From NCBI GenBank assembly GCA_017396695.1, contig JAFQLC010000018.1:62001-126000 (forward strand): DNA of 64,000 bases, given 5' to 3'. Made by a program: the position numbers and the translations under genes. Under the pieces are notes generated by a model that ran no database searches, was not told the origin of the DNA, and saw only the letters and a program-made list of their open reading frames with translations. Origin of the DNA: a bacterium (lineage in GTDB: Bacteria; Cyanobacteriota; Vampirovibrionia; Gastranaerophilales; Gastranaerophilaceae). Shown piece after piece: positions 1 through 64,000 of this stretch (the stretch's first letter is position 1; each line of letters opens with the position of its first letter).

Positions 1-822
1 TTTGCATGGAATTATTTTTCCATGTTTGGCATGCGTTGCTTCTAAACATCTTGTAACCGTTGTTCCAACTGCCACAATATCGCCTTTTGCTTCGTTTATT
101 AATTTTGCGGTGTTTTCTGGAATTTCATAGCTTTCATAGTGCATTTTGTGTTCTTCAATGTTCTCACATTTTACAGGAAGAAATGTTCCAAGCCCCACAA
201 CAAGAGTCACATATGCTATATGCACTCCTTTTGCTTCAATTTCTTCTAAAATTTCTTTTGTGAAATGAAGCCCCGCAGTAGGCGCAGCCGATGATTCTGG
301 TTTATTTGCAAAAACAGTTTGATAAATTTCTTTGTCTTTATCGTCTGCTTCTCTTGAAATGTATGGTGGAAGCGGAATTTTACCTACAAAATCTAAAATT
401 TCATAAATGCTTTTGTTTTTGTCATAAATAAGTTCGACTTTGTGCGTATTACCTTCGTTTAATGCTTTTTCAAGAAGTTTGACTCTGAGTTCAGTTGCAA
501 CAGTTATAACTTCACCTATTTTTAGCCTTCTAACATTTTTTATAAGTACTTCCCAAATGTCACCTTCAATTGGTTTAAGTAAGAAAATTTCAATGTGTGC
601 ACCTGTATCTCTTTTCCCTAAAAGCCTTGCAGGAATAACTTTTGTGTCGTTTAAAATGAGAACATCGTCTTTTTTTAATAGACTTGGCAAATTAAAAAAG
701 TTTTGATGTGTTATTTCGCCTTTTAAATTTAGACACATCATTTTTGAACCCGAGCGCCCTTCAATTGGGCTTTGGGCTATTAATTCTTTTGGCAATTCGT
801 AATCAAAATCAGAGACTTTCAT
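1..822 (-). CDS. queA: S-adenosylmethionine:tRNA ribosyltransferase-isomerase QueA (3' end cut by window)
   Basis: QueA transfers and isomerises the ribosyl group of AdoMet onto preQ1 in tRNA, giving epoxyqueuosine at position 34. The frame is open from the ATG at 822 to the window edge, 274 codons; the family is usually about 340-350 residues, so roughly 70 C-terminal residues lie outside. The N-terminus has the family signature (DFDYELPKELIAQSP, then RSGSKMM). Further on are NDTKVIPARLLGKRDTG, SSAAPTAGLHFT and GTTVTRCLEATH. The start overlaps the stop of the upstream AP-endonuclease-like gene by 14 nt, so it is probably the last visible gene of a four-gene operon with hisG. Identification is very secure. 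Confidence 0.96.
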   Translation of the reverse strand, partial: MKVSDFDYELPKELIAQSPIEGRSGSKMMCLNLKGEITHQNFFNLPSLLKKDDVLILNDTKVIPARLLGKRDTGAHIEIFLLKPIEGDIWEVLIKNVRRLKIGEVITVATELRVKLLEKALNEGNTHKVELIYDKNKSIYEILDFVGKIPLPPYISREADDKDKEIYQTVFANKPESSAAPTAGLHFTKEILEEIEAKGVHIAYVTLVVGLGTFLPVKCENIEEHKMHYESYEIPENTAKLINEAKGDIVAVGTTVTRCLEATHAKHGKIIPCK

Positions 823-1633
823 AATATTCCTTTAAAATTACTGCGTCTCCTTCAATGTTTGGGCTTTCGCAAACAAGAGCTCCGCAAACACCAAATTTTT
901 TGAATGCTTTGAGCAAATCTTTATAATTCATATCGCTTTCTTCAAGAATTAAATGTTTTTTTTCGCCTTTGCTTGAATATTCAATTCCTGCAACATGTGC
1001 GTGGAAGTTTTTAAGTGCAATATCACCTAATTTGTTTCCAATTTTTTCAAAAATATTACAGAAATCATCGTATGTATTAAAATCGCCACCAGAGCGGGCG
1101 TGAATATGTGCAAAATCTACACAAGGTAAAACCTGAGGGAACATACTAGAAAGTTCAATAATTTCATCTAAATCGCCCCATTGAGTGCTCTTTCCTGTTG
1201 TTTCAGGTCTAATCCAAATTTTGTTATTTTCTTTTTCTAAATATTCACACAATGTTTCGTGACATTTTTTGATGTTTTCAAAAACAGTTTTTTTATCTTG
1301 CCCAAGATAAAAACCTGCGTGATATGTAATTGAATATCCGCCCAAATGATTTGCCATATCGGCAGTTTGTGAAATTCTATTAATTGAAGCTATAACTTTT
1401 TCTTCTTCTTTTGCGTTCAAATTTATGTAATATGGCGCATGAGATGTGAAAATTAAACCTTTTTTATCTTCAATTAATTTTTCTTGGTTTTCAGGAGATA
1501 ATCTCACTCCATGTACAAATTCAATTTCAAAACCATCTAATTTTAAATTCCTCAAACTATCGCATGCGGCTTTATAATCTTTTGCAATAGTTGGAATCCC
1601 AGCTGTTAGAAAATGTAATTTATCCATTTCCAT
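809..1633 (-). CDS. AP endonuclease family 2 / endonuclease IV-like TIM-barrel protein
   Basis: This 274-aa protein belongs to the xylose-isomerase-like TIM barrels and most resembles endonuclease IV, the metal-dependent AP endonuclease of base-excision repair. Metal-ligand motifs appear in family order: SHAPYYINL (His), YHAGFY (His), RPETTGK (Glu), CVDFAHIHAR (Asp and His), FHAHVAG (His pair), KHLILEES, and a final CESPNIEGD (Glu). The length matches single-domain Nfo. It overlaps the preceding formyltransferase-like gene and the following queA by 14 nt each, so translation is probably coupled. A second in-frame ATG two codons in (MDK) is an alternative start. A sugar isomerase is possible because the fold is shared, but the ligand pattern favours EndoIV. 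Confidence 0.85.
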   Translation of the reverse strand: MEMDKLHFLTAGIPTIAKDYKAACDSLRNLKLDGFEIEFVHGVRLSPENQEKLIEDKKGLIFTSHAPYYINLNAKEEEKVIASINRISQTADMANHLGGYSITYHAGFYLGQDKKTVFENIKKCHETLCEYLEKENNKIWIRPETTGKSTQWGDLDEIIELSSMFPQVLPCVDFAHIHARSGGDFNTYDDFCNIFEKIGNKLGDIALKNFHAHVAGIEYSSKGEKKHLILEESDMNYKDLLKAFKKFGVCGALVCESPNIEGDAVILKEYYESL

Positions 1634-2555
1634 TTATTCTTTCCCCAATTTGTGGACTGAATTTTTCAATAAAATCTTTGATGCCGAAAATGCCCCAAGT
1701 GCCAACTTGAATTATTCTTGGAAGCAAAAAGCCGTCTTTGAATGCAATTTCTACTTCGCCCAATGTTTTTGTTATTTCGCCTGGAATAAAATCATGGTCT
1801 TCAACACGAGCATCAGCTGTGATAATTCTAATCATTATGCCCCTATAAAATGCAACAATGTTGAAAAATGGGTTTGCGGCTCTGATTTGTCTTTCAATTG
1901 TTTTAATATCATCAGCAAAATCTATAAAAATATTGTTTGGAACTCTTGGCGCTTTAGGAAAATCGCCCCATTCTTGAGATTTTGCTTTAATATAACCATT
2001 AATTTCAAAATTTTTAAGCACATCAACAAGGCAATCCGCAATCATATAGTTAGTTCTGTTGAAAAGTGTGCCCATTGTTTCATTTTTTTCTAATGGAAGA
2101 GTTTTTTGCATAATAATATCGCCTGTGTCAAAATGCTCGTCTGCAAAATGCAAAGTGACACCTGTCATATTTTCGCCATTTTTAATAATGTGGTAATAAG
2201 GGTTTGCGCCCCTATAATTTGGCAAAAGCGAAGGGTGGCAGTTGATATAACCATTTGCGGTTGTTTTTAAGAAATCTCTTGAAAGTTTTGTGTCATATGA
2301 GCAAATAAGCCCAATATCTGCTTCAAGTTCTGCAATTTTTTTAATAAATTCAATGTTGTTGATTGAATCTTCATAAGGGTAAACAGGGATTCCAAGTTGG
2401 TTTGCACATGCTATTGCGTTGCCAAATGAAGGATTATGTCTCGAAGGTGGAACAAGCCCAATAATATTGAAACCTGCGTTTTTCAACCTTGCAAGCACAA
2501 TATGCACCATATCTGGCATTCCAACAACTAATATTTTTTTTGTGTTATTTAACAA
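1620..2555 (-). CDS. Formyltransferase-family protein (Fmt/ArnA-like paralogue)
   Basis: The 311-aa protein carries the formyltransferase fold that uses 10-formyl-tetrahydrofolate. An N-terminal Rossmann strand (KKILVVGMPD) is followed by the catalytic block INCHPSLLPNYRGANP (Asn and His) and HFDTGDI (the Asp), completing the Asn-His-Asp triad of Fmt, PurN and ArnA. A C-terminal part of about 100 residues resembles the Fmt C-domain. The start is a TTG at 2555 with GGAG about 9 nt upstream. It sits 21 nt downstream of hisG and overlaps the AP-endonuclease gene. The normal fmt partner def (peptide deformylase) is absent, and CxxP-type Fmt details are degenerate, so it may formylate a nucleotide sugar or other amine rather than Met-tRNA. 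The substrate is unknown. Confidence 0.8.
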   Translation of the reverse strand: MLNNTKKILVVGMPDMVHIVLARLKNAGFNIIGLVPPSRHNPSFGNAIACANQLGIPVYPYEDSINNIEFIKKIAELEADIGLICSYDTKLSRDFLKTTANGYINCHPSLLPNYRGANPYYHIIKNGENMTGVTLHFADEHFDTGDIIMQKTLPLEKNETMGTLFNRTNYMIADCLVDVLKNFEINGYIKAKSQEWGDFPKAPRVPNNIFIDFADDIKTIERQIRAANPFFNIVAFYRGIMIRIITADARVEDHDFIPGEITKTLGEVEIAFKDGFLLPRIIQVGTWGIFGIKDFIEKFSPQIGERINGNG

Positions 2556-2576
2556 ACTAAAACTCCAAGTTTTAAA

Positions 2577-3446
2577 TTATCTTACCATTTGGTCAACGCT
2601 TAGAATTAAAATTCCTTTTCCGCCTAATGTTTTGAGTTTTTCAATACTTTCAAAAACTTCATTTTTGTTTATTACAACGTGAATTACAACATTTTCATTG
2701 TCACCGTAAAGTGTTGTAAGAGTAGGCGAAGATAACCCAGGTAAAATTTCTTTGATTTTATCTAAATTATTTTTTGGCACATGTGCCATCAAGTATTTTT
2801 TTTCACGAGCGTCAAGAACTGAATTAATCGCAACAAGAAAAGAATCGAGCTTTTTCGTTTTTTCTTCGCTTAAATTTTTTCTTGCAATTAAAACTGTTGA
2901 AGAACTTAAAATCTTATCAATGATTCTTAAACCATTTTGCTTGAGAGTTGTGCCAGTTGATGTGATATCCACCACAACATCTGAAAGCCCAAGGCTTGGC
3001 GTAATTTCAACTGCGCCTGAAATTTCAATAATATTAACTGTTTTGCCAATTTTTTCAAAATGTCTTTTTGCAATGTTTGGGAAACTTGTTGCAATATTGA
3101 AGTGTTCAGGCAAATCTTGAGATGTTTGGTAGCTATCTTTTTCTTTAACTGCAACAACCATATCGCACTTGCCAAAAGAAAATTGTTTTACAACATCAAC
3201 TTCAACACCTTCTTCTTCAACGATATCAAGGCCAGTGAAACCAATGTCTGCTGCCTTGGCGTCAAGGAAGCGAGGTATGTCTTGAGTTCTAACAAAAATT
3301 ACAGAGAATTTGCCGTCTGAAGTTGTAACACTTAATTCTCTTTCGTCTTTAGAATCAAGATTTAGCCCAGCTTTGTTTAGTAAATCATAAATTTTTTCTG
3401 ATAATCTTCCCTTGTTTGGGATTGCAATTTTTAACATATTTTCCAT
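2577..3446 (-). CDS. hisG: ATP phosphoribosyltransferase HisG, long form
   Basis: HisG condenses ATP with PRPP, the first step of histidine synthesis. At 289 aa it is the long (hexameric, HisZ-independent) form. The catalytic N-domain begins KIAIPNKGRL and has the PRPP-loop region DVVVDITSTGTTL around residues 160-172. The last 70-odd residues (LSSPTLTTLYGDNENVVIH onwards) look like the ACT-like histidine-binding regulatory domain, so feedback inhibition by histidine is expected. No other his genes are nearby. A -10 box ends 6 nt before the first ATG, which would give a leaderless message; an internal start at Met4 (MLKIAIPN) is the alternative. Confidence 0.95.
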   Translation of the reverse strand: MENMLKIAIPNKGRLSEKIYDLLNKAGLNLDSKDERELSVTTSDGKFSVIFVRTQDIPRFLDAKAADIGFTGLDIVEEEGVEVDVVKQFSFGKCDMVVAVKEKDSYQTSQDLPEHFNIATSFPNIAKRHFEKIGKTVNIIEISGAVEITPSLGLSDVVVDITSTGTTLKQNGLRIIDKILSSSTVLIARKNLSEEKTKKLDSFLVAINSVLDAREKKYLMAHVPKNNLDKIKEILPGLSSPTLTTLYGDNENVVIHVVINKNEVFESIEKLKTLGGKGILILSVDQMVR

Positions 3447-3452
3447 ACAGAA

Positions 3453-3481
3453 AATATACCATAAAAAAAACCCCTCGTAAA
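3453..3481 (-). promoter_or_regulatory. Predicted hisG operon promoter, overlapping a terminator
   Basis: On the minus strand TTTACG (3476-3481), a 17-nt spacer and TATATT (3453-3458) resemble a sigma70 promoter. The -10 end is 6 nt from the hisG ATG, so the transcript would start at or within a base or two of the start codon. The -35 element lies in the loop and 3' arm of the terminator belonging to the upstream 53-aa gene. Confidence 0.5.
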
Positions 3482-3489
3482 TTCGAGGG
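3461..3489 (-). terminator. Rho-independent terminator after the 53-aa gene
   Basis: Read on the minus strand, CCCTCG pairs with CGAGGG around a 6-nt loop, followed by a G and a run of eight T. It lies 80 nt after the stop of the small gene ending at 3569. Confidence 0.85.
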
Positions 3490-3568
3490 TTAATTCCTTT
3501 TGGTATAAACTACCATATTTTCTCCATATCTCCAAGTTAATCAACTTGTGCGATTAACTTTATCAAAC

Positions 3569-3730
3569 TTATTTTCTGAAATTGATAACTGCTTTGTTGT
3601 TCATTGCGATAATGTGCATTGAGCTCCAGAAGTCTTCTGGTGAAAGAGTTGATTTAGCATCCAAGTTAACAGTTACTTTTTGGTAGTATAGTTTGCGGAT
3701 TTGTAAATCTGTTTTATCTTTAACTGCCAT
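3569..3730 (-). CDS. Small conserved-looking protein, 53 aa, unknown function
   Basis: A 54-codon frame starts at an ATG (3730) with an AGAGGT ribosome-binding site about 7 nt upstream and ends TAA at 3569. The product begins MAVKDKTDLQIRKLYYQK and has a central stretch STLSPEDFWSSMHI. It is basic, soluble and has no signal peptide or membrane segment. It has its own strong terminator (3461-3489) and stands alone between hisG and the response regulator, which argues for a real short transcription unit. No family was recognised. The good ribosome-binding site, normal codon use and terminator support coding, but there is no functional clue. Confidence 0.72.
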   Translation of the reverse strand: MAVKDKTDLQIRKLYYQKVTVNLDAKSTLSPEDFWSSMHIIAMNNKAVINFRK

Positions 3731-3839
3731 TTCGTTTACCTCTGTGTTCAGTGCTTACATATATATAAAGTATATACACTTCCCTGAATTTCAAAACAAC
3801 TTTTTTTTGTTACATTTGTTTACATTTAATTAACAAACC

Positions 3840-3876
3840 CATATAAAACAACAATTCCACCACCAAGGCGGAATTG
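3840..3876 (-). terminator. Rho-independent terminator after the response regulator
   Basis: On the minus strand a 10-bp stem with one G-T pair (arms 3867-3876 and 3852-3861, 5-nt loop) is followed by TTGTTTTAT. It sits 24 nt beyond the stop of the regulator gene. Confidence 0.75.
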
Positions 3877-3899
3877 TATTTTGATTTAGAATTATTAAA

Positions 3900-4592
3900 T
3901 TAAACAAGATTTTCTTTTATTGCTTTAACTGCTGCTTGAACTCTGTCATCAACGCATAATTTTTGCAAAATTGAGCAAACATGTGCTTTTGCAGTGTGAA
4001 CGCTAACAATAAGTTCTTTTGCAATTTCTGTGTTGCTTTTGCCTTGAACTAAATGTTTTAAAACTTCCATTTCTCTTTCTGTTAGTTGATTTTTGATTTC
4101 AGAGGTCACATTATCAGATAAAAACTCAAGATTATCAGGTTTTGGGAAGAGTTTAAGTGCAGATTTTGCAACATTTGGGTCAATCCAGCAAGCGCCTGTA
4201 GCGCAACATGTGATGACACCAACAAGTGTTTGAGGTTCAATGTCTTTCAAGCAATAACCATTCGCGCCTGAACCAAAAGCGGCAACAACTTCTTCCTCTC
4301 TTTCGTGAGATGTAAGAACAATAACTTTCAAATCTGTCATTTTTTCTTTTAATTTTATTATTGCTTCAAGACCGTTGATGCCAGGGAGACCTAAATCCAT
4401 AAGAACGATATCGGGCTTTTTGTTTTTTATAATTTCGATACCTTCTTCTGCGCTTTCAGATTCGCCTACAACATTAATATTCTCAAATTCATTAAGTGCA
4501 TATCTTAAACCAACTCTTGTTAATTTGTAGTCTTCAATAATAACAACACGAATTGCATTTGTTTTTTCCATTACAGGGGACCCAACAGACAT
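3900..4592 (-). CDS. NarL/FixJ-type response regulator (REC + LuxR HTH)
   Basis: This 230-aa DNA-binding response regulator has a receiver domain at about residues 14-130. The acidic pair is E20/D21, the phospho-acceptor is D66 in VLMDLGLPG, the switch residue T94 or S95 lies in VLTSHE, and K116 is in GYCLKDI. The LuxR-type helix-turn-helix spans about 165-225 (LTEREMEVLKHLVQGKSN, then VSVHTAKAHVCSILQKL). The C-terminal wording (AKAHVCSILQKL, DRVQAAVKAIK) is close to that of cyanobacterial LuxR regulators, one basis for the lineage guess. An AAGGAG site precedes the ATG. No sensor kinase is adjacent, so the input signal is unknown. It is monocistronic, with its own terminator. Confidence 0.92.
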   Translation of the reverse strand: MSVGSPVMEKTNAIRVVIIEDYKLTRVGLRYALNEFENINVVGESESAEEGIEIIKNKKPDIVLMDLGLPGINGLEAIIKLKEKMTDLKVIVLTSHEREEEVVAAFGSGANGYCLKDIEPQTLVGVITCCATGACWIDPNVAKSALKLFPKPDNLEFLSDNVTSEIKNQLTEREMEVLKHLVQGKSNTEIAKELIVSVHTAKAHVCSILQKLCVDDRVQAAVKAIKENLV

Positions 4593-4758
4593 TTTCTTCT
4601 CCTTTTGTTTTTCAAGTATTATAACATTTTTGAATTATCATTAGCATAATATTCTAATCTTTAATGCAGACATATTAGCTACTATGGTAATTTTAGAATT
4701 GCCCATGTATATAGCTTTTACAAATTGCAAAAAATTAGCTTTGATATAAAATTGTTAT

Positions 4759-6912
4759 ATGGCAAATTACAGATATTCTTCAAATAGATATTCTTCAAAA
4801 CGAAATAAAAGAAAACGCAAAAAAGAAAACAGCCTTTTAAACTTTATTATTATGTTTTTTATTATGTGTTTTGCAGGTCTTGTTGCTTTTTATACTTATC
4901 TTGTAACGTTACCTCCAATCACTAATTTTGATGTAATCAAACCAAATCAAGTTACAAGCATTTATTCTTCAGATGGCGAAATAATTAAAACTTTTGCGCC
5001 TTTTAAATTTAAAAAGGTGGAAATTGAAAATGTGCCTCAAGATTTAAAAAATGCAATTATTGCAACGGAAGATAAAAATTTCTATAAACACAGCGGTTTT
5101 GATGTTTTAGGGCTTATAAGGTCAACTTTGGTAAACATTAGAGCGGGCGAAGTGAAACAAGGTGCGAGCACAATTACGCAACAACTTGCAAGAATCTTAT
5201 TCTTATCAAACGAAAGAACATTTGATAGAAAAATCAAAGAGTTAATTATTGCAAGCAGAATTGAAAAAACAATCACAAAAGAAGAAATTTTAGAAATGTA
5301 TTTAAATGCCGTATATCTTGGCTCTGGCGCATACGGTGTTCAAAGTGCATCAGAAACATATTTTGACAAAAATTTGGATGAGCTTACCCTTGCAGAAATG
5401 GCACTTATTGCAGGGCTTCCTCAAGCGCCAAGTGTTTATACGCCACTTAAAAATCCTGATTTAGCAATCAAGCGAAGAAATCAGGTTTTAAAAAGAATGT
5501 ATAAGACAGGTAGGATAACAAAAGAGCAATTTGAAAAAGCAAAACAAGAAAAGTTAAACTTAAGCAAAAAAGCAAGCATTTATTCATACAACAAGGCTCC
5601 GTACCTTGTTGATTATGTATTAACGGAGCTTGAATACTTAGGTTTCACCGAAAATGAAATTTCCCAAGGTGGTTTAAAAATTTATACAACCGTTGAATAT
5701 GAAGCACAAAATAAAGCTCAAGAAGCGGTTGCAGATTTGCTTGCAAATGCTGGCTTAACTCAAGATAAAACTCAAGGCGCTTTGTTTTCATTTTCTCCAA
5801 TAACTGGAAGAATTTATGCATACGTTGGTGGTAAAAATTACGGCAAAACCCAATATGACAGGGTTACAAATGCAATTCGTCCACCAGGGTCTGCTTTTAA
5901 ACCATTTGTTTATGCAACTGCAGTGCAACAAGGTCTAAGACACAACGATATTCTTGAAGATACACCACTTGAGGTTGGCAAATGGGCACCAAAAAACTAT
6001 GGTGGAAAATATAGAGAAAAAATTCCAGCTTGGCTTGCGCTTGCGGTTTCATCCAACGTGTGTGCCGTTCGTACAATTCAAAAAACAGGCATAAATTCTG
6101 TTATTTCTCTCGTTAGAGATTTAGGAATTACAACTCCTTTGCAAAATGATATGACCATTGCACTTGGTTCAAACGGCGTTAAGCTTTACGATATGGTTGT
6201 TGCTTATGGCGCTTTTGCAAATGGTGGTTTTAGAGTTCGTCCATATTCTGTTGAAAGAGTAGAAAATTCTCGTGGTGTTGTAATTTACGAAAACCAAGGT
6301 CCTAAAATTGCAAAAGTTTTAGCTTATGAAACGGCATCTGAAATGACTTATATGCTCAAAAAAGTTATTGAAAAAGGAACAGGTAGAGGCGCAAATATTG
6401 GTCGTGAAGCTGCTGGCAAAACAGGTACAACGGACGATTATAGAGATGCTTGGTTTGTAGGCTACACTCCTGAAATTGTAACGGGTGTTTGGATAGGAAA
6501 CGATGATAATTCGAAACTTGGTGGTCATATAACGGGCGGTTCTATACCTGCAAGAATTTGGGCTGCTTATATGAGAGTTGCGACAAAAAATTCAAAAATT
6601 GAAAAATTCGATTATCCAATATTGAACGAAGAAGATAAAAATTCCGATGTGAATATTGAAGAAAAATATAAAGCAAAAGACGAAAAAGAAAGAGAAAAAG
6701 AAAAAGAAGATAAAAAACTTGAAAAACAACAAAGACATATAAGAGATGAAAAACCAGAAGCCGAAGAAACAAATGTTCTTCAACAACCTTTTAAAATGCC
6801 ATCTCAAAAACCTGTGGAAGTAAAAAAATTAGCGCCTATACAAACACCTTTGGTTCCTGTTCCAGAAACACAAGTTAGTGTGCCAATTCCTCCTCTTCCT
6901 TCTGCAAATTAA
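4759..6912 (+). CDS. mrcA: Class A penicillin-binding protein 1A (glycosyltransferase + transpeptidase)
   Basis: This is a bifunctional peptidoglycan synthase of 717 aa. A Lys/Arg-rich cytosolic N-terminus precedes one membrane anchor (about 27-50). The GT51 domain has catalytic E104 in ATEDKNFYKH, QGASTITQQLAR (134-145) and EMYLNAVYLGSGAYG. The transpeptidase has the three active-site motifs: S378-A-F-K381, S431-S-N433 and K554-T-G-T. The last 120 residues form a charged Lys/Glu stretch and a Pro-rich tail, likely unstructured in the periplasm. There is no Shine-Dalgarno; a TATAAA at 4745-4750 sits about 9 nt before the ATG, so the message may be leaderless. The 3' end overlaps the convergent WYL gene by 38 nt. 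Confidence 0.96.
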   Translation: MANYRYSSNRYSSKRNKRKRKKENSLLNFIIMFFIMCFAGLVAFYTYLVTLPPITNFDVIKPNQVTSIYSSDGEIIKTFAPFKFKKVEIENVPQDLKNAIIATEDKNFYKHSGFDVLGLIRSTLVNIRAGEVKQGASTITQQLARILFLSNERTFDRKIKELIIASRIEKTITKEEILEMYLNAVYLGSGAYGVQSASETYFDKNLDELTLAEMALIAGLPQAPSVYTPLKNPDLAIKRRNQVLKRMYKTGRITKEQFEKAKQEKLNLSKKASIYSYNKAPYLVDYVLTELEYLGFTENEISQGGLKIYTTVEYEAQNKAQEAVADLLANAGLTQDKTQGALFSFSPITGRIYAYVGGKNYGKTQYDRVTNAIRPPGSAFKPFVYATAVQQGLRHNDILEDTPLEVGKWAPKNYGGKYREKIPAWLALAVSSNVCAVRTIQKTGINSVISLVRDLGITTPLQNDMTIALGSNGVKLYDMVVAYGAFANGGFRVRPYSVERVENSRGVVIYENQGPKIAKVLAYETASEMTYMLKKVIEKGTGRGANIGREAAGKTGTTDDYRDAWFVGYTPEIVTGVWIGNDDNSKLGGHITGGSIPARIWAAYMRVATKNSKIEKFDYPILNEEDKNSDVNIEEKYKAKDEKEREKEKEDKKLEKQQRHIRDEKPEAEETNVLQQPFKMPSQKPVEVKKLAPIQTPLVPVPETQVSVPIPPLPSAN

Positions 6913-7804
6913 AACTATTACGAGATAAATTATTTAACATTGTATCCACTTCATTTATAAAAAATTCTTTTTCTGATTGCGGAGAAATTATTTCACAACA
7001 AGTGCCATATTTTAAACATCTGTGAATTAAAGAGAGTTTGTCTTGGTGTTTGTTGTAAATTATTTTTTCGTTTTCACTTTCGTGGTGTATTGTTTCTTTT
7101 TCGTAAGGATAATAATTTTTTGCAAGTCTGCCATTTACTTTAAAAACCGTTGCAAGAGCGAAGTTATCAGCTCCTTTGTTTGCTCCCATACTAGATAGCG
7201 CTACAATATTTGATATGATAAAACGTTTATATTTTTGACTTCTTTCATCGTATGCATTTAAATAAGCAGTGCCTTTTGAAAATCTTATTGATTTTGGAAC
7301 TATAACGAATAATTCGTTGTTGTATTGGATTTTTAGTCGAAGGTCATCTTTTAAAATATTTGAAATAATACCTATTATTTCATGGCACCTTTTTCTGATT
7401 GTTGGGATTGTTGTGATTGGAATTTTGTTTAATATTTTTGCGTATTTAAATTTAGTTTCTTTATATGTTAATTTTAATATTTTAGAAAATACAGATTGGA
7501 TTTTACTATCAAATTTTTTAGAATTAAATTTTTGTGAGAATTTTTGGAAATGAGCGAGAGTGTTCAATTCATGTTTGTTTAAATCTATAAAGAAAGGCAC
7601 ATTTTCAAGATAAAATTTTCCATTTTTCTTTTTGATAGAACAACCTGCGGTTCTAAGTGTTAGAAAATATTTTGTTATAGTTTTAGCGCCAACACTTAAA
7701 CCATCTTTATCAAGTTCAAAAGAAAGCTCTTCAAGACTATATGGTGCTTCATGAAGTAACTTTAAAATTTTTATAATTCTGTAACTTGAATTGATTTTTC
7801 TCAT
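6875..7804 (-). CDS. WYL-domain transcriptional regulator, second of a pair
   Basis: The 309-aa protein has an N-terminal winged-helix region (about 5-66; SSYRIIKILKLLHEAPYSLE) and a degenerate WYL/Sm-like core at about 152-205 (LRLKIQYNN, IVPKSIRFSKGTAYLNAYD, YKRFIISNI). A C-terminal extension follows. WYL regulators bind ligands, often nucleic acid or nucleotides, through this domain. It starts in a 4-nt ATGA overlap with the upstream WYL gene, so the two are translationally coupled. Tandem HTH-WYL pairs are known from the actinobacterial PafB/PafC DNA-damage activator, but that assignment is only an analogy here. Its tail overlaps the 3' end of the PBP1A gene on the other strand. Confidence 0.78.
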   Translation of the reverse strand: MRKINSSYRIIKILKLLHEAPYSLEELSFELDKDGLSVGAKTITKYFLTLRTAGCSIKKKNGKFYLENVPFFIDLNKHELNTLAHFQKFSQKFNSKKFDSKIQSVFSKILKLTYKETKFKYAKILNKIPITTIPTIRKRCHEIIGIISNILKDDLRLKIQYNNELFVIVPKSIRFSKGTAYLNAYDERSQKYKRFIISNIVALSSMGANKGADNFALATVFKVNGRLAKNYYPYEKETIHHESENEKIIYNKHQDKLSLIHRCLKYGTCCEIISPQSEKEFFINEVDTMLNNLSRNSFNLQKEEEELAH

Positions 7805-8745
7805 TTGTATATGTTTCTAATACTTTTAAGTTTTTCTATAATTTTTTCTCTTAATTCTTGGTCTTCAACCCAAACGCAGGCGCTTCCGAAATTTAATATT
7901 TTTTGAATGAAATAAAATTCCGTAAGAATTTCAGATTCAATTACAATATAATTTTCATTTGAGTCAATTATCTTTTCAACTTCATCAGGCAGATAATATG
8001 GTAAAAGCTTTTTGTTTAAAACATATTTGCATAATTTAGGCTCATATATTTTCTTTGTTTTTGGTTTTGTTGCCTGCACAATTTCTTTTATTTTGTCGAG
8101 TCTTAAATATATCAAATCTTGGTTTTCAAAAATATCTGTAAAACACCAAAAATATAGTTTATTATTGTCTTTTTGATGAGTAATTTTATATGAATAAGCT
8201 TCAATTACTCTGTCGCCTTGTGTGCCTGAGTACACAATTTTAACTTTATATCCTCTGTCGCAAGCAGTTTTTAATTTATTTAAAATATTAAAATCAACAT
8301 CTTGAAAATAACCAAAATTTAAAAATTCTTCCATTATATTTTCATCTTCGATGTATTTTGCAATTTTTTTAAAAATTTCAAATAGATTAATAATTAATCG
8401 CCAATCACATAAATCCATAATAGATTTTTTTGCTTGATTAACAATATCGACTTCACTTTTTGTAAATTTGATTTTTAATGGATTCCAATTCAACACATAT
8501 TTATAGTTATTGCCTTTGTGTCCAATTTCAATGTCGAAACCAGCGCTTTTTAGCGTATTTATGTCAAGTCTTATAATGTCTGGGTTTATATTTAAATTTG
8601 GATATTTTAAGTTTATCAGCTCACAAAGTTCGCTTTTAGAATATCTTTTTTGCATTAAAAATTGCAAAATTAAAAAAAGCCTCAAGCCAGTTGAGTTGAT
8701 TTTATGCTTTGAACTTGGAACTATGCAATTGTTATCTATATCCAT
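7801..8745 (-). CDS. WYL-domain transcriptional regulator, first of a pair
   Basis: This 314-aa protein has an N-terminal winged helix at about 20-85 (STGLRLFLILQFLMQKRYSK) and a clearer WYL core at about 165-225: YKVKIVYSG, RVIEAYSYKITHQ, KLYFWCF and YLRLDKIKEI. A short C-terminal region ends it. It is the promoter-proximal member of a two-gene operon with a second WYL protein. A TATAAT (8754-8759) lies 8 nt before the ATG without a ribosome-binding site. The start is only 65 bp from the divergent nrnA start, so this regulator could control the shared promoter region. Target and ligand are unknown. Confidence 0.82.
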   Translation of the reverse strand: MDIDNNCIVPSSKHKINSTGLRLFLILQFLMQKRYSKSELCELINLKYPNLNINPDIIRLDINTLKSAGFDIEIGHKGNNYKYVLNWNPLKIKFTKSEVDIVNQAKKSIMDLCDWRLIINLFEIFKKIAKYIEDENIMEEFLNFGYFQDVDFNILNKLKTACDRGYKVKIVYSGTQGDRVIEAYSYKITHQKDNNKLYFWCFTDIFENQDLIYLRLDKIKEIVQATKPKTKKIYEPKLCKYVLNKKLLPYYLPDEVEKIIDSNENYIVIESEILTEFYFIQKILNFGSACVWVEDQELREKIIEKLKSIRNIYK

Positions 8746-8753
8746 AATGTTTT

Positions 8754-8804
8754 ATTATAGCCTACATTTATTATTTTTTAAAAATCTCCTGTTTGTGGTA
8801 TGCT
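8754..8804. promoter_or_regulatory. Divergent WYL / nrnA promoter region
   Basis: Within 65 bp there are two outward-facing -10 boxes. TATAAT on the minus strand (8754-8759) is 8 nt from the WYL ATG. TATGCT on the plus strand (8799-8804), preceded by TG plus one base as in an extended -10, is 6 nt from ATG 8811. Neither gene has a Shine-Dalgarno, so both messages are predicted to be leaderless. Confidence 0.55.
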
Positions 8805-8810
8805 CATTTT

Positions 8811-9773
8811 ATGGAAGTTTATCAAACTATATTAAACGAAATCGAAAAAGCAGAAAAAATTTTGCTTATATCGCACATCAATCCAGACGGCGATACTTTA
8901 GGTTCGATGTGTGCGATGAAACTTTTTATAGGCGATAAAGCAGATATGCTTGTTCAAACAAGGGCAGACGGAGATATCCCTCAAATTTATAAATTTTTGC
9001 CTTTGATTAATTCTGCTAAAACATTGAGAAATGTTCAAAATATTTATGACCTTGTAATTACACTCGATGTTGCAGCGATTGACAGAATGGTGCTTATGGG
9101 CAGAAAAATATTCGAATCTGCAAAAACAACCATAAATATTGACCACCATGAAACCAATCCAAATTATGCAACAATAAACCATGTTTGCCCACACGCTTCA
9201 AGTTGTGGCGAAATTTTATTTGATTTTTTTAAAGGCATAAATTTTGAATTAACAAAAGATATTGCAGATAGTTTATTTGTATCTGTTATGACAGATACAG
9301 GTGGGTTTAGATATGATAATACCAGCGCTAAAACATTTGAAATTGCAGGTGATTTAATTCGCTATGGTGCAAATCCAGCGCTACTTGCCCAAAATGTTTA
9401 TGATTCAAAAGATAAAAACATGGTGTTGTTTCAAGCATATTGCGTGAATAATACAATTTTTGAAGAACAAAACAAAGTTGCAATTGTAAAAATCACAAAT
9501 GAAGACATGCATAAGTTTTCTGCTCGCCATGAATATACAGAAGGTATTGCAGAGCTTTTGCGTGGAATTAATAATGTTGAAGTTGCAGCCGTTATGAAAG
9601 AAAATGACAACAATTCTATCAAAGTTTCACTCAGAAGTAAAAATATAGACTTAACAAAGGTTACTGAAAAATTTAAAGGTGGCGGACACCAAAAATCTGC
9701 GGGTTGCAATATTTATGCTACAATGGATATTGCGTATAAGCAGTTGTTGGAAGCCATAAAACAAGAACTTTAG
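8811..9773 (+). CDS. nrnA: DHH/DHHA1 phosphoesterase, NrnA/GdpP-type exonuclease
   Basis: This is a soluble 320-aa DHH-family phosphodiesterase, expected to degrade short RNAs (nanoRNA), pAp or pApA. The DHH domain shows SHINPDGDTLGS (about 21-32), TLDVAA, NIDHHETNPNY and VMTDTGGFRYDNTS. The DHHA1 domain ends in the substrate-binding GGGHQKSAGC. I place the start at 8811 rather than an upstream ATG at 8793, because an extended -10 box (8799-8804) lies between them and HINPDGD then falls at the usual distance. The downstream yihY-like gene follows after 8 nt, so the two probably form an operon. There are no membrane or GGDEF domains, so it is not full-length GdpP. Confidence 0.9.
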   Translation: MEVYQTILNEIEKAEKILLISHINPDGDTLGSMCAMKLFIGDKADMLVQTRADGDIPQIYKFLPLINSAKTLRNVQNIYDLVITLDVAAIDRMVLMGRKIFESAKTTINIDHHETNPNYATINHVCPHASSCGEILFDFFKGINFELTKDIADSLFVSVMTDTGGFRYDNTSAKTFEIAGDLIRYGANPALLAQNVYDSKDKNMVLFQAYCVNNTIFEEQNKVAIVKITNEDMHKFSARHEYTEGIAELLRGINNVEVAAVMKENDNNSIKVSLRSKNIDLTKVTEKFKGGGHQKSAGCNIYATMDIAYKQLLEAIKQEL

Positions 9774-9781
9774 AGGTATCA

Positions 9782-10660
9782 ATGCTCAAAAAAGCTAAAA
9801 GCACATTTGCTGAATACTTTTACAAACTCATTGAAACAATGGTGAATGAAGATTTTGCAAACGCAGCTGCAGAAATGGCATTTATGATGGCGATTGGAAT
9901 TTTCCCTTTTATGCTTTTCGTAACAGCTATTTTTGGTTGGCTAGGTAAAAAGTTTTTTATGGCAAAATTCCTTGCTGTTTTATCTAATGTTGCGCCAAAT
10001 GATGTTATACATCTTATTCAAAAAGTTTTAAACGAAGTCATAATTTTTGAACAAGACGGAGTTCTTGCAATTATCGGTCTTATACTTGTGATTTTTCTTG
10101 CCCATAACGCGGTTGCGGTTGTTATTAAAGGCTTAAACAGAGCAAGTATGACAATTGAAAACAGGTCTTTTATAGTTGTTCGTTTGCTTTCTGTGTTTAT
10201 GGTTTTTGTTTATGCTTTTTTGCTTTTTATAGCGATAAACTTAGTCATTTTTGGTAAAGTCATTCTTCTGTTTTTGGTGAATTATGGAATAATTACAGAT
10301 AGTATGATGAATGTGCTTATGATTTTGCGTTGGCCTGTGGCATTTTTAATGTTGTTTGCGCTTGCAACCATGAACTATTATGTGCTTCCTGCAAGAGATT
10401 ATTCAATTGCAAGAAAAACAGTTCTTCCAGGTTCTTTGTTCTTTTGTATTTTTTGGTTGATTGGTTCTTGGGGTTTTTCACTTTATGTGAATGAGCTTGG
10501 AACATATAACAAAGTTTACGGAACACTTGGAGCTTTTGCCATTCTCATGTTGTGGTTATATTATTCTTCAATCATTATGCTTGTTGGTGCCGCAATAAAC
10601 AACCAAACTTTAGATAAGTTCTCAAAGTCTAATGTGCCAGAGCTTGAACATAATTTTTAA
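9782..10660 (+). CDS. yihY: YihY/BrkB family inner-membrane protein
   Basis: The 292-aa integral membrane protein has about six hydrophobic segments with the usual family spacing. Its start, NEDFANAAAEMAFMMAIGIFP, corresponds to the conserved opening of the YihY/BrkB family (formerly mislabelled RNase BN). Late motifs are PGSLFFCIFWLIGSWGFSLY and YGTLGAFAILMLWLYYSSI. Its molecular function is not established. A GAGGT site lies just before the ATG. It follows nrnA by 8 nt, so it is likely co-transcribed. Its stop overlaps the convergent glycosyltransferase stop by 4 nt with no terminator between them. Confidence 0.9.
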   Translation: MLKKAKSTFAEYFYKLIETMVNEDFANAAAEMAFMMAIGIFPFMLFVTAIFGWLGKKFFMAKFLAVLSNVAPNDVIHLIQKVLNEVIIFEQDGVLAIIGLILVIFLAHNAVAVVIKGLNRASMTIENRSFIVVRLLSVFMVFVYAFLLFIAINLVIFGKVILLFLVNYGIITDSMMNVLMILRWPVAFLMLFALATMNYYVLPARDYSIARKTVLPGSLFFCIFWLIGSWGFSLYVNELGTYNKVYGTLGAFAILMLWLYYSSIIMLVGAAINNQTLDKFSKSNVPELEHNF

Positions 10661-11412
10661 TTTGGTTTTGTTAATCTTTCAAATAGAATTTGGAAAGAAT
10701 TTATTATAAATTCAACAACATCTCTTTTGCTCAGTTTTGATTTCCCAAGAGTTCTATCAACAAATGAAATTGGAATTTCTTTAACTTGCGCCCCTTGTTT
10801 TATCATTTCATATAAAATATTCATTTGGAATGAATAACCGCTTGCTCTTAGGTTATCAAGGTCAATTTTTTTTAATAATCCGCAATCGAGCAACCTAAAG
10901 CCTGAAGTACAATCTTTTACAAAAGAAATACCTGCAATATGGCGAGCAAAAATGTTGCCATATTTTGAATTCATAACTCGGAAATATCCCCAATTATCTG
11001 GGATTCTGCCACCTGCTGTATATCTTGAGCCAATAATAAATGTAAATCCGTTTTTAATTTCATCAACAAGCCTTCTTATGTCTTTTGGATTATGTGAAAA
11101 ATCTGAATCCATTTCAATTACATAATCTGCACTGAGTTCCGTGATTGCATATTTAAAACCTGCAATATAGGCTTTTCCAAGCCCTTCTTTATATTTTTGA
11201 ATAAGATATAAATTTGGCATTTCATTTTGCAATCTTCTAACTATATCGCCTGTTCCATCTGGCGAATAATCGTCAACCACAAGAAATTTAAATGAATATG
11301 AATTTTTATATTCTTCTCCTAAATTTTCAATTGTTTCCGTTGTTTCCCTTAGAAAAAGTTCGCAATTTTCAGCTTCGTTATATGTTGGCAAAACAATTAC
11401 AACATTTTTCAT
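10657..11412 (-). CDS. Polyprenol-phosphate glycosyltransferase, GT2 (DPM1-like)
   Basis: This 251-aa GT-A fold protein resembles dolichol/polyprenyl-phosphate mannose synthase. Visible motifs are VIVLPTYNEAEN, VVDDYSPDGTGD, the metal-binding MDSDF (D102/D104), GSRYTAGG and the C-terminal SGYSFQMNILYEM with VEIPISFVDR-type continuation. No transmembrane segments follow, as in the soluble DPM1 form. It is 10 nt downstream of a GT39-like membrane glycosyltransferase, which uses lipid-linked sugar donors. The pair probably makes the donor and transfers it to an envelope acceptor. The sugar is not determined by sequence. Confidence 0.88.
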   Translation of the reverse strand: MKNVVIVLPTYNEAENCELFLRETTETIENLGEEYKNSYSFKFLVVDDYSPDGTGDIVRRLQNEMPNLYLIQKYKEGLGKAYIAGFKYAITELSADYVIEMDSDFSHNPKDIRRLVDEIKNGFTFIIGSRYTAGGRIPDNWGYFRVMNSKYGNIFARHIAGISFVKDCTSGFRLLDCGLLKKIDLDNLRASGYSFQMNILYEMIKQGAQVKEIPISFVDRTLGKSKLSKRDVVEFIINSFQILFERLTKPN

Positions 11413-11422
11413 TTATATTACC

Positions 11423-13042
11423 CTACTTTATTCTTTCAAAAACTACTATTAAATCTTGTGTGTATGGAACAGTTGTTTCTTTTAGTACCTCCAAGCGAGA
11501 ATCTGTGTTTATAAGTTCAATCATATCTTGGGTGTTTTTGAGTTGAACCTTGTTATATATGCTTGTTTGTTTGTGTCCAGGCAAGTCAACGACTATTTTT
11601 GAACCTATTTTTGTGTCAGACATCATTTTTTCATAAAAATTTCTTGTTGCAGGATAAATTCCTCGATAATTTATGTAGTTGTATATAAACGCTGCTTTTT
11701 GAGCCGATGTTTTAAGATTTAGTGATTCTTCCCCAAAAAGGTCAATCATTCTTTGGTCATTGTAAATCAAATAACCTGCATTGTGGCAAATATCAAAAGA
11801 TTTTGCTTTGATGCCAAAAGCTCTAATAAGCTTGGAGCTATTTGGCGAGAAAATAAGGTCATCTTCATTTAATTTTAAATCGCTCATAGTGTTTATAAGA
11901 CCGCCAAATCTATATGTCATAACAAGCTCTTCACTTAATGTGTAGCCTTGTTTGCTATAGAAATTTAATTGCGGAATAATCATCATTGCAAGAATGCAAA
12001 CTTTTAAAGTTGTAAGTTTTATGTTTTCAAAAGCATTAGCGAATGCAAGTACAAAAATGCCCAAAAAAGCAATTGCATAAGTTGTATTAAATGGTGCCAA
12101 ATTCGCGATAGAAAGCATTGTATGGAAGCCAAAAATTACTACAAAAAACCAAAACAAAAGTTTTTCTTCAATTTTTTTAAGAGTAATAGATTTAAAAATA
12201 AATATTATTCCAACAGCACAAATCAAACATTTAAAAAATGGCAAAATTATTGTGCCTATTCTTGTTTTATGAATTAAAGTGGTGAACACATTTATAAAAT
12301 CAAACCATCGCATCCCAAACAATGATGAGTATGAACCTAAAATAGAATTTTTAATGTTTAAATATTGGTGAATAAACACGGGTAAATATGGGGCGTAAAG
12401 TAAAAAAGCAATTCCAGAAGCCATTAAAAATGGTTTTGCTAAATCTTTTCTTTTTATTAGGAAATAAATTCCAAATAATAAACCTTGCAAAAACACATAT
12501 ATTGAGCCAGTTGTTAGCGTGTACATAAGAAGTGTGTTGAAAATAGCAACTCCTATAATGTTTTTCCAAGAACTGTCTTTCATTAATTTGAAAATATAAA
12601 AAGTTGAAAGAGTAAGAAAAATGCTTGCAGGAACATAAAATCTTACAAAACTTGTGCCATATATAAAAAGAGCGTTAAATGTAAGGAAAGTTGCAGCCCA
12701 AAGCCCCACTTTTTTGCTAAATATTTCTTTCCCAAATTTATAGACAACAGGGATTAAAATTAATGAAAAAATTGTGCTTGAAAATTGTATTGCAGGAACT
12801 TTTGCCCCAAAAATTTGCATATAAAAATGCAGAAAAATGTGATATAGCGGTGCATGAACATCATCTGCCCAAATGCATTGGAACAATTCGTTAGGGAAAG
12901 TGTGTGACGCAATCCAAACAGAATACATTTCGTCGAACCATAAGCCTGGTCTTGGGATAACTAATCTTGAATAAATTAGAGTGATAATCATTAATCCTAA
13001 AACGATTATCACATTTGCATATTTTTCAAAAAATTTTTTCAT
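11423..13042 (-). CDS. ArnT/PMT-like membrane glycosyltransferase (GT39/GT83 class)
   Basis: A 539-aa polytopic protein with about ten hydrophobic segments and a C-terminal soluble part from about residue 390. After the first membrane segment comes the acidic motif WFDEMYS (D37/E38), placed as in GT-C enzymes that take polyprenyl-phosphate sugars in the periplasm. The amphipathic loop DDVHAPLYHIFLHFYMQIFG follows. An AGGGGA ribosome-binding site precedes the ATG. It is the first gene of a unit with the DPM1-like synthase, which would supply its lipid-linked donor. The acceptor (lipid A, glycoprotein or wall glycan) cannot be read from sequence. Confidence 0.82.
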   Translation of the reverse strand: MKKFFEKYANVIIVLGLMIITLIYSRLVIPRPGLWFDEMYSVWIASHTFPNELFQCIWADDVHAPLYHIFLHFYMQIFGAKVPAIQFSSTIFSLILIPVVYKFGKEIFSKKVGLWAATFLTFNALFIYGTSFVRFYVPASIFLTLSTFYIFKLMKDSSWKNIIGVAIFNTLLMYTLTTGSIYVFLQGLLFGIYFLIKRKDLAKPFLMASGIAFLLYAPYLPVFIHQYLNIKNSILGSYSSLFGMRWFDFINVFTTLIHKTRIGTIILPFFKCLICAVGIIFIFKSITLKKIEEKLLFWFFVVIFGFHTMLSIANLAPFNTTYAIAFLGIFVLAFANAFENIKLTTLKVCILAMMIIPQLNFYSKQGYTLSEELVMTYRFGGLINTMSDLKLNEDDLIFSPNSSKLIRAFGIKAKSFDICHNAGYLIYNDQRMIDLFGEESLNLKTSAQKAAFIYNYINYRGIYPATRNFYEKMMSDTKIGSKIVVDLPGHKQTSIYNKVQLKNTQDMIELINTDSRLEVLKETTVPYTQDLIVVFERIK

Positions 13043-13080
13043 TTTTTCCCCTAATTCTACATTAGTACAATATTAGATTA

Positions 13081-13740
13081 TCACTTTGTTTCTTGCAAAT
13101 CCTGTATTAAACCTTCACACAGCACAAATCTGCCAAGAGGAACTGCCTCTGAGTAATAATTTAAACTGTCCATAAAGCATTTATTTTCGCAAAAACCACC
13201 TGAAACATAGAATTTATTAGGTTTTTTGCAAAAAGTGTAAGCATTATATGCAAGCCCGTGAACAAATTTTGAAATTGCAATTTCAGGTTTTAATCCCGCA
13301 GAAACTTCGTCCATAATTTTTTCTAAGCCGAAAATCCCACAAGTTATTGCATACTTTTCTTTTGTGAAAGATAAATCTTTGCAATCTACATTATAAAATT
13401 TTAAAAGCATTTCAACAGTTGCACCAACAGCGCTAGCACAAGCGGTGTTCCAGTCCATATCTTGGAATTTTCCGTCTTTAAATTTTACCCATTTGATGTC
13501 ACGGGAACCAAGGTCAAGAATAATATCATTTGTGCCAATAAACTTTTTAGCTCCTTGTGCCAGCGCAACAATTTCGTTCACATAATTTTGGTCTTTTTTT
13601 CCAGCATGCCCTGTGGTTTTTGCAAATTTTTCAATACCGATATTTTTAATTTCAGATGAAGGGATAACAGAATATTTTTTTTTGCCATCTGAAACTTCAA
13701 TTATTTTTGACCAAGTTGTACCAGCATCAAGATATAACAT
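13081..13740 (-). CDS. Stand-alone BadF/BadG/HgdC-like ASKHA ATPase (short)
   Basis: A 219-aa ASKHA-fold protein resembling the ATP-dependent activators of 2-hydroxyacyl-CoA dehydratases. The phosphate-1 loop is YLDAGTTWSK at the N-terminus and phosphate-2 is LDLGSRDIKW at about 76-85. The adenosine-side motif is YVSGGFCEN at about 178-185. Cysteines C101 (NTACASAVGA) and C134 (ITCGIFGLEKI) align by context with the two that hold the subunit-bridging [4Fe-4S] cluster in HgdC. Typical activators are about 260 aa, so this is short, and no dehydratase subunits are adjacent. It may activate an unlinked enzyme. An 11-bp inverted repeat lies directly before its start. Confidence 0.75.
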   Translation of the reverse strand: MLYLDAGTTWSKIIEVSDGKKKYSVIPSSEIKNIGIEKFAKTTGHAGKKDQNYVNEIVALAQGAKKFIGTNDIILDLGSRDIKWVKFKDGKFQDMDWNTACASAVGATVEMLLKFYNVDCKDLSFTKEKYAITCGIFGLEKIMDEVSAGLKPEIAISKFVHGLAYNAYTFCKKPNKFYVSGGFCENKCFMDSLNYYSEAVPLGRFVLCEGLIQDLQETK

Positions 13741-13741
13741 A

Positions 13742-13769
13742 GTGCTTATTTTATCAAAAAAATAAGCAC
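13742..13769 (-). promoter_or_regulatory. 11-bp inverted repeat overlapping the BadF-like gene promoter
   Basis: Perfect arms GTGCTTATTTT (13742-13752) and AAAATAAGCAC (13759-13769) flank a 6-nt spacer. On the minus strand TAAAAT (13748-13753) lies 7 nt before the ATG and could be the -10 box of a leaderless message, with the repeat as operator. It also lies downstream of the ferritin stop, but no T-run follows, so it is a poor terminator. Confidence 0.45.
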
Positions 13770-13794
13770 ACAGTTATTATATTTAAGAAAATTA

Positions 13795-14271
13795 CTACAT
13801 TAACTCTATATTTAAATGGTTTAAATTGCAGTTGCATTCAGCATTTGTTTTTATTCTTTCAATCATTTTATAAAATTTAGCTTCTTCTTCAACTTGTTCA
13901 ACAATATAGCCATTTAGAAATATTTGACAAGCAAGGTCTTGTTCTTCTTCTGCAAGTTTGTGAAGTTTATGCAGATGTTCTGTGATAAATTTTTCATGTT
14001 TATACGCAAATTCAAAAACATCAAGTGGATTAACCCAATTTGTGTCTGGCGCTTCAATTCTTGAATAATTTATTTTAGCATTTCTGTCAACTAAATAATT
14101 ATGTATTCCTTGAGCGTGTTTTAGCTCTTCTTTCGCTTGTTTTTTCATATATTTTGCAAAACCATCAAGCGTGATTTCTTTGAAATATGTGTTCATTGCA
14201 TAGTATAAATATGAGCTAAAAAACTCTCTGTTCATTTGCAAATTTAATTCTTCTATTAATTTTTCGTTCAT
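13795..14271 (-). CDS. ftnA: Bacterial non-haem ferritin
   Basis: A 158-aa four-helix ferritin that oxidises Fe(II) and stores iron. The ferroxidase ligands appear at expected positions: E16 (NREFFSSYLYY), E49 and H52 (EELKHAQGI), E93 (KHEKF) and Q126 (VEQVEEE). The length is that of the bacterial FtnA type, without haem-ligating features of bacterioferritin. The last 15 residues are Cys/Asn-rich (AECNCNLNHL), which is unusual but harmless to the fold. It lies 10 nt downstream of the superoxide reductase gene, so the two are expected to be co-expressed. Removing superoxide without making O2 and sequestering iron fits an anaerobe's oxygen defence. Confidence 0.93.
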   Translation of the reverse strand: MNEKLIEELNLQMNREFFSSYLYYAMNTYFKEITLDGFAKYMKKQAKEELKHAQGIHNYLVDRNAKINYSRIEAPDTNWVNPLDVFEFAYKHEKFITEHLHKLHKLAEEEQDLACQIFLNGYIVEQVEEEAKFYKMIERIKTNAECNCNLNHLNIELM

Positions 14272-14281
14272 GGTTTACCTC

Positions 14282-14668
14282 TTAATTAGCCCAAAGCCCG
14301 TGAATGTTGCATAATTCTCTTGCTTTTATTCCTTCCTTGCATTCGCATTTGAAATTAAGGATTGCCTCCTTGTCTTCAGGTGTTAAATATTTTCTTTTCA
14401 CATATTTGTTGTCGTCCGAGATAACTTCAATAAATTGAATGTAGTGATTAGTATCCATAACATGAGGAATTTCTCCAACTCTTACTGTTTTTTCGTCTTC
14501 TTTGATTTCAATTATTGGTTTATGCGCTGCTTCATCTCCTGTGTGACCTGCAATATCTAAGTGCTCCATATTTTCACCACAGCAAACAAGCTCTCCTTCG
14601 CCTGAAAGCACTACTTCAACCACATTTCCACAAATATTACATTTGTATAAATCAAGTCTGTTTGTCAT
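14282..14668 (-). CDS. dfx: Desulfoferrodoxin (class I superoxide reductase)
   Basis: This 128-aa protein reduces superoxide to peroxide using electrons from rubredoxin-like donors. The N-terminal desulforedoxin domain holds the Fe(Cys)4 centre: C10, C13, C29 and C30. The catalytic Fe(His)4Cys centre is H49, H69, H75, C120 and H123. The Glu-Lys pair normally preceding the first histidine (EKH) is replaced by Ala-Ala here (DEAAHKP). AAAGGG lies before the ATG. It is the first gene of a unit with ferritin and is divergent from ilvB. The family assignment is firm; the effect of the missing loop residues on rate is unknown. Confidence 0.95.
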   Translation of the reverse strand: MTNRLDLYKCNICGNVVEVVLSGEGELVCCGENMEHLDIAGHTGDEAAHKPIIEIKEDEKTVRVGEIPHVMDTNHYIQFIEVISDDNKYVKRKYLTPEDKEAILNFKCECKEGIKARELCNIHGLWAN

Positions 14669-14727
14669 AATTTTCCCTTTCTTTTTGATTATTTTTTGTG
14701 AAATATGACAAGATTTAATCCCCTAAA

Positions 14728-14756
14728 TTGGCAGTTTTGAAAATTTATAGTATAAT
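14728..14756 (+). promoter_or_regulatory. ilvB promoter
   Basis: TTGGCA (14728-14733), 17 nt, then TATAAT (14751-14756) is a near-consensus sigma70 promoter. The predicted transcript starts near 14763, leaving a leader of about 24 nt before the ATG at 14787. No attenuator or T-box fits in that length. Confidence 0.8.
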
Positions 14757-14786
14757 TTTGGCAAATAGTTTGGAGCATTAAACAAT

Positions 14787-16508
14787 ATGGGCAAAAATGA
14801 TATGTACACAGGGGCACAAATCCTCTTAAAATCGTTGGTTAAAGAGGGCGTGAAAGAAATTTTTGGTTATCCTGGTGGGGTAATTATACCTCTGTATGAT
14901 GCAATTTATCTCCAAAATGATATTAAACACTACCTTGTTCGTCATGAACAAGCTGCAATTCATGCTGCGGAAGGCTATTCAAGAGTTACGGGTAAATGTG
15001 GTGTAGCGCTTGTCACATCTGGCCCTGGGGCATGTAACGCCATAACAGGTATTGCAAATGCATATTATGACGGTTATCCGCTTGTTGTGTTTACAGGGCA
15101 AGTTGGGCTTGACCAAATTGGCAATGACGCTTTCCAAGAAGCAGACATGATAGGGATTACTCGTTCTTGTTGTAAACACAATTACTTAGTAAAAGACGTA
15201 AAAGATTTAGCAAGAATTATAAAAGAGGCTTTCCATATTGCAACAACAGGAAAACCAGGTCCTGTTGTAATTGATTTGCCTAAAAATATTTTGACATCTA
15301 AAACAACTTTTTCATATCCAAAACAAGTAAAACTTGTTGGCTATAAACCAAACTATCAAGGGCACCCGCTTCAAATTATTCGTGCACTAGAATTATTATG
15401 CGAAGCTAAAAAACCAGTTATTATCTCGGGCGGTGGCGTGCTTCAATCTGATGCGCATAAAGAACTTACAGAACTTGCACAACTTTTGCAAATTCCTGTT
15501 TGCCATACATTGATGGGAACTGGCACATATCCTGCTGATGGTCCTAAATATTTAGGTATGCTTGGAATGCACGGTAATTATTGGGCAAATAATGCGGTTA
15601 TGAAAGCAGATGTTATTTTTGCAGTTGGCACAAGATTTAACGATAGAATTACAGGTTGCCTTAAAACTTTTGCAAAAGATTCTCGTGTAATTCATATTGA
15701 TATTGACCCTTGCTCGATTTCAAAAAATGTTAAAGTTGATATCCCGATTGTTGGTTGCGCAAAAAATGTACTTGAAGCAATGCTCAAAAGAGTTAAAGAT
15801 AAAAACCTTGAAGAAACAATTAACACAGAAGCTCGCAATAAGTGGTTTGCAAAAATTGACGAATGGAAGCAAAAAAGAGCAATTCCAAGGGTTGAAGGAG
15901 AAAAATTAAGTGCAATCACTGTGCTTAACACAATATATGAATACACAAAAAACCTAAATCCTGTAATTTCAACAGAAGTTGGTCAACATCAAATGTGGAC
16001 AGCACAAATTTTCAAATTTAATAAACCAAGAAGCTTTGTAACATCTGGAGGTCTTGGCACTATGGGCTTTGGTTTCCCAGCTGCTATGGGTGCATGCGCC
16101 GGTGCTCCACATAGACCTGTGATTAACATTGCGGGCGATGGTTCAATACAAATGAACATTCAAGAAATGATGACTTGTGTTGACTATGGTTTTAAAGTTA
16201 TAAACTGTGTTATGAATAATGGATATCTTGGCATGGTTCGCCAATGGCAAGAAAAACTATGTGAAAAACATTATTCTGAAACAAAAATTTCTTCTCCTGA
16301 TTTTGTAAAATTAGCGGAATCTTATGGCGCACTTGGTATTCGAGTTGAAAAAGAAGAAGAAATTATACCTGCACTAGAACGTGCTTTAGCTTCAAAAACT
16401 CCAGTTATGATAGATTTTATTGTTGAAAGTTTTGAGATGGTTTATCCTTGGGTTCTTGCAGGTCAACCATTAGATAATGTTATACTTTCAGATGAGTGTG
16501 AGGTGTAA
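14787..16508 (+). CDS. ilvB: Acetolactate synthase large (catalytic) subunit
   Basis: A ThDP-dependent enzyme of 573 aa that makes acetolactate or acetohydroxybutyrate for Val, Leu and Ile. The N-terminal domain has the catalytic Glu E54 in LVRHEQAAIHAAEG and then LVTSGPGACNAITG. The ThDP/Mg motif begins GDGSIQMNIQEM and ends with MNNGYLGMVRQWQ. The FAD-domain region lies between. The length is normal. ilvN follows 1 nt after the stop. The whole pathway is not here, but ilvA for threonine-derived isoleucine is at 49 kb. Transcription is from the strong promoter at 14728-14756. The final GAGGTG of this gene doubles as the ilvN ribosome-binding site. Confidence 0.96.
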   Translation: MGKNDMYTGAQILLKSLVKEGVKEIFGYPGGVIIPLYDAIYLQNDIKHYLVRHEQAAIHAAEGYSRVTGKCGVALVTSGPGACNAITGIANAYYDGYPLVVFTGQVGLDQIGNDAFQEADMIGITRSCCKHNYLVKDVKDLARIIKEAFHIATTGKPGPVVIDLPKNILTSKTTFSYPKQVKLVGYKPNYQGHPLQIIRALELLCEAKKPVIISGGGVLQSDAHKELTELAQLLQIPVCHTLMGTGTYPADGPKYLGMLGMHGNYWANNAVMKADVIFAVGTRFNDRITGCLKTFAKDSRVIHIDIDPCSISKNVKVDIPIVGCAKNVLEAMLKRVKDKNLEETINTEARNKWFAKIDEWKQKRAIPRVEGEKLSAITVLNTIYEYTKNLNPVISTEVGQHQMWTAQIFKFNKPRSFVTSGGLGTMGFGFPAAMGACAGAPHRPVINIAGDGSIQMNIQEMMTCVDYGFKVINCVMNNGYLGMVRQWQEKLCEKHYSETKISSPDFVKLAESYGALGIRVEKEEEIIPALERALASKTPVMIDFIVESFEMVYPWVLAGQPLDNVILSDECEV

Positions 16509-16509
16509 A

Positions 16510-17016
16510 ATGGTAGCAAATCATACAATTTCAATACTTGTAATAAACGAAGCAGGTGTACTTTCAAGAATAGTAGATTTGTTTTCAGGTCGTGGATACA
16601 ACATTGAAAGTTTAACAGTTGCACCTACAATTGATAAAAACTATTCAAGAGTAACAATTGTAACTCAAGGCGATGATAGGGTTATTGAGCAAATCAATAA
16701 ACAATTAAACAGGCTAATTCCAATCATCAAAGTTATGGATTTACCTACAGGCGACGCGATTGAAACAGAAATTGTTCTTGCAAAAGTTTATGTTACAGAT
16801 GAAACAAGAGCAGAAATCATTAAAGTTGCAGACCTTTGTGGTGCAAGAGTTTTAGATATTACAGATAAAACATATACGCTTCAACTTGTGGGCGACGATA
16901 AACAAATAAGAGCACTCGGCGAAATGCTTAGACCAATTGGTGTAAAAGAATTTATAAGAAGCGGAAAAGTTGCACTTTCTCGTGGCAATCAATTTGCAAA
17001 CATTAATCTTGATTAA
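16510..17016 (+). CDS. ilvN: Acetolactate synthase small (regulatory) subunit
   Basis: The 168-aa partner activates IlvB and confers valine feedback inhibition. The N-terminal ACT domain has NHTISILVINEAGVLSRI and GRGYNIESLTVAPT. The C-terminal half (VYVTDETRAEIIKVADLCG onwards) is the ALS small-subunit domain. I choose the ATG at 16510: GAGGTG lies 5-6 nt upstream, and the longer upstream frame runs inside ilvB. It is coupled to ilvB with a 1-nt gap. Confidence 0.95.
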   Translation: MVANHTISILVINEAGVLSRIVDLFSGRGYNIESLTVAPTIDKNYSRVTIVTQGDDRVIEQINKQLNRLIPIIKVMDLPTGDAIETEIVLAKVYVTDETRAEIIKVADLCGARVLDITDKTYTLQLVGDDKQIRALGEMLRPIGVKEFIRSGKVALSRGNQFANINLD

Positions 17017-17041
17017 AATTCTTTTAACAAAATTTTACCTT

Positions 17042-17069
17042 TTGGCATGCGGTTTTGTGCTAGTATATT
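17042..17069 (+). promoter_or_regulatory. dnaE promoter, predicted leaderless start
   Basis: TTGGCA (17042-17047), 16 nt, then TATATT (17064-17069). The first ATG of the likely start pair is at 17074, so transcription would begin at or just after it. There is no Shine-Dalgarno. Confidence 0.5.
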
Positions 17070-17073
17070 TAGT

Positions 17074-20000
17074 ATGAGTATGAAATATGTTCCACTACAT
17101 ATACACACGGAATACAGTTTGTTGGACGGTGCGATAAGAGTTAAGGATTTATTCAAATTCGCAAAAGAAAACGACATGCCAGCTGTTGCAATTACTGACC
17201 ACGGCACAATGTTTGGTGTTATAGATTTTTATAGAACCGCCAAAGAAACAGAAGGTGTTAAAGGGCTTATTGGTTGCGAAGTGTATGTCGCAGATGGCGA
17301 TGTAATAAACGATAAAACCACTAAAAAACAACTCTATCACCTTGTTTTAATTGCAAAAAATAATGTGGGTTATCATAATTTAATTGAGCTTGATTCAATT
17401 GCTTGCACTCAAGGTTTTTACTATAAACCTCGTATAAATAGAGAAATTCTCGAAAAATATTCTGAAGGCTTAATTTGTATTTCAGCATGTATTGCAGGAG
17501 AACTTGCTCAAGCTGTGCTTGACGGTGATGAGGAAGGCGCAATTGAAGTTGCAAAATGGTATAAAAACCTATTTGGTGAAGACTATTACATTGAAATTCA
17601 AGACCATGGTTTAAAAGAACAAAAACAATCTAACCCAACATTAATTAAAATTGCCAAAGAATTAGGAATAGAGCTTGTTATCACAAACGATAGTCACTAT
17701 TTAAAAGCAGAAGATGCTCTTTGGCACGATACACTTCTTTGCGAACAAACAAAATCACTTAAAAGCGACCAAAATCGCATGAGTTTTTCGACAAATGAAT
17801 TTTATGTAAAAACTGCGGAAGAATTAAGAGTTGCTTTTGATTGGTTAGATGATGAAACATTCAACAGAGCGATTGAAAACACAGTTAAAATAGCGGACAA
17901 GTGTGATGTTGAAATTGAACTTGGAAAATCTCACTTGCCAAGTTACCCTGTGCCTGAAGGATATGACACAAATTCATATTTTGATTATCTCTGCCAAAAA
18001 GGTTTAAAAGAAAGATACGGAGACCCAATTCCTGAAGATATTATGGAAAGATATCTTTATGAAAAAAATGTAATTGATACAATGGGTTTCCCTGCATACT
18101 TCTTAATTACTTGGGATTTTATTAACTGGGCAAGAGAAAATGGTATTCCAACGGGCCCTGGCCGTGGTTCTGCTGCAGGAAGTATTGTTGCATACGCACT
18201 TGGTATCACGCAAATTGACCCAATCTTCCATAAGCTCCTTTTTGAAAGATTTTTGAACCCTGAACGTATATCTATGCCTGATATAGATATTGACTTTTGC
18301 AAACGTAGACGCGGTGAAGTTATTGACTATGTAACGCAAAAATATGGTGAAGATCACGTATGCCAAATTATTACATTTGGCACACTTGCGGCAAAAGCCG
18401 CAGTTAAAGCGGTTGCAAGGGTTTATGATATTCCATTTTCTGAAAGCAACAAAATTTCAGGTATGATTCCATCAGCTCCAGGGACTAAAATTGATGACGC
18501 CCTGCTTGATGGAATGGAGCTTAAAAAGCTTTGTGATAGTGATGCAAATGTTAAAAAACTTGTTGATGAAGCAAGACAAATTGAAGGTATTAAAAACCAA
18601 GTGGGAACGCACGCAGCGGGTGTTATTATCTCTCACAAGCCGTTAGATAAAATTATTCCTATTGCACTTTCAAAAGAAAAAACAGTTACAACTCAATTCC
18701 CAATGGTGGACATTGAAAAAATCGGTCTTTTGAAAATGGACTTCCTTGGTCTTGAAACTTTGACCATTGTATCTGATGCTATGCAAATGATTAAAGACCG
18801 CCATGGTGTTGAATTTGATATTAATAAAATTCCGCTTGATGATGAAAAAACTTTTGAACTTTTGCAAAAAGGGCAAACAGATGCTGTCTTCCAGCTTGAA
18901 AGTTCTGGCATGAAAAAGCTTGTAAAAGAGCTTAAGCCAACGGTTTTTGAAGATTTGGGCGCTCTTGTTGCGCTTTTCCGTCCAGGTCCTTTGGAATCTG
19001 GCATGATTAAAGACTTCGTGGATAGAAAACACGGAAGGCAAAAAATTGTTTATGCTCACCCATTGCTTGAAAATATCTTGAAAGATACATATGGAACTCT
19101 TGTATATCAAGAGCAGATTATGAAAATCTTCCAAGATTTAGCAGGATATACGCTTGGTGGTGCGGATATGGTTCGCCGTATGATGGGTAAGAAAAAACTC
19201 GAAGAAATGGCGAAGCAAAAAAGCATTTTCATTGAAGGTGCTGCAAAAAATGGAATGGCAGAAAAAGATTCTACAAAACTTTTCGAACAAATTGAAAGTT
19301 TTGCAAAATACTGTTTCAACAGAGCACACTCATCTGCTTATGCTTTTGTTGCTTATCAAACAGCATATTTAAAAGCGCATTATCCAGTTGAGTTTATGTG
19401 TTCTATTTTATCAAGCCAAGCTGATAACCAAGATAAAACTCAATCATACATTATGCAATGTCAAAATCTTGGCATTCAAGTACTTCCGCCTGATATCAAC
19501 AAAAGTGCTTCTTGTTTCTATCCAGATGGTAACAATATTAGGTTCGGTTTGAACTCAATTAAAAACGTGGGTGCTGCCGTTATTGAAGAAATTGAAAAAG
19601 AAAGAGCAAAAAACGGCGAATTTACAAGTTTTGTTGATTTCTGCGAAAGAGTTGATTCAAAATGTTTGAATAAGAAAACCCTTGAAAGTCTTATTAAATC
19701 AGGCGCTTTTGCAAACATCGAAGATAACCGCAAAAAATTGCTGATGAATATTGATAATGTTGTAAATTATGTTCAAAAAACAAACAAAAACAAAGATATG
19801 GGACAAAAAAGTTTGTTTGACGGGCTTCAAGATACAACGGATTTAAACATTCCAACATGTGAACTTATTGATGTTGGCGAAGAATTTACGGACGTTGAAA
19901 TTCAACAATTTGAAAAAGAATTAATGGGGATTTATGTATCTTCGCACCCATTATCTACAATTAAAGACACTTTGAAATATATAACTTCAGATACTGTTGA

Positions 20001-20523
20001 AGAAATTTTAGAACAACCAAAAAATGACGAAACAGTTGTTTTGTGCGGATTGCTTGATAGAATTATCCAAAAACCAACAAGAAAAGACCCATCAAAATTT
20101 ATTAAAACAGGGCTTTTAGAAGATTTAACAGGCAGAATTGAATTTGTTGTGTTCCCAAAAGTTGTTGAAAAATTTGGCGAACTTATTCAAAATGATAAAA
20201 AAGTTATTTTAGAGGGCAAAGTTCAAGTTCGTGAAGAAGAAATAAATATTGCCGTAAATGAAGTTCGTGCAATTGAAAATATCGACCTTTACACACTTAA
20301 AATGAATGATGAATTAAGCCTTGAAGAAAATGTTTTCTTAAAAGAAATTCTTGCAAAACACAAAGGGAATAACCCTGTTGTAATTGATTTTGAAGATGAA
20401 GGCGCAAGACGTCAGCTTGTTGTAAACAGGCACATTTGGGTCGATAATTCACCAGAAATTGCAACAAATATTGAAAAATATTTTAAAGATAGAATTGAAT
20501 TAAATGTCAAAGCTTTAGGATAA
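17074..20523 (+). CDS. dnaE: DNA polymerase III alpha subunit
   Basis: This is the replicative polymerase catalytic subunit, 1149 aa in the DnaE1 size range. The PHP domain opens with VPLHIHTEYSLLDGAI. The polymerase domain has GPGRGSAAGSIVAYALG and the catalytic aspartates in MPDIDIDFCKRRRGEV. Then come GTHAAGVIISH, a helix-hairpin-helix region and a C-terminal OB fold (VVLCGLLDRIIQKPT). I place the start at 17074 or 17080 (MSMKYVPLH), because the open frame upstream to 17047 covers the -35 box. The gene runs directly into the convergent ABC ATPase: the two stop codons abut with no spacer. It is separated from ilvN by 57 nt. Confidence 0.96.
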   Translation: MSMKYVPLHIHTEYSLLDGAIRVKDLFKFAKENDMPAVAITDHGTMFGVIDFYRTAKETEGVKGLIGCEVYVADGDVINDKTTKKQLYHLVLIAKNNVGYHNLIELDSIACTQGFYYKPRINREILEKYSEGLICISACIAGELAQAVLDGDEEGAIEVAKWYKNLFGEDYYIEIQDHGLKEQKQSNPTLIKIAKELGIELVITNDSHYLKAEDALWHDTLLCEQTKSLKSDQNRMSFSTNEFYVKTAEELRVAFDWLDDETFNRAIENTVKIADKCDVEIELGKSHLPSYPVPEGYDTNSYFDYLCQKGLKERYGDPIPEDIMERYLYEKNVIDTMGFPAYFLITWDFINWARENGIPTGPGRGSAAGSIVAYALGITQIDPIFHKLLFERFLNPERISMPDIDIDFCKRRRGEVIDYVTQKYGEDHVCQIITFGTLAAKAAVKAVARVYDIPFSESNKISGMIPSAPGTKIDDALLDGMELKKLCDSDANVKKLVDEARQIEGIKNQVGTHAAGVIISHKPLDKIIPIALSKEKTVTTQFPMVDIEKIGLLKMDFLGLETLTIVSDAMQMIKDRHGVEFDINKIPLDDEKTFELLQKGQTDAVFQLESSGMKKLVKELKPTVFEDLGALVALFRPGPLESGMIKDFVDRKHGRQKIVYAHPLLENILKDTYGTLVYQEQIMKIFQDLAGYTLGGADMVRRMMGKKKLEEMAKQKSIFIEGAAKNGMAEKDSTKLFEQIESFAKYCFNRAHSSAYAFVAYQTAYLKAHYPVEFMCSILSSQADNQDKTQSYIMQCQNLGIQVLPPDINKSASCFYPDGNNIRFGLNSIKNVGAAVIEEIEKERAKNGEFTSFVDFCERVDSKCLNKKTLESLIKSGAFANIEDNRKKLLMNIDNVVNYVQKTNKNKDMGQKSLFDGLQDTTDLNIPTCELIDVGEEFTDVEIQQFEKELMGIYVSSHPLSTIKDTLKYITSDTVEEILEQPKNDETVVLCGLLDRIIQKPTRKDPSKFIKTGLLEDLTGRIEFVVFPKVVEKFGELIQNDKKVILEGKVQVREEEINIAVNEVRAIENIDLYTLKMNDELSLEENVFLKEILAKHKGNNPVVIDFEDEGARRQLVVNRHIWVDNSPEIATNIEKYFKDRIELNVKALG

Positions 20524-21306
20524 TTATTTTGCAATTCCCCACAACCTGCCATTTTTGCTTTTGACAAGCTCCATTTCAAGTCCGAAGATTTCTTTTAGGT
20601 TTTCGCTTGTGAGAATTTCTTCTCTTGTTCCTTGCGCTTTAATTTTCCCTTCGTGCAAAATCATACCTTGAGTGAAAATAGGTAGGATATCTTCAATTCT
20701 TTGAGAGATGAAAAGCACCGTTAAATCTGGGTTTTGGTGGATTAAATTATCAACATAATTTAAAAACATTTCCCTTTGCGCCATATCAAGATAAACCGTT
20801 GGTTCGTCTAAAATCATAAGTTTAGGCTTTGAAATAAACGCCCTTGCAATAAGGATTTTGATAAGCTCACCTGATGACATATCACGAACATTTTTGTTTG
20901 CTAAATCAAGAGCACTAATTTTTTCAAGAAGGTTTTTAGCAAGCTCCATTTCTTCTTCTGTTTCTTTTCTGAACATGGCGTATGCGCCAACAAGCCCTGA
21001 TAGCACCATATCAAGCCCAGTTGAAACATATTCAAGATGTTGTGTGATAAAAGGGCTCACCCAAGCAATTTGTTTTCTGACACTAGCGAGGTCAGTGTTT
21101 CCATATTTTTTGCCTAGAATTTCAACATCTGCTCCAATTCGTGCCCAAATATAGCCCAAAATAAGCTTCACCAGAGTTGTTTTTCCTGCACCATTTGCGC
21201 CTAAGATGAAATATTTTTCACCACTTTGAATTTCAAAATTAAGGTTATCAAGAATTTTTTGACCCTTAAGTTCAACAGTTGCATTTTTTATGTTAATTGC
21301 TTTCAT
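20524..21306 (-). CDS. ABC-type ATPase, soluble, partner unknown
   Basis: A 260-aa single ATP-binding cassette. It has Walker A LGANGAGKTTLVKL (about 35-48), a Q-loop region near KQIAWVSPFITQHL, signature MSSGELIKILIARA and Walker B KLMILDEPT. A His-switch is not evident: the sequence reads LTVLFISQRIEDIL where VTH is usual. This resembles YlmA/ModF-like stand-alone ATPases. No permease or binding protein is adjacent. AAAGGT lies before the ATG. It is the last gene of the minus-strand run that includes ispE. The transport substrate, if any, is unknown. Confidence 0.85.
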   Translation of the reverse strand: MKAINIKNATVELKGQKILDNLNFEIQSGEKYFILGANGAGKTTLVKLILGYIWARIGADVEILGKKYGNTDLASVRKQIAWVSPFITQHLEYVSTGLDMVLSGLVGAYAMFRKETEEEMELAKNLLEKISALDLANKNVRDMSSGELIKILIARAFISKPKLMILDEPTVYLDMAQREMFLNYVDNLIHQNPDLTVLFISQRIEDILPIFTQGMILHEGKIKAQGTREEILTSENLKEIFGLEMELVKSKNGRLWGIAK

Positions 21307-21314
21307 TTAAACCT

Positions 21315-22100
21315 TTAAATTTCAAGATTTTCAACAACTACACCATGTTCTAGTGTTTCGATGTTTTCATATATTTCATAGTTTTCTCTGTCAAAGTTTT
21401 GAGGCAAGCTACCTTCTTTAAAGAAAACTGAGCCTGAGCCTGTCATTTTGAAGCCAAGATTATGCAATTCTTCAAGATTTTTATACTTTTTGATTATTGC
21501 AAATTCAAGGTCATTATCTAAATTTGAAGGTTCTGTGAGTTCATCAAACAAAGCGTAAGCTTCTTTTGTGCTTACCCCAAAATTTTTAGGCTTAACTAGA
21601 GTGTATGTTTTTGGAGTGTATTCGGCGTTTTCTAAAATTTCACCCCTCCCTAAACATTTTTTTGTGCCACCTTCAAGGCAAAAGTTTATGTCTGAACCTA
21701 GAGTTGCACAAATTTTATGCAATTCTTCTTTTGAAAAGGGTTCATTTAAAAGTACATTAAGCCCAAGAATTGTTGCGGCAGCATCAGTTGAGCCACCAGC
21801 AAGCCCTGCTTCTGTCGGAATATTTTTTTCAATGTAGGCATCAATTCCAAACATCATCTCGCCCAATTCTTCAAAATACGCTTCTATTGCTCGCCACACA
21901 AGGTTTTTTTCATCATACGAAATAAGGTCGGAATTACCCGATAGTGTGATTTTTTCGCTTTTGTTGAGAGTTAATGTAATGTAGTCGCACAAATTTATTG
22001 ACTGCATAATGCTCTCAATCGGGTGGAAGCCGTCAGAGCGTTTTTTCCCCACTTTTAAATTTAAATTTAATTTTGCAGCTGCTTTAATCTTTATTTTCAT
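21315..22100 (-). CDS. ispE: 4-diphosphocytidyl-2-C-methyl-D-erythritol kinase
   Basis: IspE, a GHMP-superfamily kinase of the non-mevalonate isoprenoid pathway, is 261 aa here. The N-terminus KAAAKLNLNLKVGKKRSDGF and the ATP loop PTEAGLAGGSTDAAA are diagnostic. The C-terminal GFKMTGSGSVFF is the third GHMP motif. I start it at 22100, where AAGGAA precedes the ATG; a longer frame from 22124 lacks a site. It overlaps the end of rsmA by 17 nt, a gene order seen widely in bacteria. This shows the cell makes isoprenoids by the MEP route. Confidence 0.94.
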   Translation of the reverse strand: MKIKIKAAAKLNLNLKVGKKRSDGFHPIESIMQSINLCDYITLTLNKSEKITLSGNSDLISYDEKNLVWRAIEAYFEELGEMMFGIDAYIEKNIPTEAGLAGGSTDAAATILGLNVLLNEPFSKEELHKICATLGSDINFCLEGGTKKCLGRGEILENAEYTPKTYTLVKPKNFGVSTKEAYALFDELTEPSNLDNDLEFAIIKKYKNLEELHNLGFKMTGSGSVFFKEGSLPQNFDRENYEIYENIETLEHGVVVENLEI

Positions 22101-22944
22101 AAAGTTCCTTTGAAAGATTTGCAAAGTCCATAATTGAGAGCTTTTCGCCCCTTATTGCAATTGGTATTTCAAGTTTTTCTAAAACTTGTTCAATATTTTT
22201 AAAACCCGCACCTTGAAGGCAATTTTTTAAAGTTTTTCTTCTTTGGCTAAACGCTGCTTTAACCACTCTTTTAAAATATGGATTTAAAGGCGCTTTAGGG
22301 GTTTTTCTGATTTTTAGACGAACAATTGCTGAATCCACTTTTGGGCGTGGCCAAAAACATTTTGAGCTCACAAATTTTATAATTTCAACATCTGCCCACA
22401 TTTGAGCAAGAATTGATAACATTCCATATTCTTTATTTGGTGAATTTTCATCTGCAACAAGTCTTTTTGCAACTTCATACTGCACCATTAAATAAATTTC
22501 ATCGATTGTATTTCTATTTTTGTTTTCTTCTTCATCAATTTCGCCAAGCAAATGCGCAAGAATCGGGCTTGTAATGTAGTATGGAATGTTTGCTACAATT
22601 TTGAATTTTTCTTTGTTTTCATTTTGCAAGTCGGGCAAATTGGTTTTTAAAATGTCATTGTGGATAATTTCAAAATTGCATCTTTCACCGCTTCCAACGG
22701 ATGCCATTTTTAAATTAAGGCTGAGCACTTGAATTGCTTCTTCATCAAGCTCAACCGCTCTTAAATATTTAGCGGTTTTGACAATTTCTTCCGTCACAAA
22801 GCCAACCCCCGGGCCAATTTCAAGCACACAATCATCAGGCTTAATGTGCTTTGTAATTTCTTCAATCGTACATTCATCAACCAAGAAATTTTGACCGAGC
22901 CTTTTTTTCGTTCTGAATTTTCTTGCTCTTTCAAGATAATCCAT
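22084..22944 (-). CDS. rsmA: 16S rRNA (adenine1518/1519-N6)-dimethyltransferase RsmA (KsgA)
   Basis: The 286-aa enzyme dimethylates two adjacent adenines in the 3' hairpin of 16S rRNA, a late small-subunit assembly check. The opening RTKKRLGQNFLVDE, the AdoMet loop LEIGPGVGFVT and the catalytic NIPYYITSPIL are all present. The C-terminal helical domain (FSQRRKTLKNCLQ) is complete. AAGGT is upstream of the ATG. It lies 3 nt after valS and overlaps ispE, so valS-rsmA-ispE form one transcription unit. Confidence 0.96.
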   Translation of the reverse strand: MDYLERARKFRTKKRLGQNFLVDECTIEEITKHIKPDDCVLEIGPGVGFVTEEIVKTAKYLRAVELDEEAIQVLSLNLKMASVGSGERCNFEIIHNDILKTNLPDLQNENKEKFKIVANIPYYITSPILAHLLGEIDEEENKNRNTIDEIYLMVQYEVAKRLVADENSPNKEYGMLSILAQMWADVEIIKFVSSKCFWPRPKVDSAIVRLKIRKTPKAPLNPYFKRVVKAAFSQRRKTLKNCLQGAGFKNIEQVLEKLEIPIAIRGEKLSIMDFANLSKELYENKD

Positions 22945-22947
22945 AAA

Positions 22948-25542
22948 TTACCTTAATTTTTCCATAAGTTCTTTGATGCCTGCTTGAATTGTTTCAATTT
23001 CTTCAATACGGGCTTTAGTTGAAGCAACAAGAGCTTCAGGTGCGCTTTCAACAAACCTTGGGTTAGACATTCTTCCCGCAAGAGATTTTCTTTCTCCTTC
23101 AAGTTTATCGAATTTCTTTTGTTGACGGCTTATTTCTTCTTCAATATTGATAATTCCTTTGAGTGGAACGATGAATTTTGTTTCGCCAACAACAACTGAA
23201 GCATTTTGTTTGTCATCAAGGTTTTCATCTTTAACAAATTCTATATTTTCAACTTTTGCAAGTCTTTTTAAGTATGGAATAGAATCTTCCCAAAGAGCTT
23301 TTTCGCCAATGATATTTACATTAATTAGAGTTGTAGCTGGAATTGAAAAACTTGCTCTTAGGTTTCTAAGTGCTCTGATTGCCTCAATTACAGAGTTCAT
23401 TTGAGTTTCTTCACCTGAAAATTCAAATTCTTTTTTGTATTTTGGATAATCAGAAATAATGATTGCTTTTTTCTCTTTTTTAATATCCATCATTTGCCAA
23501 ATTTCTTCCGTAATATGTGGCATAATAGGGTGTAGCATACGAAGTGTCATATCAAGCACGTATGTGAGAACTGCTTCATTTTTTTGGATTTTTGAAAGTT
23601 CAATATACCAGTCGCAATAATCATTCCAGAAGAAATCGTAAAGAATGTGTGCAACTTCGCCTATTCTAAAGTTTTTGAAGTTTTCTTCAATTTCACGAGC
23701 AACATTATTTAATCTTGTTAAAATCCATTTATCAGCAAGATTAAGGTTTTTTAGTTCATTGTCTTCAGGGTTTTCAATGTTCATAAGAACAAATCTTGAA
23801 GCGTTCCAAACTTTGTTCGCAAAGTTTCTGCCATATTCAAATCTTTCATCTGAAAGTTTAATATCTTGTCCGCCGTATGTTGAAAGGCTTGTTAGGGTAT
23901 AGCGAAGTGCGTCTGTACCATATTTTTCAATTATTTCAACAGGGTCAATCGTGTTGCCTTTAGATTTAGACATTTTTTGACCTTTTTCATCACGAATTAA
24001 ACCGTGAATGTAAACAGTTGAAAATGGAGCTTTGCCGGTAAATTCTAAGCCCATTGTAATCATTCTTGCAACCCAGAAGAAAATAATATCAAAGCCTGTT
24101 ACAAGAGTTGTTGTTGGGTAGAATTTTTTGAAATCTTCAGTTTCAGAGTTCGGGAAGCCCATGGTAGAAAATGGCCACAAACCAGATGAAAACCAAGTGT
24201 CAAGACAGTCGCTATCTTGAGTGTAGTTTGCAGGGTCTGGATTTTCTTTTGCTACAACCATTTCACCTGTTTGGTTATGGTAGTATGCAGGAATTTGATG
24301 TCCCCACCAAATTTGGCGAGAAATACACCAATCACGAATGTTTTCCATCCACATCAAATAGTTCTTTTCCCATCTTTTTGGAACAAATTTAATTCTGCCA
24401 TCTTTAACAGCTGCGATTGCTTCTTTTGCAAGAGGTTCCATTTTAACGAACCATTGTTCAGATAAAAGTGGTTCAATTGTTGTGTTACATCTTTGACATT
24501 TGCCAACTGCGTGGTCGTGAGCAGAAATTTTTACAAGAACTTGTTGTTTTTCAAGCATTCTAACAGTTTCTTTTCTTGCTTCATATCTTTCAAGCCCGTG
24601 TAAATTTTGAGGAACTTCCGAGCACGCTTTCATGCAACCTTTGTCGTCAATTACCCAAATTGGTTTTAAATTGTGTCTTTTGCCCACTTCAAAGTCGTTA
24701 GGGTCGTGCGCAGGAGTAATTTTTACAGCTCCTGTTCCAAATGTTTTATCAACATATTCATCTGCGATAATTGGAATTTCACGGCCAGTAAGTGGCATAA
24801 CGCATTTTTTGCCAACTAAATCTTTATATTTATAATCTGATGGGTGGACAGCAATTGCCACGTCACCAAATATTGTTTCAGGGCGAGTTGTTGCAACAAC
24901 TATTGCGCCAGCTTCATCTTTCAACGGATATGAAATTTCCCAAAGATGCCCTGCTTCTTGTTCATATTCTGTTTCGATATCTGAAATTGCGCTACCGCAA
25001 CGAGGGCACCAGTTAACGATATATGCGCCTTTATAGATTAAACCTTTGTTATAAAGAGTTACGAAAACTTCTTTAACAGCATCTGAGCAACCTTTGTCGA
25101 AAGTAAATCTTTCTCTTGAGCGGTCAAAAGAAGCACCTAGTTTTTTGAATTGGTTAAGAATTGTAGATTTATGTTCGTTTGCCCATTCCCAAGTTTTTTC
25201 AATAAATTTTTCACGACCTAAATCGTGGCGGGTCAAACCTTCTTTTGCAAGTTCTCTCTCAACCACATTTTGAGTTGCAAGACCTGCATGGTCAGTTCCT
25301 GGGAGCCAAAGAGCTTCATAGCCTGCCATTCTGTGATATCTAACTAAAATATCTTGCAAAGTTCCATCTAATGCGTGCCCCATATGAAGAACACCAGTTA
25401 CGTTTGGTGGCGGGATAACAATTGAATATGGCGGTTTTTTGCTTTTATTGTCAGCTTTAAAAAATTCGCCGTCTTCCCAGAATTTATAAATTCTTTCTTC
25501 AACTTCTCGTGCATTATAAACTGTTGCAAGTTCTTTTGTCAT
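22948..25542 (-). CDS. valS: Valyl-tRNA synthetase
   Basis: A class I synthetase of 864 aa, the usual bacterial size. The HIGH-type motif is NVTGVLHMGHALDG near residue 55 and the KMSKS loop is GQKMSKSKGNTIDP. The CP1 editing insert (ATTRPETIFGDVAIAVHP) and the zinc-like NWCPRCGSAISD region are present. A C-terminal coiled-coil arm (about 800-864) ends the protein. A GAGGA site lies before the ATG. The 80-nt upstream gap to the TPR gene is too short for a T-box leader and shows no such structure. Confidence 0.97.
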   Translation of the reverse strand: MTKELATVYNAREVEERIYKFWEDGEFFKADNKSKKPPYSIVIPPPNVTGVLHMGHALDGTLQDILVRYHRMAGYEALWLPGTDHAGLATQNVVERELAKEGLTRHDLGREKFIEKTWEWANEHKSTILNQFKKLGASFDRSRERFTFDKGCSDAVKEVFVTLYNKGLIYKGAYIVNWCPRCGSAISDIETEYEQEAGHLWEISYPLKDEAGAIVVATTRPETIFGDVAIAVHPSDYKYKDLVGKKCVMPLTGREIPIIADEYVDKTFGTGAVKITPAHDPNDFEVGKRHNLKPIWVIDDKGCMKACSEVPQNLHGLERYEARKETVRMLEKQQVLVKISAHDHAVGKCQRCNTTIEPLLSEQWFVKMEPLAKEAIAAVKDGRIKFVPKRWEKNYLMWMENIRDWCISRQIWWGHQIPAYYHNQTGEMVVAKENPDPANYTQDSDCLDTWFSSGLWPFSTMGFPNSETEDFKKFYPTTTLVTGFDIIFFWVARMITMGLEFTGKAPFSTVYIHGLIRDEKGQKMSKSKGNTIDPVEIIEKYGTDALRYTLTSLSTYGGQDIKLSDERFEYGRNFANKVWNASRFVLMNIENPEDNELKNLNLADKWILTRLNNVAREIEENFKNFRIGEVAHILYDFFWNDYCDWYIELSKIQKNEAVLTYVLDMTLRMLHPIMPHITEEIWQMMDIKKEKKAIIISDYPKYKKEFEFSGEETQMNSVIEAIRALRNLRASFSIPATTLINVNIIGEKALWEDSIPYLKRLAKVENIEFVKDENLDDKQNASVVVGETKFIVPLKGIINIEEEISRQQKKFDKLEGERKSLAGRMSNPRFVESAPEALVASTKARIEEIETIQAGIKELMEKLR

Positions 25543-25622
25543 ATTTTTCCTCGGAAATTAAGTATATACAAAAGAATTTTAACACAAAAAAAATTGGGAA
25601 GAAATTTTAAAGCAAAATAATC

Positions 25623-27266
25623 TTATGCTTCAAAAAGCTTGTAAAGTCTTTCTGTAATTATATTTTCATCAATTTCAAAATTAATTAAATTTTTATCTAA
25701 CGCTTTTTGATATTCATTTGCTGCTTGCACTTTTTCGTCAAGTGCTTCGTAAGTTCTGCCAAGATTAAAATGTGCAAGAACATAGTCATCTTTAATATCT
25801 ATTGCAGTTTCAAAATAACTTTTTGCTCTGTTCACATCGCCAAGTCCGTCAAGAAAAATGACGCCTAAGTTGTTATATCCAATTTCATAGTCTGGGTCGA
25901 GGTCAATTGCTTTAACATAATTTGTAATTGCTTCTTCAATTAAATCTTTTTCCCAGTAAACCATCGCAAGGCGGGAATATGCTCTTGAATTTTCTGTGTC
26001 ATACTTAAGTGCTGTTTTATAGTATGTGAGTGCGTTATCAATATCTTCTAAATCATAATAAATGTCTGCAATTGTTTGATAAATTTGAGCTTTTTTCTCA
26101 GTTAACAAAAGTGAATCGCCAAGCAAGGAAATTGCAACTCGAGATTCGCCTTTAATTTGGTGATAAAGCGTTGCAAGGGCTTGAATTACAATTGCTGTCC
26201 ATTCATTATCTGGGTTTAGAGCAATTGCTTTTTTATAAAGTTTAATTGCATCATCATATTGCTCTAACTGAACAAAAGTGAATGCTAAAGAATTGATATA
26301 AAATGGGTTTTCAGGTTCAAAATCTATTGCATATTTAAATGCATTCAATGCATTTAAAAGTTCATTTTTTCTTAAATATAGATGCCCAAGTTCATAATAA
26401 CATCTTGAGAAAGTTGGATTTTTGTTCGCTAAAAGATTATATGAATCAATTAAATCATCTGTTCTTTCAGGATATTTTTCTTCAAGAAATTCAATCATAT
26501 TAACAACAGCATCAGGGCTATTTCCGCTTAATTTTACTGCGTTTTGATAGCAATGAAGTGCAATATCATATTTTTCTTTAATTGTTGCAAGACGAGCCAT
26601 TTTTTCATATAACATTGGCTGATTTTTGCCTTCATCAAGCGCTCTATAGTAGAGTTTATAAGCATCTTCAACTTTGTGCATTTTTTCATAAATGCTACCT
26701 AAAGTTTGATATTTTGCAAAATTGATATTATCTTTAAAGTTTTTTGCAAACATTCTCATACTATTTTTATTAACTAAAAATAGAAGAAGTCCAGATAATG
26801 TCATATAGCAAGCTTTTATAAAGTTTTTTGCACCCTTTTTTTCTTCAAAATTAGTCATACCCATAATGAGGCGAACTCTTGCTGAAGAAATAGGGTTTAA
26901 TTTAATTGCTTTTTTGAAATGTTCATCGGCTTTATCAAGTTCACTATTGAGTGCCAAGAAATAACCAAGATAAACATGTGCGTCAGCATTATTTGGCGCA
27001 AGACCAACTGCACGAGTACATTGTTCAATAGCCCCTTCAAGTGTGATTTGTCTGTTTTCATACATTAAAGTTGCTAAACGATAATATGTTTCAGGGATTT
27101 CAGGATTTGATTTTATTGTTTCAATATATTGATTTACTGCTTCGTTTAAATCTTCAATATTTGTGCGCAAAATATATCTCTGATGAGCTTCAGTTGCAAG
27201 GTTAAAGGATTTTCTGCCCTTAAGCTCCCCTTTTGTGGTTTTGTTTTTTCTCTCCTGTTTATACAA
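25623..27266 (-). CDS. Tetratricopeptide-repeat protein
   Basis: A 547-aa protein built almost wholly of TPR units from about residue 27 to the end, roughly a dozen helical pairs with the W/G/A/P pattern (for example ADAHVYLGYFLALNSELDKA and AYSRLAMVYWEKDLIEEAI). There is no signal peptide. A hydrophobic stretch near 153-165 (MTLSGLLLFLVN) may be a membrane-associated helix. The start is a TTG at 27266, since no ATG lies nearby in frame; a GAAGGG sits about 11 nt before it. TPR arrays are scaffolds for protein complexes, and no partner is evident. It is separate from valS by 80 nt without a terminator. Confidence 0.85.
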   Translation of the reverse strand: MYKQERKNKTTKGELKGRKSFNLATEAHQRYILRTNIEDLNEAVNQYIETIKSNPEIPETYYRLATLMYENRQITLEGAIEQCTRAVGLAPNNADAHVYLGYFLALNSELDKADEHFKKAIKLNPISSARVRLIMGMTNFEEKKGAKNFIKACYMTLSGLLLFLVNKNSMRMFAKNFKDNINFAKYQTLGSIYEKMHKVEDAYKLYYRALDEGKNQPMLYEKMARLATIKEKYDIALHCYQNAVKLSGNSPDAVVNMIEFLEEKYPERTDDLIDSYNLLANKNPTFSRCYYELGHLYLRKNELLNALNAFKYAIDFEPENPFYINSLAFTFVQLEQYDDAIKLYKKAIALNPDNEWTAIVIQALATLYHQIKGESRVAISLLGDSLLLTEKKAQIYQTIADIYYDLEDIDNALTYYKTALKYDTENSRAYSRLAMVYWEKDLIEEAITNYVKAIDLDPDYEIGYNNLGVIFLDGLGDVNRAKSYFETAIDIKDDYVLAHFNLGRTYEALDEKVQAANEYQKALDKNLINFEIDENIITERLYKLFEA

Positions 27267-27381
27267 AGTTAAAATAATCCCTTCACATATATACTTGTGA
27301 CTACGGAAAAGAAAAAAATATATTTAGAGTTTTGAAGAAATTACATCGTTTGGTGTAGGAGTTGAAATTTTGTGCTTGCAT

Positions 27382-27451
27382 GGTACGGTTTTGCACAAGC
27401 CCGCCTGTTCATCATAGCCGTGCTCGTGCTCACACACCAAAGACTCGCTCG
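27382..27451 (+). repeat. Dispersed 70-72-bp element, copy A
   Basis: Begins GGTACGGTTTTGCACAAGC and ends CTCACACACCAAAGACTCGC plus TCG. The outer 20 bp at each side match copies B and C, while the centre (CTGTTCATCATAGCC) differs. GCACAAGCCCG and CGTGCTCGTGC form imperfect inverted arms. Confidence 0.75.
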
Positions 27452-27491
27452 CTCTCGTTAAGTACACAGTACTAAACTCGAGCTTCTTTCG

Positions 27492-27563
27492 GGTACGGTT
27501 TCGCACAAGCCCGCCAAACTCCTCGTTTGCCGTGCATGTGCTCACACACCAAAGACTCGCTTG
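27492..27563 (+). repeat. Dispersed 72-bp element, copy B
   Basis: Matches copy C at 37830-37901 in 66 of 72 positions by hand alignment, without gaps. The element has inverted arms around a conserved centre (CCAAACTCCTC, TTTGCC). It is followed directly by the palindromic module at 27564. Confidence 0.8.
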
Positions 27564-27596
27564 TTAAAATCTAGTGCGGTCGCACTACGATTTTAA
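27564..27596. repeat. Palindromic module, copy 1
   Basis: Arms TTAAAATCTAGTGCG and CGCACTACGATTTTAA pair over 15 bp with one bulged base and a 2-nt centre. The same module, with small changes, recurs at 37786-37816. Confidence 0.75.
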
Positions 27597-27606
27597 CTAC
27601 GCTCGC

Positions 27607-27630
27607 AAAAAAAAGAGGCGGTTAAGCCTC
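27607..27630 (-). terminator. Rho-independent terminator-like hairpin
   Basis: On the minus strand GAGGC pairs with GCCTC around a 6-nt loop and is followed by eight T. It comes after a first terminator at 27733-27770 and could serve as a back-up for metY or be part of the repeat region. Confidence 0.65.
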
Positions 27631-27732
27631 GTTGTTTGGAATTAAGAATAGCTGGAAGTATGAAAAAGATTAATTATATTTAACCTGTTTCATTACTCAT
27701 TCTCAATTAGCAAACTGGGTAATTTTGCCAAA

Positions 27733-27770
27733 TAAAAAGACTAACTCTTTTTGTTATTTGAGTTAGTCTT
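27733..27770 (-). terminator. Terminator after metY
   Basis: An 11-bp perfect stem (AAGACTAACTC with GAGTTAGTCTT) with a 12-nt loop is followed on the minus strand by TTTTTATTT. It lies 24 nt past the metY stop. Confidence 0.85.
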
Positions 27771-27793
27771 AAAATTTAATTTATTTTGAAATT

Positions 27794-29032
27794 TTATGAG
27801 CAAGCAGCTTTTAATGCTTGTTCCATATCTGCAATAATATCTTTTGCGTCTTCAATTCCAACGCAAAGTCTAATGAAATCGTCAGTTGCACCTGCTTCAA
27901 TTCGCTCTTGTGGTTTTAGTTGTTGGTGCGTAGTTGATGCTGGGTGAATAACAAGAGTTCTTGTGTCTCCTAAGTTTGCAATGTGTGTTAAAAGTTTCAC
28001 ATTATCAATAAATTTAGCGCCTGCTTCAATTCCGCCTTTAATCCCAAAACCTATCATCGCGCCATAACCGTTTTTCAAATATTTTTTGAAATTTGGGTCG
28101 TCTGAATAAGCTGGGTAATTAACCCATTCAACATATTCAGAATTTTTTAGAAATTCAGCAACACGCGCTGCATTTGAGCAGTGTTTTTCCATTCTAAGTG
28201 AAAGCGTCTGCATTCCCTGAAGTAGCATAAAGGCGTTGAATGGACTGATGGCGCAACCTGTGTCTCTCAAAATTGCAGCACGAGCTTTAACAATAAATGG
28301 TGCTTCATTTCCGTATGGCGAATTTGCGCCTAAATCTTCAAATTTACCTGATTTTTCCCAGTCAAATTTGCCACTATCAACAATAACACCTGCAATTGAT
28401 GTTCCGTGTCCGCCAATAAATTTTGTTGCACTATGGATTACAATATCTGCGCCAAATTCAATTGGTTTTAAAATAGGTGGGGGTGTTACTGTTGAATCCA
28501 CCACAAATGGAATATTATGCCTGTGCGCAACATCAGCTAACGCTTCAAGGTCTGCCATAATAAGTTTTGGATTTGCAAGAGTTTCTGCGTAAACAAATTT
28601 TGTTTTATCTGTGATTGCTGCTTCAAAATCTTTAGGGTTGTTTGAATCTATGAAATTAACTTTAATTCCAAAGGTTTTGAGGGTAACAGAGAATAAATTA
28701 AATGTTCCACCATATAGGGCAGTTGATGACACAATTTCATCGCCTGCTTGGCAAAGTGTTAGGACTGTCACAAGAACTGCGCTCATACCACTTGATGTTG
28801 CAAGTGCACCAACACCGCCTTCTAAAAGTGCCATTCTTTTTTCAAAAATATCTGTCGTTGGGTTCATTATTCTTGTGTATATGTTTCCAGCTTGACTCCC
28901 GTCAAATAACGCTGCAGCGTGGGCCGTGTTTTCAAATGAAAAAGCAGATGTTTGATATATTGGCACAGCACACGCGCCTGTTTCTTTTTCGTTTCTCCAA
29001 CCACCATGAATTAAAATTGTATCAAGTTCCAT
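27794..29032 (-). CDS. metY: O-acetylhomoserine aminocarboxypropyltransferase (sulfhydrylase)
   Basis: A PLP enzyme of the Cys/Met-metabolism family, 412 aa. MetY-type enzymes combine O-acetylhomoserine with sulfide to give homocysteine. The PLP lysine lies in VIHSATKFIGGHGTS, phosphate contacts in ATSSGMSAVLV, and YTRIMNPTTDIFEKR is the conserved N-terminal block. The length is above the usual 380-400 of MetB/MetC and suits MetY. An AGAGGAAAG site precedes the ATG. It lies 31 nt after fumarase, in the same direction. Direct sulfhydrylation fits a sulfide-rich anaerobic setting. O-succinylhomoserine use cannot be excluded by sequence alone. Confidence 0.9.
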   Translation of the reverse strand: MELDTILIHGGWRNEKETGACAVPIYQTSAFSFENTAHAAALFDGSQAGNIYTRIMNPTTDIFEKRMALLEGGVGALATSSGMSAVLVTVLTLCQAGDEIVSSTALYGGTFNLFSVTLKTFGIKVNFIDSNNPKDFEAAITDKTKFVYAETLANPKLIMADLEALADVAHRHNIPFVVDSTVTPPPILKPIEFGADIVIHSATKFIGGHGTSIAGVIVDSGKFDWEKSGKFEDLGANSPYGNEAPFIVKARAAILRDTGCAISPFNAFMLLQGMQTLSLRMEKHCSNAARVAEFLKNSEYVEWVNYPAYSDDPNFKKYLKNGYGAMIGFGIKGGIEAGAKFIDNVKLLTHIANLGDTRTLVIHPASTTHQQLKPQERIEAGATDDFIRLCVGIEDAKDIIADMEQALKAACS

Positions 29033-29063
29033 TTTCTTTCCTCTTTTTCTAAAAATTATATTC

Positions 29064-30335
29064 TTATTTTACAGTTAGTGGCAAATCTTTAACTTCTAAT
29101 TTATAAATTGCTTCTGGTCCAAATTCTTCGTATGCAACAATGTCGCAAGATGTGACACACCTTTGCATATAGCTTGCAATCCCGCCTATTGCTTCAAAAT
29201 AAATGCCGTCTTGGATGTTTCTTTCACCTTTTCCAATTGAGGCGAGAACTCCTTTTTCAAATAATATTGGAGCATATTTATCCATTCTAGATGATGTTGT
29301 AGGTCCAATTGGTCCAATAATTTCGTTTTCGTTTTTAGGACATGGCCCTGCGTAAAAAATAATTGAATTATTAATTTCAAATGGCAATTTTTCACCAATC
29401 TCCATTGTCTCAATAAGTTTTTTATGCGCCATATCTCTTGCAGTGTAAATTGTTCCAGAAAGCAAGATTTCATCACCTTTTTTTAGATTTTTGATTGTTT
29501 CAATTTCGTCCGTGTTTATTTTTTTGCCACTTGTCTCTGTTTTGGTTTCTTTAAATTCGTATGGTTTTGCGCCATATTTTATTTTGTTATCAGCAATTGT
29601 GGCGCTTGCATATCTTGCGCTATGGCAGTTGATATTTACACAAACAGGAAGTGAAGCAATATGCGTTTCAGATGTTAACATTTTGACTTCAAAAACATTA
29701 TCAATTTCAAGGTCAATTTCTTCTCCAAAATAAAGCGCTCGTTTTGCAAGGTATGTGCATTTTTCAATTGTTCCGCCAACTCCAACACCTACAGATAATG
29801 GTGGGCAAGAGTTTTTTACAGCATGATGCGCCACACTTTTTATATATTCAAAAATTTCTTCTTTTGTGCTCGTTGGCGAAAACATTTTTAACCCGCTCAT
29901 ATTTTCTGCGCCGCCACCTTTCAAGGCAACTAGAATGTTAATTTTATCTTCTTTTATAAAATCAAAATGAATTATTGCAGGAGTGTTTTTGCCGTTGTTG
30001 TTTCTGTCATATAAAGCGTCTTTGCATGTTGATTTTCTGTAGAATTTTTCTCTATAACAGTCTTCAACTGCTTTATTTATAACATCTTCTATAAATTCAC
30101 CTTCGATAGTCACATTTTGACCAATTTCAAAAAAGATTGTAACTTGCCCTGTATCTTGGCATAGAGGTCTTTTGTTATCGAATGCAATTTTTGCGTTTTC
30201 TAGAATTAAATTCTTTTTATTTTCATCAATTTTTGAAGATTTAATTTTATTGTAGATATTTTGAGGAAGCATGATATTTGCTTGTTCAATCAGGTTATAA
30301 ATTGCTTTACATATAGTGTTTGAGCTTATTTTCAT
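29064..30335 (-). CDS. fumA: Class I fumarate hydratase, alpha and beta regions fused
   Basis: A 423-aa iron-sulfur hydro-lyase. The alpha region covers about 1-260, with cluster-cysteine contexts PLCQDTGQVT, SCPPLSVGVGVGG and NINCHSARYASAT. The beta region covers about 275-423 (GDEILLSGTIYTARDMAHKK, FYAGPCPKNENEIIGPIGPT). Class I fumarases interconvert fumarate and malate with an oxygen-sensitive [4Fe-4S] cluster. The closely related L-tartrate dehydratase is an alternative. I start at 30335, where GAGGGAAG precedes the ATG; an upstream TTG/ATG extension to 30359 lacks such a site and would cover a divergent promoter. Many anaerobes encode these parts as two genes; here they are one chain. 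Confidence 0.88.
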   Translation of the reverse strand: MKISSNTICKAIYNLIEQANIMLPQNIYNKIKSSKIDENKKNLILENAKIAFDNKRPLCQDTGQVTIFFEIGQNVTIEGEFIEDVINKAVEDCYREKFYRKSTCKDALYDRNNNGKNTPAIIHFDFIKEDKINILVALKGGGAENMSGLKMFSPTSTKEEIFEYIKSVAHHAVKNSCPPLSVGVGVGGTIEKCTYLAKRALYFGEEIDLEIDNVFEVKMLTSETHIASLPVCVNINCHSARYASATIADNKIKYGAKPYEFKETKTETSGKKINTDEIETIKNLKKGDEILLSGTIYTARDMAHKKLIETMEIGEKLPFEINNSIIFYAGPCPKNENEIIGPIGPTTSSRMDKYAPILFEKGVLASIGKGERNIQDGIYFEAIGGIASYMQRCVTSCDIVAYEEFGPEAIYKLEVKDLPLTVK

Positions 30336-30352
30336 TCTTCCCTCATTGTGAG

Positions 30353-30380
30353 TTGACAATCAATAAAATAATAATATCAT
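30353..30380 (+). promoter_or_regulatory. Promoter of the 88-aa gene, leaderless
   Basis: TTGACA (30353-30358), 16 nt, then TATCAT (30375-30380), with the ATG at 30388. The transcript is predicted to begin at or next to the start codon. It is divergent from fumarase. Confidence 0.65.
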
Positions 30381-30387
30381 GTAAATT

Positions 30388-30654
30388 ATGAGGTTGATAC
30401 ATAAATTAAAAGCTTTTGAGAGAGCTATTGTATATTTACGTTGGGCGACAGATGAGGAGTTCGGCAGAATAAAATATGTAGGCGAGGATTTTATAGAATT
30501 TGAAATTCTTGATATGGACGAAATGCAGTTTAGCGATTGCGTTTTAATCAATTCTCAATTAATTCTTGAGGTTGTTATATCAGGATTTGAAATTTCAAAA
30601 ATCATTGCTGAAGTTTCAGCAGGGCTTCCTTCACCTAAAGAGCTTGATATATAG
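30388..30654 (+). CDS. Conserved-looking 88-aa protein, unknown function
   Basis: A small acidic protein beginning MRLIHKLKAFERAIVYLRW and rich in short beta-strand-like segments (GRIKYVGEDFIEFEILD, LILEVVISGFE). The pattern of alternating hydrophobic strands suggests a small barrel, perhaps Sm-like, but this is only an impression. There is no signal peptide or membrane segment. It has a near-consensus promoter and no ribosome-binding site. It ends 3 nt before the stop of the convergent 704-aa gene. I do not recognise a named family. The strong dedicated promoter suggests steady expression. Confidence 0.75.
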   Translation: MRLIHKLKAFERAIVYLRWATDEEFGRIKYVGEDFIEFEILDMDEMQFSDCVLINSQLILEVVISGFEISKIIAEVSAGLPSPKELDI

Positions 30655-30657
30655 AAA

Positions 30658-32772
30658 TTATACATATTTCATAATATCTGCTTCGGTTTCATCTGCAAGT
30701 TGCATTGCTTGAGCAACTTTTGCGCTTTGTTCTGGTGTGATGCCTGCTTCTTTGTAACCTTCGCTTGATGGAATATAGGTATAATTATCTGTTTTATTTG
30801 GTTCTGTTGTGATAGTTTCTATGTTTTCTATGTTTGCGCCTTCTGGTATTTGGTTTGTTGGCATATTTAAATTTTGCTCAGCAATTCCTTGCCCTTGCGG
30901 GTTTAATATGCTTGGTGGCATATTTTGAGCTTGTCCTTGTGGAATTGTTACATTTTGATTTTGTGTTTGAGTTTGTGGAGTTTGAAGCCCTAAAGCATTT
31001 AAAAGTGCTGGGTTTTGCATAATTTCTTCTGCTGGGTTTTGTCCTGCAAGAGCTGCTTTTTGAGCGTCATATTCTCTTAAAGTTTCAAGCAATGCTCTTG
31101 GATTTTGCATCACTGCGTTGAGTGCTTGTTCGTTTCCTTCTAGTGTTTGGAGAACTTCAGGGCTTCCCATCATTCTTGCTTTGAGTTCATTCGTTTCTGC
31201 TTCTGTTAATTCTGCGCCACCTGACATTTTATTTGCTTTTGCTTGTTTTTTTGCTTCTTTTGCAGCTTTTGCTTCAGCTTCTTCTTTTTTCATTTCAGTG
31301 GTTTTGCCAAAAATTGAGCTTGAAACTTTGCTTACAATTTTTCCGATGAATGGTGAAATTACAAACATTACGATTGCAAATCTGCCAGCACCGCCTGAGA
31401 AACGTTTTAACCAATTGCCAGCTTTTGCGATAATTTTGCTGCCACCTTTTAAGTCTGCAGTGTATGGTTTAATAGACTCAAGACCTGTTGAGAGGACTCT
31501 GCCTATTGCTTTAAATGGTTTATGATACCATTTCGAATCACCTTTTAATAATTGTTTTGCGAGTTTTTTGTCTGCAAGATATTGTGCTCTTGTGTATTTT
31601 GTTGCATCTTTAGCAGCTTCTGCAAGACCTTTGTTGATTTTTGCAAGTTGGTCTCTGTATGCTTTAACTGCCGCTTTTTGACCTGCAGTACCTTTGCCCA
31701 TACCCATATATTTAATTGAGTTTGCAGTATTAGAAAGTTTCATTTGCATTGGTAGTAATAAGAATGCGCCTAAGTCGTTTGACATTTCGTTTGCAAATGT
31801 TTTCCATTTTTCACCTTTTGGTGCTTTCATTGCTTTGTCTAAGGCTTGTGCCGTAATCATTGCTTGCAAAATAATTGCAAATTTTCCACCTGCATATCCG
31901 TTTGTTGTGCCTTCAACAATTTTTGTGAAACCAGATGTTAGTTTTTTACCGAGAGCAGTTCTTGCACCAGCGTTTTTTGCAAACTTATCACCCATGGCAC
32001 CAATGGTTTTGTTAGCCATTTCCATACCAGTTACTTCTCTTTTGAAGATTTTACTTGTAAGTTTTGTAATTGGGTTAGTGCCACTGCCTGTTGAGAATTT
32101 AATATTTTTTAGTTTATCGCTTTTTAATTGAGTAACAAGGTCATCAATTTCATCTAAATATTCTTTTGGGTCATTTCTAAAATTAGATAGTTTTTCTTTG
32201 AATGCTTTTATAGCATCATCGCCTGACAAGCCAAAACCTTTAGCAACTTCTGGGTTATTATCAAGACCTCTTGTTACCATATCGATAATATCTGTGGTTT
32301 GATAACCAATCATTCCGTTAGCTTGCATTCTTGCCATGCTATTAACAGTTTTTGTCGGTGTTGTAAGGAAAGGTAGCTTTTCAAGAATCCAATTTTTACC
32401 TTTGCCAATTGTGCTTGCAACTTTGCCAACCCCTGCTTTTCCAAGCCCATCGGAAACTTTATCACCAAATGAGCCGATTTTTCCAAGCATTGTTTGATTA
32501 TAATCTTCTTTTCTGAAGTTTTTGTTTAATAAAGAACAAATTCCAACAAATGCTGCCCAAAAACCACCTGTCATAATTTTTCCACGAGTGGACAATTCAA
32601 ACATACTGCTTGCAGCAGAGCCTGTTGGTGTGTTTTGAGCTTCTTGTTGAATATCTTGAGCACTTAAATTTTGAACACTAGTTGGCAAAACAGCATTAAC
32701 ATTTTGAGGGACTCTATCTTTTAAAGCCCCGTATGTTAGTGAATTTTGATTTGTTGGAATGCCTGAAACCAT
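30658..32772 (-). CDS. Large orphan protein, 704 aa, Ala/Lys/Gln-rich
   Basis: No family recognised. The first 60 residues are polar and Asn/Gln-rich, then comes a hydrophobic segment (MTGGFWAAFVGICSLL, about 67-82). The centre is helical and Lys/Gly/Ala-rich with repeated small motifs (GKAGVGK, STIGKGK). A second hydrophobic segment lies near 470-490 (RFAIVMFVISPFIGKIV), followed by a Lys/Ala coiled-coil-like stretch. A region with STI1-like NP-x-L pattern follows (MQNPRALLETL, IMQNPALLNALG, about 560-610), and the end is Pro/Gln/Asn-rich and disordered. There is no signal peptide. AGAGG precedes the ATG. It could be a membrane-tethered scaffold, but that is inference. Confidence 0.8.
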   Translation of the reverse strand: MVSGIPTNQNSLTYGALKDRVPQNVNAVLPTSVQNLSAQDIQQEAQNTPTGSAASSMFELSTRGKIMTGGFWAAFVGICSLLNKNFRKEDYNQTMLGKIGSFGDKVSDGLGKAGVGKVASTIGKGKNWILEKLPFLTTPTKTVNSMARMQANGMIGYQTTDIIDMVTRGLDNNPEVAKGFGLSGDDAIKAFKEKLSNFRNDPKEYLDEIDDLVTQLKSDKLKNIKFSTGSGTNPITKLTSKIFKREVTGMEMANKTIGAMGDKFAKNAGARTALGKKLTSGFTKIVEGTTNGYAGGKFAIILQAMITAQALDKAMKAPKGEKWKTFANEMSNDLGAFLLLPMQMKLSNTANSIKYMGMGKGTAGQKAAVKAYRDQLAKINKGLAEAAKDATKYTRAQYLADKKLAKQLLKGDSKWYHKPFKAIGRVLSTGLESIKPYTADLKGGSKIIAKAGNWLKRFSGGAGRFAIVMFVISPFIGKIVSKVSSSIFGKTTEMKKEEAEAKAAKEAKKQAKANKMSGGAELTEAETNELKARMMGSPEVLQTLEGNEQALNAVMQNPRALLETLREYDAQKAALAGQNPAEEIMQNPALLNALGLQTPQTQTQNQNVTIPQGQAQNMPPSILNPQGQGIAEQNLNMPTNQIPEGANIENIETITTEPNKTDNYTYIPSSEGYKEAGITPEQSAKVAQAMQLADETEADIMKYV

Positions 32773-33026
32773 GTAATAGTGCCTCTTTATATACTAAATA
32801 AAAACATTTTTTTGCTCATAATTGCTTTTTTTCAGATTAAACATATCTTTATGTGAATTAATTGTTACAAAACTTAATAAAGTCAGAATATGCAAACAAT
32901 GTTGAACTTAGACTTATAATGCGAATTTTCATAATAAAATTAATGCAAGTTGAGTAATTCTTTTGGGTTATATTTTTTCTTCTTTTGTGTTATAAGGTTT
33001 ATATAATCAGAAAATGGAGAAAAGAA

Positions 33027-34790
33027 ATGACAAACTCGGTTGGACAATTTGTTTTTATGCTTCATTCTCACTTACCTTTTTATAGAAAAGCAGGTATGTG
33101 GCCATTCGGTGAAGAATGTCTTTATGAATGTATGGCAGAAACTTATGTTCCTTTAATCAACATGATTGCAGAATTATATGATGAAGGTATCAAAGCAAAA
33201 TTAACAGTTGGCATTACACCAGTTCTTGCTGAACAATTGAACGATGAACACCTAAAACAAGGTTTCATCGAATACTTAGACAGACAAATTAAAGCAGTTT
33301 CAGAAGATTTGGAAAGATATCCTGACCCTGAAGTTGCTCACAGTCAACACTTAAAATATCTTGCAAAATATTATTTTGATTGGTTTACACACATTAAAGA
33401 TTTGTTCATCAATAAATTTGGCAAAGATTTAATTGGAAACTTCAAAAAATATCAAGATTTAGGTTGTATTGAAATTACAACATCTGGTGCAACACATGGT
33501 TTTTCACCACTACTTGCAACTGATTCAAACTTGAATGCTCAATTCAAAGTTGGTTCAGATACAACAAAAAGATTTTTCGGCAAAAAAGCAAAAGGTTGCT
33601 GGCTTCCAGAATGCGCTTACCGTCAAGGTTATGAATTTGTTGGAAAAGATGGCGAAAAGAAATGGCGTCCTGCTATTGAAGTAACTCTTCAAAACAACGA
33701 TATTGAATATTTCTTCACAGAATCTCATGTTATTGAAGGTGGAAATTCAATCGGTAATAGAAGAAGCATTGGTTGCTACGGAAACATTGAATACATTCCA
33801 CTTCCAAATCGTGAAAAAACAGGCTACGACACATATTCAGCATACTGGCTCCCAGATGCTCAAGTTGCTGTTATGGGAAGAAATGATAGAGCAGGCTATC
33901 AAGTTTGGTCTGCTGCAGATGGTTACCCAGGGGATGGTTGTTTCCGTGAATTCCACAGAAAAGACTGCAACTCTGGTATGCACTATTGGAGAATTACTTC
34001 AGAAACTGCAGACCTTGGTGATAAAATGCTTTACGACCCAGTGCTTGCAATGAATAAAGTAAATGAAAACTCAGACCACTATACAACTTTGATTTACCAC
34101 TTGTTAAATGATTATAAAATGGCAAATGGTGGCAAAGAAGGTCTTGTTATGGTTTCATTTGACACAGAACTTTACGGTCACTGGTGGTTTGAAGGTGTTG
34201 AATTTATTAAACAAGTTATTAAGAAATTCAACCAATATCTTCCAGAAGTTCAAATGATGACAGCTGGCGAATACCTAAGCGCTCACCCACCTGTTGAAGC
34301 AATTCAAATTCCTGAATCTTCATGGGGTCAAGGCGGACATTTCTGGGTATGGCAAAACCACTTAACAGAATGGATGTGGCCAATTATTCACTCTTGTGAA
34401 AAAAGAATTATCGAAATTGTTTCAAGATATGAAAAACAACCAAAAGATAATCCATTGCTTATGAGAGCATTGAATCAATTAGCTCGTGAAAACTTGCTAC
34501 TTCAAAGCTCAGACTGGCCATTCTTGATTACAACATGGCAAGCTAAAGACTATGCAACAGATAGATTCAGAGAACACGTTGCACGTTTTGAGCAAATTGC
34601 TGATATGATTGACGCTGGTTGCATTAACGAAGCTGAATTGCAAGAAATTGAATCAATTGATAACTGCTTTGCAGAAATTGATTACAGAGTTTACTTGCCA
34701 GTTGAAGAAGGAATGCTTCCTCAACAATCTGCAAAACTTGCTCCTTTGTATGAAGGTAGAGTTGAACAATTTGCAGCAATTAACAAATAA
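33027..34790 (+). CDS. GH57 1,4-alpha-glucan branching enzyme-like protein
   Basis: A 587-aa glycoside hydrolase family 57 protein of the DUF1957 branching-enzyme type. The N-terminus FVFMLHSHLPFYRKAGMWPF is typical. The nucleophile is E195 in CWLPECAYRQG and the acid/base is D379 in MVSFDTELYGHWW. The helical C-terminal region (WGQGGHFWVWQNHLTEWMWP) carries substrate-lining tryptophans. Such enzymes introduce alpha-1,6 branches in glycogen. There is no signal peptide, so it acts in the cytosol. I start at 33027, with GGAG about 9 nt upstream; an upstream extension is poorly supported. It stands alone with a terminator at 34822. A second GH57 gene lies at 53 kb. Confidence 0.9.
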   Translation: MTNSVGQFVFMLHSHLPFYRKAGMWPFGEECLYECMAETYVPLINMIAELYDEGIKAKLTVGITPVLAEQLNDEHLKQGFIEYLDRQIKAVSEDLERYPDPEVAHSQHLKYLAKYYFDWFTHIKDLFINKFGKDLIGNFKKYQDLGCIEITTSGATHGFSPLLATDSNLNAQFKVGSDTTKRFFGKKAKGCWLPECAYRQGYEFVGKDGEKKWRPAIEVTLQNNDIEYFFTESHVIEGGNSIGNRRSIGCYGNIEYIPLPNREKTGYDTYSAYWLPDAQVAVMGRNDRAGYQVWSAADGYPGDGCFREFHRKDCNSGMHYWRITSETADLGDKMLYDPVLAMNKVNENSDHYTTLIYHLLNDYKMANGGKEGLVMVSFDTELYGHWWFEGVEFIKQVIKKFNQYLPEVQMMTAGEYLSAHPPVEAIQIPESSWGQGGHFWVWQNHLTEWMWPIIHSCEKRIIEIVSRYEKQPKDNPLLMRALNQLARENLLLQSSDWPFLITTWQAKDYATDRFREHVARFEQIADMIDAGCINEAELQEIESIDNCFAEIDYRVYLPVEEGMLPQQSAKLAPLYEGRVEQFAAINK

Positions 34791-34821
34791 TTGATAAGCA
34801 ATTAGGCAAATTAATAATTTA

Positions 34822-34850
34822 AAACTCCCTCAAGATTGGGGGAGTTTTTT
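34822..34850 (+). terminator. Terminator after the GH57 branching enzyme
   Basis: AAACTCCC pairs with GGGAGTTT across a 10-nt loop and is followed by a run of T. It lies 32 nt past the stop. Confidence 0.9.
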
Positions 34851-34878
34851 GTATCTTTGTTTCAATTTTTTGTGTTGA

Positions 34879-35097
34879 TTATTTGTCAAAATCAAATAAA
34901 GTAGGTAATTTTATACCAAGTGCTCTTGAAATTTTGAATAACATTTTTGTTGAAGGATTACTTTTCCCACCTTCTAGTTTGCCTACATAAGTTGGGTGTA
35001 TTCCAACTTTTTCAGCTAAAAGTTCTTGAGTTAAATCTGCTTCAAGTCTATATTTCTTTATATTTGAACCTAATTTTTCTAAAATCTTGGTGTTCAT
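34879..35097 (-). CDS. XRE-family helix-turn-helix regulator
   Basis: A 72-aa Cro/CI-type DNA-binding protein consisting of a single HTH domain: LGSNIKKYRLEADLTQELLA, then VGIHPTYVGKLEGGKSNPS (recognition helix about 33-42) and LFKISRALGIKLPTLFDF. Such short proteins are usually autoregulators. I start at the ATG (35097) rather than the TTG at 35106, because a TATATT (35105-35110) would overlap the longer start. Two 16-bp direct repeats (35107-35147) fill the region between this gene and the divergent HAD gene, so they are probably its operator. Confidence 0.87.
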   Translation of the reverse strand: MNTKILEKLGSNIKKYRLEADLTQELLAEKVGIHPTYVGKLEGGKSNPSTKMLFKISRALGIKLPTLFDFDK

Positions 35098-35106
35098 ATT
35101 TGACAA

Positions 35107-35147
35107 TATAGACTGACACGCTTATTATTAGTATAGACTGATGCGCT
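35107..35147. promoter_or_regulatory. Direct-repeat operator between XRE and HAD genes
   Basis: TATAGACTGACACGCT (35107-35122) and TATAGACTGATGCGCT (35132-35147) match at 14 of 16 positions and are spaced 25 bp apart. On the minus strand each copy carries a -10-like box (CTATATT, CTATACT); the nearer one is 7 nt from the XRE ATG. This arrangement suits autorepression by the XRE protein. Confidence 0.55.
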
Positions 35148-35183
35148 AGTTTATAGGTTTAAATGCCAGCAAATAGGGGTTTT

Positions 35184-35525
35184 ATGCAAGAATTTAAAAA
35201 AACACTTTTAATTGATTTAGACGGTGTTTTGAATGAATATAAAGGTGGTTTTGATGAAAATTTTATTCCAAAACCAAAGCAAGGTGCAAAAGAATTTTTA
35301 GAAAAATTATGTGAAAATTTCGAATTAAGATTATACACAACAAGAAATAAAATTCTTGCTTCGAAGTGGCTTATAGAAAATAAAATTGATAATTATTTTA
35401 CAGATATTACAAACATAAAAGAGCTATCTTGGCTTGTGCTTGATGACAGGTGTTTGACATTTGATGGTAATTTTGAAAACGCACTTCATCAAATTCGAAA
35501 TTTCAAGCCTTGGTATAAAAAATAA
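35184..35525 (+). CDS. Small HAD-superfamily phosphatase-like protein
   Basis: A 113-aa HAD-fold protein without a cap domain. Motif I is LLIDLDGVLNEY with nucleophile and acid aspartates D10 and D12. Motif II is RLYTTRN, and a late acidic motif is VLDDRCLTF. The size resembles small cap-less HAD proteins sometimes annotated as BT0820-like; the substrate is unknown. I prefer the ATG at 35184, preceded by AGGGG, over an upstream ATG at 35163 that would add seven residues. It is divergent from the XRE regulator and probably under its control. Its stop lies within the following terminator stem. Confidence 0.78.
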   Translation: MQEFKKTLLIDLDGVLNEYKGGFDENFIPKPKQGAKEFLEKLCENFELRLYTTRNKILASKWLIENKIDNYFTDITNIKELSWLVLDDRCLTFDGNFENALHQIRNFKPWYKK

Positions 35526-35550
35526 AACCCTCTAAAACAGAGGGTTTTAT
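35522..35550. terminator. Bidirectional terminator between the HAD gene and tRNA-Arg
   Basis: A 12-bp perfect stem (arms 35522-35533 and 35539-35550) with a 5-nt loop, A-rich on the left and T-rich on the right, so it can work for both strands. The HAD stop codon is inside the left arm. Confidence 0.85.
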
Positions 35551-35560
35551 AGTTATAAAC

Positions 35561-35634
35561 TGTCCTCGAGAGGATTCGAACCTCCGACATTCACCTTAGG
35601 AGGGTGACGTTCTATCCTGCTGAACTACGAGGAC
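35561..35634 (-). tRNA. tRNA-Arg (anticodon CCU)
   Basis: The minus strand folds into a full cloverleaf. The acceptor is GTCCTCG with CGAGGAC and discriminator A. The D arm is GTTCAGCAGGATAGAAC. The anticodon stem TCACC/GGTGA holds loop CTCCTAA, giving anticodon CCU, which reads AGG. The T arm is GGAGGTTCGAATCCTCT. It is 74 nt long and the 3' CCA is not encoded. Confidence 0.95.
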
Positions 35635-35714
35635 AAACTTTGGAATAATTATACCAAAAAATGAAATGTTAATAAATTGTTTATTTTTTCATTAAATTAA
35701 AAATTGAGTGGTAA

Positions 35715-37598
<1,884 letters not shown>

Positions 37599-37621
37599 TT
37601 TCGTAAATACAATAAGCATTA

Positions 37622-37647
37622 AACGAGGGCATTCGCCCTCGTTTTTT
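37622..37647 (+). terminator. dnaK terminator
   Basis: AACGAGGGC pairs with GCCCTCGTT over 9 bp around a 4-nt loop and is followed by a T-run. It lies 23 nt after the dnaK stop. Confidence 0.93.
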
Positions 37648-37666
37648 ATGTAATTTTATTTCGCCT

Positions 37667-37714
37667 GAAAATTTTTGCAAAAAACAAATTTTGCTAAAAA
37701 TTTTCCTCGCTCGT
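37667..37714. repeat. 48-bp hairpin repeat, copy 1
   Basis: Identical to 37901-37948. Its first 39 bp form an inverted repeat: GAAAATTTTTGC against GCTAAAAATTTTC with one bulged base. It ends CCTCGCTCGT. Confidence 0.85.
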
Positions 37715-37785
37715 ACGTAATCTAGTGTCGAAATGTCGAAAATTCATCATTTCCGCCATTTCTCACCTTTTATAGACTCGCTCGC

Positions 37786-37816
37786 TTAAATCTAGTGCAT
37801 CGCACTACGATTTTAA
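37786..37816. repeat. Palindromic module, copy 2
   Basis: TTAAATCTAGTGC and GCACTACGATTTTAA flank a short centre. It corresponds to 27564-27596 with small differences. Confidence 0.75.
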
Positions 37817-37829
37817 CTTTCGCCTATAA

Positions 37830-37901
37830 GGTACGGTTTCGCACAAGCATGCCAAACTCCTCATTTGCCATGCTTGTGCTCACACACCAAAGACTCGCTC
37901 G
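37830..37901 (+). repeat. Dispersed 72-bp element, copy C
   Basis: Differs from copy B at six positions. Here the inverted arms are perfect: GCACAAGCATG and CATGCTTGTGC, 11 bp, around the conserved centre. The changes in copy B break two of these pairs. Confidence 0.82.
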
Positions 37902-37948
37902 AAAATTTTTGCAAAAAACAAATTTTGCTAAAAATTTTCCTCGCTCGT
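37901..37948. repeat. 48-bp hairpin repeat, copy 2
   Basis: Exact second copy of 37667-37714, directly joined to the end of the 72-bp element, 234 bp from copy 1. Confidence 0.85.
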
Positions 37949-38029
37949 GTTAATTTATGTGTATTTCTTGCCTTTCCTCGTTTACATATAATATAATTTT
38001 ATTAAATTAGAGTTATAGTAGGGATATTT

Positions 38030-39160
38030 GTGCCTAAACTTTTGGAAAAGGTAAATAAAAAGAATAAAAGTTGCTCATATTTTTATTGGTTTGAGCAAAA
38101 ATTTACTTCGCTTGTTCAAGAATTTTTCCAAGATTTTTGGGAACAAACATTCGAAATTAAACTTCTTTCAATAACAAACAATCAAAACATAAAACAAGAT
38201 AAAATTTCATCTGGTGAAACATATTTTGCAAAGCCTGTTGCACATTTAACTAAAAATATAATATACAGACTTAATTCAGGTTTAATTAAAATAATTCTTG
38301 AAGGTTCTTTGGGGGTTAAAAACAAATTTTCAATCTCTAATTTAACTGATTTTGAGATTTATCTTATAGAGCATTTTGTAAATTCATTGAATGGTGAAAT
38401 AACAAAAATTTTGCGTTCACCTCAAACTATTCAAAAAAGAGAGCTAAAAAGCGAAGAAATTTACAATATTACTTTTGCTTTGATGAATGAAAAACAAATA
38501 TTAACCAAATTTGCAATTTCAATTCCTGCAGTTTTTGTTGAACCAGAGCCCGTTGCCGTTATTTGGAATGAGGCTATTGCTTCTAATTCGATTAGCACAT
38601 ATATGAGAGTTAGGGCTGGTAGCACAAGGCTAATGTTGAATGAAATTAAGGCTTTAGATGTTGATGATATTATACTTTTGGAAAAAAGTCAGATTAATAA
38701 AATGTATGTCGTAAATGGCAATTTTTCATACGAATTCAAAGTAAATCCTGATCCTTCGATTATGTTGGATTTAGACGAAGATGAACACGACACAGGGGGC
38801 GATATAATGAGCGATAAAAATATGTGGGATGATATTCAAATTGAAGTGTCTGCCGAGTTTGACAAAGTGAAAATGTCTCTTGGTGAATTAAAACAAATGA
38901 CAACAGGCATGGTGGTTGACCTCGCAGATGCGTTTAATGATAAAATTTCTTTGCTTGTTGAAGATAAAATTGTTGCCAAAGGTGATTTGGTTATTATAAA
39001 TGATAGATATGGCGTAAGACTTACAGAAATTATCTCAGAACCTGCTCAAGGTGGTTCACCAAAGGCTATGCCTGCCTCTGCACCTGCACCTCATGCAGAG
39101 CCAACTCAAAATGCTGAAGAAGATTTTGATTACTCAGATTTTGAAGATGAAGGGCACTAA
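38030..39160 (+). CDS. FliN/FliM/SctQ-like C-ring protein
   Basis: The 376-aa protein has a C-terminal SpoA (FliN/SctQ) domain at about 264-340 (IQIEVSAEFDKVKMSLGEL, GDLVIINDRYGVRLTEII), followed by an Ala/Pro and acidic tail. A weaker SpoA-like region may lie at about 190-245. In flagella and injectisomes this domain builds the cytosolic ring that docks export substrates. The N-terminus lacks the EIDALL-type CheY-binding motif of FliM, so a switch role is doubtful. The start is GTG at 38030 with AGTAGGG upstream. It heads a four-gene run with fliO, fliP and fliQ (gap of 2 nt to fliO). Whether to call it FliN, FliM or SctQ is open. Confidence 0.78.
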   Translation: MPKLLEKVNKKNKSCSYFYWFEQKFTSLVQEFFQDFWEQTFEIKLLSITNNQNIKQDKISSGETYFAKPVAHLTKNIIYRLNSGLIKIILEGSLGVKNKFSISNLTDFEIYLIEHFVNSLNGEITKILRSPQTIQKRELKSEEIYNITFALMNEKQILTKFAISIPAVFVEPEPVAVIWNEAIASNSISTYMRVRAGSTRLMLNEIKALDVDDIILLEKSQINKMYVVNGNFSYEFKVNPDPSIMLDLDEDEHDTGGDIMSDKNMWDDIQIEVSAEFDKVKMSLGELKQMTTGMVVDLADAFNDKISLLVEDKIVAKGDLVIINDRYGVRLTEIISEPAQGGSPKAMPASAPAPHAEPTQNAEEDFDYSDFEDEGH

Positions 39161-39162
39161 GA

Positions 39163-39552
39163 ATGCTTAAATATCTTATTACATTTTCCGTTTATACTCT
39201 TGCGATGATTGGTGTTATCTTCATTGCTTTTGTAGTGTGGAAAAATTCTTTAAATTTTGGACCTAAAAATAAGCAAAGTTCTATCATAATTGAAGAATCT
39301 TTGAGTTTAAACCCAAGAAAAACTCTTTATGTAATAAGAATTAAAAATGAAAGATTTTTGATTGCTTCAGACATTGATAAAACAACATTTCTAGCGAAAC
39401 TTGAAGGTGATGAAACCATTGCAGATTTTAAAGATGTGAAACAACCTAAAATACAAAATTCTGAAAATATTGCAGAATATACAACAGGTGAAAGTTTTTC
39501 AATGCATAAGCTTTTGAATAAATTGTCTAAAGATACTGAGGGTGAGGAATAA
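39163..39552 (+). CDS. fliO: FliO-like export assembly factor
   Basis: A 129-aa protein with one N-terminal membrane segment (about 4-26, LITFSVYTLAMIGVIFIAFV). It has the short FliO beta domain after it: IIEESLSLNPRKTLYVIRIK and NERFLIASDIDKTTFLAKL. FliO assists assembly of the FliP ring in flagella and is not part of standard injectisomes, so its presence argues for a flagellar-type system. It sits between the C-ring gene and fliP, the order seen in flagellar operons. Confidence 0.82.
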   Translation: MLKYLITFSVYTLAMIGVIFIAFVVWKNSLNFGPKNKQSSIIIEESLSLNPRKTLYVIRIKNERFLIASDIDKTTFLAKLEGDETIADFKDVKQPKIQNSENIAEYTTGESFSMHKLLNKLSKDTEGEE

Positions 39553-39553
39553 A

Positions 39554-40195
39554 ATGGAAACAGTTTTAAAAGATTTAAATCCCGTTCTTCAGTTATTAAT
39601 TGTGATGGCGACATTCAGCCTCATACCTTTTATTTTTGTGTGTCTAACACCATTTTTAAGGTATGTGATTGTGTTTAGTATGTTCAAAACTGCAATTGGT
39701 ACTCAAACTGTGCCTCCTGCAATGGTTTTGATTGGGCTTTCTATCATTCTTACTTTTTATTCTATGGCGCCTGTGTTTGACCAAATGTATAAGGCAGGTT
39801 CTGTGCCTTATCAAAAAAATGGAGATATGGTGCTTGCAATTCAAGAGGGTTCAAAGCCTCTGAAAGAATTTATGCTTAAAAATACACGGGAAGCTGACCT
39901 TGCGTTTTTTGTTGAAAAAGCGCGTGGCAAAGCACCGAACACGCCTGAAGAGTTAACTTTATGGGAAGTGGCTCCTGCGTTTATTATAAGCGAACTTAAA
40001 ACTGCGTTTGAAATTGGGTTTATAATATACATACCATTTATTGTGTTAGACCTTGTTGTTGCGAACATTTTGCTGGCACTCGGTATGTTTATGCTTTCTC
40101 CAACGATTATTTCTCTGCCTTTTAAACTGTTGATATTTATTGCGGTAGATGGTTGGAGCTTGATTGTTAAAGGTCTTGTGGAGAGTTTTAACTGA
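39554..40195 (+). CDS. fliP: FliP/SctR-family export gate protein
   Basis: A 213-aa integral membrane protein of the type III export gate. Family blocks are clear: FLRYVIVFSMFKTAIGTQ, PPAMVLIGLSIILTFYSMAP, FIISELKTAFEIGFIIYIPF and ISLPFKLLIFIAVDGW. No cleavable signal peptide precedes the first segment, unlike many flagellar FliP and like SctR. I start at 39554, with GAGGAAT before the ATG. The stop overlaps the fliQ start by 1 nt (TGATG), so translation is coupled. FliR, FlhB and FlhA are not in the window. Confidence 0.93.
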   Translation: METVLKDLNPVLQLLIVMATFSLIPFIFVCLTPFLRYVIVFSMFKTAIGTQTVPPAMVLIGLSIILTFYSMAPVFDQMYKAGSVPYQKNGDMVLAIQEGSKPLKEFMLKNTREADLAFFVEKARGKAPNTPEELTLWEVAPAFIISELKTAFEIGFIIYIPFIVLDLVVANILLALGMFMLSPTIISLPFKLLIFIAVDGWSLIVKGLVESFN

Positions 40196-40686
40196 TGGAA
40201 GTTTTAATGGAATATTTGGCAAAAGGCTTTGTTGTCATGTTAATGGTTTCTCTCCCTTGTGTGCTTGTTGCTGCAAGCATTGGTCTTGTTGTTGGTATTT
40301 TGCAAGCTGTAACCCAAGTTCAAGAACAAACAATTGCTGCTGCACCTAAGATTTTGTGCGTGTTTTTAACAATCATTATTCTTGGTGGGTGGTACACAAA
40401 AACTTTAACAGACTTTTTAATTGAAGGAACAGGAATTGCGTTTAATGTTGTTCCGAAATCTGAAAATTATGTTCTTCCTCCTGATTATTTTAAACATACA
40501 AAACCTTTCATAAAAGAATTTTATGCAGGCCCTGGGGCATTAGAAGGTAAAATTAAAAGTTCTCCTCCGCATCCATCTGAAGTTTCTAAAACTGGCGAAT
40601 TTCACTCTGGCGGGCCAGCTTATGAGCCAGGGGGAGCTAATTTGCTTGAGAGAATGCAGATGAACAAAAACAGGCAAGGGAAATAA
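40195..40686 (+). CDS. fliQ: FliQ/SctS-family export gate protein with long C-terminal tail
   Basis: The first 85 residues are a standard FliQ: two membrane hairpin helices with LVAASIGLVVGILQAVTQVQ and EQTIAAAPKILCVFLTIIIL. FliQ and SctS are normally about 85-90 aa; this protein is 163 aa, with about 78 extra residues of polar Pro/Gly/Lys-rich sequence (PKSENYVLPPDYFKH onward). No family was recognised in the tail. A second ATG four codons in is an alternative start. A terminator follows at 40705, so the run ends here without fliR. Confidence 0.9.
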   Translation: MEVLMEYLAKGFVVMLMVSLPCVLVAASIGLVVGILQAVTQVQEQTIAAAPKILCVFLTIIILGGWYTKTLTDFLIEGTGIAFNVVPKSENYVLPPDYFKHTKPFIKEFYAGPGALEGKIKSSPPHPSEVSKTGEFHSGGPAYEPGGANLLERMQMNKNRQGK

Positions 40687-40704
40687 TTTTATATTTAAAA
40701 AATA

Positions 40705-40730
40705 AAAACCCTCAAAATTTTGAGGGTTTT
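40705..40730. terminator. Bidirectional terminator between fliQ and the 80-aa gene
   Basis: A perfect 26-nt palindrome: AAAACCCTCAAAA followed by its exact complement. A-run and T-run flanks allow use in both directions by the two convergent units. Confidence 0.88.
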
Positions 40731-40778
40731 AACCGTTTCTTCGGCTATATATGTTAGGTGTTGTTATGTTGTTTGTTG

Positions 40779-41021
40779 TTATGCTGTAAAATCAAGAGAG
40801 GTTTGTTCCATACCTTCTTTTATTGATTGTGTTCTTTGTTGAGCTTTTGCGTCAAACAATGAACTTGAAGTTTTTAAAATTCCTAAAAATCCTTCGAAGA
40901 AACCGTTTTCTACGATATTTTTCTTTGGTATGTAAGAAATACCGTAAGATGTTTGAACACCAGCTTTAAAGCTTGGCTTGTTGAATTTTATTAAATTGTT
41001 ATTTAGTTTTTGTACTTTCAT
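40779..41021 (-). CDS. Orphan 80-aa protein behind a LexA-like operator
   Basis: The small basic-to-neutral protein starts MKVQKLNNNLIKFNKPSFKA and has a middle section NGFFEGFLGILKTSSSLFDA and an acidic end. It has no signal peptide, transmembrane segment or recognised domain. AAGGAGCAATCC lies before the ATG, an excellent ribosome-binding site. It is monocistronic, with the shared terminator at 40705-40730 and a dedicated promoter. A GAAC-N4-GTTC palindrome lies in its leader at 41056-41069. If that is a LexA site, the product is a candidate DNA-damage-induced factor. Function unknown. Confidence 0.8.
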   Translation of the reverse strand: MKVQKLNNNLIKFNKPSFKAGVQTSYGISYIPKKNIVENGFFEGFLGILKTSSSLFDAKAQQRTQSIKEGMEQTSLDFTA

Positions 41022-41055
41022 TGGATTGCTCCTTTTTCTTTTTTAAAGTGTTGTT

Positions 41056-41108
41056 TGAACACTTGTTCATCACACTTATATTATTACTCCATTAATTTTA
41101 TTTGTCAA
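41056..41108 (-). promoter_or_regulatory. Promoter and LexA-like operator for the 80-aa gene
   Basis: On the minus strand TTGACA (41103-41108) is followed by a TAATAATAT run (41078-41086) at 16-19 nt, then TGAACAAGTGTTCA (41056-41069). That palindrome fits the Gram-positive SOS box core GAAC-RNRY-GTTC at every core position. The operator would sit just downstream of the transcription start. Confidence 0.55.
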
Positions 41109-41210
41109 CCCCCTTTTTTAATTTCTTAAAAACCTTTATTTATAAGGCTTTTTCCGTATGCGACATTATAAAATTAAATAAATGTCTGATGTACACTTAT
41201 TAATTTTTTA

Positions 41211-41235
41211 ATAAAAAAATAGCAAAAATTTGCTA
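41211..41235 (-). terminator. Probable nadA operon terminator
   Basis: On the minus strand TAGCAA and TTGCTA pair around a 4-nt loop and are followed by seven T. The stem is weak and AT-rich, but it is placed 29 nt after the nadA stop. Confidence 0.5.
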
Positions 41236-41263
41236 AAATTTATAAAAAAAATTAAAAAAATTA

Positions 41264-42169
41264 TTATTTTATTTCTAACATGCGACGAATTGGAAGCAAA
41301 GATTTCTCAATAAGTGTATCTTCGACAATAATTTCATTCTCTTCTGTTTCCAAAACATGTAAAATATCTTCTAAATTATTCTTTTTCATATTAGGGCAAA
41401 CTGCCTTAGGAGTTGCTAAATAGAAATTTTTATCAGGATAATCACGAACAAGTCTTTGCATTACGCCAAGCTCTGTCGCAATAATAAATTCTTTTTCTTT
41501 TGAATTTTTCACATAATTCATAATTTCAGTTGTAGAACCAATAAAATCTGCCACTTCAAGGGATTCTTCGCTACATTCTGGATGCATAAGAATAAGACCA
41601 TTTGGGCATGTTTTTTTAATTTTTTCAAGTTCAGATACTGTTATATCTAAGTGAGTTGGGCAACAACCTGCATATTTAATTACTTTTGTGCCCTTACAAT
41701 TTTTTTCAATCCATCTTCCAAGGTTGGCATCAGGTAAAAATAAAATTTTATCTTTGTTTAGCGCACGTACAACTCGAATTGCATTTGAGCTTGTAACGCA
41801 AACATCACATTCGGCTTTTACTTCTGCGGTTGTATTTATATAGCACACAGTTGTAATCCCTGGGTGTTTTTTCTTAAATTCTATGATTTGTTCTCTGTTT
41901 ACCATATCTGCCATTTGGCAACCTGAGTGAATGTTTGGGAGAAGAACTTTTTTCTCTGGAGACAATGTTTTCGCAGTTTGTGCCATAAAATAAACGCCGG
42001 CAAATACAATAATATCAGCATTTGTTTTAGCTGCTTCTTGGCTTAATTTTAAAGAATCGCCAACAAAATCTGCCACGAAATCAATTTCTGGCTTTTGATA
42101 GCAATGCGCAAGAATTATCGCATTTTTTTCTTTTTTTAGTTTGTTAATCTTCTCTATTAGCGTTTTCAA
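41264..42169 (-). CDS. nadA: Quinolinate synthase NadA
   Basis: NadA condenses iminoaspartate with dihydroxyacetone phosphate to quinolinate, for NAD. It has 301 aa and three pseudo-repeated domains. Motifs are AHCYQKPEIDFVADFVGDSL, YINTTAEVKAECDVCVTSSN (first cluster Cys), LMHPECSEE (second) and KAVCPNMKK (third); these three cysteines hold an oxygen-sensitive [4Fe-4S]. It overlaps the end of nagZ by 26 nt, so it is translated from the same message. nadB and nadC are not in the window; nadD is at 56.8 kb. Confidence 0.95.
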   Translation of the reverse strand: MKTLIEKINKLKKEKNAIILAHCYQKPEIDFVADFVGDSLKLSQEAAKTNADIIVFAGVYFMAQTAKTLSPEKKVLLPNIHSGCQMADMVNREQIIEFKKKHPGITTVCYINTTAEVKAECDVCVTSSNAIRVVRALNKDKILFLPDANLGRWIEKNCKGTKVIKYAGCCPTHLDITVSELEKIKKTCPNGLILMHPECSEESLEVADFIGSTTEIMNYVKNSKEKEFIIATELGVMQRLVRDYPDKNFYLATPKAVCPNMKKNNLEDILHVLETEENEIIVEDTLIEKSLLPIRRMLEIK

Positions 42170-43286
42170 TTTTTTTAAGCTCTTCTTTTGCCTTAATTAT
42201 TTTATCATAAGAAAAAGCAATTCTCTCTTTTGGTATTACTCCATTTTTAACCAAATTGAAAATTATTTCAACAGCATTTTTTGTAACTTCTTTATCATTA
42301 AATAAATTGTTTCCAATTACAATTACATCACATCCTGCCATAATTGCCTTTTCAAGCGCTTCTGAGAAGTTGTAATTATCTCTTATAGCATCCATTTGAA
42401 TATCATCAGTAAAAATTAATCCATCAAAGTTTAATTCTTTAATTAATTTTTTGGTCACAAAATTATATGACATGCTAGCTGGATAATTTTCATCAATATT
42501 TTTATTATATAGGTGTGAAATCATAACACCTTTTGCAATCTTTTCATTTATTAGTGTTTTGTATGGCAAAATTTCTTCTTTAGTATGTGTGTTTGTTATA
42601 TCAACAAAGCCTTGGTGCGTGTCACCTTGAGCGCTTCCGTGCCCTGGGAAGTGTTTTAGAGTTGTTATAATCCCATATTTGTTGTGAGCTAAAATAACTT
42701 CTTTTGCGTGCGCTGAAACAATTTTTGGGTTACTTGAATAACTTCTTTTAAGCCCTGATATAATTTTTGAATTTTTGTTTAAATCAAGATCAACAACAGG
42801 CGCAAAATTTATGTTTATTCCAAGTTGAGACAAAGTTTTTGCCGTTTTTTCAGCTTCAGCTCGTGTGAATTTTAAATCATTTTTTTGCCCTAAAAACCCT
42901 GCACTATATGTCGAAACAACAAAATAACTAGGACTTAGCCTTGAAACAAAACCACCTTCTTGGTCAATTGATATAAACAAAGGAATTTCAGAGATATTTT
43001 GTAAGTCTTCATTTAATTTTTTAAGTTGGTTGAAATTCTGGATATTTTTTTGGAGTTTTGTTTGAGTTTTATCTGCATTTCTTGAGAATAAAATAACCCC
43101 ACCTATGCCTAAATCTTTAATATCTGTGTATATTGGGTTATCTTTTGTGAGCGTACTTCCGTTAAAGCCCACAATTAACATTTGAGCAATTTGTTTTTTT
43201 AAAATCGCATCTTCTGAGGTCTCACTTGCATTCGCTATATTAAAAATCATGCAAAATGAAAGTATTACAAGAAGAATTTTTTTCAT
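42144..43286 (-). CDS. nagZ: Beta-N-acetylhexosaminidase, GH3 (NagZ-like), secreted
   Basis: A 380-aa GH3 enzyme that removes GlcNAc from muropeptides. An N-terminal signal peptide (about 1-20, KKILLVILSFCMIFNIANA) puts it outside the cytosol, unlike enterobacterial NagZ and more like the Gram-positive NagZ. Catalytic-loop motifs are SIDQEGGFVSRL, KHFPGHGSAQGDTHQG (with the His of the acid/base dyad) and the nucleophile Asp in LIFTDDIQMDAI. It starts in an ATGA overlap with the upstream amylase gene and overlaps nadA downstream, so three unrelated functions share one message. Confidence 0.92.
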   Translation of the reverse strand: MKKILLVILSFCMIFNIANASETSEDAILKKQIAQMLIVGFNGSTLTKDNPIYTDIKDLGIGGVILFSRNADKTQTKLQKNIQNFNQLKKLNEDLQNISEIPLFISIDQEGGFVSRLSPSYFVVSTYSAGFLGQKNDLKFTRAEAEKTAKTLSQLGININFAPVVDLDLNKNSKIISGLKRSYSSNPKIVSAHAKEVILAHNKYGIITTLKHFPGHGSAQGDTHQGFVDITNTHTKEEILPYKTLINEKIAKGVMISHLYNKNIDENYPASMSYNFVTKKLIKELNFDGLIFTDDIQMDAIRDNYNFSEALEKAIMAGCDVIVIGNNLFNDKEVTKNAVEIIFNLVKNGVIPKERIAFSYDKIIKAKEELKKIENANRED

Positions 43287-44833
43287 AGTTTTCCTTCTTT
43301 ATTTCTTTTAGAAAATACAAAAACTTGGATTTCGCCTGCTTCAAGTTTTGTTATTATCCTTCTTCTTTTAATTTTTGGTGCGTCAGATGCTTTTATTTTC
43401 AAGAAATAACTTTTTTTGTTTAATTTTGGAACAACAATTTTTGCTTTTATATCATTTTCTTTGTCAAGGTTTATAATTGCTATAACTCTATCTTCCTTAT
43501 ATTTCATCATGTGGGCAAAAACTTTGTCAGAGTTGGTTTTGAGTTTTTTGAATTTGCCTTTTGAGACGATTTCACCTGCGAATTTATTAAACCTTGCTCC
43601 TTCCATAAATGATTGTGAATATTCGTTATCTTCTTTTAGAGGTTGTCTTGAGAAGTTGAATATATCCATTTTCCCCGAATGCAAGAAATAAAAATCATCA
43701 TCCGTGCTTGTTGTTGTTGCTTTTTTGTTTTCAAATTTATAATCGAAGTTGTCGCCAGATGGGAAACCATCTAAAAAGTAACTATTTATTGGAAGGGTTA
43801 AATTAAGCCATAGCACTTGCTCCCAATAATTTTTGGAATTTTTATGAGTTGGGCTAATTTGGTCGTGCGTTGCGAATGTTCCAAGAACTGCTCTTCTTCC
43901 TTCGTATTTTTTCAATATTTTTTCATCAACAGAGAATTTTTTTGCGAATTCTTTTTTTGTTTCGATGTTTGATATTTCGCCTAAGTTAGAGTAAAAACCG
44001 TCAAAACCTGCATCGAGCAATTCTTCAATGCTTGCAAATTTCCCCCAAGGCTTAATTGGATTTTTCCAACTTGCAGAAATTTCAGCAATAAACATAAAAT
44101 TGCTATCTTTTTTTCTCGCATAAGAAATTACATCTTCCCAAAATTCATAAGGTTTAATTCCTGCAACATCTGCCCTAATGCCGTCTGCGCCCATGTTTTG
44201 AACCATATCAACAAAGCTTTTATATGCATTAACAAGCTCAGAATTTACTTGGTTTCTTTCTTCATATATTTTGAAAAGTCTAACATCTGTCCAATCTGAA
44301 GGAATTACAGTATCTTCCTTCTTATTTCTTAAAAATAATGTTGGGCGAGCAAGCGTCAAGTCATAACTTCCGCAAGCAGGGATATCAATAACTACTCTTA
44401 AATTTCTTTTGTGCGCTTCGTCGATAAATAATTTTGCCTCTTCTTCAACGGTTCTTGGGTCGTCTTTATCATCTAAATATGGGCTTATTTCATCGAAGCT
44501 ATCAAGCGCATAAAGCGAGCCTGCGGTTCCAAGAGCTTTTAGTTTTCCAGTTTTGGTTATTGGAAGCAGGTAGATAGTGTTCACTCCTAGGCTTTTAATA
44601 TAGTCGAGTTTTTCAATGGCGTTTATAAAAGTGCCTCGTTTTTCTCCGTATTCTTCCTCAATAATATCGTTTCCATTCAAGTCTTGAGCATTGAATGTTC
44701 GCATATTTATTGTGTAAAAAACCGCTTCTTTTGCGAGGAATTTTTCACGTAAATCATTTGTCCAATGGGTTGAGGCAAAAGACGACTGTTGTATAATTAC
44801 TGTGAATAATAATGCTGATAAAATTTTCTTCAT
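43283..44833 (-). CDS. Secreted GH13 alpha-amylase family protein
   Basis: A 516-aa glycosidase with a signal peptide (about 1-20). The (beta/alpha)8 barrel shows the GH13 triad: D222 in GIRADVAGI, E251 in MFIAEISAS and D324 in ATHDQ. Earlier comes LGVNTIYLLPI and LRVVIDIPACGSYDLT, where the usual DxVxNH of region I is altered (IDIPACGS). A C-terminal beta domain ends it. It should act on alpha-glucans in the periplasm or outside. The altered region I suggests an uncommon subfamily. It heads the operon with nagZ and nadA. The start is an ATG 72 nt from the divergent pgpH gene. Confidence 0.87.
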   Translation of the reverse strand: MKKILSALLFTVIIQQSSFASTHWTNDLREKFLAKEAVFYTINMRTFNAQDLNGNDIIEEEYGEKRGTFINAIEKLDYIKSLGVNTIYLLPITKTGKLKALGTAGSLYALDSFDEISPYLDDKDDPRTVEEEAKLFIDEAHKRNLRVVIDIPACGSYDLTLARPTLFLRNKKEDTVIPSDWTDVRLFKIYEERNQVNSELVNAYKSFVDMVQNMGADGIRADVAGIKPYEFWEDVISYARKKDSNFMFIAEISASWKNPIKPWGKFASIEELLDAGFDGFYSNLGEISNIETKKEFAKKFSVDEKILKKYEGRRAVLGTFATHDQISPTHKNSKNYWEQVLWLNLTLPINSYFLDGFPSGDNFDYKFENKKATTTSTDDDFYFLHSGKMDIFNFSRQPLKEDNEYSQSFMEGARFNKFAGEIVSKGKFKKLKTNSDKVFAHMMKYKEDRVIAIINLDKENDIKAKIVVPKLNKKSYFLKIKASDAPKIKRRRIITKLEAGEIQVFVFSKRNKEGKL

Positions 44834-44905
44834 AGAATTATTATAACTTATTGTTCAACTTAATGTATAATATTAATAAATTTAAATTAACATAGAGGAA
44901 ATATT

Positions 44906-47116
44906 ATGTTTAAAATCAATGATTTCCAAACAAGAATAGAAAACAATGCACTTTTAAAAAGTTTAATAATTCTTGTTTCTATTTCGCTTTTAATAACGGT
45001 TGTTCTTGCTTTTAAATATTATTCGAGCCAAAAATTTTATGAAAACGGCATAAGCAAAAGAGATGTTATTGCAAAGTTTGATTTTGATGTAACAGATTCA
45101 AGAAAAACAGAGTTTCAAAGAAGAGAAAGAGCGAATAAAGTTCGTCCAATTATTACCCCAATTGATGATAATTATGTTAAAAGCAGTTTGAGAAATTTTG
45201 AAAAAGAAGTTAAAGCAATAAAAGAAGATGATATTTCGCCAGATGAAAAATATGCAAAATTTATTCAAATGCTCGAAATTAATAACCCTGATAAAGAAAG
45301 AGCAGTAACAAGATTTCTTTTAGGTGCTTCTGCAAATGAAATTGAAGATATTTTCACAAATTCAAATTATGTGCTTGCACATGTTTTATCAGAAGGTATT
45401 ACAGATGTTGAATTTCCTGAATTAAAAGTTGAAAATATAGCAAGAAAAACACTTGGCACAAATTCTAAAAAACAAGATATACAAGTTATTTCAGGAATTT
45501 TAGAACATGTTATAACTCCTAATTTAGTTGAAGATGAATATGCCACTGAAATTGCAAGAAGAAATGCAAGAAATCTTGTAAGACCGCATGTTGTGAAATT
45601 TAAAAAAGGTGATTATATCTTAAGAGAAGGCGAACCTGTTACAGAGCTTAAAAAGGCTGCAATTGAAAAATCAGGTTATAATGTTCTCGAGCTTGATAAA
45701 TGGGGGCTCGTAGGAATGTTTTTCCTTTCTCTTGTCACCCTTCTTGCTGCAATGTTGTACATAAAAAGATATGAAGCAAAATTTTATAAATCTAATTACA
45801 TTGCAATTTTATCAACTGCTTCGATAGTTTTGACAGTAATTTGTGCCGTTATGCTGAACACAGGCGCAACTTGGGGCTATTTAATGCCAATTCCAGCCTT
45901 TGTTATTATTCTTTCTGTCTTTACATCGCCAAACATTGCATTTTTATTCTCGATTTTATTTTTAGTGTTATTTTCGATGACACTTCAATTTGATATGCAA
46001 CTTATAACAATCTTTTTATTTGGTTCAATTATGGGAGTTTTCTCATCATCCAAAATCAATTATTCAAAAAGATTCGATATAATAAAATGTGGGTTTGAAG
46101 TTGGGGTTGTGATGTTTTTAACAACTTGTCTCATTGCGTTGTTTAAAGGCCAACTTGTTACTTTTGCAAATTTAGACACAATAATTCATGCCTCACTTTG
46201 CCTTTTAAATGGTGTGATTTCAGGAATTATTGCTCTTGGTCTTATTCCTTTAATTGAAGATATTTTCAAAGTTTTTACACCATATTCTCTAATAGAACTT
46301 ACTGACCATAAGCAAGATTTGTTGCGCAACCTAGAACATAAAGCACCTGGCACATATCACCACTCTATGACAGTTGCAAATTTATGCGAAGCAGCAGCGG
46401 AGGCAATTGGTGCAGACCCAATTCTTGCTCGTGTTGGTGCAATTTACCACGATATTGGTAAATTAAAAAGACCACAATTCTTTATTGAAAACCAATCATA
46501 TTTTGATATTGAAAATCCACATGACAAATTAAAACTTAACCCAAGGTTAAGTAAAATGGTTATTACATCTCACACAAGCGATGGCGCAAAACTTGCTCGT
46601 GAGCATCACCTGCCACAAACTATTATTGATTTTATCCAACAACATCATGGCGATAGCCTTGCGGGACACTTCTATAACAGGGCGGTTAGCGAAGAAGGAT
46701 TAGATGCCGTTGATATGGAGCAATTTAGATACCCTGGGCCTAAACCTGCAACAAAAGAAATTGCAATTTTGATGATTGCAGATGCAGTAGAAAGTGCTGT
46801 TCGTTCGCTTAAGGGTGCAACCCAAGAAGAAATTGAAGAAATGATAAATAAAATCATTACTGAAAGATTAAACGATGGTCAATTATCAGATAGCCCGCTT
46901 ACGCTAAAAGACATTAAAGCAATTGCAACAACTTTCAACAGGATTATGAAGGGTATGATGCATGATAGGGTTAAATATGAAAAACCTGACTTAAGTGACT
47001 TAGACGAAACAAAAATTCGCCTTTTACTTAGCAAAGAAGAAGCGCTAGAAAAGAAAATTGCAAAAAAAGTCGAAGAAAATAAAGAAAAACAAAATGAAGA
47101 CAAAAATAATAATTGA
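44906..47116 (+). CDS. pgpH: 7TM-HD phosphohydrolase (PgpH-type c-di-AMP phosphodiesterase)
   Basis: A 736-aa membrane protein. The first membrane helix (about 20-42) is followed by an extracellular 7TMR-HDED domain (about 43-265), then a bundle of about six further helices (about 268-470). The HD domain follows with HHSMTVANLCEAAAEA (about 485-500), VGAIYHDIGKL (HD near 514) and TSHTSDG. This is the PgpH layout, whose members hydrolyse c-di-AMP to pApA; the NrnA-type enzyme at 8.8 kb could finish that. GAGGA precedes the ATG. ybeY overlaps its 3' end, as in many Firmicutes and Cyanobacteria. Confidence 0.92.
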   Translation: MFKINDFQTRIENNALLKSLIILVSISLLITVVLAFKYYSSQKFYENGISKRDVIAKFDFDVTDSRKTEFQRRERANKVRPIITPIDDNYVKSSLRNFEKEVKAIKEDDISPDEKYAKFIQMLEINNPDKERAVTRFLLGASANEIEDIFTNSNYVLAHVLSEGITDVEFPELKVENIARKTLGTNSKKQDIQVISGILEHVITPNLVEDEYATEIARRNARNLVRPHVVKFKKGDYILREGEPVTELKKAAIEKSGYNVLELDKWGLVGMFFLSLVTLLAAMLYIKRYEAKFYKSNYIAILSTASIVLTVICAVMLNTGATWGYLMPIPAFVIILSVFTSPNIAFLFSILFLVLFSMTLQFDMQLITIFLFGSIMGVFSSSKINYSKRFDIIKCGFEVGVVMFLTTCLIALFKGQLVTFANLDTIIHASLCLLNGVISGIIALGLIPLIEDIFKVFTPYSLIELTDHKQDLLRNLEHKAPGTYHHSMTVANLCEAAAEAIGADPILARVGAIYHDIGKLKRPQFFIENQSYFDIENPHDKLKLNPRLSKMVITSHTSDGAKLAREHHLPQTIIDFIQQHHGDSLAGHFYNRAVSEEGLDAVDMEQFRYPGPKPATKEIAILMIADAVESAVRSLKGATQEEIEEMINKIITERLNDGQLSDSPLTLKDIKAIATTFNRIMKGMMHDRVKYEKPDLSDLDETKIRLLLSKEEALEKKIAKKVEENKEKQNEDKNNN

Positions 47117-47582
47117 AAATACTAACGATAATTTTGTTTTCGATGAGTCTTTTTGGCATACTCGTGCCGAAGTTATCTTTTCCAATACTTTTGAGTTGGT
47201 GCAAAATGCCTCTCATTTGACTGAATATCAAAATTTAGAATTTAATTTTGGTCTCACATTCTGTACTGATTCTGAAATTCATGAAATAAATAAAGAATAC
47301 AGAAAAATTGATAAACCAACAGATGTTATAACTTTTGCTCTCTTTTTTGATGACGATATAAAAACAATAATTGAAAACGAAGCAGAGCTTGGAGATATTA
47401 TAATTTCCACAGAAACTGCAGAAAAACAAGCAGGTGGAAATAATTTAACACTTGAGCAAGAGCTAACTGTTCTTTTAACTCATGGTGTGCTTCATCTTTT
47501 AGGTTTTGATCATATGACAGAAGATGACTACAATTTTGTAATTGATATTCAAAAGCAAGTTTTTGATAGAATTTTTTGCTAA
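47094..47582 (+). CDS. ybeY: Endoribonuclease YbeY
   Basis: A metal-dependent RNase for 16S rRNA maturation and ribosome quality control, 162 aa. The zinc-binding signature LTHGVLHLLGFDH near the C-terminus (three His) is diagnostic, and the earlier EIHEINKEYRKIDKPTDVIT block also matches. I start it at 47094, overlapping pgpH by 23 nt; a longer frame from 47058 would be Lys-rich and inside pgpH. There is no separate ribosome-binding site, so it depends on coupling. Confidence 0.94.
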   Translation: MKTKIIIENTNDNFVFDESFWHTRAEVIFSNTFELVQNASHLTEYQNLEFNFGLTFCTDSEIHEINKEYRKIDKPTDVITFALFFDDDIKTIIENEAELGDIIISTETAEKQAGGNNLTLEQELTVLLTHGVLHLLGFDHMTEDDYNFVIDIQKQVFDRIFC

Positions 47583-47705
47583 GGGAGCGAGGCACGAGCG
47601 ACCGTTAACGAAACATACCCTTCAAAAAGCCTATTTTGGTGCATTTTCCTTATTATTTTCACAAAATATTTTATAATTAACTTGGTTAGTTAATAGGTAT
47701 GAGAT

Positions 47706-49010
47706 ATGGAAAATAATTTAAGACCAAAATGGAGCACAAAGCTAGTGTTTATTTTATCTGCGATAGGCTCAGCTGTTGGGCTAGGAAACATTTGGCGTTT
47801 CCCTTATATTATGGGCAAAGGTGGCGGAGCAGTTTTTCTTATCACATATTTATTTTTAATTTTTCTTGTTTGTATAATTCCTTTAATTGCAGAAATTGTA
47901 ATAGGCAAAACAATGCAAAAAGATAACGTTGGCTCTTATCAAGCAATAAATAAGAATTTTAGAGTGTTTGGTTGGTCAAATGTTATAACAACAATACTTA
48001 TAATGGGTTTTTATTTTGTTGTTTGCGGGTGGATTATTGATTATTTCTTCAAGGCGCTGGTGAATTACAACATGGCAGATTGCGCCCAATATTTCACAAG
48101 TTTAACTTCTAATTTGTTTTATGCGCCAGCTCTAGGCATAATTTTTACTATTGCTTGTGCATTTTTTATTTTTCAAGGTTTGAATAAAGGTGTTGAAACA
48201 GTTAATAAATTTATGGTGCCAGCGCTTGGAATTATTATGATTTTGCTTGCAGGTTATGCACTAACTTTGCCTAATGCTGGTGCTGGGCTAGAATTTATGT
48301 TCAAGCCTGATTTTTCAAAATTCAATGGTCATATGGTGTTAACTGCTCTGGGGCAAGCACTTTTCACATTAAGTATTGGTATGGGTGCAATGCTCATTTA
48401 TGGTAGCTACCTTCCAAAAGAAGAAAAAATTGGCAAAAATTTATTCTCAATTGTTATTTTTGATACACTTTTTGCTCTTATGGCAGGTATTTTAATATTT
48501 TGTTCTGTATTTTCATTTGGAATGCAACCTGAAGTTGGGCCAAGCTTAGTGTTTATCACTTTGCCTAAGATTTTTGCGCAAATGCCATGTGGGTATTTTG
48601 TTTCGGTTTTATTTTTCTTGCTTCTGTTCTTTGCGGCATTTACTTCTGCAATCAGTATGTTTGAAGTGGTTGTTGCAACATTTGAAGAAAGATTTAATAT
48701 TACAAGAAAACATGCCACGATTATAACTTCAGCAATTGTTATTGTTCTTGTAACGCTTGCTTCATTATCGCTTGGTGCAATCCCTGAATTAAAATTATTT
48801 GGTAAAAATTTATTTGACTTATTTGATTATGCAACATCAAATATTATGTTGCCACTAAACAGTGCAATAGCTTGTCTTGTGGCAGGGTGGTTTGTTGTTC
48901 CTAAATTAGATAACTTATTCCAATATAAATTCTTGCATAAGATAGTTTTATTTATGATGAGATTTATTTTACCTATAATTTTAATTTCGCTTATATTTGT
49001 TGGAAATTAA
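47706..49010 (+). CDS. Sodium:neurotransmitter symporter family (SNF) transporter
   Basis: A 434-aa LeuT-fold secondary transporter with about 11 membrane helices. The signature GSAVGLGNIWRFPYIMGKGG (unwound TM1, sodium and substrate site) is near the N-terminus. TM6-like GMGAMLIYGSYLP and TM8-like LLLFFAAFTSAISMFE are also clear. Bacterial members import amino acids with sodium; its place next to ilvA could hint at threonine or tryptophan-type substrates, but that is a guess. It has its own 123-nt upstream region. No terminator was seen after it. Confidence 0.93.
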   Translation: MENNLRPKWSTKLVFILSAIGSAVGLGNIWRFPYIMGKGGGAVFLITYLFLIFLVCIIPLIAEIVIGKTMQKDNVGSYQAINKNFRVFGWSNVITTILIMGFYFVVCGWIIDYFFKALVNYNMADCAQYFTSLTSNLFYAPALGIIFTIACAFFIFQGLNKGVETVNKFMVPALGIIMILLAGYALTLPNAGAGLEFMFKPDFSKFNGHMVLTALGQALFTLSIGMGAMLIYGSYLPKEEKIGKNLFSIVIFDTLFALMAGILIFCSVFSFGMQPEVGPSLVFITLPKIFAQMPCGYFVSVLFFLLLFFAAFTSAISMFEVVVATFEERFNITRKHATIITSAIVIVLVTLASLSLGAIPELKLFGKNLFDLFDYATSNIMLPLNSAIACLVAGWFVVPKLDNLFQYKFLHKIVLFMMRFILPIILISLIFVGN

Positions 49011-49069
49011 TAATCTCAAAATCTAATTGTGTGATATAATTTCCGTATGATTTAGCTAGAGGTATTAAC

Positions 49070-50272
49070 ATGCTTACTTTAGACACAGTTTATCAAGCTG
49101 CACATAAATTAAAAGAAGTTGCTCGTGAAACAGATTTAATTCTTACAAAAAATATTGTTGATAATGCAAACATTTATCTAAAAACCGAAAACTTGCAAGT
49201 TACAGGTTCTTTTAAGTTACGTGGTGCGTATTATAAAATAGCCACTCTTTCTGAAGAAGAAAAAGCAAAAGGTGTTATAGCATGTTCTGCTGGTAACCAC
49301 GCACAAGGCGTTGCACTTGCTGCTCAAAAAAGTGGCATCAAAGCAACAATTTTTATTCCAAGCACTGCTCCAATTTCAAAAATTGAAGCAACAAGAAGCT
49401 ATAACGCTGAAATTATGCTTATAGATGGCGTTTATGATGATGCATACGAAGCTGCTGTTGAATATCAAAAACAAACAGGCGGCACTTTTATCCACCCATT
49501 TAATGATGAAAAAGTTATAGCAGGTCAAGGCACAATTGCGCTTGAAATCCTAAATCAATTACCAGAAGTTGATGCAATCATTGTTCCGATTGGCGGCGGA
49601 GGTCTTATCTCTGGTCTTGCATACGCAATCAAAATGCTAAAACCTGAATGCAAAGTTTACGGAGTTGAAGCTCGTGGCGCAGATAGTATGCTTATGTCGC
49701 TTGAAAAAGCTGAGATGTGTAAACTCAAAAAAGTTTCAACATTTGCAGATGGTATTGCAGTTAAAACCCCAGGGGATTTAACATATAGCTTGTGTAAAGA
49801 CTATGTTGATAAAATTGTAACTGTTACAGATGATGAGATTGCAACTGCAATTTTAACTTTAATTGAAAAACAAAAACTTATTGCAGAAGGCGCAGGCGCA
49901 GTTTCTGTTGCAGCGGCGCTTTTCAATAAATTAGACTTAGAAGGCAAAAACGTAGTTTGTCTAGTATCTGGTGGCAACATTGATGTAAATATTTTATCTC
50001 GTGTAATAAACAGAGGTCTGCTTACTGCTGGAAGACTTTCAGATATCACAATTTATATGTTAGATAAACCAGGGCAATTAAAAGAAGTGTCAGCAATTGT
50101 TGCTGATTCAGGTGCGAATGTTATTAAGGTAAGCCATATTCAAGGTGGTGAAAACACAGACATCAACCAATGCTACTTAAAAATTTCTATGGAAACAAGA
50201 AATAAAGCTCACCTTGAACAAATCAAAAAAGCTCTCAAAAAAGCAGGCTATACTTTATCTGAAAACAAATAG
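49070..50272 (+). CDS. ilvA: Threonine ammonia-lyase (threonine deaminase)
   Basis: A PLP fold-type II enzyme of 400 aa. The PLP lysine is in TGSFKLRGAYYKI, the phosphate loop is VPIGGGGLISGLAYA and ACSAGNHAQGVALA is conserved. The C-terminal ACT domain (LDKPGQLKEVSAIVADSGAN) occupies the last 75 residues, a regulatory form between IlvA and TdcB. It makes 2-oxobutyrate from threonine for isoleucine. AGAGGT lies 7 nt before the ATG and TATAAT near 49035 may be the promoter. ridA follows after 8 nt. Confidence 0.94.
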   Translation: MLTLDTVYQAAHKLKEVARETDLILTKNIVDNANIYLKTENLQVTGSFKLRGAYYKIATLSEEEKAKGVIACSAGNHAQGVALAAQKSGIKATIFIPSTAPISKIEATRSYNAEIMLIDGVYDDAYEAAVEYQKQTGGTFIHPFNDEKVIAGQGTIALEILNQLPEVDAIIVPIGGGGLISGLAYAIKMLKPECKVYGVEARGADSMLMSLEKAEMCKLKKVSTFADGIAVKTPGDLTYSLCKDYVDKIVTVTDDEIATAILTLIEKQKLIAEGAGAVSVAAALFNKLDLEGKNVVCLVSGGNIDVNILSRVINRGLLTAGRLSDITIYMLDKPGQLKEVSAIVADSGANVIKVSHIQGGENTDINQCYLKISMETRNKAHLEQIKKALKKAGYTLSENK

Positions 50273-50280
50273 GAGAAATT

Positions 50281-50652
50281 ATGAAAAAAGTTGTATATAC
50301 AAAACAAGCACCAGAGCCAATTGGTCCTTATTCTCAAGGCTATATTGCAGGCAATACTTTATATCTTTCAGGGCAAATTGCAATTAACCCTGAAACATCT
50401 GAATTTATGGCAGGCACAATTGAAGAGCAAACAGAACGTGTTATGCAAAATATTTCTGCTCTTTTAAATGAAGCAGGCTACACTTTTGACGATGTAGTCA
50501 AAACTACATGCTTTATTGATAATATGCAAGATTTTGCAAAATTTAATGAAATATACGCAAAATACTTCACGTCAAAGCCTGCAAGAAGCTGCGTTCAAGC
50601 GCATCTTCCAAAAGGTGCTCTTTGTGAAGTAGAAATTATTGCTGTTAAATAA
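50281..50652 (+). CDS. ridA: Enamine/imine deaminase RidA
   Basis: A 123-aa YjgF/YER057c/UK114 protein. It hydrolyses the reactive enamine or imine intermediates released by PLP enzymes such as threonine dehydratase. Motifs are EPIGPYSQGYIAGNTLYLSG, the catalytic arginine in KPARSCVQAHLP and the closing EVEIIAVK. Gene order directly after ilvA matches that biochemical role. TAGGAG precedes the ATG by 6 nt. Its stop is 1 nt from the stop of the convergent 75-aa gene. Confidence 0.96.
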   Translation: MKKVVYTKQAPEPIGPYSQGYIAGNTLYLSGQIAINPETSEFMAGTIEEQTERVMQNISALLNEAGYTFDDVVKTTCFIDNMQDFAKFNEIYAKYFTSKPARSCVQAHLPKGALCEVEIIAVK

Positions 50653-50653
50653 A

Positions 50654-50881
50654 TTAAGCTACGAATGCTTTTGCAACGAAATTGAAAAGGTCAAGGAAAG
50701 TTTCTTGAATTGTTTCTGATGCAATTTTATTTAATGGACGAGATTCCATATAGTTGAATGCTAAATAGATAGGGTCAGAAGCTTGTTTGAATTGAGTTCT
50801 GATATTTGATTTGTCAAGTTTGTCCATTGCTTCTTTTAATTCGCCTTCAACTTTAAAGAAATTTTCTTGTAATGTAGCCAT
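50654..50881 (-). CDS. Hypothetical 75-aa protein
   Basis: A short acidic, largely helical protein: MATLQENFFKVEGELKEAMD, a middle QASDPIYLAFNYMESRPLNK and a hydrophobic end LDLFNFVAKAFVA. It has no signal peptide or known domain. AAGAGGATAAG before the ATG is a good ribosome-binding site, which supports coding. It is convergent with ridA with 1 nt between the stops and no terminator. Function unknown. Confidence 0.72.
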   Translation of the reverse strand: MATLQENFFKVEGELKEAMDKLDKSNIRTQFKQASDPIYLAFNYMESRPLNKIASETIQETFLDLFNFVAKAFVA

Positions 50882-50968
50882 CTTATCCTCTTAGTTATCT
50901 CTCGTATATATATTAAGTATATATTGATAAAAAAATTGCTATTTTATTTCATATTTTCTTAACAAACT

Positions 50969-50997
50969 TTTACAATTAAATATTTTAGTGGTAAAAT
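50969..50997 (+). promoter_or_regulatory. thrS promoter
   Basis: TTTACA (50969-50974), a 17-nt spacer, then TAAAAT (50992-50997). The leader to the ATG at 51030 is only about 25 nt, too short for a T-box or an operator stem-loop. Confidence 0.65.
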
Positions 50998-51029
50998 TTT
51001 ATTGTATTTAAAGGGAAAAGGCTGAATTT

Positions 51030-52805
51030 ATGCAAGAGAACAACATTGATTTACAAACACTACGTCACTCAACTTCACATATTATGGCACAAGCTGTGCA
51101 AAGCATATATCCAAACGCAAAATTAGCGATTGGTCCATCTATTGAAAATGGTTTCTATTATGACTTTGATATAGAAGGCGTTACTTTAAAAGAAGAAGAC
51201 TTAAAAGTCATTGAAGATAAAATGAAAGAAATTGTTGCGCAAGATTTGACATTTGAAAAATATGAAATTCCAGATGTCGAAGCGCAAATCAAAGAATATA
51301 AAGAAAAAGGCGAAATCTATAAAGCAGAACTTTTGGAAGAACACAAAAATGATAATCCAACCCTTTATTTAACTAAAGATAAAGACGGCAATGTATTATT
51401 TGACGACCTTTGCCGTGGTCCGCACATTGAAAACACTCGTCCAATCAAGGCCTTCAAACTTTTATCAGCTGCAGGCGCTTATTGGAGAGGAAATACCGCA
51501 AATAAAATGCTTCAAAGAATTTATGCAACTGCATTTTTAAACAAAGATGACCTAAAAGAATATATCAATATGGTTGAAGAAGCTAAAAAACGTGACCACA
51601 GAAAGCTTGGAACACAATTAGATTTATTCTCTGTAAGAGATGAAATTGGTGGTGGTCTTGTTCTTTGGCACCCAAATTTATACACAGTTCGAGAAGAAAT
51701 TGAAAATTATTGGAGAACTGAACACAGAAAACGTGGTTACGTAATTGTTCAAACTCCACAACTTGCGAAATCAAAACTTTGGGAATTATCAGGTCATATT
51801 GACCACTACAAGGAAAATATGTTCTTCATTCAAAAAGAAAATGAAGAAGATGAGCAATACATTGTTAAACCAATGAATTGCCCATTCCACATCCTTATTT
51901 ATCAATCTCAAAGACATTCATACAGAGATTTACCTTTAAGAATGGCAGAACTTGGAACAGTGTATAGACGTGAAAAATCAGGTGCACTTGCAGGACTCAC
52001 TCGTGTTCAAGGTTTTACTCAAGATGATGCCCATATTTTCTGTACTCCTGAACAATTGGTTGAAGAAATAAACAACATTATTGATTTTGTTGCAGATACA
52101 ATGGCAATTTTCAATATGAGTTTTGAAGTTGAACTTTCTACTCGTCCTGAAAGCTTTGTTGGCGACATTAAAAATTGGGATATAGCAGAAGCTGGTTTAA
52201 AAGAAGCAATGGATAGACGCCAAATGAAATATGAAATCAACGAAGGCGATGGTGCATTCTATGGTCCTAAAATTGACTTCAAAATCAAAGATGCAATTGG
52301 CAGAACTTGGCAATGCGCAACAATTCAGCTAGATTTTAACCTTCCTGAAAGATTTGAAATCAAATATCAAGACAAAGATGGGGCTTTAAAAACTCCTGTA
52401 ATGCTTCATAGAGTTGTATTTGGTTCAATGGAAAGATTCCACGGAATTTTAATTGAACATTATGCAGGTGCTTTCCCAACTTGGCTTGCACCAACTCAAG
52501 TGGCTCTTGTTCCAATTGCAGATAGACATGTTGATGCAACTTATGACTTTGCAGACAAATTAAAAGAAAAAGGCATAAGAGTGCTCGTTGATGATAGGTC
52601 AGAGAGCATGAACCGCAAAATCAAAGATGCAATCAAAGATAAGAAAATACCTTATGTTCTTGTTCTTGGTGATAAAGAAATTGAATCAGGCAAAGTTGCA
52701 ATTCGTGCAAGGGGCAGAGGTCAAATTGGCGAAATGGATATTGAAGAATTTGCAAACAAAGTAGAAAATGAAATTAAAACAAAAGGCAAAGAAATTGTAG
52801 AATAA
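51030..52805 (+). CDS. thrS: Threonyl-tRNA synthetase without TGS domain
   Basis: A class II synthetase of 591 aa. It begins directly in the N2 editing domain (LRHSTSHIMAQAVQ, with the HxxxH editing site), so the usual 60-residue TGS domain is absent, as in cyanobacterial enzymes. The catalytic core has the zinc cysteine in PMNCPFHI, motif 2 TVYRREKSGALAGLTRVQGF and motif 3 HRVVFGSMERF. The C-terminal anticodon domain is complete (VALVPIADRH onwards). AAAGGG lies upstream. It heads a run of four genes with gaps of 9, 2 and 4 nt, whose other members are envelope or glycan related. Confidence 0.96.
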   Translation: MQENNIDLQTLRHSTSHIMAQAVQSIYPNAKLAIGPSIENGFYYDFDIEGVTLKEEDLKVIEDKMKEIVAQDLTFEKYEIPDVEAQIKEYKEKGEIYKAELLEEHKNDNPTLYLTKDKDGNVLFDDLCRGPHIENTRPIKAFKLLSAAGAYWRGNTANKMLQRIYATAFLNKDDLKEYINMVEEAKKRDHRKLGTQLDLFSVRDEIGGGLVLWHPNLYTVREEIENYWRTEHRKRGYVIVQTPQLAKSKLWELSGHIDHYKENMFFIQKENEEDEQYIVKPMNCPFHILIYQSQRHSYRDLPLRMAELGTVYRREKSGALAGLTRVQGFTQDDAHIFCTPEQLVEEINNIIDFVADTMAIFNMSFEVELSTRPESFVGDIKNWDIAEAGLKEAMDRRQMKYEINEGDGAFYGPKIDFKIKDAIGRTWQCATIQLDFNLPERFEIKYQDKDGALKTPVMLHRVVFGSMERFHGILIEHYAGAFPTWLAPTQVALVPIADRHVDATYDFADKLKEKGIRVLVDDRSESMNRKIKDAIKDKKIPYVLVLGDKEIESGKVAIRARGRGQIGEMDIEEFANKVENEIKTKGKEIVE

Positions 52806-52814
52806 GAGGTCAAA

Positions 52815-53318
52815 ATGAAAAAAATATATTCTTTAATTTTAACTTTCATAATTGCTTCAGCTCTTGGTGGCATTGCTTTTGCGCAAATTCAAGCAAATCC
52901 TAAAGCAGTTGAAGATAATATTCGTGCAATTGCAACAAATGCCCCCGTTTTAAAAACATACAACGAACCGCTTGCAATCGTGAATGATGTGGATAAATTT
53001 TTGAATAGACCTGTTCGCATTCAAGCAAAATTTGATAAATTCACAACTCTTGGGCTTGATTATCCACCCGCAATGCGCAAAAGCGAAGATTTCATAAGCT
53101 TTATGGTTCAAAGAAATGATGTTTTAGACCACAACGTTCCTCTTTCAGAATTAAAACTTTTTATGAAAAGAAAATATGCCGAAAAGTTTATTGAGCTTGA
53201 CACAGGTGATAAAATAAATATTACAGGTAAAGTGTTCTCAAATGCCCTAGGCGATGCTTGGGTTGATGTGGATACTATAGAGATAGTTGAAAAAGCCAAT
53301 AAAGGTGAAGTTAAATAA
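52815..53318 (+). CDS. Exported protein with OB-fold-like domain, 167 aa
   Basis: A signal peptide (about 1-23; LILTFIIASALGGIAFAQ) leads a compact domain. RPVRIQAKFDKFTTLGLDYP, FISFMVQRNDVL, DTGDKINITGKVFSNALGDA and WVDVDTIEIV look like the strands of an OB fold of the kind found in small periplasmic binding proteins. There are no catalytic motifs. GAGGT precedes the ATG. It lies between thrS and a large GH57 gene, so a role with envelope carbohydrate is possible but unproven. I do not recognise a specific family. Confidence 0.8.
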   Translation: MKKIYSLILTFIIASALGGIAFAQIQANPKAVEDNIRAIATNAPVLKTYNEPLAIVNDVDKFLNRPVRIQAKFDKFTTLGLDYPPAMRKSEDFISFMVQRNDVLDHNVPLSELKLFMKRKYAEKFIELDTGDKINITGKVFSNALGDAWVDVDTIEIVEKANKGEVK

Positions 53319-53320
53319 AT

Positions 53321-55819
53321 ATGAAAGATGATAAATATTTGGTAATCCATGGGCATTTCTACCAACCACCAAGAGAAAACCCATGGCTTGAAGAAATTGA
53401 GCTTCAAGAAAGTGCCCACCCTTTCCATAATTGGAATGAAAGAATAACCGCTGAATGTTATATGCCAAACTGCGTTTCAAGAATAGCAGATGATAAAGGC
53501 AGAATATTGCAAGTAGTGAATAACTACGAATATTTGAGCTTCAATTTTGGGCCAACACTACTTTCTTGGCTTGAAAAATACAAGCCCGAAAATTATAAAA
53601 AGATTTTAGAGGCAGATAAGGCTTCAATTGAAAAATATTCAGGGCACGGAAATGCTATTGCTCAAGTATATAACCACATGATTATGCCTCTATCAAACGA
53701 AAAAGATAGAATAACTCAAACTATTTGGGGCATTCGAGATTTTGAATATCGTTTCGGAAGAAAACCTGAAGGTATTTGGCTTGCAGAAACTGCAGTTGAC
53801 GATATGACACTTGAAATCATCCGCAGACAAGGCATAAAATTCACCATTTTGTCTCCTTATCAAGCACAATCTGTAAGAAAGCTTGAAACAAAAGATTTCC
53901 AAGATGTTAGCTGGGGCTCAATTGACCCTTCAATGCCTTATCGTTATTTCTTAAAAGACGGTTCAGGCGATTATATCGACATTTTCTTCTATGACGGCGC
54001 AATTTCAAAATCGGTTGCGTTCGATGAACTTTTAAAAGACGGGCAAAAATTTGTTAATCGCTTGAATGATGGTTATGTAGCTGAACGTGGGCATGTTCAA
54101 CTTGTAAACATTGCAACAGATGGTGAAAGTTATGGGCACCACACAAAATTTGGCGATATGGCACTATCTTATATTTTTGCGATAAGAGCAGAAGACGCAG
54201 GTTTCAAACTTACAAACTACGGCGAATTTTTAGAAAAATTCCCACCAACGCACGAAGTTATAGTGAAAAATAATTCAGCATGGAGTTGTTCTCATGGAGT
54301 TGGACGTTGGGAATGTGATTGCGGTTGTTCAACAGGTGGAGGACTCGGTTGGAACCAAAAATGGAGAACTCCGCTCAGAAAAGCCCTAAATTACTTGCGT
54401 GATGAATTTATTATTTTGTGTGAAATTGAAGGAAAAAAATATTTCCATAATTTCTGGGATGCAAGAAATGGTTATATAGATGTTGTTTTGAACAGATGTC
54501 CTGAAACTTTGGATGCTTTCTTTGCTAAATATGAAAAGAAAAAATTAAATTCAAAAGATAGAATTTTGGCGATAAAACTTCTCGAACTTCAAAGACAAGC
54601 AATGCTTATGTACACAAGTTGCGGGTGGTTCTTCTCTGAAATTTCAGGCATTGAAACAGTGCAAATTATGAAATATGCGCTTATGGCAATGGATTTGGCA
54701 AAAGATTTTTCAACAACAAACTATCAAAAACAATTCCTCGCAATTCTTGAACAAGCACAAAGTAATATCCCAAATTTTGGAACAGGAAAAGATATTTTTG
54801 AAAAATTTGTAATTCCTTCAAGAATTGATTTGCAAAAAATTATAAATCACTGGGCAAATTTGAGTGTTTATGAAGGTTATGAAGAAATTTCTTCTCTATA
54901 TTTCTATGATTTTCAAGTTTTGAAGTCAAAAATTTTGAAAAACAAAGATTCATCAAAACTTTTTGTTAGCAAATTGAAACTCACATCTCAAATCACAACA
55001 GAAAAAGAAGAAGTAATTTTTGCGCATTTGAGAACAAAAGACTATGAATCTTATTGTGTAAGTTCGCCACTTGGTGAAAAAGATTACAACAAAATAAAAG
55101 ATAAAATTGTTGATGCTTTCAAAGACAAGGAATATGTTAAAGTTTTGGATATCTTTAAAACAGATATTGATGAAACACTTTATACTCTAAAAGATGTTTT
55201 AATTGACAAAAGAAAAACTATTCTTAAAAAATCAATAGGCAAGAAATTAGCCGATATGGCAATAGCTTATGAAACTTTCTATGAAAGCTCTAAAGCAAGC
55301 ATAAATTACCTTATGACTTTTGGTATGGATGTGCCTGAAGCATTCAAGGTTAGTGCGCAATATACTTTAGTTAGAAAATTAGTGAATGCGCTTGAGAGCA
55401 CAACTGATTTTACAAACGAAGAGAAAGTTAAAGAAATACAAGCAATTAAAACTGAAGCAGATAATTTCAATATGCGCTTAAAAAGTCCAAAAATTAGCGA
55501 ATTAATTTCTAAAAAATTAATAAAATCACTTGAAAATTTAACTGAAAATCTAAATCAAATGACCGCTGATGAAACATTTGCACTCTTTAAAACAATTGAT
55601 TTTCTTGGTGTAAATTTTGAAATTGGTAGAGCACAAGATTTATACTATGAAAATATTTACAAAAAAATGGGAATAATTCTTGAACACTTAAAAAATTCAA
55701 CATATAAAACTCAAGATAGGTTGCTTGTTCATCGCCTTCTTGATATTGGTGAGTTTTTGAAAATAAACACAGAATTTTATCGCCCTCTTGTAGATAGAGC
55801 AAGTTTACCGAACAGGTAG
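53321..55819 (+). CDS. GH57 family glycosidase with C-terminal DUF3536
   Basis: An 832-aa protein with a GH57 catalytic domain over the first 300 residues: HGHFYQPPRENPW at the start, probable nucleophile E156 in WLAETAV and VNIATDGESYGHH downstream. A long helical region typical of DUF3536 fills about 420-830. Members of this subgroup are common in Cyanobacteria and relatives, and their exact substrate is not settled. There is no signal peptide. Tryptophan- and cysteine-rich WSCSHGVGRWECDCGCSTGG near residue 325-345 is a family feature. It starts 2 nt after the preceding exported-protein gene. It may act with the GH57 branching enzyme at 33 kb. Confidence 0.9.
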   Translation: MKDDKYLVIHGHFYQPPRENPWLEEIELQESAHPFHNWNERITAECYMPNCVSRIADDKGRILQVVNNYEYLSFNFGPTLLSWLEKYKPENYKKILEADKASIEKYSGHGNAIAQVYNHMIMPLSNEKDRITQTIWGIRDFEYRFGRKPEGIWLAETAVDDMTLEIIRRQGIKFTILSPYQAQSVRKLETKDFQDVSWGSIDPSMPYRYFLKDGSGDYIDIFFYDGAISKSVAFDELLKDGQKFVNRLNDGYVAERGHVQLVNIATDGESYGHHTKFGDMALSYIFAIRAEDAGFKLTNYGEFLEKFPPTHEVIVKNNSAWSCSHGVGRWECDCGCSTGGGLGWNQKWRTPLRKALNYLRDEFIILCEIEGKKYFHNFWDARNGYIDVVLNRCPETLDAFFAKYEKKKLNSKDRILAIKLLELQRQAMLMYTSCGWFFSEISGIETVQIMKYALMAMDLAKDFSTTNYQKQFLAILEQAQSNIPNFGTGKDIFEKFVIPSRIDLQKIINHWANLSVYEGYEEISSLYFYDFQVLKSKILKNKDSSKLFVSKLKLTSQITTEKEEVIFAHLRTKDYESYCVSSPLGEKDYNKIKDKIVDAFKDKEYVKVLDIFKTDIDETLYTLKDVLIDKRKTILKKSIGKKLADMAIAYETFYESSKASINYLMTFGMDVPEAFKVSAQYTLVRKLVNALESTTDFTNEEKVKEIQAIKTEADNFNMRLKSPKISELISKKLIKSLENLTENLNQMTADETFALFKTIDFLGVNFEIGRAQDLYYENIYKKMGIILEHLKNSTYKTQDRLLVHRLLDIGEFLKINTEFYRPLVDRASLPNR

Positions 55820-55823
55820 CTAA

Positions 55824-56750
55824 ATGCAGAAGTTTTTTAAATATTTTTTAATAATTTTTCTTTTGACTGCTTGTCTTGTTCCTTGTTATGCAAAGAAAAA
55901 GAAAGAAGAATTTAAAGATATGGTGGAAACAAAAGAAGAATGGTTAAAAGAAGCAACTGCCACACCTTTGGAATCCAGAAAGCCTGATGAGAAAAAATAT
56001 GAGTTTGATGAAAAAACATCAAAAGTAGAACCACCAAATGCATATATAAAAAGATATAATATTCCAGCCGGCGCTTGGGATATGAACCTTTCGACAATTA
56101 CAAAAAATCACACGCAATATAGTATAAAAGTAGCTTCGCCTGATTTTAAAAAATTCGCAATTACCTATTATTACTACATTCCAAGTCAAAATCAATTAGC
56201 TTCAGAGCTTTTTATAGAACCATTAACAGGTTTTAAATCTCGAACTCAAAAGCTTATTGATGCATCTGTTATGGATAAAGACAAGGGTACAAACCTTGTA
56301 ACAGGTGTTTATGAGTTTAGAGAAAATTCATTCAAAACACTTACAATTGTTGATTGGAACGCAACTTCAGATCTTGTTTTGTTGAAGGAAAAAGTTGGCA
56401 GTTTTACATCTGGAATTTTTACAACAAATCCGATTATTGCGCATCGCCAAGAATATACAACTGTGTATAAAAGATATCCAAAAGTGCAAGAAGAAATCTT
56501 AAAATATAGCAGAGAAATTTATGGAATTGCTTATAATAATTACCGTTGGAATGTTGAAGTGCTTGGTTTTGATGCAAATGATGAGAGCAAGTTTATAGTT
56601 AAAGCTGTTACTTGGGATAACGAAAAAAAGAAAAAAACTATAGGCTATTGGTCTGTTGATGTAATGTCTGGTGAAGTTCACAGAATGCGTTATGGAAAGC
56701 CTTTTGATATTAGCGCAAATGGGTATTGTCTGTTTTTTGAATTTGATTAA
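55824..56750 (+). CDS. Exported protein or lipoprotein, 308 aa, unknown
   Basis: The N-terminus QKFFKYFLIIFLLTACLVPC is a signal sequence. LTAC at 13-16 fits a lipobox, while a signal-peptidase-I site near CYA-KK is also possible. A charged, Lys/Glu-rich linker (about 25-75) is followed by a beta-rich globular part (IPAGAWDMNLSTI, SIKVASPDFKKFAITYYYY, TLTIVDWNATSDLVLLKEKV) that may be a repeat-type beta fold. It is the last gene of the thrS unit. No domain was recognised. Confidence 0.8.
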   Translation: MQKFFKYFLIIFLLTACLVPCYAKKKKEEFKDMVETKEEWLKEATATPLESRKPDEKKYEFDEKTSKVEPPNAYIKRYNIPAGAWDMNLSTITKNHTQYSIKVASPDFKKFAITYYYYIPSQNQLASELFIEPLTGFKSRTQKLIDASVMDKDKGTNLVTGVYEFRENSFKTLTIVDWNATSDLVLLKEKVGSFTSGIFTTNPIIAHRQEYTTVYKRYPKVQEEILKYSREIYGIAYNNYRWNVEVLGFDANDESKFIVKAVTWDNEKKKKTIGYWSVDVMSGEVHRMRYGKPFDISANGYCLFFEFD

Positions 56751-56752
56751 TT

Positions 56753-56780
56753 TTGCCCGAACCTTCGATTTATGTATAAT
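56753..56780 (+). promoter_or_regulatory. nadD promoter, leaderless
   Basis: TTGCCC (56753-56758), 16 nt, then TATAAT (56775-56780). The ATG that fits NadD best is at 56787, exactly 7 nt after the -10 end, so the message is predicted to start at the A of the ATG. Confidence 0.65.
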
Positions 56781-56786
56781 ATTTCT

Positions 56787-57332
56787 ATGAATTGTTATTT
56801 TTTTGGAACTTTTGACCCAGTGCATCTTGGGCATATAGAAATTGCAAAATATGTTGAAGAAAAATTCAGCACTAAAGTTTTTTTTGTGCCAACTCCATCT
56901 TCTCCTGAAAAATTTGGGCAAACAGATGTGCAAGATAGAATAAATATGCTTGAGCTTGTGCTTAATAAAGAAAAAATTTCAAAAATAGAGCTTGAAATTG
57001 AGCCTCCAAACTATACATATAAAACAATTGAAAAACTTGGGAAGTCTTATTTTATTTTAGGTTATGACCAATTTTTAAATATTGAAAATTGGAAAAAAAC
57101 TGAATATTTGAAGGAAATGTTGCATTTTTTGGTAATTCCAAGAAGATCTGTTTCAAAGGTAGATTTTACAAGACAAAAAGAATTAGGTTATAATTTTAAT
57201 ATTCTTGATTTTCCTATGATGAATGTTTCATCAACTGAAATTAGAGAGAAAGCAAAAGCAGGCAAAAGCCTTGCAGGGCTTGTTGATAAGAAAGTGGAAA
57301 AATATATTTATGAAAAAAGATTATATTCTTAA
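56787..57332 (+). CDS. nadD: Nicotinate-nucleotide adenylyltransferase
   Basis: A 181-aa nucleotidyltransferase converting NaMN to deamido-NAD. The HxGH-type motif is FFGTFDPVHLGHIEIAK at the N-terminus; the ATP-side ISSTEIR-type motif appears as NVSSTEIREKAKAG. PRRSVSK and the central LGYDQFLNIENWKK (substrate loop) match the family. An upstream ATG at 56772 is rejected because it overlaps the -10 box. yqeK starts inside its 3' end (23-nt overlap), the usual pairing. rsfS, often third, is absent. Confidence 0.94.
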   Translation: MNCYFFGTFDPVHLGHIEIAKYVEEKFSTKVFFVPTPSSPEKFGQTDVQDRINMLELVLNKEKISKIELEIEPPNYTYKTIEKLGKSYFILGYDQFLNIENWKKTEYLKEMLHFLVIPRRSVSKVDFTRQKELGYNFNILDFPMMNVSSTEIREKAKAGKSLAGLVDKKVEKYIYEKRLYS

Positions 57333-57882
57333 TTGGTTGAAAAATAATTTAACGGAAGAAAGATATGAGCACACATTAGGAACTGCAGAATGCGCTAAAC
57401 TTCTTGCTCAAATGTTTGGTGAAGACCCTGAAAAAGCTGAATTTGCAGGGCTTTTGCATGATGCAGCAAAATGCCATCCAGCGGAAAAACTTCTCGAAAT
57501 TATAAAAGAAAAACTTTCTGAAATTCCCGAGTGCGAACTTTTGAATTATAAAACATATCATGCGCCAGTTGGTGCTTACATTGCACAGAATGAATTCCAA
57601 GTGCAAGATGAGGAAATAATTAACGCAATTAAATACCATACACTTGGAAGAGTGGATATGACAAAATTTGAAATGATAATTTTCATTGCAGATAAAATTG
57701 AAGCAAGAACAAGAGATAAGGCAAATAACGATAGAATTTGGGCGATAATTAAAGAAAAAGGTTTAAAACCTGCGATGTTTGTTCTTTTTTCAGATACAAT
57801 TAAGTCTCTTGTCCAAAGGAGACTTCCAATTTGCCCAACCACAATTGATGTTTACAATAGTTTGATTGATTTTGCCTCTTAA
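57310..57882 (+). CDS. yqeK: YqeK-type HD phosphohydrolase (symmetrical Ap4A hydrolase family)
   Basis: A 190-aa HD-domain protein. Metal-binding motifs appear in order: RYEHTLGTAECAK (His), FAGLLHDAAKCHP (HD), TYHAPVGAYIA (His) and AIKYHTLGR with the final Asp in ADKIEARTRD. YqeK proteins split Ap4A into two ADP. I take the ATG at 57310 that overlaps nadD by 23 nt; longer frames lie inside nadD. Overlapping nadD-yqeK is a common arrangement, which supports the call. Confidence 0.92.
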   Translation: MKKDYILNWLKNNLTEERYEHTLGTAECAKLLAQMFGEDPEKAEFAGLLHDAAKCHPAEKLLEIIKEKLSEIPECELLNYKTYHAPVGAYIAQNEFQVQDEEIINAIKYHTLGRVDMTKFEMIIFIADKIEARTRDKANNDRIWAIIKEKGLKPAMFVLFSDTIKSLVQRRLPICPTTIDVYNSLIDFAS

Positions 57883-57940
57883 ATTGTGAATAAAACCATG
57901 TTTATGCTACACTTTTAATTGTCGGCAATTTTGGAGCTTA

Positions 57941-59281
57941 ATGAATAGTTCAAGATTAACATTATTTATATTCCTTGCGTTTGTTGCAGGTATTTTATTT
58001 GGTTGGCTTTGCCCAACTTATGCCGTTAAAATGCAGTTTTTTGCAGACATTTTCTTAAGAATGGTGAAAATGATTATTGCACCTCTTATTTTTGCAACAT
58101 TAGTTGTGGGAATTGCAGGTCACGGCGATTTGAAAAGTCTTGGAAAAATTGGGCTTAAAACTTTAATTTATTTTGAAATAGTAACCACAATAGCACTTGT
58201 TATAGGACTTGCTGCAGCAAACATATTTAAACCTGGTGTTGGTTTTAACATTGATTTATCTTCTGTTTCGCTTCAAGCGGTTGAAGGAATGAAAAGCGTT
58301 CATATTGACCATTCTATAAGCAATATGCTTTTAAATGCAGTTCCTGTTAGCATTTTTGAATCCATGGCAAATGGCAGTTTGTTGCAAATTGTTGTTTTTG
58401 CAATATTCTTTGCTTTCGCAATTTGCGCAGTTGGTAAAAAAGCTCGCCCTGTGCTTGATTTCTTGCAAAGTGTTTGCGATATTATGTTCAAATTTACAGA
58501 ATTTGTTATGATGTTTGCACCAATTGGTGTTTTTGGTGCGATTGCAGCAACAATTGGCAGAAATGGTGTTTCAGTTCTTGCAAGTTATGGCAAATTGATT
58601 TTTGTAACATATATGGCGCTTTTTGTATTCGTTGCGCTTGTTTTATTTGTTGTGTGCAAAATTATAAGAGTTCCGTTTTTTGGAATGGTTAAAGCACTTA
58701 AAGAACCAGCGCTTCTTGCATTTACCACTGCAAGCTCGGAAGCTGCGCTTCCTCGAGCTATGGAAGTTATGGAAAAATTTGGTGTTCCAAAAAATATTGT
58801 GAGTTTTGTTATGCCAACAGGTTATACATTCAACCTTGATGGTTCAACTTTATATTTAACCCTTGCGACATTATTCTGCGCTCAAATTGCAGGAATAAAC
58901 CTTCCCCTTGAAACACAATTGATGATTATGATGACATTGATGCTAACTTCAAAAGGCATTGCCGCAATTCCGAGGGTTTCGCTTGTAGTGCTTACTGGAA
59001 CTCTGACAAGTTTTGGTTTGCCTGTGGTCGGCGTTGCAATTTTGCTTGGAATTGACCAAATTTTAGATATGGGAAGAACAACCATAAATCTTATCGGCAA
59101 CTGCGTTGCAACAACTGTTGTTGCTCGTTGGGAACATGAATTTGACGATGAGAAAATGAGAAAATATATCGCAAAAGCGCCTAAAAAAATTGAAGAAAAA
59201 AATAATTTTGACAGAATTAAACTTCAAGCTGATATGCAAAGGGATTATCAAACAACTGAGAAAAATTCCTCTATCGTCTAA
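57941..59281 (+). CDS. Dicarboxylate/glutamate:cation symporter (DAACS, GltP-like)
   Basis: A 446-aa secondary transporter with eight membrane helices and two re-entrant loops. MVKMIIAPLIFATLVVGIAG is the conserved TM2 block. FTTASSEAALPRAMEVMEKF is the first hairpin, with the serine-rich tip. MPTGYTFNLDGSTLYLTLAT (TM7) and LLGIDQILDMGRTTINLIGN (TM8) carry the substrate and cation residues. The last 40 residues are a charged cytosolic tail. Substrates are acidic amino acids or C4-dicarboxylates. TGGAGC precedes the ATG. Confidence 0.94.
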   Translation: MNSSRLTLFIFLAFVAGILFGWLCPTYAVKMQFFADIFLRMVKMIIAPLIFATLVVGIAGHGDLKSLGKIGLKTLIYFEIVTTIALVIGLAAANIFKPGVGFNIDLSSVSLQAVEGMKSVHIDHSISNMLLNAVPVSIFESMANGSLLQIVVFAIFFAFAICAVGKKARPVLDFLQSVCDIMFKFTEFVMMFAPIGVFGAIAATIGRNGVSVLASYGKLIFVTYMALFVFVALVLFVVCKIIRVPFFGMVKALKEPALLAFTTASSEAALPRAMEVMEKFGVPKNIVSFVMPTGYTFNLDGSTLYLTLATLFCAQIAGINLPLETQLMIMMTLMLTSKGIAAIPRVSLVVLTGTLTSFGLPVVGVAILLGIDQILDMGRTTINLIGNCVATTVVARWEHEFDDEKMRKYIAKAPKKIEEKNNFDRIKLQADMQRDYQTTEKNSSIV

Positions 59282-59315
59282 TTTAAAATACTTTTCTTTG
59301 AATTAAAAACTTTTT

Positions 59316-60311
59316 ATGAAAGTTGTGTTTTTTAATTTAACAAAAGAGGAAAAGAATTATTTTGAAACAAATTTATCTAAAGATATTGTTGGGTATTTTT
59401 ATTCTGAGTCTTTTGATTCAACTTATATTCCAAATAATGAAATCAAAGATGCAGAGGCAATATCTATCTTTGTAAGTGGCAGAATTGATGCTCAATCCTT
59501 AAAAAAATTTCCTAATTTAAAATATATTTTTACTCGTTCAGTTGGTTTTGATCATATTGGTATTGATTACTGTAATTCAAAAAATATTAAAATTTATAAT
59601 GCAAAACACTACGGAGATAACACAATTGCAGAATACACTTTTGCAATTTTGCTTTCTGTAATAAGAAATATTCCTTCTGCAATGTCTGATGTTAAAGCAG
59701 GCAAAGTCAAACAAACAAAATATCGTGGACTTGAATTGCATGGCAAAACTTTAGGCATAATTGGACTAGGTTCAGTCGGCCGCCAAGTTGCAAAAATTGC
59801 GCAAGGGTTTTCCATGAATGTTATTTGTTATGACATTGAGGTTAATCCTAGTTATAAATTTGTAAGTTTAGATGAATTATTTGAAAAGTCTGATATTATA
59901 ACACTACATACGCCATATTCAGCCGAGACTGAGAATATAATTAATGCTTCAGCTTTTTCTAAAATGAAAAAAGGAGTGGTGCTAGTTAACACTGCAAGAG
60001 GCGAGCTTGTGGATGTTGATTCTCTGATTGAGAATTTGAATAATGAAAAAGTGTTATATGTGGCATCAGATGTGCTAGAGTGCGAAAATATTTTGCATGG
60101 CAATTACAAGAAAGATTTTTGTCTTTCCTGTGTTGACAAGCATTGTTTGCAAAAGTTTTTCCTTAATAACAAATTGATGAATAAATCTAATGTTCTTGTA
60201 ACTCCGCATATTGCCTATAATACGCACGAAGCTGTTAAAAGAATTTTGGAAATTACTCTAAAAAATATTGAAAATGCCAAACGTGGGATTTTAGATAATG
60301 TTGTTAATTAA
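59316..60311 (+). CDS. D-isomer-specific 2-hydroxyacid dehydrogenase
   Basis: A 331-aa NAD-dependent dehydrogenase of the D-lactate type. The NAD loop is TLGIIGLGSVGRQVA with the ribose-binding CYDIEV. Catalytic residues are Arg in LVNTARGELVD, Glu in ASDVLECENI and His in VTPHIAYNTHEAV. The substrate could be D-lactate or another 2-hydroxyacid. A CLSCVDKHC cluster lies at about 268-276, between the catalytic Glu and His; it is not usual and could bind a metal or be a redox switch. There is no clear ribosome-binding site. It stands alone. Confidence 0.9.
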   Translation: MKVVFFNLTKEEKNYFETNLSKDIVGYFYSESFDSTYIPNNEIKDAEAISIFVSGRIDAQSLKKFPNLKYIFTRSVGFDHIGIDYCNSKNIKIYNAKHYGDNTIAEYTFAILLSVIRNIPSAMSDVKAGKVKQTKYRGLELHGKTLGIIGLGSVGRQVAKIAQGFSMNVICYDIEVNPSYKFVSLDELFEKSDIITLHTPYSAETENIINASAFSKMKKGVVLVNTARGELVDVDSLIENLNNEKVLYVASDVLECENILHGNYKKDFCLSCVDKHCLQKFFLNNKLMNKSNVLVTPHIAYNTHEAVKRILEITLKNIENAKRGILDNVVN

Positions 60312-60316
60312 AATTA

Positions 60317-60341
60317 GGCGAGCTTTAATTTAAAGCGAGCC
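60317..60341 (-). terminator. Possible terminator between the dehydrogenase and GntR-like genes
   Basis: GGC(GA)GCTTTAA pairs with TTAAAGC(GA)GCC with a 2x2 internal mismatch. On the minus strand a weak TTTTAATT follows. The stem overlaps the stop of the GntR-like gene. Confidence 0.35.
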
Positions 60342-61443
60342 ATTTGTAAGTTTTTGGCACATCTTCAGGGAAATCTGTAACATAAATTCCACCAAATCTT
60401 CCTCTTTGAATGTGCAAGAAACCTTGGTTTACAAGTTCATTGATTGCTCTTCGAACTGTGTTTGTGCTCACATTTAATTTTTCTGCAAATTCTTGAACAG
60501 TAAGAGTTTTATCTCCTATTTCGCAATTTTTGAAGATATATTTTTTGATTTCTCCTGCAGCAGATTCCCATCTATATTGAAATTTTGGTGTTTGAGATTT
60601 ATTTCTAACACCTGACATAAAAAGTGATTTTTCGGATTTGATTTCTCCAATGTGACGCCCCTCGTATATTGTTCCGTATTTTCCTCTGCGAGATGATATT
60701 ACGCCTTTTTTGGCGAGTGATTGCATAATATCGCTTAGAGTTTTAATGCTGAGAGAAAACATTTTAGAGAGTTCTTTTGTTGTTGGAATTTTTGCCCCGA
60801 TTTCAAAATTGTTTACAATATAATTTTTAATTGTTTTTTCGTGAATTTCAGCTAATGTTTTGTTTTTTACGGCTCTTGAAAGTGAATATTTTTTCTCATT
60901 TTGGGTGAGTTCAATTTCTTGCACTAAAAACCAAGATTTTTCATTTTTTTTGTAAAATCTTTGCTCTAAAAACCCTTCTTTGACTAATGTTTCAAGTGCC
61001 AAGCAAACTGTGTTATGAGAAGTTGCAATTTCTCTTGCAATTGCCCTTGAACTTGGAAGTTTTGAACCTTCAGTGAGCCCAAGCTCTAGAATTAAATTTT
61101 TAATTTCAGATTTTGCGCTATCTTTTTTTGAGTATGATTTTTTAAATTTTGTTTTTTTATTTTTAGGGTTAGAAACAAATGTGCCAAGCCTTTGTTTTGA
61201 ATAAAAATATCCCAAATCTTCTGCGTGCCTTATTGCATTTTGAAGTGTTGCAGAAGAAATTTTTAAAAGTTCTGCAAGTTCTTGTTTTGATGGCATTAAG
61301 TCATCTTCTTCTATTTCGCCTGATTTTAGAGAATTCTCAACCCAATTGCACAACCAATTTAAAACAATTTTGTCTTTTGTTTGTGTACGGTTTTCAAAAT
61401 TCGGCAAATTTTTATTAAATTTTGAAAGGGGGATTTTTTTCAT
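60325..61443 (-). CDS. Regulator with four tandem GntR-type winged-helix domains
   Basis: A 372-aa protein made of four GntR-like winged helices and no effector domain: about 25-92 (MPSKQELAELLKISSATLQN), 111-174 (LPSSRAIAREIATSHNTVCL), 198-261 (IPTTKELSKMFSLSIKTLSD) and 295-356 (LTVQEFAEKLNVSTNTVRRA). Each unit has the same order of strand, LPS-type turn, HTH and a basic wing (RLGTFV, RGKYGTIY, RGRFGGIY). The second lacks the typical glycine wing. Usual GntR regulators have one such domain plus an FCD or UTRA sensor. Its start overlaps the era stop by 4 nt (ATGA), so it is made from the era message. Target unknown. Confidence 0.85.
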   Translation of the reverse strand: MKKIPLSKFNKNLPNFENRTQTKDKIVLNWLCNWVENSLKSGEIEEDDLMPSKQELAELLKISSATLQNAIRHAEDLGYFYSKQRLGTFVSNPKNKKTKFKKSYSKKDSAKSEIKNLILELGLTEGSKLPSSRAIAREIATSHNTVCLALETLVKEGFLEQRFYKKNEKSWFLVQEIELTQNEKKYSLSRAVKNKTLAEIHEKTIKNYIVNNFEIGAKIPTTKELSKMFSLSIKTLSDIMQSLAKKGVISSRRGKYGTIYEGRHIGEIKSEKSLFMSGVRNKSQTPKFQYRWESAAGEIKKYIFKNCEIGDKTLTVQEFAEKLNVSTNTVRRAINELVNQGFLHIQRGRFGGIYVTDFPEDVPKTYKWLALN

Positions 61444-62342
61444 AGTCCACTTTGTATTCTTTTTACTATTTTTTCATCTTTTTGCCAATTCTTTTGAACT
61501 GAAACAAAAAGTTCTAAGAATATTTTTTTCTCAAAATTCTTTTCAAGTTCAAGCCTTGCGCTTGTTCCAATTTTTTTGAGCATTGCGCCATTTTTACCAA
61601 TGATTATTCCTTTTTGCCCTGTTGTTGAAACAATAATTTTAGCGCTTATTACATCAATGTTTTCTTTTTCTTCATATTTTTCAATAAGAACTGCGCATTG
61701 GTGCGGGATTTCATCGTTTGTGTTGAAGATAATTTTTTCTCTAATAGTTTCGGCGGCAATTGTTCTTAGTGTTTGGTCTGTCACTTCGTCTTCATCATAA
61801 TATTTTTCGCCAAGTGGTAGATAATCTTCAATTTTTGCAATCAAATCGTCAAGATTTCTTTTAGTTTTAGCGCTTACATAAATTGAAGGTATATTTTTTG
61901 GTTCAAATAATTTTTTATATGAGAAGGTGTTTACCTCTCTTTTTTCAAGGTTTTTAATTAAATCTACTTTGTTTAAAACAAGAATAATTGGAACATCCGT
62001 TTTTTTAAGATAATTTTCGACAATCCATTTGTCGCCTGCACCTGCCATTTCTGTTGCATCAACCAAAAACAAAATTAAATTTGCGCCTTCAAGTGCGTTA
62101 TATGTTTCAGCGGATAAATTTTTTCCAAGTTCATTTAATGGTTTATGAACTCCTGGGGTATCCACAAAGACAATTTGCATGTTGTCATCTGTATATATAC
62201 CTTTAATTTGCTTTCTTGTTGTTTGGGCGACAGGGCTTGTGATTGCAACCTTTTGCCCTAAGATAGAATTGAGCAGAGTAGATTTCCCTACGTTTGGTCT
62301 TGAAATAATTGTTACGAAACCTGATTTAAACGAATTTTCCAT
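61440..62342 (-). CDS. era: GTPase Era with altered G1 loop
   Basis: Era, a GTPase and KH-domain RNA-binding protein for 16S rRNA maturation, is 300 aa here. G1 reads SRPNVGKST, so the first Walker A glycine is Ser. G2 region QTTRKQIKG, G3 VDTPG, G4 NKVD and G5 SAK are standard. The C-terminal KH domain has GQKGIIIGKNGAMLKKIG. I prefer the ATG at 62342, five codons inside the longer frame, giving the usual distance to G1. An extended -10 (TGCTATAAT, 62374-62382) lies upstream, with no Shine-Dalgarno. A GntR-like gene follows with an ATGA overlap. Confidence 0.94.
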   Translation of the reverse strand: MENSFKSGFVTIISRPNVGKSTLLNSILGQKVAITSPVAQTTRKQIKGIYTDDNMQIVFVDTPGVHKPLNELGKNLSAETYNALEGANLILFLVDATEMAGAGDKWIVENYLKKTDVPIILVLNKVDLIKNLEKREVNTFSYKKLFEPKNIPSIYVSAKTKRNLDDLIAKIEDYLPLGEKYYDEDEVTDQTLRTIAAETIREKIIFNTNDEIPHQCAVLIEKYEEKENIDVISAKIIVSTTGQKGIIIGKNGAMLKKIGTSARLELEKNFEKKIFLELFVSVQKNWQKDEKIVKRIQSGL

Positions 62343-62407
62343 TTTGCACTTAATCATTTTTGTTGTAAACTTAATTATAGCATGACTTTTGGTAAGGGTA
62401 AGGTTTT

Positions 62408-64000
62408 TTGAAAAAATTTTTTATTTCAATATTTATTTTTTCAATTATTGTGCAACAAGTGTTAGCATATGGCAAAGAATTTAAAAATATGCTTGTTGAC
62501 CTTGAAATTGGCCGTGCAGGCGAAGATACCTATAAAGTCAATTTAAAAACAGAAGTTCCTTATCCAGATGAAATAAAAATTGTTAAAAAGTCAGATTATA
62601 ATTACTATATTCTGCTTGCAGAAACTTATAGTTTAGTTAAAACCACAAAATCGCAAGGCACAATTAAATCAATCAAAGTTGATACTTATCCTTATGCAGA
62701 GCAAAATTTTGAAAATGGTTTCACAAAAGTAACTTTTAACACTACTCGCCCTGTCGAATTTATTGTGAGTTTAAGTGCAAACAGAGCCTCTAAATTCCCT
62801 GTTATGGATTTAGTTCGCCTTGCTCGTCTTGATAATCTATACAAAGAAAATAATTTTGATTACCTAAATCCAAAATATAAAGTGGCAGAAGTGGCGCTTC
62901 CAGAAAAAACTGCCCAAAAAGAAGCGGCAGTAGTGAAAAAAGAAACTCAAGCGCCTCAAAAAGTTGCTCAAGCAACTGCAAAACAACCTGTTGTAAAACA
63001 AGCGCAAAAATCTGCAATTGTGGCGCAAAAGGCAACACAAAGCGAAAAAGTAGCGCAAGTGCCTCAAAAAGCTGTGCAAAAAGAAGTTATAAAACCTGTT
63101 CAGAAAGAAGCTCCAAAGGTTGCGCCTCCAGCAAAACCACAAACTGTTGCGAAAGCTCCTCAACTGCCTAAAGTGGAAACAAAAAAACAAGAGCAACCAC
63201 AAAAAACAGTAACTGCCCAAAAAATAGCTTCTGCGCCAAAAGCAACTGCAAAACCTGCTGAAGCACAAAAGGTAACAACACCTCAAAAACAAGCACAACC
63301 TCAATCTAAAAAAGTTGAAACTAAACAAACAACAGAGAAAAAACAAGTTGAAAAAGCTCTGCCACAAGCACCTGCAAAAGTTGCTCAAGCACCAGCGAAG
63401 TTTGCATTTTCGGATGTCCAAAGCCCAAAAGAAATGCCAAAAGTGCCTGAAATTACAGAAGATAAAGCGCCTGATAACATAGAGCTTGAACCAATTGAAA
63501 AAATCGAAGAAGAACCAGTTCCAAATGATTTCAAAAACACAATTTTATCTTTCTTAATTGGTAACAAAATCAGTATTTTGGCGGGTTTGATTTTGCTTAT
63601 TGCAATTTCTGCTCTTTCTAAAATGAAGAAAAAATCTTCTAATGGTTTAGTTCCTGTCGTTGCTCCTGTGGTAGAGGAAACTCAAACAACAGAAAACTTT
63701 GAAAATGTTTTAGAAGAAGAAGCAAAAGAAGAAACTCTTGTAACAAATATGGCGCAAGAAACATTGCAAAATACGGAAGAACAACAAGAAAAAACAGAAG
63801 AAATCGTTTTTTCTGTGCAAGAGACAGAAATTCCTAAAGAAATTGCGCCTTCTGCGCAAGAAGAGCTTATAGCTTCAGAAGAAATTGCGCAAGAAGAAAC
63901 AATATCTGAAGAAATAGCAGAAAATAATGAAATTTCAGAAAGAGAAACATTGGAAGAAATAAAAGAAGAAGAGCCTGAAATAGTTGCTTCTGTTCCAATT
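62408..64000 (+). CDS. Exported/membrane linker protein, FimV-like layout (3' end cut)
   Basis: The frame starts at TTG 62408 (after GTAAGGG/TAAGG) and stays open for 531 codons to the window edge. A signal peptide (about 1-20, KKFFISIFIFSIIVQQVLA) is followed by a beta-rich domain (about 25-125) that may be AMIN-like: IKSIKVDTYPYAEQ and FTKVTFNTTRPVEFIVSL. Then comes an Ala/Gln/Lys/Pro-rich low-complexity linker (about 155-340), one membrane segment (about 380-400, ISILAGLILLIAISAL) and a very Glu-rich cytosolic part. This order recalls FimV, but similarity is of layout only. The antisense strand of the linker has long open frames that are compositional shadows. Confidence 0.78.
   Translation, partial: MKKFFISIFIFSIIVQQVLAYGKEFKNMLVDLEIGRAGEDTYKVNLKTEVPYPDEIKIVKKSDYNYYILLAETYSLVKTTKSQGTIKSIKVDTYPYAEQNFENGFTKVTFNTTRPVEFIVSLSANRASKFPVMDLVRLARLDNLYKENNFDYLNPKYKVAEVALPEKTAQKEAAVVKKETQAPQKVAQATAKQPVVKQAQKSAIVAQKATQSEKVAQVPQKAVQKEVIKPVQKEAPKVAPPAKPQTVAKAPQLPKVETKKQEQPQKTVTAQKIASAPKATAKPAEAQKVTTPQKQAQPQSKKVETKQTTEKKQVEKALPQAPAKVAQAPAKFAFSDVQSPKEMPKVPEITEDKAPDNIELEPIEKIEEEPVPNDFKNTILSFLIGNKISILAGLILLIAISALSKMKKKSSNGLVPVVAPVVEETQTTENFENVLEEEAKEETLVTNMAQETLQNTEEQQEKTEEIVFSVQETEIPKEIAPSAQEELIASEEIAQEETISEEIAENNEISERETLEEIKEEEPEIVASVPI

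Follow-up and report, generated by a model that had tools for sequence, protein, structure and literature searches.

A SpoA-FliO-FliP-FliQ operon and a probable second export system, paralogous to the flagellum, in Candidatus Gastranaerophilales

Genes for a C-ring-like protein and three flagellar-type export proteins stand side by side in the window, the 64,000-nucleotide stretch of DNA analysed here, which is part of contig C13 of a 1.36 Mb assembly (28 contigs, 80% complete). This raises the question of whether such genes serve the motility flagellum of the genome or belong to something else. We found that the operon is part of a paralogous system, separate from the motility flagellum; in the following, the flagellar set is called A and the paralogous set of the window B. 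Judged from the genes alone, this paralogue is likely a second export machine of flagellar type in the order, and the window carries one of its operons.

The window operon and the two sets of the source genome

The operon consists of four coupled open reading frames (ORFs) at 38030-40686, separated by intervals of 2 and 1 bases and then joined by a 1-base overlap. The features are:

38030-39160, plus strand: SpoA_B, C-ring/sorting-platform protein of 376 aa (Pfam FliMN_C, 3.6e-22)
39163-39552, plus strand: FliO_B, 129 aa (FliO, 7.8e-6, above the Pfam cut-off)
39554-40195, plus strand: FliP_B, gate subunit of 213 aa (Pfam FliP, 1e-68)
40195-40686, plus strand: FliQ_B, gate subunit of 163 aa with a C-terminal tail (Pfam Bac_export_3, 5.6e-22, residues 5-75)
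40705-40730, no strand assigned: symmetric hairpin of 11 pairs, terminator-like (terminator scan, minus strand only)

Thus, the adjacency and coupling given in the preliminary description are borne out, with Pfam backing all four genes. The strong terminator placed there at the end of the unit is found as a hairpin that separates FliQ_B from a small convergent ORF; because it is listed on the minus strand only, it is terminator-like for the operon and not a textbook terminator.

In the case of SpoA_B, the FliMN_C match falls into two stretches, giving a layout of an N-terminal region followed by two SpoA stretches, and the SctQ and FliN models both score it under their cut-offs in the profile search. 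An EIDALL-type motif, as had been noticed, is lacking: none of 25 SpoA_B proteins carries one, whereas 59 ORFs from the flagellar loci of the outgroups have a FliM-type version. Some flagella do without this CheY-binding motif. FliP_B starts at the ATG at 39554 (the GTG ORF of the list starts at 39542) and lacks the N-terminal extension seen in the flagellar copy. This agrees with the missing cleavable signal described before and holds for the family, as FliP measures 212-215 aa in 15/15 B rows versus 250-277 aa in 13/13 flagellar rows of the order. With the NCBIfam models, the window FliP scores above the flagellar FliP cut-off and slightly below that of SctR. FliQ_B is mostly 146-184 aa long in relatives.

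Among the ORFs of the window, none was recognisable by eye as a rod, hook or filament gene or as FlhA or FlhB. The absence of these genes and of FliR, as first described, is consequently correct for the window and incorrect for the genome, which holds both kinds of FlhB and of FlhA-type genes, FliF twice, one FliR, FlgB, FlgC, stators and flagellins. Several gene names in the following were assigned by reading the translations; a Pfam check covered FliF, FliE, FliH, FlhB, MotA, MotB, MinC and the FlhA part. Of set A, contig C15 carries a second FliP with FliQ, FlhB and FlhA, and contig C25 the group FlgB-FlgC-FliE-FliF-FliG-FliH-FliI. On contig C20, FliE and FliF occur again in a group FliE-FliF-X-FliH that precedes minCDE, the second FlhB (FlhB_B) adjoins MotA-MotB on C17, and MotA-MotB-FliL-FliN is found on C6. 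At the end of C1 lies another FlhA (FlhA_B), represented by its C-terminal part. Altogether, FliP, FlhB and FliF are present twice and FlhA in two kinds, next to 14 flagellin-domain matches; no FliM was recognised elsewhere in the genome. Unlike in most relatives, FliF_B and FlhA_B are on separate contigs.

The single FliR of the genome, on contig C9, is closer to the flagellar kind (39% identity to flagellar FliR versus 29-30% to the B FliRs). A FliR_B was not found by profile search in the 80%-complete assembly, and as the family model gives a FliR_B 179 bits, the search ought to have detected one. Its gene may belong to the fifth of the genome that the assembly lacks, both sets may use the flagellar FliR, or this genome may be losing B.

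Distribution and gene content among relatives

Profile searches detected FliP in 145 and FliF in 144 of the 146 genomes of the order, so that retention is near-universal. In 94 genomes FliP gave one match each, with E-values that all fall between 1e-65 and 1e-71 and so resemble the 6e-69 of the window; these genomes have the B kind only. Another 51 genomes have two or three matches, one of them at 2e-77 or better, with second copies counted among the matches listed. The FliF matches are split by a gap into 53 genomes at 4e-48 or better and a class at 2e-37 or weaker. FliF of the flagellar class occurs in three of the 94 single-FliP genomes (G009, G024, G028), leaving 91 genomes with neither flagellar marker.

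From these 91, 12 B-only genomes were picked for few contigs and genus spread, together with 12 genomes having both sets. The genome-wide marker searches in the B-only genomes covered FliP, FliF, FlhA, FlhB, flagellin and MotB. FlhA, FlhB, FliF and FliP are all present in the 12 B-only genomes examined. FlhB gave one strong match in each of them and two in 11 of the 12 both-set genomes (G086: one). Full-length FlhA_B is present in all 24 genomes, and so is a soluble FlhA-C paralogue of ~490 aa. Flagellin and MotB were detected in none of the 12 B-only genomes versus all 12 both-set genomes, and the source genome has both. Regarding sequence identity, the best 12 FlhA_B among the matches listed in named genomes reach 70-78%, mostly from records named Candidatus Gastranaerophilales or gut bacterium, and the FlhA_B fragment of the source genome is 74-86% identical to FlhA_B of those 12 loci. 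In L098, a named Gastranaerophilales record, FlhA_B has the same sequence as in G112, which belongs to the family of the source genome.

The order SpoA-FliO-FliP-FliQ is kept in 24/24 FliP_B loci, and FliR comes next in 23, the 24th ending with its contig; this FliR is the one real gap of the source genome. One short ORF with a signal-like start lies between fliQ and fliR in 17 of the 24 loci. Counting matches at E up to 0.1, six of these 17 ORFs match CagX (VirB9 family; best 9.4e-8) and six match T2SS-T3SS_pil_N (best 5e-5). The main B operon has the order FliE-FliF-X-FliH-FlhA in relatives, all five genes being present in 14/14 B-only loci. In these loci, rod proteins and FliI were each found once and a lytic transglycosylase three times, and in the 11 main loci of both-set genomes rods in 5-6, FliI in seven and the transglycosylase in eight. 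FliE is present in 14/14 B-only and 9/11 both-set main loci, FlgB or FlgC in 1/14 and 6/11, respectively. A sigma-factor-like gene follows FlhB_B in 22 of 23 loci, the place taken by MotA-MotB in the source genome, and FliJ-, FliK- and short FlgE-like genes are found near FlhB_B in several B-only genomes. No secretin was recognised in the fetched B loci by comparison with a reference set.

Taken over the relatives, the export gate (FlhA, FlhB, FliP, FliQ, FliR) with FliF and FliE is complete, and the source genome has the same set minus FliR_B and with a partial FlhA_B. The word 'truncated' used for the cluster at first is consequently wrong for the family, because FliR follows in relatives and FlhA, FlhB, FliF, FliE and FliH lie elsewhere; it fits the source assembly with its missing FliR_B.

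Protein X (187-365 aa in the loci read) stands between FliF and FliH, the slot of fliG in the A operon, and the 25 main B loci contain no ORF resembling FliG_A. An identification of X as FliG by sequence was rejected: Pfam gave no significant family match (FliG_M in 1/11 at 0.036; MgtE_N in 4/11, best 0.0057), hhalign against FliG a probability of 6% at best, and a sequence profile against the PDB nothing relevant. For a predicted model of the whole protein from 11 rows (pLDDT 83), Foldseek returned no match below 0.001, with unrelated helical proteins in the leading ranks, and in VIA FliG appeared as three chains, ranked 37, 40 and 42. The C-terminal half alone (pLDDT 85) gave 11 Foldseek matches, six of them FliG, and FliG took ranks 1-5 in VIA; the first Foldseek match (E 0.59) and the best VIA match (Z 6.3, with 72 residues aligned to the N-domain of a FliG bound to FliF) do not reach the tool's safe level for helical folds. 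The fold matches are confined to the N and M parts of FliG. As the gene place and several FliG entries agree, each with a weak score, X is likely an adaptor with a FliG-N-like, FliF-binding domain.

Descent of set B and rival explanations

Trees were calculated for FlhA, for FliP and for four genes together (FlhA, FlhB, FliP, FliR), and rooted with rhizobial SctV/SctR (two to three rhizobial outgroups). Flagellar rows were chosen for their resemblance to FlhA_B and are thus a sample, and Myxococcales rows were not part of the trees. The four-gene tree used 24 of the 47 outgroup loci that have all four genes, the FliP tree 24 of 51 outgroup FliP. In every tree, B branches outside the flagellar proteins sampled, and these include A of the order itself. 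The flagellar side received 97 SH-aLRT in the FlhA tree of 96 rows, 86/79 in an FlhA tree of 45 rows under a mixture model, and 99 SH-aLRT in the four-gene tree of 40 rows. In the FliP phylogeny that the preliminary description had called for (54 rows), B lies outside flagellar FliP at 100/98, and the window FliP_B clusters with the B copies of relatives. In the four-gene tree, the window, represented by two of the four genes, joins the B of G091 at 99. A Caenarcanales FlhA (L108, 44% identity) also groups with B.

Forcing A and B to be sisters costs 11 (FlhA), 14 (FliP) and 21 (four genes) log units, with AU p values of 0.106, 0.051 and 0.027. A recent duplication within the order is thus mildly rejected by the four-gene set and not by FlhA or FliP alone. 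The tree tool warns that long branches meet, and with these long branches and few outgroups, an origin of B inside the lineage followed by rapid change is possible.

Could the operon nevertheless be an ordinary dispersed one, providing an alternative C-ring and gate for the one motility flagellum of the genome? The source genome does hold flagellar genes and its 14 flagellin-domain matches, its one FliR might be common to both sets, FlhB_B adjoins MotA-MotB, and FliM is unrecognised elsewhere. However, the flagellum has its own FliP, FliQ, FlhA, FlhB and FliF, B is retained in 12/12 of the flagellin-less and MotB-less genomes examined, and it separates from A in every tree, which makes this explanation highly improbable. 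The preliminary description had held that standard flagellar genes elsewhere would make this an ordinary dispersed operon; they were indeed found, but as they form a different, paralogous set, the operon is not of that kind. For non-flagellated Gastranaerophilales, partial sets have been published as what is left of a flagellum in decay; this reading is improbable as well, if slightly less so. In the parts available, PMC4040986 and PMC3787301 take partial sets as loss, rods and FliI are mostly lost from the main operon of B-only loci, and the B of the source genome is without FliR. Against this, the retained genes are not orthologues of the order's own flagellum but a paralogous set: flagellated relatives carry both sets and B-only genomes the B kind. 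Frames are intact in 145/146 (FliP) and 144/146 (FliF) genomes, also alongside an intact flagellum, where decay would be expected to give patchy loss. The operon is real, outside the motility flagellum and more than residue.

As a further alternative, B could be the platform of another inner-membrane structure, such as a hat-like structure or a nanotube base, and not an exporter with an axial structure. PMC9380563, as far as available, describes a hat-like structure whose function is unknown and which needs FlhA and FliP, and nanotubes are mentioned there as well; a platform would also suit B-only genomes that retain gate, FliF and SpoA without a filament, and the universal soluble FlhA-C paralogue in the 24 genomes. 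On the other hand, FliE and FliH in 14/14 B-only loci, and the FliJ-, FliK- and FlgE-like genes around FlhB_B in several, fit the ordered export of axial proteins, and according to the same partial source the hat-like structure was seen in species whose flagellar export system is of the standard type, and it persists without FliF. We give the platform only a small chance, about that of the remnant.

Compared with known systems, B shares with the flagellum FliO, FliP, FliQ, FliR, FlhA, FlhB, FliE, FliH and a FliF with the C-terminal M-ring domain, as well as rod proteins and FliI in some members. It differs in lacking an EIDALL-type motif and the FliP extension, in having X in place of FliG, in its own tree branch, and in the absence of flagellin and MotB from the 12 B-only genomes examined. 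With injectisomes, B has in common an SctQ-like protein with two SpoA stretches, no CheY motif, a short FliP and no stators; it departs from them by FliO, FliE and the flagellar C-terminal domain of FliF, and by the lack of a secretin gene in the fetched loci. Of the features by which PMC3459982, in its available part, delimits injectisomes, B of relatives has the core sct gene homologues (FliF, SpoA, FliP, FliQ, FliR, FlhB and FlhA, with FliI in some), but not the absence of fliE, flgB and flgC. The Myxococcales T3SS* (available parts of PMC3459982 and PMC12075869) likewise combines an export core and sorting platform with no needle, filament or stators; it lacks a secretin as well as FliE, FlgB, FlgC, FlgF and FlgG, whereas B retains FliE and partly FlgB, FlgC, FlgF and FlgG and is spread across several loci. 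FliO, which had first been taken to point to a flagellar origin, is a weaker pointer than stated, since the accessible part of PMC12248157 reports it in Myxococcota and other non-flagellar systems.

In the literature on the order, as far as the sources were available, Di Rienzi et al. list 13 shared flagellar genes including two flhA in ACD20, PMC3787301 reports the P and L rings (FlgI, FlgH) as absent in MEL.A1, and a termite-gut study describes a likely motile member (PMC5877343). Partial sets of non-flagellated members are published as a reduced flagellum, and appear here as a distinct paralogous system. A second system is not described in the titles or abstract openings on Gastranaerophilales, Melainabacteria or Vampirovibrionia, which come mostly from outside subscription journals.

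A proposed export machine

The type III export system suggested earlier, non-motile or divergent, is sustained in the form of a flagellar paralogue that flagellin-less, MotB-less relatives retain. Going by gene content, B is most likely a non-rotating export machine without filament and stators, built from flagellar-type parts. In this machine, FliP, FliQ, FliR and FlhB would form the gate, with FliO aiding its assembly, and the gate would be seated in the FliF ring with FliE on top. The cytoplasmic ring of FlhA, SpoA_B and FliH, with FliI and FliJ where present, would deliver substrates. X would link FliF to SpoA_B by its FliG-N-like domain; as it would lack the torque domain, the machine would export proteins without rotation. 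The rod-like proteins and the lytic transglycosylase of fuller members point to a short axial structure that crosses the wall. Counting against this reading, rods and FliI are missing from the main operon in 13/14 B-only loci, which also fits slow decay, and in the source genome FlhB_B stands beside MotA-MotB, FliR_B was not found and FlhA_B is represented by its C-terminal part only.

A more far-reaching proposal, which we put forward tentatively and hold to be rather less probable than its negation, is that B represents an ancient third type III export lineage, neither flagellum nor injectisome, that split off before the sampled flagellar gates diversified. Kept across this order of non-photosynthetic Cyanobacteria, the lineage would connect FliF to the C-ring by an adaptor of its own, in which a FliG-N fold is joined to a new helical domain. 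All members would share a soluble paralogue of the FlhA ring, and many would add a VirB9/secretin-N-like protein of the periplasm whose gene stands between fliQ and fliR; the machine would export without rotating.

Nearly every member of this order, which is frequent in animal guts, seems to carry an export machine that has been published as broken flagella. If functional, it would be a natural flagellum-like apparatus without filament or motor, near the postulated intermediate between flagellum and injectisome. Its place outside the sampled flagellar gates offers a new means of ordering the steps by which type III systems evolved. For motility prediction, FliP, FliF, FlhA or FlhB in such genomes does not imply a flagellum, nor does the absence of flagellin imply decay.

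Two lesser observations concern sequence motifs and neighbouring genes. Several proteins begin with a stretch that ends in SFKG-like letters, considered as a candidate export signal. The motif occurred 21 times near N-termini versus 6.9 expected; control loci of other bacteria gave 10 versus 2.9, the same ratio, so the motif is not specific and was discarded as a candidate. As a lead only, prepilin-like genes flank the main B operon, making up 6 of 107 flanking unlabelled ORFs versus 9 of 839 elsewhere (p 0.004, a comparison chosen post hoc).

The fliQ-fliR gap and the stretch upstream of the operon

Judging from sequence, the gap between fliQ and fliR of the second, paralogous flagellar-type export system (B) holds a gene for a short protein, predicted to be secreted, in 17 of 24 B loci. 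Two examples from relatives are:

L182:5099-5467, short secreted protein between fliQ and fliR
L193:1980-2585, short secreted protein between fliQ and fliR

The proteins encoded here match VirB9/CagX as well as T2SS-T3SS_pil_N, a secretin-associated domain, with scores that range from weak to moderate, and an ELDxPP-like motif is a frequent C-terminal end. This VirB9/CagX-like protein of the relatives' gap is absent from the window. Upstream of the window's B operon, reading by eye of the AT-rich intergenic stretch at 37667-37947 revealed the repeat GAAAATTTTTGCAAAAAACAAATTTTGCTAAAAATTTTCCTCGCTCG in two copies.

Prepilin-like genes beside the main B operon

Type IV prepilin-like genes are commoner beside the main B operon (FliE-FliF-X-FliH-FlhA in relatives) than the other loci examined would predict: in a post hoc comparison they make up 6 of the 107 flanking ORFs and 9 of 839 ORFs in those other loci. 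They lie in:

Flanks of L079, L083, L087, L234 and L243, prepilin-like genes flanking the main B operon

Coupling of a Tad pilus to the needle-less type III system T3SS* is described for Myxococcus in PMC12075869.

FlhA-related proteins and further B-type loci

The cytoplasmic domain of FlhA alone, without the membrane part, is encoded in the window's own genome as soluble proteins:

L017:9898-11352, soluble FlhA-cytoplasmic-domain protein (contig C25)
L018:9095-9979, soluble FlhA-cytoplasmic-domain protein (contig C20)

A version of about 490-520 aa was found in all 24 Gastranaerophilales genomes checked, including those carrying B and no flagellar set. The stand-alone Caenarcanales FlhA (L108:9899-12013; 44% identity) joins the B clade in FlhA trees, and no other export genes were recognised within 10 kb of it.

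On C20 of the own genome, FliH_B is directly followed by MinC, MinD and MinE (L030:6805-9853), the minCDE site being the FlhA_B position of relatives. In the same locus, an adenylate-kinase-like protein (L030:16340-17059) is extended at its N-terminus by a segment that finishes with an SFTG stretch. Several proteins share such starts; comparison with control loci showed their enrichment to be non-specific. This small genome also gave 14 flagellin-domain matches (C1:22935, C11:7 and further contigs), some within open frames longer than 1600 aa. Finally, a record titled 'uncultured Acinetobacter sp. RUG672' (L101, ONVC01000010.1) carries a B operon of the typical Gastranaerophilales kind and is probably mislabelled.
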